Part shown: positions 1 through 37,058 of the stretch, piece after piece
How positions within the stretch are numbered: the stretch's first letter is position 1
How the letters are laid out: each line of letters starts with the position of its first letter
Assembly: GCA_017635565.1 (NCBI GenBank)
Contig: JAGBLE010000002.1
Span: forward strand, 1-37,058
Source: Bacilli bacterium
Lineage (GTDB): Bacteria > Bacillota_I > Bacilli_A > RFN20 > CAG-826
DNA: 37,058 bases
Reading direction: 5' to 3'
Position numbers and translations under genes: made by a program
The notes under the pieces: generated by a model
Databases searched by the model: none
The model's input: the letters and a program-made list of their open reading frames with translations, nothing else
What the model was told of the DNA's origin: nothing

Positions 1-369
1 GAAGTAAGTGAAAGAGCCAAAAGGGAAAATAAAATTGGTAATACAATTCAAATTATGGTCAAAGACACTCAATATCGCGCTCATAACAAATCTTTAACTT
101 TTGAGAATCACACCAATAGCGAAAAAGAAATTACAAAGGTTGCTTTAAAGCTTTATGAAGATAATTTCTTAGGATTAACAATAAGAGCGTTAGGGGTCAC
201 ATTGCAAAATCTCATCAGTGTAAAAGATATGAAAGTGCAGATGACTTTTTTTGATTACCAAATGCATGAAGAAGAAAGCAAAACAAAGCTTCTTATCAAT
301 GATATGAACCGAAAGCTTAAAGGTAAGCCTTTAAAAAGAGCAAGTGAGGTTAAGAAAAATGTAAATTAA
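1..369 (+). CDS. dinB: DNA polymerase IV (DinB), C-terminal part, cut by the window edge
   Basis: Y-family translesion polymerase. Only the last 122 or so residues are here: the reading frame is open from base 1, so the gene starts outside the window. What remains is the little-finger domain, recognisable from SERAKREN, the KIGNTIQIMVKD strand and FLGLTIRALGVTLQNL. After it comes QMTFFD, which fits the internal beta-clamp binding motif (QLxLF type) that Pol IV carries after the little finger, and then a basic tail. The catalytic palm is outside the window. Its TAA stop (367-369) lies inside the start region of the downstream xerD-like gene, so the two are probably co-transcribed. Family assignment rests on the little-finger pattern and clamp motif together. 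Confidence 0.85.
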   Translation, partial: EVSERAKRENKIGNTIQIMVKDTQYRAHNKSLTFENHTNSEKEITKVALKLYEDNFLGLTIRALGVTLQNLISVKDMKVQMTFFDYQMHEEESKTKLLINDMNRKLKGKPLKRASEVKKNVN

Positions 370-1240
370 AGATGCGATTGATTTATATAGTCAATATCTC
401 CTTGTAGAAAAAGGACTCAGTTTATTAACGATTCAATCATATATTGATGACTTACATCGTTTCTTTGAATTTTTTAAAGATAAAAAAGAGGTAAGCGATC
501 TTTCTCCATATGATTTAAATTCTTTTTTAGCGGAAGAATTGAACGAAGGAAAAAGCGTTTCCACTGTTTTAAGAAGATTATCATCAGTAAAAGGATTTTA
601 TGTCTTCTTAAGTAAAAATGGATATTTTACTGGTGAACTTCCAGAAGTTGATCCACCAAAAAAAGAATCAAGACTACCAACTTGTTTATCAATAGAAGAA
701 GTCGAGTTATTGCTTGATGCACCCAAACAAAATACTCCGAGTAGCATTCGTGATAAAGCGATGCTAGAACTAATGTACGCAAGTGGATTACGTGTCAGTG
801 AATTAATAAATTTAGAAAAGAAAAATATTAATTTGAAGCAAGGAATTGTCACAGTCTTTGGAAAAGGAGCAAAAGAAAGAAAAGTTCCAATGGGAGATTT
901 TGCTCAAGAATATATCGTCAAATATTTAAATGAAGCAAGGGACAAACTTAATGGTCGAGATTCCAAATATTTATTCTTGAATAAAAGTGGAAAACCAATA
1001 TCTCGCGTTTATTTCTTTAAACAAATTAAAAAATACGCTGCCGAAGTTGGAATTGATAAAGAGATATCGCCTCATACATTAAGGCACTGCTTTGCAACCC
1101 ACATGTTAGAAGGTGGAGCGCAATTAAGAACCGTTCAAGAAATGCTTGGACACGCTAATACAGCAACAACTCAAATCTACACTCATGTATCAAGTAAACG
1201 CATATTAAGTGCGTATGATTTGTTTATGAAAACAAAATAA
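365..1240 (+). CDS. xerD: Tyrosine recombinase, XerD/XerC type, with a stop codon at position 2 of the natural start
   Basis: Site-specific tyrosine recombinase, probably for resolving chromosome dimers. The N-terminal SAM-like core-binding domain (from IKDAIDLYSQYLLVEKGLS) is followed by the catalytic domain. All catalytic residues are present (numbering from codon 365): R143 (GLRVSEL), K167 (GKGAKER), H237/R240 (HTLRH), H263 (LGHA) and Y272 (IYTHV). Length, 291-293 residues, is normal for XerC/D. The start is odd. The expected ATG at 359, well spaced from GTGAGG (344-349), is followed at once by TAA (362-364), after which the frame stays open. In-frame starts after it are ATT (365, 377), or TTG at 539, which would remove the core-binding domain. 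AAA to TAA at 362 would explain it. The neighbours (dinB, deoB) give no sign that it is a phage or element integrase. Confidence 0.8.
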   Translation: MKDAIDLYSQYLLVEKGLSLLTIQSYIDDLHRFFEFFKDKKEVSDLSPYDLNSFLAEELNEGKSVSTVLRRLSSVKGFYVFLSKNGYFTGELPEVDPPKKESRLPTCLSIEEVELLLDAPKQNTPSSIRDKAMLELMYASGLRVSELINLEKKNINLKQGIVTVFGKGAKERKVPMGDFAQEYIVKYLNEARDKLNGRDSKYLFLNKSGKPISRVYFFKQIKKYAAEVGIDKEISPHTLRHCFATHMLEGGAQLRTVQEMLGHANTATTQIYTHVSSKRILSAYDLFMKTK

Positions 1241-1272
1241 TGTAAACTAAATAAGCCAAAGGAGAAAAAATA

Positions 1273-2496
1273 ATGTCATTCCCATATAAAAGAATATTCG
1301 TAATTGTTGCCGATTCAGTCGGTGTTGGATATGAGCCAGATGCTGATAAGTTTTTTAATGCTGGACATAGTGATTGGGGAAGTAATACCATCGCTCACAT
1401 TTCAGAAAAAATGCCTAATGGATTAAACATTCCAAATATGAACGCAATTGGTATTGCGGATTTAACTGATATTAAAGGCACAACAAAAGTTAATCACCCT
1501 CATTCTTATGTCGCTAGAAGTCGCGAAATAAGTAACGGCAAAGATACGATGACTGGGCACTGGGAAATGATGGGTATCAATACAAAAGTTCCATTTAAAA
1601 CTTTTACCGATACTGGATTCCCAAAAGAATTAATTAAGCTTCTCGAAGAAAAGACAGGACATAAAATCATCGGTAATTGTGCTGCTAGTGGAACCGAGAT
1701 AATCAAAGAACTCGGAGAAGAGCAAATGAGAGATAATTCTCTCATCGTTTATACTTCTAGCGATTCAGTTTTGCAAATTGCCGCTCATGAAGGAGTAACA
1801 GGAGTCGAAGAATTATATCGATGCTGTGAAATTGCTCGAGAAATTTGTATGAAGCCAGAATGGATGGTGGGAAGAATCATTGCTCGTCCATATGTTGGCA
1901 CTAATAGAAATGATTTTAAAAGAACGAGTAATCGTCATGACCTCGCTTTAAAGCCAACCTTACCAACTGTAATGAATGTTCTCCAAGAAAATGGATTTAT
2001 GACAGATTGCATCGGTAAAATAGGCGATATATTTGATGGATACGGAGTCACAAAAACTCAAAAAACAGTTTCTAACGAAGATGGAATGGATAAATCGATT
2101 GAAGAATTGATTAACTTTGATTTCACCGGTTTATGTTTCGTTAATCTCGTTGAATTCGATAGTGAATATGGCCATCGACGTGATCCAATTGGATATGGAG
2201 AATGTTTAGAAAGATTTGACAAAAGAGTGGGTGAATTCATTAAATCGATGAAAGAAGATGATTTATTAATCATCACTGCAGATCACGGTAACGACCCAAC
2301 TTGGCCAGGAAGTGATCACACAAGAGAAAAGATACCTCTACTTATGTATTCTCCTTCCATTAGAAATGGAAGATATTTAGATGAAAGAGAAACTTTTGGA
2401 GATATCGGCGCAACTATCTTAGAAAACTTCAATTTGAAAAAACCAGATAATCTAGTTGGCTCTCCAATAAAAGAAGTTCTTAGTGATAATCGATAA
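1273..2496 (+). CDS. deoB: Phosphopentomutase
   Basis: Interconverts ribose 1-phosphate and ribose 5-phosphate (and the deoxy forms) in nucleoside salvage, in the cytoplasm. It belongs to the alkaline-phosphatase-like metalloenzymes. The first metal ligand lies in ADSVGVG (D14); the phospho-accepting Thr is T92 in GKDTMTGHWEMMG; later metal ligands are in GDIFDGYG, TADHGNDPTW and SDHTREK. At 407 residues it is slightly longer than the usual 390 or so. AAGGAGA about 8 bases before the ATG is a strong ribosome site. It follows xerD by 32 bases without a terminator, so the two are probably co-transcribed; a strong hairpin closes the unit. The cdd gene at 26295-26696 works in the same salvage pathway. 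Confidence 0.97.
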   Translation: MSFPYKRIFVIVADSVGVGYEPDADKFFNAGHSDWGSNTIAHISEKMPNGLNIPNMNAIGIADLTDIKGTTKVNHPHSYVARSREISNGKDTMTGHWEMMGINTKVPFKTFTDTGFPKELIKLLEEKTGHKIIGNCAASGTEIIKELGEEQMRDNSLIVYTSSDSVLQIAAHEGVTGVEELYRCCEIAREICMKPEWMVGRIIARPYVGTNRNDFKRTSNRHDLALKPTLPTVMNVLQENGFMTDCIGKIGDIFDGYGVTKTQKTVSNEDGMDKSIEELINFDFTGLCFVNLVEFDSEYGHRRDPIGYGECLERFDKRVGEFIKSMKEDDLLIITADHGNDPTWPGSDHTREKIPLLMYSPSIRNGRYLDERETFGDIGATILENFNLKKPDNLVGSPIKEVLSDNR

Positions 2497-2499
2497 TTA

Positions 2500-2536
2500 A
2501 AATGCTTAGGCGAGAAACCTAAGCATTTATTTTTAG
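2500..2536. terminator. Bidirectional rho-independent terminator between deoB and the ABC permease gene
   Basis: An 11-base-pair perfect stem, AAATGCTTAGG (2500-2510) with CCTAAGCATTT (2518-2528), has a 7-base loop. On the + strand it is followed by a T-rich tract; read on the - strand it is followed by TTTTAATT. It lies between convergent genes and contains the TAG stop of the permease gene (2519-2521), so it should stop transcription from both sides. Confidence 0.9.
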
Positions 2537-3292
2537 TATTTTCTTTAACACATCAAATATAAAAGTCACTAGTAGCATTATTAATATCGCAATTAAAGAA
2601 TAAGCGAAAGTTGGAACCATTCCGTTAGAAGAATTAAGATAGGCACTTTGAATTGCTCTTCCCAGCCCTTCGCTAGAGCTACCAGAAATAACTTCCGCCA
2701 TAATTTCAATTTTGAAAGATAACGTGAAGCTTGATATTAACCCTAATGAAATTGTTTTAAATGCTAAAGGAAACTTAATCTTTAAGTTACTTTTAAAAAG
2801 ATTAGCCCCATCAACTCTTGTGGACATTAAGACAAATTCATCAATAGATGAATATCCACCGATAGTGGCTTCATAAACAATTGGAAAAACAATGATAACG
2901 ACAATATATATTGGAGCGTTTCTAAGTCCTGCAAGAACCAAAAATAAGAAAGTTAAAGCAGCAGTGGGAATTGATTTTAAAGCAACCATCGTTGGTTTAA
3001 AAACATATTTGAGTTTTATAAAATTGCCAACGATAACTCCTAATAAAATAGCAGTGGAACTTCCAATAGAAAATCCAATCAACATCCTTTCTAATGAACC
3101 CAAAATACATCTATAAGTAAATGGATCACCAAGATAAATAAACATTTGTTCGAATGTTTCTATTGGAGAGGGAAAAACAGATTGCTTTTGGCCTGCGATA
3201 AAATAAATAGAAACCCACAAAAGAAAAAAGAAAATTATTCCAATAAAGGATAAAAAATACTTATTAGAGATAACTTTCTTCGTTAATTTCAT
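2519..3292 (-). CDS. ABC transporter permease, NitT/TauT (SsuC-like) type
   Basis: Inner-membrane permease of 257 residues. It has an N-terminal hydrophobic helix (about 14-34), further helices across the protein, and the BPD_transp_1 cytoplasmic loop that contacts the ATPase (around STRVDGANLFKSNLKIKFPLAFKTI, matching the EAA-loop pattern ending in a hydrophobic Pro-containing segment). Family knowledge: these permeases work with a periplasmic-type lipoprotein and a separate ATPase to import small anions or vitamin precursors. Its ATG overlaps the TAA of the binding-protein gene by one base (TAATG), so the two are translationally coupled. No ATPase gene lies next to it or anywhere in this window, so the energising subunit must be encoded elsewhere or be shared. 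Substrate cannot be told from the sequence. Confidence 0.85.
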   Translation of the reverse strand: MKLTKKVISNKYFLSFIGIIFFFLLWVSIYFIAGQKQSVFPSPIETFEQMFIYLGDPFTYRCILGSLERMLIGFSIGSSTAILLGVIVGNFIKLKYVFKPTMVALKSIPTAALTFLFLVLAGLRNAPIYIVVIIVFPIVYEATIGGYSSIDEFVLMSTRVDGANLFKSNLKIKFPLAFKTISLGLISSFTLSFKIEIMAEVISGSSSEGLGRAIQSAYLNSSNGMVPTFAYSLIAILIMLLVTFIFDVLKKILKINA

Positions 3293-4236
3293 TAAAGTTT
3301 AATCACTCCATCATTTTCAATGATGTTTTTTGTGGCAGCAGCATCACTAACCGCATATGAATCAAGTTTTAAATCACCATATAAATATTTAAAAACTTTG
3401 CCTGGTAAATCATTTTCTTGGAAATATAAAACATGGTCTCCTTCATTCATAACTCCATCCTCATCTTTACCTGTTGATAAAATATACATATTTCCAAATG
3501 TGATAGTGGCAGCGATTTTATAATTAGCAGCGTTATTAAGCTCTTTAATTCCTCCATGAGTAGGAGCAACAATAATGTCATAATTATTAGTCGAGAATTG
3601 AGCCATAGGGGCTGCTGCTAAAAAATTCTCGTTTTCGGCATAGTTATAAAAGGCAACTGCTGGGGCACCTGATGGACAAACAATTTTTAAAGATGAATAA
3701 TCCACTTCGGTGAGTTCAGAAGGAACGTAAAAAAGTTCATCATCTATACTTCGTATAGAAGGATTAATCAAGCTTACGAAGCTTTTAATTTCATCTTTGA
3801 TTTCATTAGCGTATTCAAACCCTAAAGAAAAACCATTATTGTTCTTGGTTACATTAAATGCCGGACCAGCGGCAACTCCAAATCTTGATGCCTGCGCTTC
3901 ATTTGATCCAGCCTTTTCAATTCCTGCCTTGATTAAAGTTGGATCATTAATTCCTGACTCAACATCGTTTTTAATTGAATTCAAAAAAGCATCAACTTTT
4001 GATTTATCGGAATTGTTATTCACAAATATTGAAGCTTGAATAATTCTTTTATCTGTTTTTTCTAAAAAATCAGTTTGGACATTTTTGTAAACTGAAAATC
4101 CCTTTGATTGAGTAGCAAACACAACTGGTTGCGCTGTAAAAATATAATCAAATTGAATTTCGCTTGGCTGATTATTTTGACTGCATCCGATTACGCCAAG
4201 TAAGATAGTCGGAATAAATAAAAATGCTTTTTTCAT
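3292..4236 (-). CDS. ABC transporter substrate-binding lipoprotein, apparently circularly permuted
   Basis: Secreted lipoprotein of 314 residues: signal peptide 1-17 and a lipobox ending GVIG-C18. The order of parts is unusual. Residues 28-170 (DYIFTAQPVVF, then IIQASIFVNN, an all-helical stretch, and NPSIRSIDDELFY) resemble the second half of NitT/TauT-type binding proteins. Residues 183-314 (LKIVCPSGAPAVAFYNY, IIVAPTHGGI, YKIAATITFGNMYILS, NDLPGKVFKYLYG) resemble the first half, which in the family normally follows the signal peptide. The canonical C-terminus therefore seems joined to the canonical N-terminus by the segment at about 171-182, and the protein ends inside lobe 2. GAGGT about 10 bases before the ATG is a good ribosome site. 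It is coupled to the permease downstream and divergent from a Crp/Fnr regulator. Transporter role is likely; permutation is my inference; ligand unknown. Confidence 0.8.
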   Translation of the reverse strand: MKKAFLFIPTILLGVIGCSQNNQPSEIQFDYIFTAQPVVFATQSKGFSVYKNVQTDFLEKTDKRIIQASIFVNNNSDKSKVDAFLNSIKNDVESGINDPTLIKAGIEKAGSNEAQASRFGVAAGPAFNVTKNNNGFSLGFEYANEIKDEIKSFVSLINPSIRSIDDELFYVPSELTEVDYSSLKIVCPSGAPAVAFYNYAENENFLAAAPMAQFSTNNYDIIVAPTHGGIKELNNAANYKIAATITFGNMYILSTGKDEDGVMNEGDHVLYFQENDLPGKVFKYLYGDLKLDSYAVSDAAATKNIIENDGVIKL

Positions 4237-4250
4237 TAATAATTACCTCA

Positions 4251-4279
4251 TTGCTATATTATATTAATTAATATATTAT
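4251..4279 (+). promoter_or_regulatory. Probable promoter of the Crp/Fnr-type gene
   Basis: A -35-like TTGCTA (4251-4256) and a -10-like TATTAT (4274-4279) are 17 bases apart. Transcription would start around 4286, inside the palindrome described next, giving a leader of only about 16 bases without a Shine-Dalgarno. The stretch is very AT-rich, so other -10 choices exist. On the other strand TATAAT occurs at 4258-4263 and at 4275-4280, either of which could serve the binding-protein gene. Confidence 0.5.
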
Positions 4280-4301
4280 ATATGTGATTTAAATCACGTA
4301 T
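4280..4301. promoter_or_regulatory. CRP-like palindromic operator between the regulator and the ABC genes
   Basis: GTGATTTAAATCAC (4284-4297) is a perfect 14-base palindrome, and the 22 bases 4280-4301 are symmetric except at one position per arm. It fits the Crp-family pattern TGTGA-N6-TCACA (here TGTGA-N6-TCACG). It ends directly before the ATG of the Crp/Fnr-type gene, so binding would block that gene. Relative to the - strand TATAAT at 4258-4263 its centre lies near -40, the position from which Crp-type proteins activate. Inference: the regulator represses itself and controls the ABC genes. Confidence 0.75.
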
Positions 4302-4889
4302 ATGAAAGATATTGTTAAATTAATAACCAAAAATAGTGGAATCAAATATGATGAAGTAACCGCTAAGAAAAATCAGACTCTCTTTTTTGAAGGAGATGAA
4401 TGTAAAGAAATTGGATTAATTATTTCTGGAAAAGTTAGTATCATCTCATATTTTTCTGACGGACAAGAAGTTATCTACAACACATTATCAAGAGGAGAGA
4501 TGTTTGGGAATAACCTTATTTTTTCAAGTCATCCATTTTATAGAGGGGATGTCGTTGCTATTGAAGATTCCATAATTGCGTACATAACAAAGGAAGAACT
4601 TTTGAAAGCAATGAGTGAAAATGTAGGTTTATTAGAACAATATTTAAAATCACAAGCTGACTTCAGTAAACAATTGAATTTGAAAATAAAATTATTAACA
4701 ATAAATAACGCTAAAGATCGAATCAGATATTTCTTAGCAGTAAACAAGAACGAATATAAATATCGATCAATAACTAAACTAGCAAAAGAGCTATATTTAA
4801 CAAGAGAAACAGTTAGTCGAACAATCTACAAAATGGAAAAAGACAAAGAGATTAAAATTGAGAACAAAACAATAAAATTGAAGTCGTGA
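4302..4889 (+). CDS. Crp/Fnr-family transcription regulator
   Basis: Cytoplasmic DNA-binding regulator of 195 residues. The N-terminal cupin-like sensor domain (about 20-110) shows FFEGDECKEIGLIISGKVSI and GEMFGNNLIFSS; the C-terminal winged helix (about 148-195) has the helix-turn-helix SITKLAKELYLTRETVSRTIYKM. In cAMP-binding members the cassette reads GExxGE...R(S/T); here it is GEMFGNN, so cAMP binding is doubtful. There is one Cys near the start (C34) rather than the Cys cluster of FNR, so an iron-sulphur sensor is unlikely. No Shine-Dalgarno precedes the ATG; instead a CRP-like palindrome abuts it, which suggests a very short leader and autoregulation. Divergent placement makes the ABC permease/binding-protein operon the likely target. 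The gene ends in TGA. Confidence 0.9.
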   Translation: MKDIVKLITKNSGIKYDEVTAKKNQTLFFEGDECKEIGLIISGKVSIISYFSDGQEVIYNTLSRGEMFGNNLIFSSHPFYRGDVVAIEDSIIAYITKEELLKAMSENVGLLEQYLKSQADFSKQLNLKIKLLTINNAKDRIRYFLAVNKNEYKYRSITKLAKELYLTRETVSRTIYKMEKDKEIKIENKTIKLKS

Positions 4890-5067
4890 AGTAACAATTA
4901 GTAGATAATTAGTAGGTGGAAAACTTGAATAAATGTGGATAAAACATTGTGGATTTGCACGGTGAATAATCCATGTTTTTATTTTTTAATCAGCATTTAA
5001 ATATGTTCCAATCAATGTTTTTTATATCATTGGTTAACATAATGGACATTATACGAAGTAATTATTA
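4890..5067. other. Intergenic stretch with DnaA-box-like and DnaA-trio-like sequences
   Basis: No reading frame of note. Just after the regulator's stop, AATTAGTAG occurs twice (4896-4904 and 4907-4915) and runs directly into GTGGAAAAC. Then come TGTGGATAA (4934-4942), the exact complement of the DnaA box TTATCCACA, the weaker TGTGGATTT (4948-4956) and GGTGAATAA (4961-4969). On the - strand this reads as DnaA boxes followed by CTACTAATTATCTACTAATT, the arrangement of box plus trio repeats in the Bacillus subtilis unwinding region. The rest (4970-5067) is AT-rich with no clear structure. No dnaA or dnaN is nearby, so an origin is not claimed. Confidence 0.5.
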
Positions 5068-5101
5068 TCACAAAAAATAAAGGGAGATAAATCAATCTCC
5101 C
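5068..5101 (-). terminator. Rho-independent terminator after nadD/yqeK
   Basis: On the - strand, downstream of the nadD/yqeK stop at 5128, GGGAGAT and ATCTCCC form a 7-base-pair GC-rich stem (5082-5088 with 5095-5101) with a 6-base loop, followed by TTTATTTTTTG. It ends the yqeG-to-nadD/yqeK transcript before the convergent regulator gene. Confidence 0.85.
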
Positions 5102-5127
5102 ATTCTCTAACGAATTACAAACTTTGA

Positions 5128-6222
5128 TTACTTATAATACTGTTCTATTGCGGCCACTGTTAATGGATTCTTATAATCAATTCCATGTCGAACATAATAA
5201 TCAACATTTGAATCCATCACAATTTTAAATCCGCTCCAAAGATTATTCTTCATAGCATCAATTAAGTCTTTTGAATCAAATCCTCTTGTTGGCTCAATTT
5301 TATCAGCGCAGTAAACAATAATTCCGATTTCTCCAATATTAGAATTCGCTGTTGTATGATATTTAATAGAGGTTAAAATTTCTTCATCTTCTATCCCAAA
5401 TTCTGTCTTAGCAATATATTCACCAGTAAATTGATGATAAATAACTCTTGGATAGTTAATGTATTCGCTATAATGTTCCACCATTATTTGCTTTTCTTTT
5501 TCTCGTGGAAGTTCTTTTCCACAATCATGTATTAATCCTGCTACTAAAGCTTTTTTCGGTTCTTTAAGATGATTCGATTTAGCGATTTCATACGATAATA
5601 ATCCAACACTCTTAGAGTGAATATAACGATCTAATGACATTCTATTTTTGATATTTTCCATAAAATATAGGTCATGATCAATTATGTATCGAATAACTGG
5701 TTCTGGAGTGTCTAATGATTTTAAATCTCTAATATCAGAGGAATTTATTCCATTTATTTCTCCTGGAATATTGATCATAGAAAATCTTTTGATGTTTCCA
5801 CTACCTTTTTCTTCGTTTAAACGGCCATAGAAGACGATTTGGACCAATTTTGATATCTCACTAGCTTCCATCCATTTATCGAAATTATTGACCTGATCTA
5901 AGCCAATTAAGAGATATAGTTTATCGTTTGGATACACTTTTTTAAAATGCCTAATCGTATTAATTGAATAATTGATATCTGTTTTTAAATCAGCTTCATA
6001 TCTTGAGATAGAAAAAACATCTTCTTTTCCACTATCTTTGATCGCCAATTCAATCATTTTAATTTTATCTTCGACTGGTAATGATTCGTTTTTCCATACA
6101 GATATTTTTGCAGGGATAAAAATCACCTCAGCGTTTAAGAATTCTGAGGCTTCTTTTGCCATTTTTATATGGCCATTATGAATTGGATCAAATGCACCAC
6201 CGAAGAGAATTATATTTTTCAT
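5128..6222 (-). CDS. nadD: Fusion of nicotinate-mononucleotide adenylyltransferase (NadD) and HD-domain YqeK
   Basis: Two enzymes in one 364-residue chain. Residues 1-190 are NadD, which makes nicotinate adenine dinucleotide from NaMN and ATP: GGAFDPIHNGH with H15 and H18, and the SSDIR (about 161-165) form of the ISSTxxR motif. Residues from about 194 are YqeK, an HD phosphohydrolase with H202, the H232-D233 pair in IHDCGKE, a later YHT and an ADKIEPTR segment. Family knowledge: YqeK hydrolyses diadenosine tetraphosphate symmetrically. In Bacillus the two are separate neighbours; fused versions occur in Mollicutes. The start overlaps the stop of yhbY by four bases (ATGA), implying coupled translation. 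The rsfS gene that usually follows yqeK is absent; a terminator stands there instead. Confidence 0.93.
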   Translation of the reverse strand: MKNIILFGGAFDPIHNGHIKMAKEASEFLNAEVIFIPAKISVWKNESLPVEDKIKMIELAIKDSGKEDVFSISRYEADLKTDINYSINTIRHFKKVYPNDKLYLLIGLDQVNNFDKWMEASEISKLVQIVFYGRLNEEKGSGNIKRFSMINIPGEINGINSSDIRDLKSLDTPEPVIRYIIDHDLYFMENIKNRMSLDRYIHSKSVGLLSYEIAKSNHLKEPKKALVAGLIHDCGKELPREKEKQIMVEHYSEYINYPRVIYHQFTGEYIAKTEFGIEDEEILTSIKYHTTANSNIGEIGIIVYCADKIEPTRGFDSKDLIDAMKNNLWSGFKIVMDSNVDYYVRHGIDYKNPLTVAAIEQYYK

Positions 6223-6509
6223 TTAATCTTAATTTTTGGATTCTCTTTATTCCTACGGAATAAGATGATTACTCTTCCCACAACCGAAACCACTTCAGCG
6301 TGTAATTTACTAGATAAATCTAGTGTCAATTCCATTATTGGAGTGGTTGCGTTTTTTAAAACTTCTATTCTGATTAATTCACGTGCATCGAGAGCTTTAT
6401 CAAGCATATTTAAAGCAGAATCAGTAATTTCGCTTTTACCGATTTGATATTTGGTTTTATCGCTTACAATGTACGCTTTTAAAAATTTCTTTTGTTCTTT
6501 TGTTAGCAT
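6219..6509 (-). CDS. yhbY: Ribosome assembly RNA-binding protein YhbY (CRM domain)
   Basis: A 96-residue single CRM-domain protein. The family binds pre-50S particles. Visible signature: LTKEQKKFLKAYI at the start, ALNMLDKALDARELIRIEVL in the middle and VGRVIILFRR near the end, in the order expected of CRS1/YhbY domains. In E. coli and Bacillus the usual length is about 97. It sits between yqeH (2 bases upstream) and nadD/yqeK (4-base overlap), the standard Firmicutes order except that aroE is missing. Stop is TGA. Confidence 0.92.
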   Translation of the reverse strand: MLTKEQKKFLKAYIVSDKTKYQIGKSEITDSALNMLDKALDARELIRIEVLKNATTPIMELTLDLSSKLHAEVVSVVGRVIILFRRNKENPKIKIK

Positions 6510-6511
6510 AA

Positions 6512-7648
6512 TTATCTCACTTTAGATAAACATTCTTTAACAGCAACGCCTTTTGGCAAAAGGACTCTTAATGTTTGCCCTTTTCCACGAGTGGAGAACC
6601 AACATAATCCTTCAACTGAAATATCATGTCTTAAATCATCATCTTCAAGTTCATATTCGAACATATCATAATCTCTAAATGAATTGAAACGTTCACTGAC
6701 TGGGCGGCAGAATTTCTTTTTCTTATTTTCCGCCATCATGTCATCAACTTTTTCGTTGGAAACAACTTTAATCTCTGTTTTCTCACCCATGAATGTACGT
6801 ACAGATGTATGATGCCCACTTATGATGTATAAGCAAGCAAGATTACCTACCATAATCGCACTTCCTTCACCAATGAAACGTCTAGTCATAACTATTTCTT
6901 TCTTTGGAGTAACTAATTTAGCTACATCTTTTTCAACTTTAGAAAGAACTGATGTAGAATTGCTCAAATCAGGTAATTCATATAGGAAAGATGAATTAGA
7001 AAGAGGTATTTCTAAAACATTAGATTTAGTTCCTGGATAAAGCTCAGTTTTAATTTGCCATTTTGTTTTATTGATATAATTCTTTAAGAATTTGTTAATA
7101 AGGGTGGTTTTTCCACTATTGACTTCGCCAATTAAATAAACGTCACGAGCACGTCTTTTCTCTTTGAATTCGATTAAAAGAGGCTCAACATCAACTTTAT
7201 CTTCGCTTCCAATCAATTTTATTGATACTGGATTAATTCCAACTTCAGAAAACCTTTCATCCAAATATCTAATAAGCATGCTGTCAGATACTCCAGAAGA
7301 AAACAAATCACGCTTACTTCCGATTACAACAACATTAAGTTTTTTGATTTTCTTAACAACATCAGGATTTAATGTTCCATTAAATGAGAATAAATCGACC
7401 ATCCATACAACTAAAGCATCAGTTGCAACAGCGTCACTTAAAATTTTGATGATGTCTTTATCAGTGTCATGTTCAAGACTACTCGCGTTTAAAGCAAGCA
7501 TTTTCTCATAACAAGAATTGCAGTATGGAATTTTAGGAACTCCATTTTCAACAATAGATTTTGAGATAAATCCTGATTTCTTTTTGTCATCACTCTGGAG
7601 AATTGCTCCACAGTTATGACATCTAATTACTCTTTTTGCTGATGCCAT
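6512..7648 (-). CDS. yqeH: Circularly permuted ribosome-assembly GTPase YqeH
   Basis: GTPase needed for 30S assembly. It starts with a zinc finger (C10-x2-C13 and C43-x2-C46). Its G motifs come in permuted order, as expected of this family: G4 as SKRD (111-114), G5-like IGSED (146-150), G1 as GEVNSGKTT (174-182), G2 in YPGTK, then the G3 region. G3 is degenerate: where homologues have DTPG, this protein has ELPDLSN (224-230). A C-terminal RNA/protein-binding region follows, with long charged stretches. Length 378 is normal. GGAGG stands 6 bases before the ATG, and the ATG follows the yqeG TAA with no gap. Confidence 0.93.
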   Translation of the reverse strand: MASAKRVIRCHNCGAILQSDDKKKSGFISKSIVENGVPKIPYCNSCYEKMLALNASSLEHDTDKDIIKILSDAVATDALVVWMVDLFSFNGTLNPDVVKKIKKLNVVVIGSKRDLFSSGVSDSMLIRYLDERFSEVGINPVSIKLIGSEDKVDVEPLLIEFKEKRRARDVYLIGEVNSGKTTLINKFLKNYINKTKWQIKTELYPGTKSNVLEIPLSNSSFLYELPDLSNSTSVLSKVEKDVAKLVTPKKEIVMTRRFIGEGSAIMVGNLACLYIISGHHTSVRTFMGEKTEIKVVSNEKVDDMMAENKKKKFCRPVSERFNSFRDYDMFEYELEDDDLRHDISVEGLCWFSTRGKGQTLRVLLPKGVAVKECLSKVR

Positions 7649-8173
7649 TTATTTATTCCTCCAATCAATGAGATTGCCTTTTTTTAAATGATATTTTCTT
7701 ATTGGTCGATCGAAAATTCGATTAATGTGAGTTGTCCATTGGTCTTCTTTGACGATTTTTTCGGTTAAGACAACACGAATCTTCGCATTGTGAGCCGCTA
7801 AGACATCAGTCATCATTTGGTCTCCAACAAGCATAACGTTATCTTTAGATATATTTCTTTTAAGAATTTCTCTATTAATTCTTTTGGCAAATGGTTTTCT
7901 TGCGCTACTGAGAAATTCGACATTGAGTTCTGAAGCATATCCGATAACTCTTTTTGCTTTATTATTACTTATAATAATTGGTTTTATACCATTTTCTTTA
8001 AGACTATTAACATATTTAATTGTTCTTTCATTTGGTTGACGGGCTTTATAACTATCTAACGTATTATCCAAGTCCATGAATAGAACCTTAACGTCTTGTT
8101 TAATGAAGAAACTAGGTTCAATTTCGTATATAGATTTTGAATGAGCAAATGGAATAAAACTTTTAAACATCAT
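7649..8173 (-). CDS. yqeG: YqeG-family HAD-type phosphatase
   Basis: A 174-residue HAD (IIIA) phosphatase. Motif I is FMDLDNTLD (DxDxT, nucleophile Asp first), motif II lies in PIIISNN, motif III at KPFAKRINREIL and motif IV in MLVGDQMMTDVLAA. Substrate unknown; its fixed place before yqeH and nadD suggests a link to nucleotide or ribosome metabolism. Two adjacent Met codons (8173 and 8170) could start it; the ribosome site is weak (GGAT). It is the first gene of the five-domain cluster and follows the parC terminator. Confidence 0.9.
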   Translation of the reverse strand: MMFKSFIPFAHSKSIYEIEPSFFIKQDVKVLFMDLDNTLDSYKARQPNERTIKYVNSLKENGIKPIIISNNKAKRVIGYASELNVEFLSSARKPFAKRINREILKRNISKDNVMLVGDQMMTDVLAAHNAKIRVVLTEKIVKEDQWTTHINRIFDRPIRKYHLKKGNLIDWRNK

Positions 8174-8189
8174 AGTCTATATCCATTTT

Positions 8190-8220
8190 AATTGAAAAAG
8201 TCTTTATTTAATAGACTTTT
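8190..8220 (-). terminator. Probable terminator after parC
   Basis: AAAAGTCT (8196-8203) pairs with AGACTTTT (8213-8220), 8 base pairs with a 9-base loop; read on the - strand it is followed by TTTTTCAATTAAAA. Its low GC makes it weaker than the others. A DnaA-box match, TGTGAATAA (8220-8228), starts at its last base. Confidence 0.55.
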
Positions 8221-8260
8221 GTGAATAATTGCTCATATCTTATTTTCTTTTTAAGAAAAA

Positions 8261-8296
8261 AGTAGTCAATTAATATATACTAATTAACTACTAATT
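8261..8296 (-). repeat. AATTAGTAG-type element downstream of parC, with an inverted repeat
   Basis: On the - strand AATTAGTAG (8288-8296) is followed by TTAATTAGTA. AGTAGTCAATTA (8261-8272) and TAATTAACTACT (8281-8292) are inverted copies with one mismatch and an 8-base loop. The element follows the parC stop and resembles sequences after the crp-like gene, plsY, glyQS and lepA. Confidence 0.5.
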
Positions 8297-8330
8297 TCTA
8301 ACTATAATTGAATCGTATAACTTTGTTATA

Positions 8331-11057
8331 TTAATCCAAATCATCAAATATTGATATTTGTTCAAAACTTCCAGGTTCTTTATCTTTTTCTTTTTTTTCT
8401 TGTTTTGTTTCAGCCTTATTTTCTGCTTCAGCTTCTGGAATTGCATTAGCTTCAGTAGATTTATTATTAGATTCTTCTACTACGTCATCAATTTTTTCTT
8501 CGGTGTTTTCAAAACTATTGTTTTGCTCACTAATATCTGATGAATTTGAAGCTGGGCTTTCTTTAATGATTATTGGATGAGAAACATTGTGCTTTCCAAT
8601 ATTTTCTATATCAGTATCAAAGACAAAACTAATGCGTTGTTTCAAAGTCATTTCATCAATGTTTTTCTTAGCGTACTGAGCCTCTGTATTCCTAAAATCA
8701 TTAATTGTTAAAGGAACAATTGTTTGATCGTTTAAATATAAGGAAAGAGTTATATCGTCACTTCTCTTACACTTCATAGCATATACAATGCTATGTTGAT
8801 CTCCTTTAAAACTTTGCAAAATCGATTGAACCTTTCCCAAACGATTGGTTCTGAAGAATTTACTCGTATCTGTTACACGCATGTGTCCTTTATTAGTAAA
8901 TAATATGATTTTTGATTTTTCTTCTCGTTCAAAACTTAGAAGTCCAGCGGCTTGATTACTTCCTAATTGTGAAATTGATTTAACTCCTCCTGCTTTAGAA
9001 CCAAGAATAGTTAATTCGTTTTCGTTAAATAAAGAACAATTACCGTTATTAGTAATTACTAATAAATCACTGTCTCCTGTTAATAATTCAATTCCTACAA
9101 TGGAATCGTTAGTGAGAAGTTTCATATATTTGGCAGGGCGTGATCTTTTCACTAGTTCAAGAGAAGAAACCGCCATACGTTTAATTTGACCAAACTTGGT
9201 CAATATACCAAGATATAAGTCATTTCTCATCTCGCTTAAAGACATGACTTTAATGATTTTTTCTCCGCTTGCTAAGGTTGTAAACTCATTAATATGAGTT
9301 CCTTCATCTTTCCACTTGTTATCAGTGAGATTATGAACACCTATAACTGCGTAGTTACCTAAATTTGTAAAACAAATTAGGTAATCAGTGGTAAGAGCCT
9401 TACCCATTCCAACAAGCATATCACCACTTTTAAGTCCTGGTAATTCGTTATTGGAACTACTAAAACTACGAATTGAACTACGTTTTAAATATCCATCAAA
9501 TGAAACCGCAACCATGACTTCTTCTTTTGCGATTAATTCACGTTTATCAATTTCTTTTGTTTCACCTTTTTCAGCGATTAAAGTTCTTCTTTCATCTCCA
9601 TATTTATCAGAAATGTATTTGAGATCTCTAATCAACACCCGATTGAGTTTAGCGGGGTCTTCTAATATTCCATTAAGGTTTTGGATATCGTGTTGAAGTT
9701 GAGCTTTCTCTTTTTCTAAGATAATTTCATCAGTATGACTCAATTTATATAATGGCATGGTCACAATTGCTTCCGCTTGTTCGTTTGATAAATCAAATCT
9801 ATTAATCAAATTAATCTTTGAATCAGCTTTGTCTTTACTTTTTCGGATGATATCAACTACTTCATTAATATTTAAAGACGCTAAAATTAATCCATCGACA
9901 ATATGTAAACGGTCAGAATATTTCTTTAAATCAAATTTACTCTTACGAGTAACAACATCGACTTGATGAGCGATATAAGCATCAACAAAGTCTAATAAAT
10001 TCAAAGTTTTTGGTCGACCATCAACAATCGCCACCATGTTAGCGGTGTAACCAGTCAATAAATTAGTTTTCTTCATCAAATATTGAAGAATAAGGTCGGC
10101 TTTTGCGTTCTTTTTAACATCGACAACAATTCTAATTCCTTTATAATCGGATTCATCACGAACCTCAATAATGCCATCAATCGCTTTAGAATGTCTAATT
10201 TTGTCTATTTCATAGACAAGCTGAATTTTTACCACTTTATAAGGAATTTCTGTGATGATTATTTGATTTATATCCTTTTTTTCAACGATTTCAGCTTTGC
10301 CACTGACTTCAATTCTTCCTCGACCAGTTTGATATATTGATTCTAAACCACTGGATTTATAAATATATCCTCCACCAGGAAAATCTGGACCTTGAACAAA
10401 TTGCATCAAGTCTTCGACTGTTGCGGTTTTATGTCCAATTCGATAAATAACAGCTTCAATAACTTCTCTTAAGTTATGAGGTGGTATTTCAGTTGCTAAA
10501 GCAACTGCAATACCTTCAGTTCCATTGACCAATAAGTTAGGGAAACGAGAAGGCAAAACAACAGGCTCAAATTCTGTATCATCAAAATTGAGCTGCATAT
10601 CCACTGTTTGCTTTTCAATATCAGAAATCAATTCATTTGATAATTCAGAAAGCCTACTTTCTGTATATCGGTACGCCGCAGGAGAATCTCCATCGATTGA
10701 ACCATTATTACCTTGGAAATCAATTAATGGATATCTTACCTTCCAATCTTGGCTCATTCTCGCAAGAGCTTCATAAATCGATATATCTCCATGTGGGTGA
10801 TATGTTCCCATGACCGCTCCAACGGTATGAGCACATTTTTTTGTTGGCTTATTAAAAGTGTTACCACTTTTATACATCGAAAAAATGATTCTCCTTTGAA
10901 CTGGTTTTAATCCATCTCTCACATCAGGAATAGCACGATCTTGAATGACATATTTTGCATAGGTTGCATATCGATCACTCATTACATCTTCAAGAGGTTC
11001 AGTTGAAATATTTTCTTCAAAATTTTCTTCGACGATGTCTTGTTTTTTCTTCGCCAT
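8331..11057 (-). CDS. parC: DNA topoisomerase IV subunit A (ParC/GrlA)
   Basis: Cuts and rejoins DNA to separate replicated chromosomes. The N-terminal breakage-reunion domain includes RAIPDVRDGLKPVQRRI, HPHGD (87-91) and the catalytic Tyr at 131 (AAYRYTESRL). The C-terminal beta-propeller (about 500-820) has blade repeats without the gyrase GyrA-box, which together with pairing to parE supports ParC over GyrA. At the quinolone position equal to Ser80 of S. aureus GrlA it has Ile92 (GDISIYE); the following acidic residue (E96) is kept. After about residue 830 there is an acidic, Glu/Lys-rich low-complexity tail ending QISIFDDLD, which looks like a beta-clamp binding peptide. The tail makes it longer (908) than usual (about 800). 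GGAGG precedes the ATG inside the end of parE. Confidence 0.93.
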   Translation of the reverse strand: MAKKKQDIVEENFEENISTEPLEDVMSDRYATYAKYVIQDRAIPDVRDGLKPVQRRIIFSMYKSGNTFNKPTKKCAHTVGAVMGTYHPHGDISIYEALARMSQDWKVRYPLIDFQGNNGSIDGDSPAAYRYTESRLSELSNELISDIEKQTVDMQLNFDDTEFEPVVLPSRFPNLLVNGTEGIAVALATEIPPHNLREVIEAVIYRIGHKTATVEDLMQFVQGPDFPGGGYIYKSSGLESIYQTGRGRIEVSGKAEIVEKKDINQIIITEIPYKVVKIQLVYEIDKIRHSKAIDGIIEVRDESDYKGIRIVVDVKKNAKADLILQYLMKKTNLLTGYTANMVAIVDGRPKTLNLLDFVDAYIAHQVDVVTRKSKFDLKKYSDRLHIVDGLILASLNINEVVDIIRKSKDKADSKINLINRFDLSNEQAEAIVTMPLYKLSHTDEIILEKEKAQLQHDIQNLNGILEDPAKLNRVLIRDLKYISDKYGDERRTLIAEKGETKEIDKRELIAKEEVMVAVSFDGYLKRSSIRSFSSSNNELPGLKSGDMLVGMGKALTTDYLICFTNLGNYAVIGVHNLTDNKWKDEGTHINEFTTLASGEKIIKVMSLSEMRNDLYLGILTKFGQIKRMAVSSLELVKRSRPAKYMKLLTNDSIVGIELLTGDSDLLVITNNGNCSLFNENELTILGSKAGGVKSISQLGSNQAAGLLSFEREEKSKIILFTNKGHMRVTDTSKFFRTNRLGKVQSILQSFKGDQHSIVYAMKCKRSDDITLSLYLNDQTIVPLTINDFRNTEAQYAKKNIDEMTLKQRISFVFDTDIENIGKHNVSHPIIIKESPASNSSDISEQNNSFENTEEKIDDVVEESNNKSTEANAIPEAEAENKAETKQEKKEKDKEPGSFEQISIFDDLD

Positions 11058-11058
11058 A

Positions 11059-12993
11059 TTACTTTACCTCCTTCATAAATGTATCGATTTTATTAAAATC
11101 GACGTTCTCTTCAACCCATTTTCGACGCACACTAGCGTCATTCCCCATTAAGATTTTTACTCTCTTTTCAACAAGGAATGGGTCATTAATATCAACTTGA
11201 ATCAAGAACCTCGTTCTTGGATCCATTGTAGTTTCTTTTAATTGAATCGCATCCATCTCACCGAGACCTTTGTATCGGTTAATCTTATATCCGGATCCAA
11301 CTTTTTTCTTAGCTTTTTCAAGTCCTTCATCATCCCAAGCATATTCTTGGACAAGTTTTTTGTTTTCTTCTTTGTAAACACGATATAAAGGTGGAACAGC
11401 AATATAAATATGTCCAGATGTAATAAGGGTCCTCATATAGTGATAGAAGAAAGTAAGCAAAAGAGTTTGAATATGTGCTCCATCAGTATCAGCATCGGTC
11501 ATGATAATGATTTTTCCATAGTGAATATCATCAATATCGAAACTTTGACCAAATCCAGCACCAACAGTATTGATGATGGTTGCAATTTCCTCGTTGTGGA
11601 GAAGTTTGTCTAAAGAAATCGAATCGGTATTAAGTGGCTTACCACGAAGTGGTAATATTGCTTGATGAATTCTGTCTCTTCCTTTTTTAGCGGTTCCACC
11701 AGCGGAATCACCCTCAACGATGAATAATTCGTTTTTGAGATATTCTTTCGATTGAGCTGGTGTGAGTTTATCAGATAAGATAACCTCTTGTTTTGCTTTT
11801 TTACTGCTTCTCGCTTCATCTTTTGCTTTACGAGCAGCAATACGAGCTTGCTGAGAATCAACACATTTCTTAATGATTCTCATCGCGTTTTCTTTATTTT
11901 CGGTTAAATAATAAGTAAACTTATTATAAATCAAATTTGACACAACTGAATTAGCAACAGGAGTTCCAAGTTTTCCTTTGGTTTGTCCTTCAAATTCAAG
12001 CAATTCTTCTGGGATTTTCAAAGAAATAATTGCGGTCAATCCTTCTCTAATATCACTACCTTCAAGCTTCTTTCCTTTAACTAAACCCGCCATTTCAGCA
12101 AAGTCATTTACTGCACGGGTAATGCCGGTTCTAAAACCTGATTCATGAGTGCCACCATCTCCGGTTTTTACGTTGTTAACGTAAGAATAAATGGTTTCGT
12201 TATAATCTTCGTAACAATATTGAAGAGCAATTTCTGTTTCAATGTTAGTGACAGGGTCAACTTCTGAAAAATTCACAACATCAATGATTGGTTTCTTTTC
12301 ATCGTTAAGATTTGTGATATATTCGACAAGACCATTTTGATAGAAAAACTCTTGCTTGTCTCCACTTCTTTCATCACTAATGATGAAACGAACACCTTTC
12401 ATCAAAAATGCACTCTCTTGTAAGTGGGATGCAATCGTATCATATTTAAAATCAACAGTCGAAAAAATCTCAGGATCTGGTTTAAATCTAACTAATGTTC
12501 CGTGTTTATTTGTATTTCCAAGTCTTTCTAATGGAGTGACTAGATGTCCTCCTTTTTCAAAACGCAAATGATAAATGCCTCCACCTTGATAAACAGTGAC
12601 ATCACACCAAACGCTTAATGCGTTAGTTACTGATGCACCGACACCATGGAGACCACCAGCGCTTTTATAAACTTGAGAATTGAACTTACCACCTGCGTGA
12701 AGTTCAGTAAAAACAATTTCGACACCTGGCCGACCTGTTTCTTTATTGATTCCGACTGGAATTCCTCTACCTTCATCTAATACGGAACAACTTCCATCTT
12801 TGTGTAATGTGACAGTAATATTCTTACCGTAGCCACTTAATGCTTCATCGACTGCGTTGTCGACAACTTCCCAGACTAGATGATGGAGACCACTTGAATT
12901 TGAGCTACCGATATACATTGCAGGTCTTTTGCGAACACCTTCAAGACCTTGTAAAATATGGATATCGTTTGCTGTATATTGTCTCTCCGCCAT
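11059..12993 (-). CDS. parE: DNA topoisomerase IV subunit B (ParE/GrlB)
   Basis: ATPase subunit of topoisomerase IV, 644 residues. The GHKL ATPase domain shows WEVVDNAVDEAL, DEGRGIPVGI and GGLHGVGASVTNALS; the transducer follows; the TOPRIM domain has FIVEGDSAGG and MTDADTDGAHI, and the C-terminal part has YKGLGEM. It lacks the GyrB-type spacing and is directly upstream of parC (one-base gap), which supports ParE. AGGTAGG before the ATG is the ribosome site, and a TATAAT lies at 13018-13023 on the - strand. Target of coumarin-type inhibitors in this family. Confidence 0.94.
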   Translation of the reverse strand: MAERQYTANDIHILQGLEGVRKRPAMYIGSSNSSGLHHLVWEVVDNAVDEALSGYGKNITVTLHKDGSCSVLDEGRGIPVGINKETGRPGVEIVFTELHAGGKFNSQVYKSAGGLHGVGASVTNALSVWCDVTVYQGGGIYHLRFEKGGHLVTPLERLGNTNKHGTLVRFKPDPEIFSTVDFKYDTIASHLQESAFLMKGVRFIISDERSGDKQEFFYQNGLVEYITNLNDEKKPIIDVVNFSEVDPVTNIETEIALQYCYEDYNETIYSYVNNVKTGDGGTHESGFRTGITRAVNDFAEMAGLVKGKKLEGSDIREGLTAIISLKIPEELLEFEGQTKGKLGTPVANSVVSNLIYNKFTYYLTENKENAMRIIKKCVDSQQARIAARKAKDEARSSKKAKQEVILSDKLTPAQSKEYLKNELFIVEGDSAGGTAKKGRDRIHQAILPLRGKPLNTDSISLDKLLHNEEIATIINTVGAGFGQSFDIDDIHYGKIIIMTDADTDGAHIQTLLLTFFYHYMRTLITSGHIYIAVPPLYRVYKEENKKLVQEYAWDDEGLEKAKKKVGSGYKINRYKGLGEMDAIQLKETTMDPRTRFLIQVDINDPFLVEKRVKILMGNDASVRRKWVEENVDFNKIDTFMKEVK

Positions 12994-13017
12994 ACTATAC
13001 CTACCTTTTCGCCGTTC

Positions 13018-13062
13018 ATTATAAACGGAAAATATTGAAAATATAAAGTAATTTAGTAGAAT
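13018..13062. promoter_or_regulatory. Divergent promoters of parE (-) and plsY (+)
   Basis: For plsY: TTGAAA (13035-13040), 16 bases, then TAGAAT (13057-13062); GGGG at 13069-13072 serves as ribosome site for the ATG at 13079. For parE on the - strand: TATAAT (13018-13023) with only a weak -35. The two promoters share an 85-base gap, so one protein bound here could affect both. Confidence 0.6.
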
Positions 13063-13078
13063 AGATTAGGGGTAACAA

Positions 13079-13846
13079 ATGGATATTATATTATATAATA
13101 TTTTGATTTCATTTTTAGTAATTTTTATTGGATATTTATTCGGTTCCATTCCAAATGGTATTTGGATTGGGAAGATATTTTTCCATAAAGATCCACGAGA
13201 TTATGGAAGTGGAAACTCTGGCGGAACCAACGTTGGAAGAGTATTTGGAAAGAAAGTTGGTCTTATTGTCATCATTTTGGACGCAATAAAAGCTGTTTTA
13301 CCATTATATCTCATCTGGTTGTTCCTAATTAAAGTCCCGTTATATAATAATTTACCGTTAATGCCTGACATCGCTCTTAAATATTCTGGCGCTGACATCA
13401 GTGGATATATGATTCAGTGGCCTGTTTATTGGTTATCAGTCATTGGATCAAGTCTTGGCCACTGTTATCCAGTGTTTTATAAATTCAATGGAGGGAAAAA
13501 TGTTGCTGTTTATTACGGAATAGCGGTTTCATCCGGTTGGATGTTTGGTGTTATTCCTGGAATTATCTTCTTCATTGTTCTCAAAATTAAGAAATGGGTT
13601 TCCCTTGCAAGCGTATCTGGAGCATGGTTTTCAGTTCTCTTAGCGTGGATTTGGGCATTATTGATTCTTGCTGGAGTAGTTAACGGGTCAAATGTTTGGC
13701 AAGTAAATTATGGCCCTGCTCTTGAATGCAATTATGTCTTTGCTCTTGTCATGACTTTTGGCGCTGTAATTTTAACCATCAAACATCGTTCAAATTTTGA
13801 GAGAATAAAAAACAACACCGAAAGCAAGATTAAGTGGATGAAATAA
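13079..13846 (+). CDS. plsY: Glycerol-3-phosphate acyltransferase (acyl-phosphate type) PlsY
   Basis: Integral membrane enzyme that transfers an acyl group from acyl-phosphate to the 1-position of glycerol 3-phosphate, the first step of phospholipid synthesis. Family motifs: GSIPNGIWIGK at the first helix, the glycine-rich GSGNSGGTNVGR with the following DAIKA, then GSSLGHCYPVFYKFNGGKNVA (the usual GGKGVA with Asn for Gly). Several hydrophobic helices; C-terminal IKHRSNFERI. At 255 residues it is longer than the usual 200 or so because of insertions around 85-120 and 190-225. It stands alone, with its own promoter and terminator. Confidence 0.95.
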   Translation: MDIILYNILISFLVIFIGYLFGSIPNGIWIGKIFFHKDPRDYGSGNSGGTNVGRVFGKKVGLIVIILDAIKAVLPLYLIWLFLIKVPLYNNLPLMPDIALKYSGADISGYMIQWPVYWLSVIGSSLGHCYPVFYKFNGGKNVAVYYGIAVSSGWMFGVIPGIIFFIVLKIKKWVSLASVSGAWFSVLLAWIWALLILAGVVNGSNVWQVNYGPALECNYVFALVMTFGAVILTIKHRSNFERIKNNTESKIKWMK

Positions 13847-13848
13847 TT

Positions 13849-13878
13849 GATTAGTAGATGATTAGTATTAAATTAGTA
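13849..13878 (+). repeat. AATTAGTAG-type element downstream of plsY
   Basis: Starting two bases after the plsY TAA, GATTAGTAG (13849-13857), GATTAGTAT (13860-13868) and AATTAGTA (13871-13878) follow each other at 11-base spacing, as in the copy after the crp-like gene. TGTGAATTG and TTTTCCACA, both DnaA-box-like, follow. Confidence 0.55.
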
Positions 13879-13897
13879 AAAATAATAAATGTGAATT

Positions 13898-13933
13898 GAG
13901 TTTTCCACACACCGAGAAAACTCTTTATTTTTT
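13898..13933 (+). terminator. Rho-independent terminator after plsY
   Basis: GAGTTTTC (13898-13905) pairs with GAAAACTC (13916-13923), with a 10-base loop, followed by TTTATTTTTT. Bases 13934-14030 between this and the next terminator are AT-rich; I see no gene in them. Confidence 0.85.
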
Positions 13934-14028
13934 CTTGATATAGACAATAACTTTTTAATTGACTTTTATATTCATTTTTTTGTATTTGTCGCATTACAAG
14001 GGAAAAGCTCCACTATTTACTTTATTAG

Positions 14029-14065
14029 CAAAAATAAAAGCACCAGAATCGATTTCTGATGCTTT
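14029..14065 (-). terminator. Rho-independent terminator after the yneF-like gene
   Basis: On the - strand AAAGCATCAGAA and TTCTGGTGCTTT form a 12-base-pair stem with one G-U pair and a 5-base loop, followed by TATTTTTGC. It lies 22 bases beyond the yneF-like stop and ends the rpmG-efp-yneF direction. Confidence 0.88.
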
Positions 14066-14087
14066 AATAAATAACCTTCAATTTAAG

Positions 14088-14306
14088 TTATCTTTGTTGC
14101 CTTTTAACAGCGTTCATTGTGCGTTGAATATCAGCTTCGCTTGGCTTTCTTCCAACGCTTTGATAAAGAGCTCTAATCATCGCCTCGTTAATTGGTGGGT
14201 TCTTTTCGAGTTGTCTTTTGAAGAAATAACGTGCTCCAAAGAATCCTCCGATTACTCCAACGACAAGAGCGGCTACTAATAAGCCAATCCATGCTCCTGT
14301 GCCCAT
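14088..14306 (-). CDS. yneF: UPF0154 (YneF-family) small membrane protein
   Basis: A 72-residue protein with one N-terminal transmembrane helix (about 5-27, GLLVAALVVGVIGGFFGARYF) followed by the family's conserved cytoplasmic part: NPPINEAMIRALYQSVGRKPSE and then a basic end. The asparagine-proline-proline-isoleucine and MGRKPSE-like patterns identify UPF0154. Function unknown. It follows efp by 9 bases and is probably co-transcribed with it. Confidence 0.9.
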   Translation of the reverse strand: MGTGAWIGLLVAALVVGVIGGFFGARYFFKRQLEKNPPINEAMIRALYQSVGRKPSEADIQRTMNAVKRQQR

Positions 14307-14315
14307 ATTAAGCTC

Positions 14316-14873
14316 CTATGCTCTTCCGTCGTAATCACCATTATCAGTTCTTACTAAGACTACTTCGCCTTCTTCAATGAATAATGGGACTCTGACTTTT
14401 AATCCTGTTTCTAATTCAGCGTCTTTCATTGCTTTATTAACAGTGTCGCCTCTAATAGCAGGTTCACAATGTGTGATTTTTAAAGCAACTTTAGCTGGTA
14501 AGTTAATTCCAAGGACTTCTCCTTCATAACTTGTGATTTCAACTGTTTCTTCGCCTTTTAAGAATTGCATTTCCCAAGTGAGTCTTTCTTTAGAAATCTC
14601 GATTTGTTCATATGTTTCTTGATCCATGAAGCAAAGGAAATCACCGGTATCATATAAGTATTGCATTTGACGTTTTTCAAGTCTGATGGTTTCAATTCCA
14701 TAGCCACTATTACGAGCGATTTCTGTGACAGCTCCAGTACGTAAATTCTTAACTTTGACTTTGGCGACCATTTTTCTCATTGCTGTCTTATTTAATAAGA
14801 TATCTAAAACTTGATAAATGTTGCCTTCTTCAATGAAGTAGTTTCCTGGTCTTAATTCAGTAACGTTAACCAT
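14316..14873 (-). CDS. efp: Translation elongation factor P, with an atypical tip loop
   Basis: Relieves ribosome stalling at proline runs. The 185-residue length and three-domain layout fit: N-terminal KOW-like domain, then MDQETYEQIEI in domain II and GDTVNKAMKDAELETG leading to VPLFIEEGEVVLVRT in domain III. The tip loop that carries the modified Lys (PGKG) or Arg (PGRG) in other bacteria reads NKTAMRKM here (28-35), with Met32 at the place of the modified residue. Mycoplasma EF-P, as I recall it, has the same NKTAMR, so this is probably a lineage form and not damage. No modification enzyme gene is in the window. AGAAAGGA is the ribosome site; a TGG-TATAAT extended -10 lies upstream. Confidence 0.95.
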   Translation of the reverse strand: MVNVTELRPGNYFIEEGNIYQVLDILLNKTAMRKMVAKVKVKNLRTGAVTEIARNSGYGIETIRLEKRQMQYLYDTGDFLCFMDQETYEQIEISKERLTWEMQFLKGEETVEITSYEGEVLGINLPAKVALKITHCEPAIRGDTVNKAMKDAELETGLKVRVPLFIEEGEVVLVRTDNGDYDGRA

Positions 14874-14899
14874 TTGTATATTCCTTTCTTTTAAATTCC

Positions 14900-14916
14900 T
14901 TTGGTATTATACCAAA
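14900..14916 (-). promoter_or_regulatory. efp promoter: extended -10 inside a palindrome
   Basis: On the - strand TTTGGTATAATACCAAA contains TGGTATAAT, an extended -10, within a 7-base inverted repeat (TTTGGTA with TACCAAA around TAA). It lies 3 bases beyond the stop of the hydrolase gene and would give efp its own transcript with a leader of about 25 bases. The symmetry may be an operator or chance. Confidence 0.6.
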
Positions 14917-14919
14917 TAA

Positions 14920-15555
14920 TTATTTTCTTAAAAAGTAGTTTAGTGCTAACTCATTTCCAATTGTCGAATTAGCGCCATGTCCTGGATATATTTTTGTCTC
15001 TATTGGAAGCCTTTTTAATTTACTTAAAGATTCTTCTCTTTTATTTGCAATTGCTCCTGGCAAATCATCTCTTCCAATTGAATTTTTAAAAAGAGTGTCT
15101 CCAGAAAATAAAATTTTATTATTTAATAAATAATAACAGACACTTCCTTTCGTGTGAAATGGAGTGTGTATTACTTTTATCGTATCTTCCTTTAAAAGCT
15201 GAAGTTCATCATTATCTTTCAATAATTTTGATTCGCTTTTAATTACAACTTCCTTATTTTCTCCATAAGAGCAATTTAAATATGTATTTGTCAAATTATC
15301 ATAATCAAATTCGTGAATATATAAAGGGATGTGATATTTTTCAATAAGTCGATTGACTCCTCTCATATGATCAAAGTGACCATGAGTCAACAAAACACCT
15401 TTTAGTAATAAGTTTCTCGATTCAAGATATTTGATTATCCCATCATTATCAACGGATGGATCGATTACAATCGCGTTAGAAAAAGAATCGCTAACGACGT
15501 ACGTATTAGCAAACAAATCATCAATATCGTTATAAGAGAATTTTTCTATTTTCAT
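14920..15555 (-). CDS. Metallo-beta-lactamase-fold hydrolase, glyoxalase II-like
   Basis: A 211-residue protein resembling the YqgX/GloB-like family. The first metal motif is THGHFDHMRG (HxHxDH), followed by THxH-type residues in HTPFHTKGSVCYYL, the LFSGDTLFKNSIGRDDLPG block and a final PGHGANSTI. The family cleaves thioesters or acts on sulphur compounds; the actual substrate is not visible. There is no Shine-Dalgarno before the ATG, and the rpmG terminator ends only about 14 bases upstream, so it is either read through at low level or started from a promoter inside that stretch. Confidence 0.88.
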   Translation of the reverse strand: MKIEKFSYNDIDDLFANTYVVSDSFSNAIVIDPSVDNDGIIKYLESRNLLLKGVLLTHGHFDHMRGVNRLIEKYHIPLYIHEFDYDNLTNTYLNCSYGENKEVVIKSESKLLKDNDELQLLKEDTIKVIHTPFHTKGSVCYYLLNNKILFSGDTLFKNSIGRDDLPGAIANKREESLSKLKRLPIETKIYPGHGANSTIGNELALNYFLRK

Positions 15556-15561
15556 AATAGC

Positions 15562-15587
15562 AAGAAAAAAATAGGTAAAACCTATTT
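15562..15587 (-). terminator. Terminator after rpmG, directly before the hydrolase gene
   Basis: AAATAGG and CCTATTT (15581-15587 with 15569-15575) pair around TTTTA, extended by A-T pairs; on the - strand a T-rich tail TTTTTTTCTT follows. The TAG stop of rpmG is inside the stem. Confidence 0.75.
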
Positions 15588-15746
15588 CTTTTTCTCACGA
15601 TGAAGTGTTTTCTTTTGGCAACGTGGGCAATACTTTAATTTTTCTAAACGATCAGGATTGCTTTTTTTATTTTTAGAGGTGAGATAATTTTCTTCGCCAC
15701 ATTCTGTACACTTCAATGTGATTGAGATTCTTTCTTCTTTGGCCAT
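15582..15746 (-). CDS. rpmG: 50S ribosomal protein L33
   Basis: A 54-residue zinc-ribbon protein of the large ribosomal subunit: [13 protein letters not shown] at the start, then C13-x2-C16 (CTEC), [21 protein letters not shown]40-x2-C43 (CPRC) and a basic end HREKKK. The four zinc cysteines are kept, so this is the zinc-containing (C+) form. AAGGAG lies 8 bases before the ATG. It is the first gene of the - strand group here and is followed at once by a terminator. Confidence 0.95.
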
Positions 15747-15834
15747 AGATAGTTTCTCCTTAAATTGCTATGTAATGTTAACACAACAAATAAAATAATA
15801 AAAGTATATTTTTATTAATGTGAGGGGTAAAATA

Positions 15835-16890
15835 TTGAGTATGAAAAGAAACGAGACTCGACAAATAAAAGTTGGTAACTTACTTATCGGTGGACAAAAT
15901 AAAGTTGTTATCCAGTCAATGTGTAACATTAAAACTGAAAATTTCATTGAAGTAAGTAACCAAATCAATGAATGCGCAAAACTAGGCGCTAAGATGATGC
16001 GTGTTTCAGTTATGGATGAAAAAGACGCTCTCGCGATTAAAGAAATTAAAAAGAGAATCTCAATTCCGCTCGTTGCCGATATTCATTTTGATTATCGACT
16101 AGCAATTTTAGCCATGGAATCTGGCGTTGATAAAATAAGGATTAATCCAGGAAATATTGGAGACATTGAAAATGTTAAAAAAGTCGTTTCTATGGCTAAA
16201 GAAAAACATATTCCAATTAGAATTGGGGTTAATTCTGGTTCTTTAGATAAAACAATTCACGACTATTCAACCGAATACACCGCCGAAAAACTCGTAGCAT
16301 CCGCTAAAAAACATGTCGATATCTTAGAATCGTTAGGTTTTTATGACATCGTTATTTCTTTAAAAGGCAGTAATGTCTTAGAAACAATTGCAGCGTATCG
16401 TCTAGCGAGCAAAACTTTTCCTTACCCACTTCATTTAGGAATTACAGAAGCAGGTTTTAAAGAAATCGCTGTAATTAGAAGCTCGGCAGGGCTTGCTCCT
16501 TTATTGCTTGATGGCATTGGAGACACGATAAGAATTTCAATTTCAGGAAGTGTTTATGATGAAATCATTACATGCAAAAGGCTTCTCCATGACTGTGGCT
16601 TATATCCAAATTATCCAACACTAGTTAGCTGCCCAACTTGTGGAAGAACGCAAGTCAATGTTGAAGAACTTGCAAGAAAAGTCATGGGTTATTTAGAAAC
16701 CATAAATAAGCCAATTCATGTCGCTGTTATGGGGTGTGTTGTAAACGGACCAGGGGAAGCAAAAAACGCTGACATTGGCATTGCAGGCGGAAAACATGAA
16801 TATGTTATCTTTAGAAAAGATAAGTTAATAAAAAAAGTTCCAGAAGACAAAGCTTTTGAAACTTTAATAGAAGAAATAAATAAACTCTAA
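15835..16890 (+). CDS. ispG: 4-hydroxy-3-methylbut-2-en-1-yl diphosphate synthase (IspG)
   Basis: Sixth-stage enzyme of the non-mevalonate (MEP) isoprenoid pathway, making HMBPP from the cyclic diphosphate with a 4Fe-4S cluster. TIM-barrel start: RQIKVGNLLIGGQNKVVIQSMCN; cluster ligands in SCPTCGRTQ and MGCVVNGPGEA; DIGIAGGK near the end. Start choice: GAGGGG (15822-15827) is best placed for TTG at 15835; ATG at 15841 is the next option; the in-frame GTG at 15820 lies before the ribosome site and is unlikely. About 351 residues, normal for the short bacterial form. Its end overlaps the convergent nfo gene by 4 bases. ispH is close by. Confidence 0.95.
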   Translation: MSMKRNETRQIKVGNLLIGGQNKVVIQSMCNIKTENFIEVSNQINECAKLGAKMMRVSVMDEKDALAIKEIKKRISIPLVADIHFDYRLAILAMESGVDKIRINPGNIGDIENVKKVVSMAKEKHIPIRIGVNSGSLDKTIHDYSTEYTAEKLVASAKKHVDILESLGFYDIVISLKGSNVLETIAAYRLASKTFPYPLHLGITEAGFKEIAVIRSSAGLAPLLLDGIGDTIRISISGSVYDEIITCKRLLHDCGLYPNYPTLVSCPTCGRTQVNVEELARKVMGYLETINKPIHVAVMGCVVNGPGEAKNADIGIAGGKHEYVIFRKDKLIKKVPEDKAFETLIEEINKL

Positions 16891-17768
16891 TCTCTCCAAT
16901 TTACAAATTTACCGCTCCTAAGCATTTCAATTTCTTGCTTATAAGGAGCTTTTTCATTGTAATATGGGGTTTCTAATATCATTGGAATGCCAGATAATTT
17001 TGGATGATGAACAACATGATATAAGGCATCAAATCCTATAAAACCATATCCGATATTTTCATGTCGATCTTTATGCGCGCCAATCGGATTTTTGCTGTCA
17101 TTGACATGAACCACTAATAAGCGATTAATTCCAATGACCTTATCGAACTTTTCGATAACCTCAGCAAACCTTTCCTTAACATCATATCCAGCATCACTAA
17201 TATGACACGTATCCAAACAAACTCCTATTCGATCTTTAAATTTACATTTTTCAATAATCGATTCAACTTCTTCAAATGTAATTCCGATTTCTTTTCCTTT
17301 TCCCGCCATTGTCTCAATTGCAATTTTGACATCCGTTCCATCGTTTGCTAAAGCAACATCAAGAGCTTCTGCTAAAGCGGAAATGCCATAATCGCTTCCA
17401 AAGCCAACATGACTTCCAGGATGAAGAACCATGATTTTAGCTCCAAAAGCATATGTTCTTCGAAGTTCACTGATAATAAGTTCAATCGATTTTTCATATA
17501 TTTCTAAGCTACTACGATTTGCGGCATTAATAATATAAGGAGCGTGAACAACTATTTTACTTTCATCGATGCCTGATTCTTCGATTAGTTTTCTTCCTTC
17601 ATGAATTTTTAATTCATTCAAAGGCTTTCTAAAAGAATTTTGAGGCGCTCCTGTATAAAACATAAATGTGTTAGATCCGTAAGAAAGAGCTTCTTTAACA
17701 CTTCCTAAATAATAATCTGGAGCACCCATTCCAACGTGACTTCCAAGATAAATCTCTTTATTTTCCAT
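16887..17768 (-). CDS. nfo: Endonuclease IV (AP endonuclease, Nfo)
   Basis: Base-excision repair enzyme that cuts 5' to abasic sites, using three zinc ions. TIM-barrel start YLGSHVGMGAPDYYL; motifs HAPYIINAAN, MVLHPGSHVG, IAIETMAGKG, VCLDTCHISDAGYD, VVHVNDSKNPIGAHKDRHENIGYG and ILETPYY are in the family order, with the zinc-binding His, Glu and Asp residues in place. Start: ATG at 17768 is preceded by AAAGGTG at a suitable distance; an in-frame ATG 30 bases upstream (17798) would add a 10-residue extension without a good ribosome site. It is divergent from ispH with only 36 bases between them. Confidence 0.96.
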   Translation of the reverse strand: MENKEIYLGSHVGMGAPDYYLGSVKEALSYGSNTFMFYTGAPQNSFRKPLNELKIHEGRKLIEESGIDESKIVVHAPYIINAANRSSLEIYEKSIELIISELRRTYAFGAKIMVLHPGSHVGFGSDYGISALAEALDVALANDGTDVKIAIETMAGKGKEIGITFEEVESIIEKCKFKDRIGVCLDTCHISDAGYDVKERFAEVIEKFDKVIGINRLLVVHVNDSKNPIGAHKDRHENIGYGFIGFDALYHVVHHPKLSGIPMILETPYYNEKAPYKQEIEMLRSGKFVNWRD

Positions 17769-17804
17769 ATTTCGATACACCTTTAAATATGTTAGCATAT
17801 TTCC

Positions 17805-18665
17805 ATGGAAGTTGCATTAATCAAGCCACAAGGATTTTGTTCCGGAGTCACTCGCGCTATAAAACTTGCAAAACAAGCTAAAGAAGAACATCCAGATAAG
17901 AATATCTATATTTTAGGAATGCTTGCGCATAATCAAATATTGATTAATGATTTATCTAAAGAAGGTTTTATTACGCTTACTGGAGATGAATTCAAAGAAA
18001 TAGAAAAGTTAAATGAAGGAGATATTCTCATCTTTACCGCACACGGACATTCTGAAAAATTGGATAAAATCGCCTCTGACAAAGGTCTTATAACTTATGA
18101 TGCGACATGTTTTAAGGTTAAAGACAATTTAAATAAAATTAAAAAAGAAATTGAAGCCAATCATCAAGTCATATATATCGGACAATCCGGTCATAAAGAA
18201 TCAAACGCTGCATTATCAGTTTCTAAAAATGTATCATTATATGATACAAAACTACTAATTAACTACCATTTAATTACTGATTGTTCTCCGTTCGTTATTA
18301 ACCAAACAACCCTTAATTTTTACGAATTAAAAGGATATCATAACGATATATTGAAGCATTTTCCAAACGCTAGAATTGAAAACGAAATATGCAATGCAAC
18401 AAGGATTAGACAAGAAGCAATATTAAAGATTGATAAAGATACAGATTTAATTGTTATTGTCGGGCATAGTAAATCTAGTAACTCGAATAAATTATTTGAT
18501 ATTGCTAAAGCAAACTATCCACAAGCTTTAGTGGTTATGGTTAATAATCTTGAAGAATTCAAAAAGATTGATATCAAAAATAAAAGAAAAGCCACCATTG
18601 GATCTGGGGCTTCTACTCCACAATATATTGTGGATGAAATATATAAGTATTTATTGGCTATTTAA
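17805..18665 (+). CDS. ispH: 4-hydroxy-3-methylbut-2-enyl diphosphate reductase (IspH)
   Basis: Last enzyme of the MEP pathway; reduces HMBPP to IPP and DMAPP with an iron-sulphur cluster. The three cluster Cys are in PQGFCSGV (C12), YDATCFKV and ENEICNATRIRQ. Substrate-binding His are in LAHNQ and TAHGHSEK, with GHSKSSNSNKL and GSGASTP at the C-terminal end. 286 residues, normal. No Shine-Dalgarno is seen before the ATG (TTAGCATATTTCC), so a leaderless or very short-leader mRNA is likely. Its last 8 bases overlap the convergent Nif3-like gene. Confidence 0.96.
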   Translation: MEVALIKPQGFCSGVTRAIKLAKQAKEEHPDKNIYILGMLAHNQILINDLSKEGFITLTGDEFKEIEKLNEGDILIFTAHGHSEKLDKIASDKGLITYDATCFKVKDNLNKIKKEIEANHQVIYIGQSGHKESNAALSVSKNVSLYDTKLLINYHLITDCSPFVINQTTLNFYELKGYHNDILKHFPNARIENEICNATRIRQEAILKIDKDTDLIVIVGHSKSSNSNKLFDIAKANYPQALVVMVNNLEEFKKIDIKNKRKATIGSGASTPQYIVDEIYKYLLAI

Positions 18666-19428
18666 TAACTATTGGAGTTTTCTCATGATCGACTTCAATT
18701 ATTTCAAGACCATCATCCATTTCTTGGATGATTTTTTTCATTGCTGGAACAAATATTTTTTCGATTTCATGAGGCATGTCTAAATAATTATATTTGGCAT
18801 TAACAATTTCTCTTCTAACATGGTGTGGCGCATCTCCAGAAATATAGATGTCATAGCCTTCTTCTTTAGCGTATTTCCAATTTCCGCTTCCGCCTCCACC
18901 AATAATTGCAACACTATTAATTTCTTCTTTTCCCTTATTAATCAATAAAGAGTAGTCGACTTTTAAGCATTTGTTCGCGTATTGAGCGAACTCAACAACA
19001 TTCATTTGACGAGGTAATCGACCACCACGCATCATTATGTTATTTTCTCCAATTTTAATGTTTTGAAGATTAAGCGCTTCTGCTAAAGCGTCATTCATGC
19101 CACCTTTTCCGGTATCAAAATTAGTATGCATACTATATACAGGCACTCCAATAGCATCTAAAGCATCGCATAATTCTTTTTTAGATAAATCTCTAGCAAA
19201 TACTTTTGATCGATATCCATATACCAAAGGATGATGAGTAATAACTAAATCTGGCTTTTCAGATTTGATTAAATCAAATATTTCCCAATCGCAGTCTAAA
19301 GCCAAAAGAATTTTATGGATCTCTTCTGGGAGCTTGCCAGTCATAAGTCCAACAAAATCATGATTCATTTTAGCGTATCTTTTAGGAAATCTTTTTGCAA
19401 GTTTATTGAGTAAGCTTCTCGTTTTCAT
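18658..19428 (-). CDS. yqfO: Nif3-like dinuclear metal-binding protein (DUF34, YqfO family)
   Basis: A 256-residue Nif3/DUF34 protein. Metal ligands are recognisable in ITHHPLVYG, HTNFDTGKGGMN and, near the end, SGDAPHHVRRE and DMPHEIEKIFV. Annotated elsewhere as GTP cyclohydrolase 1 type 2 homologue; its true activity is unsettled. It lacks the PII-like middle insert found in the longer Bacillus YqfO (about 370). It overlaps trmK by 4 bases and follows rpoD, the same order as in Bacillus (rpoD-trmK-yqfO). Its end overlaps ispH by 8 bases. Confidence 0.92.
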   Translation of the reverse strand: MKTRSLLNKLAKRFPKRYAKMNHDFVGLMTGKLPEEIHKILLALDCDWEIFDLIKSEKPDLVITHHPLVYGYRSKVFARDLSKKELCDALDAIGVPVYSMHTNFDTGKGGMNDALAEALNLQNIKIGENNIMMRGGRLPRQMNVVEFAQYANKCLKVDYSLLINKGKEEINSVAIIGGGGSGNWKYAKEEGYDIYISGDAPHHVRREIVNAKYNYLDMPHEIEKIFVPAMKKIIQEMDDGLEIIEVDHEKTPIVIK

Positions 19429-20084
19429 AACATGGAGCGAATCCTTTCTTTTTCAGAATTCAATCTCTCAATTTTTTGAGAAGGAATATTTTTATTTGAT
19501 AATAAGTTATCAATTTCTTTAATTCTTGATTGATATTTTGCTTTAAAAGTGAGCGATTTTTCATTTCTAAGAATTGGGCCGAATTCAAAATCAGGCTCAT
19601 CTAAATATTTACATTCTCCAGAAATGAATTTTATTATTTCATAATAAATTTTAGCTTCATAAACAATATCTTCATCAGCGATGACATAGCCCATCTTGCA
19701 AATTTGTTTTCTCATTTCAGGAATAGCGTTATGAGCGTCAACTATTATCGTTTTAACATTTTTAAGTTTTCCAGGATTTTTCTTAAGAATATCAATAACG
19801 TTTTGTCCACCCATTCCAGCGATGACAACAATATCAACATCGCTTGGTAATTCACTAATGCCATCAGAAAACATAGCAGTGATATTGTTTTCAACGTGAT
19901 GCTCTTCTAAAGCCTTCTTTAATGTGTTGAAAGGTCCCTTTTTATTTTCAATTGCGTACCCTTTACTAATAACTCCATTTTCAAAGAGGGAAATTATTAA
20001 TTTCCCATGATCACTTCCTACATCAGCAACGACACCGGAAGGAACCATATCATAAATTGCCTGCAATCTTTTAGAGAGTTTCAT
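19425..20084 (-). CDS. trmK: tRNA (adenine(22)-N1)-methyltransferase TrmK
   Basis: Methylates A22 of tRNA using SAM. Class I methyltransferase: start LSKRLQAIYDMVP, motif I VADVGSDHGKL, motif II YAIENKKGP, DGISELPSDVDIVVIAGMGG, and a C-terminal coiled-coil region rich in Lys, Glu and Ile (about 165-219), as in Bacillus YqfN. 219 residues. The ATG overlaps the rpoD TAA by one base, and its stop overlaps the nif3-like start by four. Confidence 0.94.
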   Translation of the reverse strand: MKLSKRLQAIYDMVPSGVVADVGSDHGKLIISLFENGVISKGYAIENKKGPFNTLKKALEEHHVENNITAMFSDGISELPSDVDIVVIAGMGGQNVIDILKKNPGKLKNVKTIIVDAHNAIPEMRKQICKMGYVIADEDIVYEAKIYYEIIKFISGECKYLDEPDFEFGPILRNEKSLTFKAKYQSRIKEIDNLLSNKNIPSQKIERLNSEKERIRSML

Positions 20085-21352
20085 TATGAATTACGGTAAT
20101 CTCCTAATTTTTTACGTCTAGTTGGATGTTTAAGCTTTTTAATAGCCTTTGCCTCAATTTGACGAATACGTTCACGAGTAACACCAAATTCTTTTCCAAC
20201 TTCTTCAAGAGTTCTTGGACGATTATCATCTAAACCGTAACGAAGTCTTAACACTCTTTCTTCACGATCAGTCAAATCTTTAAGAATTGAATCTAATTCT
20301 TCTTTGAGAAGTTTTTTGGTTGTGTATTCAACAGGTGATTCATTATCTTTATCTTCGATAAAATCAATTAAATGTGAATCGTCTTCCTCACCAATTGGCG
20401 TCTCAAACGAAACAGGTTCGAGAGCAATCCTTTGAATCTCTCTAATTCTTTTTGGAGTAAGTTCCCCTCCCATTGCCTCAGAAATTTCTTCAGCGGTTGG
20501 GTCTCTGTCTAAATCTTGAACGAGTTGGCGTTGAACACGAGTCATCTTATTAATGGTTTCGACCATATGAACAGGAATACGAATTGTTCTTGCTTGGTCA
20601 GCAATGGCACGAGTAATAGCTTGTCTAATCCACCATGTAGCGTATGTCGAGAACTTAAAGCCTTTGGTGTAGTCGAATTTATCGACTGCTTTCATAAGAC
20701 CTAAGTTACCTTCTTGGATTAAATCCAAGAATAACATTCCTCTACCGACATAATGCTTTGCAATATTAACAACGAGACGCAAGTTCGCATTAATCAATCT
20801 TTGCTTAGCTTCTTCATCCCCTTGGAGGATTTTGGCGGCGAGGATTGGTTCTTCTTCCGGTTTAAGAAGTTCGTATTTTCCAATTTCTTTAAGGTAAATC
20901 TTCACTGAGTCATTTACTTTAACATCGCTTCCGATAGAAATATCTAAGTGATCGATATCGAAATCAAGTTCTTCCTGAACACCATCTTCATTTTCATAGA
21001 AATCGTCGTCATCTTCTTCTAAAGAAGCCATTTTGCTTTCATCAAAATCAACATCGTCAAGGCTATCTTCTTCTTCATCATCTTCATCGGAAATAATTTC
21101 AACGTTTTGATTAGCAAAATAAGTAATTAAGTCTTCAATTACATCATCTTCCAATTCATAATTGTTTAACGCATCATAGATGTCGGTTTGTTCCAAAGAA
21201 TTACCATTGTTCTTTGCTTTTTTAAGAAGCTTTGCTTCGATTTCTGCTAAAGTCGCTAAGGTTTCGGTATCTCTTTTCTTAGTCGCTTTCTTTACAGTTG
21301 TCTTTTTTTCAGTGCTTTTTGTCGCACTAGCGTCTTTTCTTGGTCTACCCAT
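20084..21352 (-). CDS. rpoD: Primary RNA polymerase sigma factor (SigA/RpoD)
   Basis: Vegetative sigma factor. Basic Lys/Thr-rich start (1-35), a short region 1.1-like helix, then a strongly acidic stretch (about 90-135, many Asp/Glu). Region 1.2 from [20 protein letters not shown]; region 2 with [27 protein letters not shown] and the -10 reader [19 protein letters not shown]; region 3; region 4 with [24 protein letters not shown]. Start: ATG at 21352 has GGGAG 8 bases upstream; the in-frame TTG 24 bases earlier (21376) would precede that site. 422 residues. It follows dnaG by 32 bases; rpsU, which starts this operon in many bacteria, is absent. Consistent with the TTGACA/TATAAT promoters seen in the window. 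Confidence 0.97.
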
Positions 21353-21384
21353 TGTCTTTTTCTCCCTGTTCAACAATTTCTCTT

Positions 21385-23190
21385 TTATCTCTTAGCCATT
21401 TTTCTTTTTCGGAATTCAGAGATAATTCTTGCCTTTTCAAGCTCACTTTTTCCCTCTAATGAACTCTCTAAGATATCTTCGTCTGTGATACGCTTTTTTT
21501 CACCATCAATCGTATCAAGCAAATTATTTAATAATTTCTCATCACATTTATTCGGATGAGTTTCAATAAGTAATGAAGTTAAATCGTTTAATAATTCATC
21601 GCGATTTTCTAAATCACTGCTCTCAACTAAAACAATAACCCCATTGATATCCATGTCATCATGCGTTTCAGCGTATTCAACCATGAAATTTGCAATCTGA
21701 CGATAGATGTCATCGTAGAAACCACCAATCTTTTGCTCATAAAAGCTTACTGCAGCCTTGTTTTGACCCATTTGGTATAAAAGTTCACGTTCAGCGGTTA
21801 CGAGCTTCTGGAGGGCTTCTCTTTCTGGGTGGAAATTTTGGAACACCTCTCGATAAGAAGCTGGATTAGAAACGTTATAATCATTCGCTTTCGCTTTTTT
21901 TACCAATTCTCTAATCGATTCAACATCAAACCCAGTGATTTTTTCTAACTTCCTAAGATAGCTATCGAGCTCTATTTGACTATTAATCCTTAATAGGATT
22001 GGCAAGAACTCCTTAAGAAGCATCTTTTTTTCTTCAGATGTCTTAAGTGGATTGCTTCTCAAATAATAATTAAGAGCGAAATCTGTATGTCCCACCAGTC
22101 GATTGAGGTATTCCTTTAAGGCTTCTTCACCATCTTGATTTAAGATTTCGTCAGGATCTTTGCTACTTCCTTGGTTATCGACAACTCGGAAACTGACACC
22201 GGCTCTATTTAAGTCACGTGCAATTTTCATCATTGCCTTTTGACCAGGAAGATCACCATCAAGGCAAAGCCTTATTTCAACATTCAATCCCTTCAAGATT
22301 TGGATGTGCTCGCTAGTAAGGGCAGTTCCCATTGTCGCTACCGCAGCATCGATTCCAATTTTGCCAAGCGCATAGACATCCATAAATCCTTCACAGACAT
22401 AAATGAACCCTTTTAACTTAGCAGCATCTTTTGCGATGTGAATGTTATATAAATTATTAGTTTTATGAAACAAATATGTTTCAGGCGTGTTCATATATTT
22501 GGCAGTGTCATCGTCTTTTAGTCTACGAGCACTAAATCCGATAACGTTACCATCAATATCGCAAATTGGGAAGGTAACCCTTCCTTCGTTCATATCCCGA
22601 TAATTACCAACGGATAACATTTTTGCAATTCCAGTATCTTCGATAGTTTTAACGGAATATCCTTTTTTCTTTAAAAAATCAATTGTCGCTTTTCCATCTT
22701 TTGGGGCAAAACCTAGTTTATATTTGCTTCTAATAGAAGAATCGAGGTTTCTTGAATCAAAATAATCGATTCCCTCTTTTCCATCAGGCGTATTTAAAGC
22801 GAATTGATAATAGAGATTTAAGTCGTGTAAGCATTTGATGAGTTCTTCTTTTTTCTCATCGACTTGTTTCGGTTTTGCAAATTGTTCAATTCCTTGTGGA
22901 TGATAATCACTAATGTCAGCAACTTTTTTAATCGCTTCATTATATGAAATATGTTCAATTTTCTGAACGAAATAAATGGCCTTACCACCAGTTCCACACG
23001 CAAAGCATTTAAACATTTGCTTTTCTGGAGAGATAGTTAAAGAAGGACTTGTGTCATCGTGGAATGGGCATATAGCCTTATAATTCTTCCCTTGCTTAGT
23101 CAAGTTCAGATAAGTTCCAACAACTCTAACAATATCCGCGTGTTTTAACACATCTTCTGCTATGTCATTGTTAAATCTGTTAAATGCCAT
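21385..23190 (-). CDS. dnaG: DNA primase
   Basis: Makes RNA primers at the replication fork. CHC2 zinc domain with C41, H44, C62 and C65 ([18 protein letters not shown]); TOPRIM core with [15 protein letters not shown] and [10 protein letters not shown]; the C-terminal part binds the helicase. 601 residues, normal. No Shine-Dalgarno precedes the ATG; instead TATAAT on the - strand (23199-23204) ends 8 bases before it, so the mRNA would start at or almost at the ATG. The glyQS gene is 42 bases upstream, and rpoD follows at once. Confidence 0.97.
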
Positions 23191-23198
23191 ATAATAAA

Positions 23199-23204
23199 AT
23201 TATA
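23199..23204 (-). promoter_or_regulatory. -10 element of a leaderless dnaG transcript
   Basis: TATAAT on the - strand lies 8 bases before the dnaG ATG (23190). A start about 7 bases downstream would leave a leader of 0-3 bases. The -35 region is poor and falls in the AATTAGTAG element. Confidence 0.5.
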
Positions 23205-23207
23205 AAC

Positions 23208-23240
23208 CTACTAATTTTTTACTAAATTTTTACTAATAAA
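23208..23240 (-). repeat. AATTAGTAG-type element downstream of glyQS
   Basis: On the - strand ATTAGTA (overlapping the glyQS TAG stop), AAATTTAGT and AATTAGTAG (23208-23216) follow each other at 11- to 13-base spacing. Related to the copies after the crp-like gene, parC, plsY and lepA. Confidence 0.5.
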
Positions 23241-24606
23241 ACAATTTCTCATTTAAATATTCGACAAGCTTATTTATCGGTAGACGAATTTGATTCATTG
23301 TATCTCTTTCTCTAATTGTCGCTTCATTATCTTCGAGAGTTTGGAAGTCGATTGTAATGCAATAAGGAGTTCCAACAGCATCTTGTCGACGGTATCTCTT
23401 TCCGATACTTCCAGTATCATCGTATAAAACTGGGAAGTGTTTATTGAGTAATGTCTCCACTTCTTTTGCTTTTTCTTCGAGTTTTTTACTCAGTGGAAGA
23501 ATAGCGGCTTTAATAGGAGCAATTGCTGGAACAAGGTGCATAACGATACGGGTATCGTTGTCTCCAACTTTTTCCTCATCATATGCATTGCATAAGCACA
23601 TGAGAACAAGTCTATCTAATCCAACAGATGGCTCGATACAATAAGGAACATATTTTTCATTTGTTTCTGGATCGAGATATTCTAACGATTCACCACTATA
23701 AGACATGTGGCGTTTTAAATCATAATCAGTGCGGTCCGCAATTCCCCAAACTTCGCCCCATCCAAATGGGAAGAGGAATTCAATATCAGTTGTTGCTTTT
23801 GAATAAAAAGCAAGTTCTTCTGGATCGTGATCACGATAACGAAGATTTTCTTCTTTGATTCCAAGACTTTCAACAAATTCTAGGCATCTCTTTTTCCAGT
23901 GAGCAAACCACTCTAAGTCAGTTCCTGGCTTACAGAAGAATTCCATTTCCATTTGGTCGAATTCACGAGTTCTAAATGTCATTTGTCCAGGAGTGATTTC
24001 ATTTCTAAAAGCTTTTCCTGTGTTACAAATACCGATAGGTAATTTTCTTCTTGTTGTTCTTATGACGTTTTTGAAATTCACAAAAACACCTTGAGCGGTT
24101 TCAGGTCTTAGATAGACTGTCGACTTATTGTCTTCCGTTACTCCAATATGTGTTTTAAACATCATATTGAATTGACGAATATCAGTAAAATCTTCCGCTC
24201 CACAATTAGGACAAGCAATATGATGACCACGGATATATTCCATCATTTGATCATTATTCATCGAAGTGACAGGAGCATTTGGATCTGCTTGTTCAATCAA
24301 CTGGTCTGCTCTAAAACGTTGCTTACATTTTTTGCAGTCGATTAAAGGATCGTTGAATGTTTGAACGTGTCCAGTAGCTTCCCAAACTTTTGGATTCATG
24401 AGGATGGCAGCGTCAATTCCTACGTTAGTAGGACTTTCTTGAACAAATTTCTTCCACCACATCTTTCTAATGTTATTTTTAATTTCACTTCCCAAAGGAC
24501 CATAGTCCCAGGTATTTGATAAGCCACCATAAATTTCACTTCCTTGGAAATAATATCCAGAAGAAATAAAGTGGCTACATAATTTATCAAAACTGTATTC
24601 ACCCAT
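23233..24606 (-). CDS. glyQS: Glycyl-tRNA synthetase, single-chain alpha2 type
   Basis: Charges tRNA-Gly. This is the eukaryote/archaea-like class II form, not the bacterial GlyQ+GlyS pair: [25 protein letters not shown] at the start, a CxxC pair ([20 protein letters not shown]), motif 2 [25 protein letters not shown], motif 3 [12 protein letters not shown], and the anticodon-binding domain with [25 protein letters not shown]. 457 residues, typical of low-GC Gram-positives and Mollicutes. GGAGG before the ATG and a near-consensus promoter upstream; no T-box leader is present. Confidence 0.97.
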
Positions 24607-24636
24607 TGTGAAATACCTCCGTAACGAACGAGTAAA

Positions 24637-24665
24637 ATTATGTTAGAAAAAGTATTTCTTGTCAA
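24637..24665 (-). promoter_or_regulatory. glyQS promoter
   Basis: On the - strand TTGACA (24660-24665), exactly 17 bases, then CATAAT (24637-24642). Leader about 25-30 bases with GGAGG. This is the best sigma-A promoter in the window apart from the CIRCE promoter. Confidence 0.85.
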
Positions 24666-24692
24666 CCCATTATGAGTGTATTTTTTATTATT

Positions 24693-25406
24693 TTATTTTA
24701 TAAGTGTATCAACAGAGTTCAAATAGACTCCCAAATCATCCTTAACGTACTCTTTGAGATGCTTAAACACGACAATTTTATCTTCTTTGCTATATTTTTC
24801 TCCTTGGACGCAAGAATAATCTGGCGACTTAAATATATAGCGGATAAGTCTCATTTGATTTGGTGATAAATCATTATTCATCATCTCTTCAGCGCAGTTG
24901 CGACAAACAAAACCACCATCTGGGAAAGAAAATGTGACGATATCGTTTGTTTTTCCACAGAAGACGCATTGATTGATTTCGAGTTCTGCTCCTGCGTATT
25001 TAATCGCATGAGCTAAGAAAATCAATGACACTAATAAGATGTCTTTCCCACCATCAATCGCCTTTAATGCCCCTTCAATATCTTTAAATAAAAGATATTT
25101 TTCTTCATCTTGAAACATTTGATTGGTAACTTCAGTAATAAAAGAGATGGAATATAAATTTTCTAGAGAATTATTTCCAGTAAATGGAGAGAAAACTAAA
25201 TTAGCATCTTTGAGAGTTGGATGCTTATATCGGCGATCAGAAAATTCCACTTCAGCGATTGTTAAAGGATTGTTAAGCCACACGATTTGGGCTTTATTAT
25301 CTTGTCCGCGAAACGCTTTAAAGGAAAGAGTTTCAGTTTCACTGATCGCGTTAAAAATAACATCGTTTTCTTTATACTTTGTGTTTGATAATATGATTAC
25401 TTTCAT
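24693..25406 (-). CDS. recO: DNA repair protein RecO
   Basis: Recombination mediator that helps load RecA at gaps. N-terminal OB fold (from MKVIILSNTKYKENDVIFNAIS), helical C-terminal part and a four-Cys zinc site: C147, C150 (CVFCGK), C168, C171 (VCRNC). Start: ATG at 25406, one base after the era stop; a longer in-frame start at 25502 would lie inside era and is unlikely. 237 residues, normal. It follows era as in Bacillus. Confidence 0.95.
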   Translation of the reverse strand: MKVIILSNTKYKENDVIFNAISETETLSFKAFRGQDNKAQIVWLNNPLTIAEVEFSDRRYKHPTLKDANLVFSPFTGNNSLENLYSISFITEVTNQMFQDEEKYLLFKDIEGALKAIDGGKDILLVSLIFLAHAIKYAGAELEINQCVFCGKTNDIVTFSFPDGGFVCRNCAEEMMNNDLSPNQMRLIRYIFKSPDYSCVQGEKYSKEDKIVVFKHLKEYVKDDLGVYLNSVDTLIK

Positions 25407-25407
25407 T

Positions 25408-26295
25408 TTAACGTTTTTTGTTTTTATATCCGTAGGCTTCGAGTAATTCGTCGCTATTTCTCCAATCAGATTGGACTTTGACAAATAGCTTGAGATAAAC
25501 ATGTTTATTTAATAATTTTTCGATATCTCTTCTCGCTTTTAAACCGATATCTTTAATACGTTTTCCGTTCGCACCAATAACAATTCCCTTTTGGGAATCT
25601 TTTTCAACAATAATTGAAGCATGGATATGAATTGGATTGTCTTCCCACGCAATATTATCGACATAAACGGCGATTGAATGAGGAACTTCATCTCTTAAAG
25701 TTTTTAGAACTTTTTCACGAATGATTTCTTTAATTTGGAAAATCTCATCTTTATCAGTGATTTCTTGACCAGGATAATACTCTGGGCCTTCTGGGAGGAG
25801 TTTTTCCACTAGAGCAATCAATTCCTCCAAATTGAATCTTTCGTTTGCTACCGTGTCAATAAAATGGCTTTCTGGAAGCTTTTCTCGATAGATGGACTTC
25901 AATTTTTCCACTTCATCAATTCTTGCGAGATCAATTTTATTAAAGACGAGAATTAATGGAGCGTTATTAATGTCTAAGTGATTTAACAAGAATTCATCAC
26001 CTTCTGAAAATGGACGAGACGCATCAATAACTAAAATATTAACATCTGACTCATGGGCACTGGAATATGCCATCGCGTTCATTTCTTCGCCTAATTTTGC
26101 GTGAGGCTTATGAATACCAGGAGTGTCGACAAAAATAATTTGACTATCATCCCCTCGATAAATACCTCGTATTATATTACGAGTTGTTTGGCTTTTATCA
26201 GTGACTATTGAGACTTTTCGATTGATAACGCCATTCAATATCGTCGATTTTCCTACATTTGGATGCCCTAAGATGGCAACAAAACCTGACTTCAT
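25408..26295 (-). CDS. era: GTPase Era
   Basis: Binds the 3' end of 16S rRNA and helps 30S maturation. G1 GHPNVGKST, G2 region TTRNIIRG, G3 DTPGIHKP, G4 NKID, then a C-terminal KH domain with VEKDSQKGIVIGANGKRIKDIG. 295 residues, normal. The ATG overlaps the cdd stop by one base; recO follows after one base. Confidence 0.97.
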   Translation of the reverse strand: MKSGFVAILGHPNVGKSTILNGVINRKVSIVTDKSQTTRNIIRGIYRGDDSQIIFVDTPGIHKPHAKLGEEMNAMAYSSAHESDVNILVIDASRPFSEGDEFLLNHLDINNAPLILVFNKIDLARIDEVEKLKSIYREKLPESHFIDTVANERFNLEELIALVEKLLPEGPEYYPGQEITDKDEIFQIKEIIREKVLKTLRDEVPHSIAVYVDNIAWEDNPIHIHASIIVEKDSQKGIVIGANGKRIKDIGLKARRDIEKLLNKHVYLKLFVKVQSDWRNSDELLEAYGYKNKKR

Positions 26296-26696
26296 TATTT
26301 CAAATCATCCCCGCTAAAAGCGTATGGCAAAAGTTCTTCAACATTTGTTTCTTGAACATCACCTTTGATATTGCTCATTATAATGAGTCCATCTTTAGGA
26401 AAGAGTTCACTAATCACTTGTCGGCACGCTCCGCAAGGGGAACATGGACCTTCTGTGTCCGCTGATAAAGCTAAAGCAACAAAATCACTTTTCTTATAGC
26501 CATTCATCATTGCGTGATATAAAGCATTTCTTTCAGCGCACATACATAGCGGATAGGAAGAATTTTCAACATTCGCTCCTAAAAAGACTTTACCATCTTT
26601 AGTTAATAACGCTGCTCCAACTGCAAAGTGGCTATATGGTGAATACGAGAGGTTTCTTGCCTCCACTGCTTTTTTGATCAATTCTTTCTTATCCAT
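26295..26696 (-). CDS. cdd: Cytidine deaminase
   Basis: Deaminates cytidine and deoxycytidine to uridine forms in pyrimidine salvage. Homotetrameric type, 133 residues: SPYSHFAVGAALLTKDG, the zinc motif CAERNALYHA (Cys plus catalytic Glu) and PCSPCGACRQVISEL. Its ATG follows the ybeY TAA without a gap (TAAATG). Together with deoB it supports nucleoside salvage. Confidence 0.96.
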   Translation of the reverse strand: MDKKELIKKAVEARNLSYSPYSHFAVGAALLTKDGKVFLGANVENSSYPLCMCAERNALYHAMMNGYKKSDFVALALSADTEGPCSPCGACRQVISELFPKDGLIIMSNIKGDVQETNVEELLPYAFSGDDLK

Positions 26697-27152
26697 TTAG
26701 ATTCCTCTTTCTTTAAGGATTTTTTCTTGTAAATCAAACATCACTTCTTCATCTTCCTTATTCATATGGTCGTATCCTAATAAATGGAGTAAACCATGAA
26801 CAAATAAGAAACAAAGTTCGCGTTTAATGGAATGGCCGTATTCTTGAGCTTGTTCGCTAGCCTTTTCCACTGAGATATAAATATCTCCAAGAGCGACCAT
26901 TCCTTCTTTAAATAGGACTTTTTGATATTGATGTCCATCATCTAAAAAGGCAAAACTGATGACGTCTGTTGGTCGATCAATCCCTCGATATTTTTTATTG
27001 ATACGGTGAATGTATCGATTATCAATTAAAGAAACGGAGATGATTGGGTCACACTTAATGCCAAGCATCTTAAGTGCGGTTTCCGCTAAAGAATAGTATT
27101 CTTCTTCGTAATCCGCATATTCTTCAAATTTTGAATTAAAATCGAGTTCCAT
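26697..27152 (-). CDS. ybeY: rRNA maturation endoribonuclease YbeY
   Basis: Metal-dependent RNase of the UPF0054 family, acting in 16S rRNA 3' processing and ribosome quality control. Zinc motif HGLLHLLGYDH with H119, H123 and H129; upstream RGIDRPTDVISFAF is the family signature. 151 residues. Order ybeY-cdd-era-recO matches low-GC Gram-positives, though phoH and dgkA, usual neighbours, are missing. The ribosome site is weak. Confidence 0.96.
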   Translation of the reverse strand: MELDFNSKFEEYADYEEEYYSLAETALKMLGIKCDPIISVSLIDNRYIHRINKKYRGIDRPTDVISFAFLDDGHQYQKVLFKEGMVALGDIYISVEKASEQAQEYGHSIKRELCFLFVHGLLHLLGYDHMNKEDEEVMFDLQEKILKERGI

Positions 27153-27188
27153 TGCCTAATTAGTTTATCATAGATAAGTCCTTATAAT

Positions 27189-28385
27189 CTACGAATTATT
27201 TTTCTCGACAATTGAATTGAGTAGTTTTGCACGGGCAAAATCATATTCTTCGCTCTGTTTAGAGAAGTCCATGATTTTGGAAAAAGTTCTTTTCAAGAAA
27301 ACTGAGATACATAAAAAGAAAACGACATAGGTGATTTGTATTGTTCCAGTAATCGCCATCGTCAATATGATGGTAATTAGTAAGATTGCGATTTCTAAAT
27401 AAGTATAGATATTTCTTCCTAAGCCAACTTGATATGCGAGAGAATGGGCTTCAGTGCTTTTAGCCTTAAATTGAAAATCGTTTTCAACTTCGAGTAATTC
27501 GCTTTCTTTTTCCACTATTTCAACTTTTCTTTGTTCAAAAATTGGGAGATAGATAAACACTTCAACAAACGCGAGGACCATTGGGAGAATAATGTAAATA
27601 ACATTAATGGTTGCGTTCATCACTAAGATTACCGTAATAAATATTGAAACTAGAGTGAGATAGATGAAATTTGGAAAAATGGTTAATGAGATGTTGCGAT
27701 ATTTCTCAATGGTTTTATAAAGTTCGATATAATCTTGTTTTTCAACTTTAAAATCATAAGAGAATATTTCATCATCCATCCTTCTCATCGCATTGACCAA
27801 GTTATTGCGGAAGAGAATTTCAAAGATGATAAAAACTGAAAAGAAAATGATTGGAAGATAAAACAAGGAAGTATCACTTATAAAATAAGTGCCTAATAAG
27901 AGACTTATACCGCTTAGAATTTGTAAAATCGGGAGAGTAATCTTATCTTTCTTTGCAATAAAGTCTGGGAACTGAATAGGACATTTACTCGGAGTAATCT
28001 CTTTGACGATAAGAGCCCGATAAGTCCACTCCTTGAAAAATAGTTCCGTTGGGATTTTCTTTTTTCCAACATCCGGATCAAAAACAGTGATATTTTTTCG
28101 ATTTGCTTTAAGCAATAGCACTGAATGATGGATCTTTTTTCGATTGAGTGTGACAACAATCGGAAAAGTCTTGCAGTTAAATAATTCTTCAGGTCGCAAA
28201 ATCTTTACTCCTTGAAGAGCCATGTTATACTCGCTAGCAATCGTGACCGCATCATGATAACTATATTTCTTATCTAATTCGCATTTTAGATAAAGATAGT
28301 TTCGGTCCTTATGATAATTAGCGAGCATCATTTTTAGGCAAGCAAACAAACAATCTTGCTCGCCTAGCTGGGATATAAAAAACAT
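27189..28385 (-). CDS. C39-type cysteine peptidase fused to an ABC-exporter membrane domain, no ATPase domain
   Basis: 398 residues. Residues 1-135 are a C39 (double-glycine) peptidase domain: QLGEQDCLFACLKMM with C12, then IHHSVLLL with H86/H87 and VFDPDVG with D103, so the triad looks complete. From about 147 on there are six hydrophobic segments (about 147-168, 171-192, 233-257, 258-283, 329-350, 352-372) in the layout of an ABC exporter membrane domain, including the long cytoplasmic loops. Full-length relatives (peptidase-containing bacteriocin exporters) continue into an ATPase of about 230 residues; this one stops about 25 residues after the last helix, and ybeY begins 37 bases later. 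No short Gly-Gly peptide gene is nearby. A processing or export role is inferred; partner ATPase unknown. Confidence 0.8.
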   Translation of the reverse strand: MFFISQLGEQDCLFACLKMMLANYHKDRNYLYLKCELDKKYSYHDAVTIASEYNMALQGVKILRPEELFNCKTFPIVVTLNRKKIHHSVLLLKANRKNITVFDPDVGKKKIPTELFFKEWTYRALIVKEITPSKCPIQFPDFIAKKDKITLPILQILSGISLLLGTYFISDTSLFYLPIIFFSVFIIFEILFRNNLVNAMRRMDDEIFSYDFKVEKQDYIELYKTIEKYRNISLTIFPNFIYLTLVSIFITVILVMNATINVIYIILPMVLAFVEVFIYLPIFEQRKVEIVEKESELLEVENDFQFKAKSTEAHSLAYQVGLGRNIYTYLEIAILLITIILTMAITGTIQITYVVFFLCISVFLKRTFSKIMDFSKQSEEYDFARAKLLNSIVEKNNS

Positions 28386-28398
28386 ATTTTCTCCTTCC

Positions 28399-28415
28399 GG
28401 GGACGAAATCTCCCC
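28399..28415 (-). other. Small GC-rich hairpin just upstream of the C39 gene's ribosome site
   Basis: On the - strand GGGGA and TCCCC pair around a 7-base loop, 4 bases before GGAAGGAG of the C39 gene. GC-rich stems are rare in this leader-poor genome, so this may modulate translation; there is no T-run, so it is not a terminator. Confidence 0.45.
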
Positions 28416-28474
28416 TCATTTAATAAATAGAGGAAGAAAATTGCATTTTTTTGAAAAAATAATTTAATTTTTTT

Positions 28475-28508
28475 CTAAATAAAATAAAAAGACCTTTTTA
28501 AAGGTCTT
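28475..28508 (-). terminator. Rho-independent terminator of the heat-shock operon
   Basis: On the - strand AAGACCTT (28501-28508) and AAGGTCTT (28489-28496) pair around TAAA, followed by TTTATTTTATTTAG. The dnaJ TAA (28498-28500) lies in the loop. The following stretch to 28398 is AT-rich and holds no other gene. Confidence 0.88.
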
Positions 28509-29634
28509 GTTTTTTAAATTTCTTTTTAAACTTTGCGAATAACGAATCATCTTCTTTACTCGCATCTTTATAAGCTTTAAGAGCGTCCTTCTGTTTTTTA
28601 TTTAACGAAGTAGGACATTTGATATCAAGATGAATATATTGATCTCCTGGTTTTCCGGTTCTTAAATCTTTAATACCTTGCCCTTTTAGTCTAAGGATTT
28701 GGCCAGGTTGAGTTCCTTCAGGAATCGTGACCACCATTTCTCCATTAACTGTTGGAACATCAATTTTTGTTCCTAAGATAGCATCGATGAAATCGAGAGG
28801 GACATCCAAGTGGATATCATTTCTTTCACGCTTGAAATATGGATGTTCTTTAATGTTAATTTCGATATATAAATCTCCGTGAGCGCCTCCATTACTGCCA
28901 GCCCCACCCATTCCTGATAAACGGATTTGTTGGCCATCATTAATGCCGACAGGGATATGAATCTTCTGAGTTTTCTTAACGCGCTTATGACCAGAGCCAC
29001 CACAGACCAAACATTTCTTTGAAATGATTTTGCCTCTTCCTCCACAATCTGGACAAACAGTTTCAGTATTTACAACTCCAAATAAACTTCTTTGTTGTCT
29101 TGTAACTGAACCTCTTCCTCCACAGGTTGGACATGTCTTAATGTCGTTAGGGGTTTCTGCTCCAGAACCATGACAATTTGGACAATCATCATCAAAGTCA
29201 AATGACACTTCTTCATCTTTTCCATTAACCGCATCCATGAAGTCGACTTTAAGTCTCATTAAGACATCGTCGCCTCTAATTGGACCGGTTTGTCGTCTTT
29301 GACGAGATCCTCCTCCAAAGAAACTGCCGAATATATCGCCTAAATTGATGTCTTCTCCACCGAATCCTGAGAATCCACTGAACGGATTTCCTCCAGCAGG
29401 TCCACCACCAGTTTGTTCAAATGCTGCGTGACCAAATTGGTCATAAGCACTACGTTTTTGATCATCATAAAGGATATCATATGCTTCCTGAACTTCCTTG
29501 AATTTGGCTTCATCACCTGTTTCTTTGTTATCAGGGTGATACTTCTTGGCAAGTTTTCGGTAACTTGATTTGATTTCATCTTTTGATGCAGTTTTTGCTA
29601 CACCTAAGACTTCATAATAATCTCTTTTCGCCAT
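28498..29634 (-). CDS. dnaJ: Chaperone DnaJ
   Basis: Co-chaperone that stimulates the DnaK ATPase. J domain with YHPDNKE (HPD), a Gly/Phe-rich linker (GGPAGGNPFSGFSGFGG), the zinc centre with four CxxCxGxG repeats (CPNCHGSG, CPTCGGRG, CPDCGGRG, CLVCGGSG) and the C-terminal substrate domain. 378 residues. Last gene of the hrcA-grpE-dnaK-dnaJ operon, separated from dnaK by 63 bases containing a small hairpin. AAAGGA is its ribosome site. Confidence 0.98.
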   Translation of the reverse strand: MAKRDYYEVLGVAKTASKDEIKSSYRKLAKKYHPDNKETGDEAKFKEVQEAYDILYDDQKRSAYDQFGHAAFEQTGGGPAGGNPFSGFSGFGGEDINLGDIFGSFFGGGSRQRRQTGPIRGDDVLMRLKVDFMDAVNGKDEEVSFDFDDDCPNCHGSGAETPNDIKTCPTCGGRGSVTRQQRSLFGVVNTETVCPDCGGRGKIISKKCLVCGGSGHKRVKKTQKIHIPVGINDGQQIRLSGMGGAGSNGGAHGDLYIEINIKEHPYFKRERNDIHLDVPLDFIDAILGTKIDVPTVNGEMVVTIPEGTQPGQILRLKGQGIKDLRTGKPGDQYIHLDIKCPTSLNKKQKDALKAYKDASKEDDSLFAKFKKKFKKQDL

Positions 29635-29660
29635 ATTTAATCCTTTCTATCGCCATTAAA

Positions 29661-29675
29661 GAGGGCAAAGCCCTC
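29661..29675 (-). other. Hairpin between dnaK and dnaJ
   Basis: GAGGGC and GCCCTC pair perfectly around TTT on the - strand, and a few outer pairs are possible. What follows (TTTAATGGCG) has only three T, so it could be a weak terminator or an mRNA-stabilising stem that sets dnaK above dnaJ. Confidence 0.55.
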
Positions 29676-29697
29676 CTAATGACAATTAATTTAGTAA

Positions 29698-31521
29698 TTA
29701 AGCTTTATTTTTATCGGAGTAATCAGCATCGACTACATCATCTGGATTACTGCCTGGAGTTGAAGAATTTGCTCCTCCATTTTGTTGACCCGCTTGAGCG
29801 TTAGCCATATATGCGGCTGCTTGTTCGAGTTCAGAGAGACGTTTCTTCAATGTTTCGATATCGTTATTATCTAAAGCAGTTTTGAGTTCATCTCTAAGTT
29901 TTTGAGTTTGCTCTTTTTGAGTTGGATCAATGCTATCGCCTTTTTCTTGTAAAGAAATGTCAATATCATTAATTAAAGTTTCGGCTTTATTTTTGATTTC
30001 TGTTTCTTCTTTACGCTTATTATCTGCTTCAGCGTTTTCTTCAGCTTCTCTAACCATTCTATCGATATCTTCTTTAGAAAGTCCGTTACTACCAGTAATA
30101 GTAATTTCTTGTTCTTTTTGTGTATCTAAGTCTTTTGCAGATACTTTAACAATACCGTTAACATCGATTGAGAAAGTGACTTCAATTCTTGGCTCACCAC
30201 GTCTTGCTGGTTTAATACCGGTTAATTGGAAGTGACCTAAGAGTTTATTATCATGGGCCATTGGTCTTTCACCTTGATAAACCATGATATCAACCGCTGG
30301 TTGATTGTCCGCTGCAGTTGAGAAGACTTGTGATTGAGTGGTTGGAATTGTGGTATTTCTCTTAATGAGTGGAGTTAAGACTCCTCCTAAGGTTTCAATA
30401 CCTAATGTTAATGGAGTGACATCGAGAAGAACAACATCTTTAACATCACCACTGACAACACCGCCTTGATAAGCAGCACCGATAGAGACTGCTTCATCTG
30501 GGTTAACAGATAAGTTTGGTTTCTTTCCGGTTAATTGAGCGACTAATTCTTGAACCGCTGGCATACGGATTGAACCACCAATTAATAAGACTTGATCAAG
30601 TTCATTAGCACTCATATGTGCATCGCTTAAAGCACGTCTTACTGGTTCTTCACATCTCTTTAAGAGATGTCTTGTTAAATCTTGGAATTTAGCACGTGTT
30701 AATGTAGTTTCAAAGTTAACTGGTCCGTTAGCGGTCATTGAGATAAATGGAAGGGAGACCACTGTTTCTAACGAAGAAGATAATTCAATCTTTGCTTTTT
30801 CAGCAGCTTCTCTAATTCTTTGTAAGCTTCCTTTATCAGTGATATCAACACCATTTTCAATTTTGATTTGAGCTTTGATATAGTCAGCGACGACTTGATC
30901 CCAGTCATCACCACCTAATTTGTTATCTCCTGCTGTGGAAACGACTTCAAATGTTCCATCTCCAATATCAAGGATTGAGACATCGAATGTACCACCACCT
31001 AAATCGAAGACTAAAATCTTTTCAGATTTATCGCTTTGTAAGCCATACGCTAACGCGGCTGCAGTTGGTTCGTTAATAATACGGACAACATCAAGTCCAG
31101 CGATTTGTCCAGCATCTTTCGTTGCTTGTCTTTGAGCATCATTGAAATAAGCTGGGACAGTAATAACTGCTTTTTCAATTTTGTGGCCAATATTTGCCTC
31201 AGCATATTTTTTCATATATGCGAGAATTTTTGCAGAGATTTCTTGTGGGGTGAAATCTTTATTCACACAGTTGATGTGAACTTTTTCTGCGCTGCCCATC
31301 TTTCTTTTAATAGAAGAAACGGTGTCAGGATTAGTAATCGCTTGTCTTTTAGCAGCGTTACCGACAATTTCTTCTCCACTTGCCTTAAAGGCAACCACTG
31401 ATGGAGTGGTCATTGTTCCTTCTGGTGAAGGGATGACTTTCACTGTACCATCTGCCTGTAAATAGGAAACAACTGAGTTAGTTGTACCAAGGTCAATACC
31501 TAAGATAATTTCTTTTGCCAT
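29698..31521 (-). CDS. dnaK: Chaperone DnaK (Hsp70)
   Basis: Main Hsp70. ATPase domain: [14 protein letters not shown] at the start, [43 protein letters not shown] and [12 protein letters not shown]; substrate domain: [14 protein letters not shown] and [19 protein letters not shown]; lid and a Gly/Ala/Asn tail ending [14 protein letters not shown]. 607 residues; the Gram-positive type, which lacks the 24-residue insert in the ATPase domain. AGGAGG is the ribosome site. It follows grpE by 14 bases. Confidence 0.99.
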
Positions 31522-31535
31522 AATTTATTTTCCTC

Positions 31536-32102
31536 CTATGCATCAGCTTTTTCTGGTGCTGTTTCGTTTTCTTTATTAGTAACTTTACTCACGCTTACTT
31601 GAACCATTGCTGGTCTAATAATGCGATCGTGAAGTTTGTAACCTTTTCCATAAACTTTAAGAATGAGATTTTCTTTTTCTCCTTCTTCGGTATCCACTGC
31701 ATTCATTGAACGTGAATCGAATTCATCGCCAACGTTTGGGCTGATTTCTTTTACACCTTCATTTTCCAAAATGGAAACGAGATTTCGATAAACGTATTGG
31801 AAGCCGGTTAAGTAGTTCTTAAGAGCGGGATCAGTTGGCTCATTAGCAAGAGCCATGTGGAAGCTATCAAGCACTGGAAGTAAATCTTCAATAAACCCTT
31901 CACTGCGATATCTCATTGCTTCTTTGTAATCTTTCTCAAGATTATTTCTTAAGTTTTTCGTATCGGCATAGGCTCGATAATATTCATTTTTCCAATGTTC
32001 GACATCCGCTTTTAGTTTTTCATTTTCTTCAGCGAGCTTATCGATTTTCTTTTTTTCTTTTTTATTCACTACTTCTTCTTGCTTTTCTTCGTTATCAGTC
32101 AT
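31536..32102 (-). CDS. grpE: Nucleotide exchange factor GrpE
   Basis: Releases ADP from DnaK. Highly charged start (1-35), a long coiled coil with DVEHWKNEYYRAYADTKNLR (about 35-85) and the C-terminal beta domain with PNVGDEFDSRSMNAV and GKGYKLHDRIIRPAMVQVS. 188 residues. It overlaps hrcA by 8 bases; AAAGGAGG lies within the end of hrcA. Confidence 0.97.
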   Translation of the reverse strand: MTDNEEKQEEVVNKKEKKKIDKLAEENEKLKADVEHWKNEYYRAYADTKNLRNNLEKDYKEAMRYRSEGFIEDLLPVLDSFHMALANEPTDPALKNYLTGFQYVYRNLVSILENEGVKEISPNVGDEFDSRSMNAVDTEEGEKENLILKVYGKGYKLHDRIIRPAMVQVSVSKVTNKENETAPEKADA

Positions 32103-33126
32103 CAGTGTTACCTCCTTTGTCGTTAAAGTATTTTTCTAATTCTTCAGATAAATATTCAAGAGCGCTTAGCGCTTTGTCATAATCCATTCTCTTTGGACCG
32201 ACCAAAGTGATTGTATTTTCACTTGATGGCCCAATTTTAATTTTTGCGGTGATTAATGAAACGTCTGGGTTTCCATCAACATCGCCGATGCTTACTGAAG
32301 TTTCATTATCATCTGCGATTTGATAATCGGCTTTTCTTAACAAAGAAGCATCATCAAGTAATTTCATTACTCTCATAAGTGCATCTGTGTCATTTTTGAA
32401 TTCTGGATGATTGAATAATTCATCTCTTCCATATAAGGAGAGTCGATCTCCCGCAAATCTCAATAGCGATTCTAATATTGCTTGATACACCACATCATGA
32501 GAAACAATGTAATCGGAAAGAACTGGTTTTAAGGATTCCATCTTACCAACTAAATCATTAATTGGTGTTCCTTTAAGTCGTTCATTTAGAAGTTCAACGC
32601 ATTTCACCACTTCTTCAGATTTGATGTTTTCTTCAAGGATAAATGTTTTGTTCTCCACATATCCTTTATCAGTGACGAAGATTGCGGTAATCGTATTTTC
32701 GTTAATTGGTACGAGTTGAATACTTGCGAGATGTTCAGCGCTTTCTTCAGGACCCATAACGACACTGACAAGATTAGTCATATGAGATATAATCTCACAA
32801 CTTCTTTTAATAACTTCTTCGACTGATTGAATTTTGCTATCGAGGACAGATTGAAGTGAGTGTCGAATGTTTTCGTTTAATTCCTTGTCTCGAAGATGCT
32901 TGCAGTAATATTCATAGCCCTTAGAAGAAGGAACACGACCAGCGCTTGTGTGAGGTTTTTCAATATATCCCATTTTTTCAAGTGCAGACATTTCATTTCT
33001 GATTGTGGCGCTACTATATGGGAGATTGTATTCATCGATGAGAGTTTGACTTCCAACTGGTTCAGCAGTCTTAATGAAGTATTCAACAATCATCTTAAGA
33101 ATCGTTTCACTACGTGTTAATGACAT
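32095..33126 (-). CDS. hrcA: Heat-inducible transcription repressor HrcA
   Basis: Binds CIRCE and represses the chaperone genes; folded by GroEL in the classical model. N-terminal winged helix (RSETILKMIVEYFIKTAEPVGSQTL, then SSATIRNEMSALEKMGYIEKPHTSAGRVPS), GAF-like middle part, C-terminal segment with TLVGPKRMDYDKALSALEYL. 343 residues. GGAGTGAG is the ribosome site. First gene of the operon, with two CIRCE elements upstream. Confidence 0.98.
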   Translation of the reverse strand: MSLTRSETILKMIVEYFIKTAEPVGSQTLIDEYNLPYSSATIRNEMSALEKMGYIEKPHTSAGRVPSSKGYEYYCKHLRDKELNENIRHSLQSVLDSKIQSVEEVIKRSCEIISHMTNLVSVVMGPEESAEHLASIQLVPINENTITAIFVTDKGYVENKTFILEENIKSEEVVKCVELLNERLKGTPINDLVGKMESLKPVLSDYIVSHDVVYQAILESLLRFAGDRLSLYGRDELFNHPEFKNDTDALMRVMKLLDDASLLRKADYQIADDNETSVSIGDVDGNPDVSLITAKIKIGPSSENTITLVGPKRMDYDKALSALEYLSEELEKYFNDKGGNTDD

Positions 33127-33149
33127 TTAACTCACTCCTTTCTCTATTT

Positions 33150-33176
33150 TTAGCACTCATATTTTCCAAGTGCTAA
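33150..33176. promoter_or_regulatory. CIRCE element 1 (HrcA operator)
   Basis: TTAGCACTC (33150-33158), 9 bases, then AAGTGCTAA (33168-33176); one mismatch to the TTAGCACTC-N9-GAGTGCTAA consensus. It sits between the -10 and the hrcA ATG, 24 bases before the latter. Confidence 0.95.
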
Positions 33177-33180
33177 TTCT

Positions 33181-33208
33181 ATTATAACGAAAGTGTTAGC
33201 ACTGTCAA
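33181..33208 (-). promoter_or_regulatory. Promoter of hrcA-grpE-dnaK-dnaJ
   Basis: On the - strand TTGACA (33203-33208), 16 bases, then TATAAT (33181-33186): both hexamers at consensus. The -35 lies inside the spacer side of CIRCE 2 and the start site falls at CIRCE 1, so HrcA bound at either blocks it. Confidence 0.9.
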
Positions 33209-33222
33209 CACATTAGTGCTAA
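33196..33222. promoter_or_regulatory. CIRCE element 2 (HrcA operator)
   Basis: TTAGCACTG (33196-33204), 9 bases, then TAGTGCTAA (33214-33222); the inner base of each arm departs from consensus. It overlaps the -35. Confidence 0.88.
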
Positions 33223-33274
33223 AAAATTATAATTACCAAAGGTAAAAATTATTATTTCTCTTAAAAATTAATTA

Positions 33275-34378
33275 TTATCTAAATAAATCGATGACTATTT
33301 TATCTAAAATCAACAACCCATCGAATGTTGCTTTTAAAACGTTATTTTCGATATATAAATAGTTAGAAGAAATGTAGGATTCAATTACTTCTTTTTTATT
33401 CTTATATAAATCATATTTAAATAAATTAAGGAATTTAGCTAAATCAAGTCCTTCATCTGTTCTCAAATTGAGCATGATTTGATATTCTTCTAAATCTTTT
33501 ATGGTCACTATTTCTTCTTCTCTTATATTTTTATTATTTAAATATTTGTTTAAATTAGTGGTATTTCTATATCTAATGTTATCTTCATATCCAGAAGCAC
33601 CTAAACCGATTCCGTAATATGTTTCATTTCTCCAATATGTGAGATTATGTTCACTTCTCTTCCCTTTTTTCGCCCAATTTGAAACTTCATAATGTTCATA
33701 TCCATTATTAATTAAAATATTATTAATCATTTTATATGCGTTATAAGAGAATTCTTCACTTGGAGGACTAATCTTTTTTATTGAAAAAACTGTATGTTCA
33801 TTAACGGTCAAAGAATAGCAAGAAATATGAGTAGGAGATAACGATAATATATTTTTAATATCTTTTTCTAACATTTTTTCGCTAACATTTGGTAATCCCA
33901 ATATTAAATCAAGATTAATGTTATCAATTCCATTTTTTCTTAATAAATCCACTGCTTTTATTACATCAGAAAATGTATGATGACGATTAATTGCTTTTAA
34001 GACTTTGTCATCAGTGGATTCAACTCCGATTGAAATGCGATTAACTCCGTATTCTTTCATCATTTTAATCTTTGATAAAGTTAATGATTCTGGATTACAC
34101 TCAAAAGTATATTCAATCGCTTTTTTACTAAGTGGATCAATCGCTTTTAATAGTCGAAGAAATAAATCATCTTCTAAAGAAGTTGGAGTTCCTCCTCCAA
34201 CATAAATTGTTTTAAGATCTTTATTGAGCTCGGGATTAGATAGTTCTTTTTCTAACACTGATAGATATTTTTCTGCAAAATTACGAAAATACTGCAACTT
34301 CGTAAAGTCGCAGTAATCACATATTGATTCACAAAATGGGATGTGAATATATAAAGAATTTGGCTTATTCTTCCTCAT
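33275..34378 (-). CDS. hemW: Radical SAM heme chaperone-type protein HemW
   Basis: Radical SAM protein of the HemN/HemW family. SLYIHIPFCESICDYCDF carries the cluster Cys C16, C20 and C23 (CxxxCxxC) ahead of Phe, as in HemW; GGGTPTSL, ECNPESLT, NRISIGVES, LDLILGLPN and the C-terminal HemN-like domain with YWRNETYYGIGLGASGY follow. It lacks the N-terminal extension of true HemN. 367 residues from ATG at 34378. That ATG overlaps the end of the small membrane-protein gene by 14 bases; an earlier in-frame ATG at 34414 overlaps it by 50 and lacks support from family length. No heme enzyme is seen in the window. Confidence 0.9.
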   Translation of the reverse strand: MRKNKPNSLYIHIPFCESICDYCDFTKLQYFRNFAEKYLSVLEKELSNPELNKDLKTIYVGGGTPTSLEDDLFLRLLKAIDPLSKKAIEYTFECNPESLTLSKIKMMKEYGVNRISIGVESTDDKVLKAINRHHTFSDVIKAVDLLRKNGIDNINLDLILGLPNVSEKMLEKDIKNILSLSPTHISCYSLTVNEHTVFSIKKISPPSEEFSYNAYKMINNILINNGYEHYEVSNWAKKGKRSEHNLTYWRNETYYGIGLGASGYEDNIRYRNTTNLNKYLNNKNIREEEIVTIKDLEEYQIMLNLRTDEGLDLAKFLNLFKYDLYKNKKEVIESYISSNYLYIENNVLKATFDGLLILDKIVIDLFR

Positions 34379-34586
34379 CCTTATATTCTTCAACCGCTTT
34401 AGCGGTTTCTTCATCTTCTATTGGTTGAAGAACACGATCCATTTCTTCATGAAGAATTTGCTCTTCAGTAGGTTTATCGTCATGTTTCAAACGTGGTTTT
34501 AAGTATAAATAAATCAAGAAAGCGACAATCGCGATAACCGCTGCTGAGCCTAATACAATCAAGAAAATCATTACATCTGGTGACAT
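34365..34586 (-). CDS. Small single-pass membrane protein of unknown function
   Basis: 73 residues. One N-terminal transmembrane helix (about 6-28, IFLIVLGSAAVIAIVAFLIYLYL), a short basic patch (KPRLKH), then a strongly acidic cytoplasmic tail ending EEYKDEEE. I do not recognise a family. It lies 12 bases downstream of the Fic-like gene and overlaps the start of hemW, so all three are probably one transcript. Small size and charge pattern suggest an adaptor or anchor; that is only a guess. Confidence 0.75.
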   Translation of the reverse strand: MSPDVMIFLIVLGSAAVIAIVAFLIYLYLKPRLKHDDKPTEEQILHEEMDRVLQPIEDEETAKAVEEYKDEEE

Positions 34587-34598
34587 TTTCTAAAATCC

Positions 34599-36068
34599 TC
34601 ACTTTCTTTCTTTTGGGGTATAAACGAATTTTTTACCGAATTGCTTCTTTTCATAATACCCGAATTCAACGAGTTGTTCCATAGAAGTTCTCGCTGTTTC
34701 ATAAACACACTTGACCGCTTTTTTGTATTGATCAATTGTGTAATACATTCCTAAAGTGCAATGTCTCGCATAGAAATGAGCTTGTCCTTTTTTAAGACGC
34801 ACATCTAATTCTAATAGATGTCTCTCTAATCTTAAAGCAGTTTTTTCATCGAGTTCTTCCGGAATATAAGAAATCGCTAAACCTTGTGGTTTATTTTCTG
34901 GCATTTCCGCTTTTTCAGCTTTTTGAGGTTCTGCTTTTGGAGTTTCAATAGTAGGAGCAGGAACAGGTACTTCACGAATTATTTCTCTGACAACTTCTCG
35001 AACAATTGGAGTTGGTTCGCTCTGCGAAATAACCGGCTGTGGTTCTGCTTTTACTACTTCTTCTTTTGGTGTTTCTTCAACTTCATCAGCTTTGTAGAAA
35101 TCATCTCGAATCATTTGAGATGAATATTCAGCGATATTATCAAGCATTTTATCGATTAATCTATTAACTGAATCAAGAGCGTAAGAAACATAGTATGTTG
35201 TATCAGAAGTTGCTTGAACTTCTCCAAATAAACGATTTACTTCGTTTGGATTATCATTAAGTAAAGTTTCTAAAGGGAAATAAGCAGCAAATTCACCAAC
35301 GCTTTCATGCGCTAATACTGATTTTGCTAATAAAATAGCAATTTCATCATTATGCAATTTAAATGGTTTAACGAATTCAACGTAATAAAAAGTAATTAAA
35401 GTTTTTGTTAAAGCACCTAATTGTGGCTCTTGAATAAAAGAGAATAAGCCATCCATCATTTGTTCGATTAAAGCATGAGGTGCTGATTTATATCTACGGG
35501 AAATAATACTCATCGAATGAGAATCTTCTAAATCAGTGTCGCGATAAAAGGAGGTTAATTCTGGATTTCCAGTAACCAAACTATATAAATCCGCTAAATA
35601 GTCGATATCAATCGTATTTGAATATTTAGCTTCAACATGTTTAAGAGATTCAACATAATTAAATAAATCACGATTTGCTCTTATTCCATGAATAACATCT
35701 TTTAAAACATCTTCTTCGCAAATCAAATCTTTTTTAGCGGCAACATTTTGTAAGCACTTAATTAAATTTGATTGTTCAAAGTATTTTGAGTCTCCATTGA
35801 TACGATTGAGTTTTCTAAACTCATTTAATAATCTAATCAATTTTGTTTCAGCAGCGTTAGCCTTTCCTGAAACAGTAGGACATAGACAAATTCTTAATTT
35901 ATTTTTATCAATTCCACGGATGGAAAGATATTGATAAAATGGTGAACGATAAGATAGAATCTTATCCCAAACACCATCAATCACTGATATTTTAAGTTCA
36001 CGACTCACTTCATTTTTTGTCGCGTAATTATTTTCTGTAAAACGCACAGCAAGATCATTATTTCCCAT
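34599..36068 (-). CDS. Degenerate Fic-fold protein with Pro/Glu-rich linker and C-terminal winged-helix-like domain
   Basis: 489 residues; I do not recognise a named family. The middle part (about 155-315) reads like a Fic domain: IDYLADLYSLVTGN, a KSAPHALIEQMMDGLFSFI stretch before the core, then ITFYYVEFVKPFKLHNDEIAILLAKSVL, which lines up with the HPFxxGNGR helix but has K, K and HNDE in place of His, the acidic residue and GNGR. The AMP-transfer loop is therefore lost. A linker rich in Pro, Glu, Val and Arg (about 325-395) follows, with REVVREIIREV in it, and then a compact domain (about 400-489) of helices and a final hairpin, GYYEKKQFGKKFVYTP, like a winged helix. AAGGA is its ribosome site, with a consensus-like promoter upstream. 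It lies between lepA and hemW. Confidence 0.65.
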   Translation of the reverse strand: MGNNDLAVRFTENNYATKNEVSRELKISVIDGVWDKILSYRSPFYQYLSIRGIDKNKLRICLCPTVSGKANAAETKLIRLLNEFRKLNRINGDSKYFEQSNLIKCLQNVAAKKDLICEEDVLKDVIHGIRANRDLFNYVESLKHVEAKYSNTIDIDYLADLYSLVTGNPELTSFYRDTDLEDSHSMSIISRRYKSAPHALIEQMMDGLFSFIQEPQLGALTKTLITFYYVEFVKPFKLHNDEIAILLAKSVLAHESVGEFAAYFPLETLLNDNPNEVNRLFGEVQATSDTTYYVSYALDSVNRLIDKMLDNIAEYSSQMIRDDFYKADEVEETPKEEVVKAEPQPVISQSEPTPIVREVVREIIREVPVPAPTIETPKAEPQKAEKAEMPENKPQGLAISYIPEELDEKTALRLERHLLELDVRLKKGQAHFYARHCTLGMYYTIDQYKKAVKCVYETARTSMEQLVEFGYYEKKQFGKKFVYTPKERK

Positions 36069-36091
36069 AATTATTCTTCCTTTCGTTTTAT

Positions 36092-36121
36092 ATTATATTT
36101 TAATAATTCTTGTTTAACAAG
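36092..36121 (-). promoter_or_regulatory. Promoter of the Fic-like gene with a palindrome over the -35
   Basis: On the - strand TTGTTA (36115-36120), exactly 17 bases, then TATAAT (36092-36097). CTTGTT-A-AACAAG (36109-36121 on that strand) is an inverted repeat covering the -35, so it may be an operator. Confidence 0.7.
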
Positions 36122-36136
36122 ATATAAACCAAAAAA

Positions 36137-36145
36137 CTACTAATT
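36137..36145 (-). repeat. AATTAGTAG element downstream of lepA
   Basis: A single AATTAGTAG on the - strand, 18 bases after the lepA stop, preceded by TGGTAGAA. No clear terminator hairpin follows lepA. Confidence 0.45.
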
Positions 36146-36163
36146 TTCTACCATTTATGTATT

Positions 36164-37058
36164 TTATTCTTCTTCTTCGTCAATCGATAAAATTGACATA
36201 AAAGCTTCTTGTGGAACTTCAACCGATCCCACTTTCTTCATTCTCTTTTTGCCTTCTTTTTGTTTTTCTAAGAGTTTCTTCTTTCGAGAGATATCTCCAC
36301 CATAGCACTTAGCCAAAACATCTTTTCTAACCGCTTTTACATCGACTCTAGCAATGATTTTACCTCCGATAGCGGCTTGAATTGGAATTTCAAATTGTTG
36401 TCTTGGAATGACTGTTTTGATTCTTCTAATTATGCCAAGCCCTCTATTATATGCTTGTGGGCGATAAACGATGCTACTAAGAGCATCGACTATTTGCCCG
36501 TTAAGCATAACATCCATCTTGATTAATTCACTTGGTCGATATGTTGAAGGTTCATAATCAAATGATGCATATCCTTTTGTGCAACTTTTTAACTTATCAA
36601 AGAAATTGTAAACAATTTCGGATAAAGGAAGTTCATACACCAAAATCATTCTTGTATCATCAAAATACTGTAAGTCCAAATATATTCCTCTTTTTTCTTG
36701 ACAGAGTTCCATAATTGGACCGACATATTCTTTTGGAGTCATGATATTAGCCTTAATATAAGGCTCTTCAATCGATTTTATTTTTGATGAATCTGGCAAT
36801 TTTGATGGATTATCAATCATCACCATTTCTCCGCTAGTCAAGTAAACATGATATATGACCGAAGGGGCGGTCAAAATTAAATCGATATTATATTCGCGTT
36901 CAAGTCTTTCTTGAACAACATCCATATGAAGTAAGCCTAAAAATCCACATCTAAAGCCAAATCCTAAGGCTTGTGAAGTTTCAGGAACAAATTGTAACGA
37001 AGCATCATTTAGAGATAACTTCTCTAAAGCATCTTTTAAATCTTGATAATCATCACTA
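36164..37058 (-). CDS. lepA: Elongation factor 4 (LepA), C-terminal part, cut by the window edge
   Basis: Back-translocating ribosomal GTPase. About 297 C-terminal residues are here; the frame is open to the window end, so the first methionine inside it (36925) is not the start. Visible: [22 protein letters not shown], then [24 protein letters not shown] (domain IV start), the LepA-specific C-terminal domain with [26 protein letters not shown] and the end [10 protein letters not shown]. The GTPase domain lies outside. The order lepA-...-hemW-hrcA follows Bacillus, with two extra genes inserted. Confidence 0.97.

Follow-up and report, generated by a model that had tools for sequence, protein, structure and literature searches.

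Does the substrate-binding lipoprotein gene at positions 3292-4236 of a 37,058-nucleotide stretch of Bacilli DNA (contig JAGBLE010000002.1; the whole stretch is hereafter called the window) encode a chain whose two halves have changed places, and if so, how did this order arise and how often? Natural circular permutations have mostly been recognised between distant proteins, with the route and the age of the rearrangement unknown. The reading which we consider very likely as a whole is that of a NitT/TauT/SsuA-like lipoprotein permuted in place, with at least three origins, a duplication route and exchange of the permuted allele of the window clade (P1). The window comes from a metagenome-assembled genome of 1.07 Mb and 73% completeness, whose named relatives are uncultured Bacilli of the rumen, horse and other gut. 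All the data analyzed are sequences, mostly from metagenome assemblies, and no ligand, expression or transport data are available.

Organization of the gene

The minus strand was found to contain one open frame from 4236 to 3292, encoding 314 amino acids (protein P0001), and the plus-strand reading of the same positions is full of stops. The initial annotation had placed the gene at 3292-4236, which held, with the strand being minus. The sequence blocks it had quoted are also all present in the order given, namely the signal peptide and lipobox (C18), DYIFTAQPVVF, IIQASIFVNN, SIDDELFY, LKIVCPSGAPAVAFYNY (from residue 183), IIVAPTHGG, GNMYILS and LPGKVFKYL. The gene assignment rests on this open frame, on orthologues in both orders and on an AlphaFold2 model.

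The signal peptide and lipobox (residues 1-18 with lipid-anchor Cys18; 4183-4236, minus strand) read MKKAFLFIPTILLGVIGC, a signal expected of NitT/TauT/SsuA-like binding proteins. The upstream block, with the signal peptide in it, is collinear at the DNA level with the normal-order gene of genome G002, and this part was kept from the normal-order ancestor. Block B (approximately residues 25-171; 3724-4164, minus strand) now comes first and represents the original C-terminal half, comprising the end of lobe 2, the second crossover QASIFVN and the closing helices of lobe 1. Its lobe B HMM match lies ahead of the lobe A match, and its DNA is collinear between loci L001 (1580-1976) and L009 (1919-2306). 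The gap between the two HMM matches forms a linker (approximately residues 172-181; 3694-3723, minus strand) that bridges the former C-terminal end (..DDELFY) and the former N-terminal end of the mature chain (SLKIVCPSGAP), a position past the end of the normal-order proteins, which terminate at ..EEVFY. Block A (approximately residues 182-314; 3295-3693, minus strand), now last, is the original N-terminal half containing the start of lobe 1, the first crossover and the first part of lobe 2; it is defined by the lobe A HMM match and by collinear DNA (L001 2047-2430 with L009 1504-1905). The new C-terminus, ..IIENDGVIKL, sits in lobe 2.

An ABC importer permease gene (BPD_transp_1, PF00528, E 7e-13; 2519-3292, minus strand) lies directly downstream with a 1-nt overlap, and this permease follows the binding protein in both the normal and the permuted loci compared. 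Upstream, a divergent Crp/Fnr-type regulator (cNMP_binding, PF00027, E 1.7e-19; 4302-4889, plus strand) adjoins the binding-protein gene in all members of the genus.

Sequence evidence for circular permutation

The comparison consisted of rotating the sequence and the predicted secondary-structure strings, together with a contrast of sequential structure searches. When P0001 was aligned to the normal-order orthologue of genome G016, a BLOSUM score of 251 was obtained without rotation and 686 with rotation at residues 179-181; shuffles gave -19 +/- 14 with a maximum of 28, and the block order is therefore not a product of chance. The rotated protein aligns end to end with this orthologue (140 of 279 aligned residues identical, 50%), and the best rotation of the secondary-structure strings is nearly equal to that of the sequences. 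All 26 positions with at least 90% conservation in the normal-order relatives are retained in P0001. A search of 59 relatives gave only two patterns, either one full-length match (permuted) or two matches (normal); with P0001 as query, the normal-order relatives match residues 181-312 first and residues 25-171 second. What the sequences show is the altered order, its derived state, the retained flanks, the three breakpoints and the conserved positions; that the P0001 chain is a natural circular permutant of a NitT/TauT-like lipoprotein is very likely, with its fold inferred from prediction.

Structure models

AlphaFold2 was run without templates on P0001 (pLDDT 92.9, pTM 0.87) and on the normal-order orthologue of G016 (pLDDT 92.5, pTM 0.87). 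The alignment used for prediction had half-length rows from normal relatives, and the lobe-lobe contacts rest on five full rows. A rotation of the normal model reproduces the order of strands and helices in the P0001 model: E164-166, E169-173, H174-180 and so on of the normal model correspond to E26-28, E31-35, H36-41 and so on of P0001, while the normal E26-29 through E158-160 correspond to E185-187 through E311-313. The old termini lie in lobe 1 and the new termini between normal residues 160 and 164, within lobe 2.

In sequential Foldseek searches of the PDB, the normal model returned 281 matches with E<=0.001, with 3hn0 as the best (E 1.5e-13) followed by TauA, SsuA, PqqT and Thi5, whereas the permuted model gave none at this threshold. 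VIA-align likewise matched the normal model, whose similarity to NitT/TauT/SsuA-type binding proteins extends along its entire length, to 3hn0 (Z 26.1 over 255 residues), SsuA 2x26 (18.8) and TauA 6ssy (17.2), whereas only weak matches with Z of at most 6.1 were found for the permuted model. A sequence search of solved structures with P0001 and both lobe profiles found no relative, and the fold of P0001 itself is a model prediction.

A circular permutation of a NitT/TauT-type protein with new ends within lobe 2 had been proposed in the initial annotation, and both parts of this proposal held. The first is supported by the orthologues in both orders, the rotated alignment, the contrast between structure searches and the exchange of DNA blocks described below. 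A predicted fold in the ordinary order would have refuted it, but the confident model has the order of the normal model rotated.

Distribution of the two orders

A lobe-specific comparison found six permuted and 13 normal genes among the 19 genomes of the window genus, with one copy in each, so that homologues of either order, which the initial annotation had suggested seeking, occur even within one genus. Of 59 named homologues taken from GTDB genomes, the normal order is found in 55 and the permuted one in four, which come from RUG, UBA and RUI assemblies. Outside three permuted clades, no order other than the normal one was observed among the entries listed and classified in an order-wide search (279 genomes), and only the normal order, apart from the window genome itself, among those of a class-wide sample (296 genomes). 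As this coverage is partial, more permuted cases may exist. The permuted order is thus a derived state, the relatives outside the three clades being normal.

Two objections can be raised at this point. The first is that the permuted order is ordinary for the subfamily, given its presence in six genomes of the genus. However, the opposite arrangement is found in 13 members of the genus and in every classified outgroup beyond the three clades, and it also agrees with the TauA and SsuA crystal structures; this explanation is all but excluded, and a subfamily standard was rejected as the normal order dominates among the relatives. The second is an assembly chimera or a misread frame, for which it can be said that the sources are metagenome assemblies. 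Against it, six genomes of the genus, obtained in several projects (RUG, UBA and RUI), agree in this order, with an open frame and the flanks in place, and different breakpoints occur in two further clades. An artefact can hardly be maintained and was rejected because of the replicate genomes with the same order.

Independent permutation events

Three permuted clades were distinguished, a recurrence which the initial annotation had not seen. The first, P1, is the window clade with its cut between normal residues 160 and 164. The second, P2, comes from a different family within the order (f5, genus g35) and comprises ten permuted genomes, nine having whole genes and one (G064) a gene split over two contigs, as against four normal genes in f5. 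Its cut follows ..VPDLAFKAVYG and precedes.IDxYVSxVSDTAP, at approximately normal residues 134-138 and hence earlier than that of P1. The third, P3, is represented by genome G224 (family f1, genus g50), whose gene is found at 1504-2511 on the minus strand of locus L132. Here the cut is earlier still (approximately normal residues 103-114), after ITFGNFYLASVN and before EPYVVLFQQ. The sister gene in G223 (L149, 1123-2106, plus strand) has the normal order and 69-75% identity to that of G224.

In the binding-protein tree as well as in that of the permease, P1, P2 and P3 are far apart and separated by normal-order relatives, and their breakpoints each occupy a different loop of lobe 2. As part of the whole explanation, we regard it as very likely that at least three independent permutations affected the orthologous gene, each with its own cut point in lobe 2.

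Some further observations were made on these clades. Ser-rich linkers follow the lipobox at the P2 loci (L029, L090-L098 and L103/L114), and the binding-protein tree does not resolve permuted from normal genes there (AU for one clade 0.302). The G224/G223 pair is the best available for a base-level reconstruction of the rearrangement.

In-place rearrangement and its possible routes

At the DNA level in G224 (in-place REARRANGEMENT), the 5' side was found to be kept through the signal peptide (1171-1305, against 1050-1185 in G223), as was the 3' side, starting with the stop codon and continuing into the permease (2252 in G224, 2102 in G223). In G223 the inner blocks lie at 1513-2069 and 1240-1478; their counterparts in G224 lie at 1375-1931 and 2005-2246, so that their order is swapped. 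The new C-terminus, ..SVNQ, terminates at the apparent old stop codon (..CCAATAAGAATTACAT against ..ACAAATAATTACAT). The same pattern was observed when the DNA of the P1 genes was compared with G002 and G016, where the stretch from regulator to signal peptide is collinear, blocks B and A are exchanged and the permease is again collinear. As the signal peptide, lipobox and permease junction are retained, the rearrangements took place in place.

The simplest route would begin with an in-frame tandem duplication of the gene body, after which the A part of the first copy and the B part of the last copy would be deleted, giving the order signal peptide, B, A. In the present gene only the two inner blocks have exchanged places, while the promoter and signal-peptide side and the permease side stayed put; a short linker joins the old termini of lobe 1, and the lipid anchor now holds lobe 2 instead of lobe 1. 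The initial annotation had suggested such a tandem duplication, in which the outer halves are lost and the signal peptide is kept. This route fits the junctions, and it is an inference from sequence alone. The order-wide and class-wide searches, which were partial in coverage, revealed no duplicated intermediate (A-B-A-B or B-A-B), and duplication is therefore not distinguished from block transposition or from fission and fusion. The remnant tandem copy that the initial annotation had proposed to look for in relatives was likewise not seen in these partial searches, the only tandem copies being full-length paralogues in genus g21. There, two full-length binding-protein genes stand in tandem in G075 and G055 (L106 and L107; family f5), which indicates that the gene at this locus does duplicate in place.

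The alternative, which would give an identical product, is that the first part of the gene was cut and pasted to its 3' end, or that the gene was split and fused again. In its favour, there is no duplicated intermediate, the mapping of DNA blocks is equally compatible with it, and G224 lacks the loop TDGEAVMTNDS, with the moved block joined near the old stop codon. On the other hand, no split genes were found among the relatives, three fission-fusions that each preserve the signal peptide, the frame and the permease junction would be less simple, and the tandem paralogues in g21 show that duplication occurs at the locus. We consider this alternative the less likely one, and tandem duplication with partial deletion is the route that we prefer.

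Gene histories within the window genus

The five intact P1 genes have the same new start, new stop and linker positions. The sixth, in genome G015, shares the new start and linker but its 3' part is broken. The binding-protein tree does not reject a single permuted clade (AU 0.247), nor a clade of the four closest normal rows (AU 0.55), and in the lobe B tree the permuted genes of the genus form one clade (76/78). In contrast, a single permuted clade is rejected by the permease (AU 0.009), by the neighbouring Crp gene (0.0005) and by parC (3.8e-6). The case of G015 gives the sharpest conflict: its Crp and parC group with those of the normal-order G002 (99/92 and 100/98), whereas its binding protein groups with that of the window (100/99) and pairing with G002 is rejected (p 0.0027). 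These contrasts were examined only after the trees had been seen. We infer that the permuted P1 allele most likely had a single origin, followed by transfers of the permuted and normal alleles from one species to another at the same locus.

Two other histories were considered. The six permuted genes of the genus might represent several independent permutations at the same point, and the scatter of the permuted species on the parC tree (AU 3.8e-6) speaks for this. It is nevertheless unlikely, given the identical new start, stop and linker positions in the five intact genes, the failure of the binding-protein tree to reject one clade and the single clade in the lobe B tree (76/78). As the main alternative, the ancestral locus of the genus may have held both orders, tandem or internally duplicated, with differential loss and no exchange between species. 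In its favour, the binding-protein tree rejects neither the permuted clade (AU 0.247) nor the clade of the four closest normal rows (0.55), but none of the 19 genomes retains both orders and many parallel losses would be needed, so that we consider it rather unlikely. Exchange of an allele that arose once is the history we favour.

Regarding the broken gene of G015 (L004, approximately 1390-1520), its frame ends after 269 amino acids, and a match to the final 39 residues lies in a different frame that contains a stop. The gene may be decaying, or the break may be an error of the metagenome assembly.

Comparison with known systems

In the open-licence literature searched, we found no report of a permuted NitT/TauT-type binding protein, and TpMglB-2 (Tp0684) of Treponema pallidum was the only natural permuted binding protein. 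This is a circularly permuted type I sugar-binding lipoprotein for which 'Type Ic / Cluster Bc' has been proposed, and its authors propose a link between permutation and membrane anchoring (PMC4990184). The suggestion of the initial annotation that a permuted, lipid-anchored binding protein may not have been described therefore held only in part, as TpMglB-2 is known but has a different fold type. TpMglB-2 and P0001 are alike in being natural, lipid-anchored, permuted ABC substrate-binding proteins with relatives in gut Gram-positives. They differ in that TpMglB-2 has the type I (cluster B) fold with the strands of the N-lobe reordered and the C-lobe order unaffected, and the homology of its moved part is not demonstrable by sequence (13% identity; PMC4990184). 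For P0001 and its permuted relatives, by contrast, the predicted fold is type II and NitT/TauT-like, the cut points fall within lobe 2 and the events number three; rotation of P0001 yields 50% identity, and its genus also contains orthologues in the normal order. Membership of P0001 in Type Ic / Cluster Bc was considered and fails, as the normal orthologue matches type II and the cuts are in lobe 2.

The NitT/TauT/SsuA/Thi5-like proteins (3hn0, SsuA 2x26, TauA 6ssy, CmpA, NrtA and PqqT) have a fold like that predicted for the normal-order orthologue and share with P0001 a lipoprotein signal and an adjacent BPD_transp_1 permease. P0001 differs from them in its permuted chain, the lack of a Pfam match and the lack of an adjacent ATPase. 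Permutation by duplication, one of the two standard models, is known from saposin/swaposin and DNA methyltransferases (PMC3320104), where the product is of the same kind; in the present case, by contrast, the two orders are found in close species at a single syntenic locus, on three occasions.

With both orders at the same locus in one genus, one pair only approximately 30% diverged, the flanks intact and three cut points, it becomes possible to test directly the route, the extent to which lobe 2 tolerates being cut, and the anchoring proposal for TpMglB-2. The case also serves as a warning that such proteins escape profile libraries and sequential structure searches, as P0001 matched no Pfam family, nor any PDB entry at E<=0.001. 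A bolder reading, which is rather unlikely but possible, is that the recurrent permutation is selected: the shift of the anchor from lobe 1 to lobe 2 may alter docking or tethering on the importer, with both topological alleles exchanged between species at one locus.

Probable function and neighbouring genes

The assignment to the type II fold rests on the match of the normal orthologue to SsuA and TauA and on the identity of P0001 to this orthologue after rotation. The adjacent permease is of the BPD_transp_1 type, as expected of the family, and was also found to be similar to the NtrB and SsuC models below their cut-off. The canonical chain order (start of lobe 1, lobe 2, end of lobe 1) is absent in P0001 and present in the normal-order orthologues. 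Pfam gave no family for P0001 and none relevant for the normal-order orthologues, and NCBIfam gave only chance-level matches for P0001.

The open frames of the binding-protein neighbourhoods analyzed contained no ABC ATPase motif, and the substrate can therefore not be inferred from the operon. ATPases are present elsewhere in the genome, none of them above the NtrCD cut-off. P0001 is most likely the lipid-anchored flytrap of an ABC importer, with binding and transport inferred in the absence of ligand data. As there is a single permease gene, the importer would probably contain a permease homodimer, and we infer that its ATPase is likely supplied from elsewhere.

In the window genus, the locus sits between the Crp/Fnr-type regulator and a phosphopentomutase gene, with a XerD-like recombinase gene beyond. 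Phosphopentomutase and recombinase genes likewise adjoin the binding-protein gene of a distant homologue (L082).
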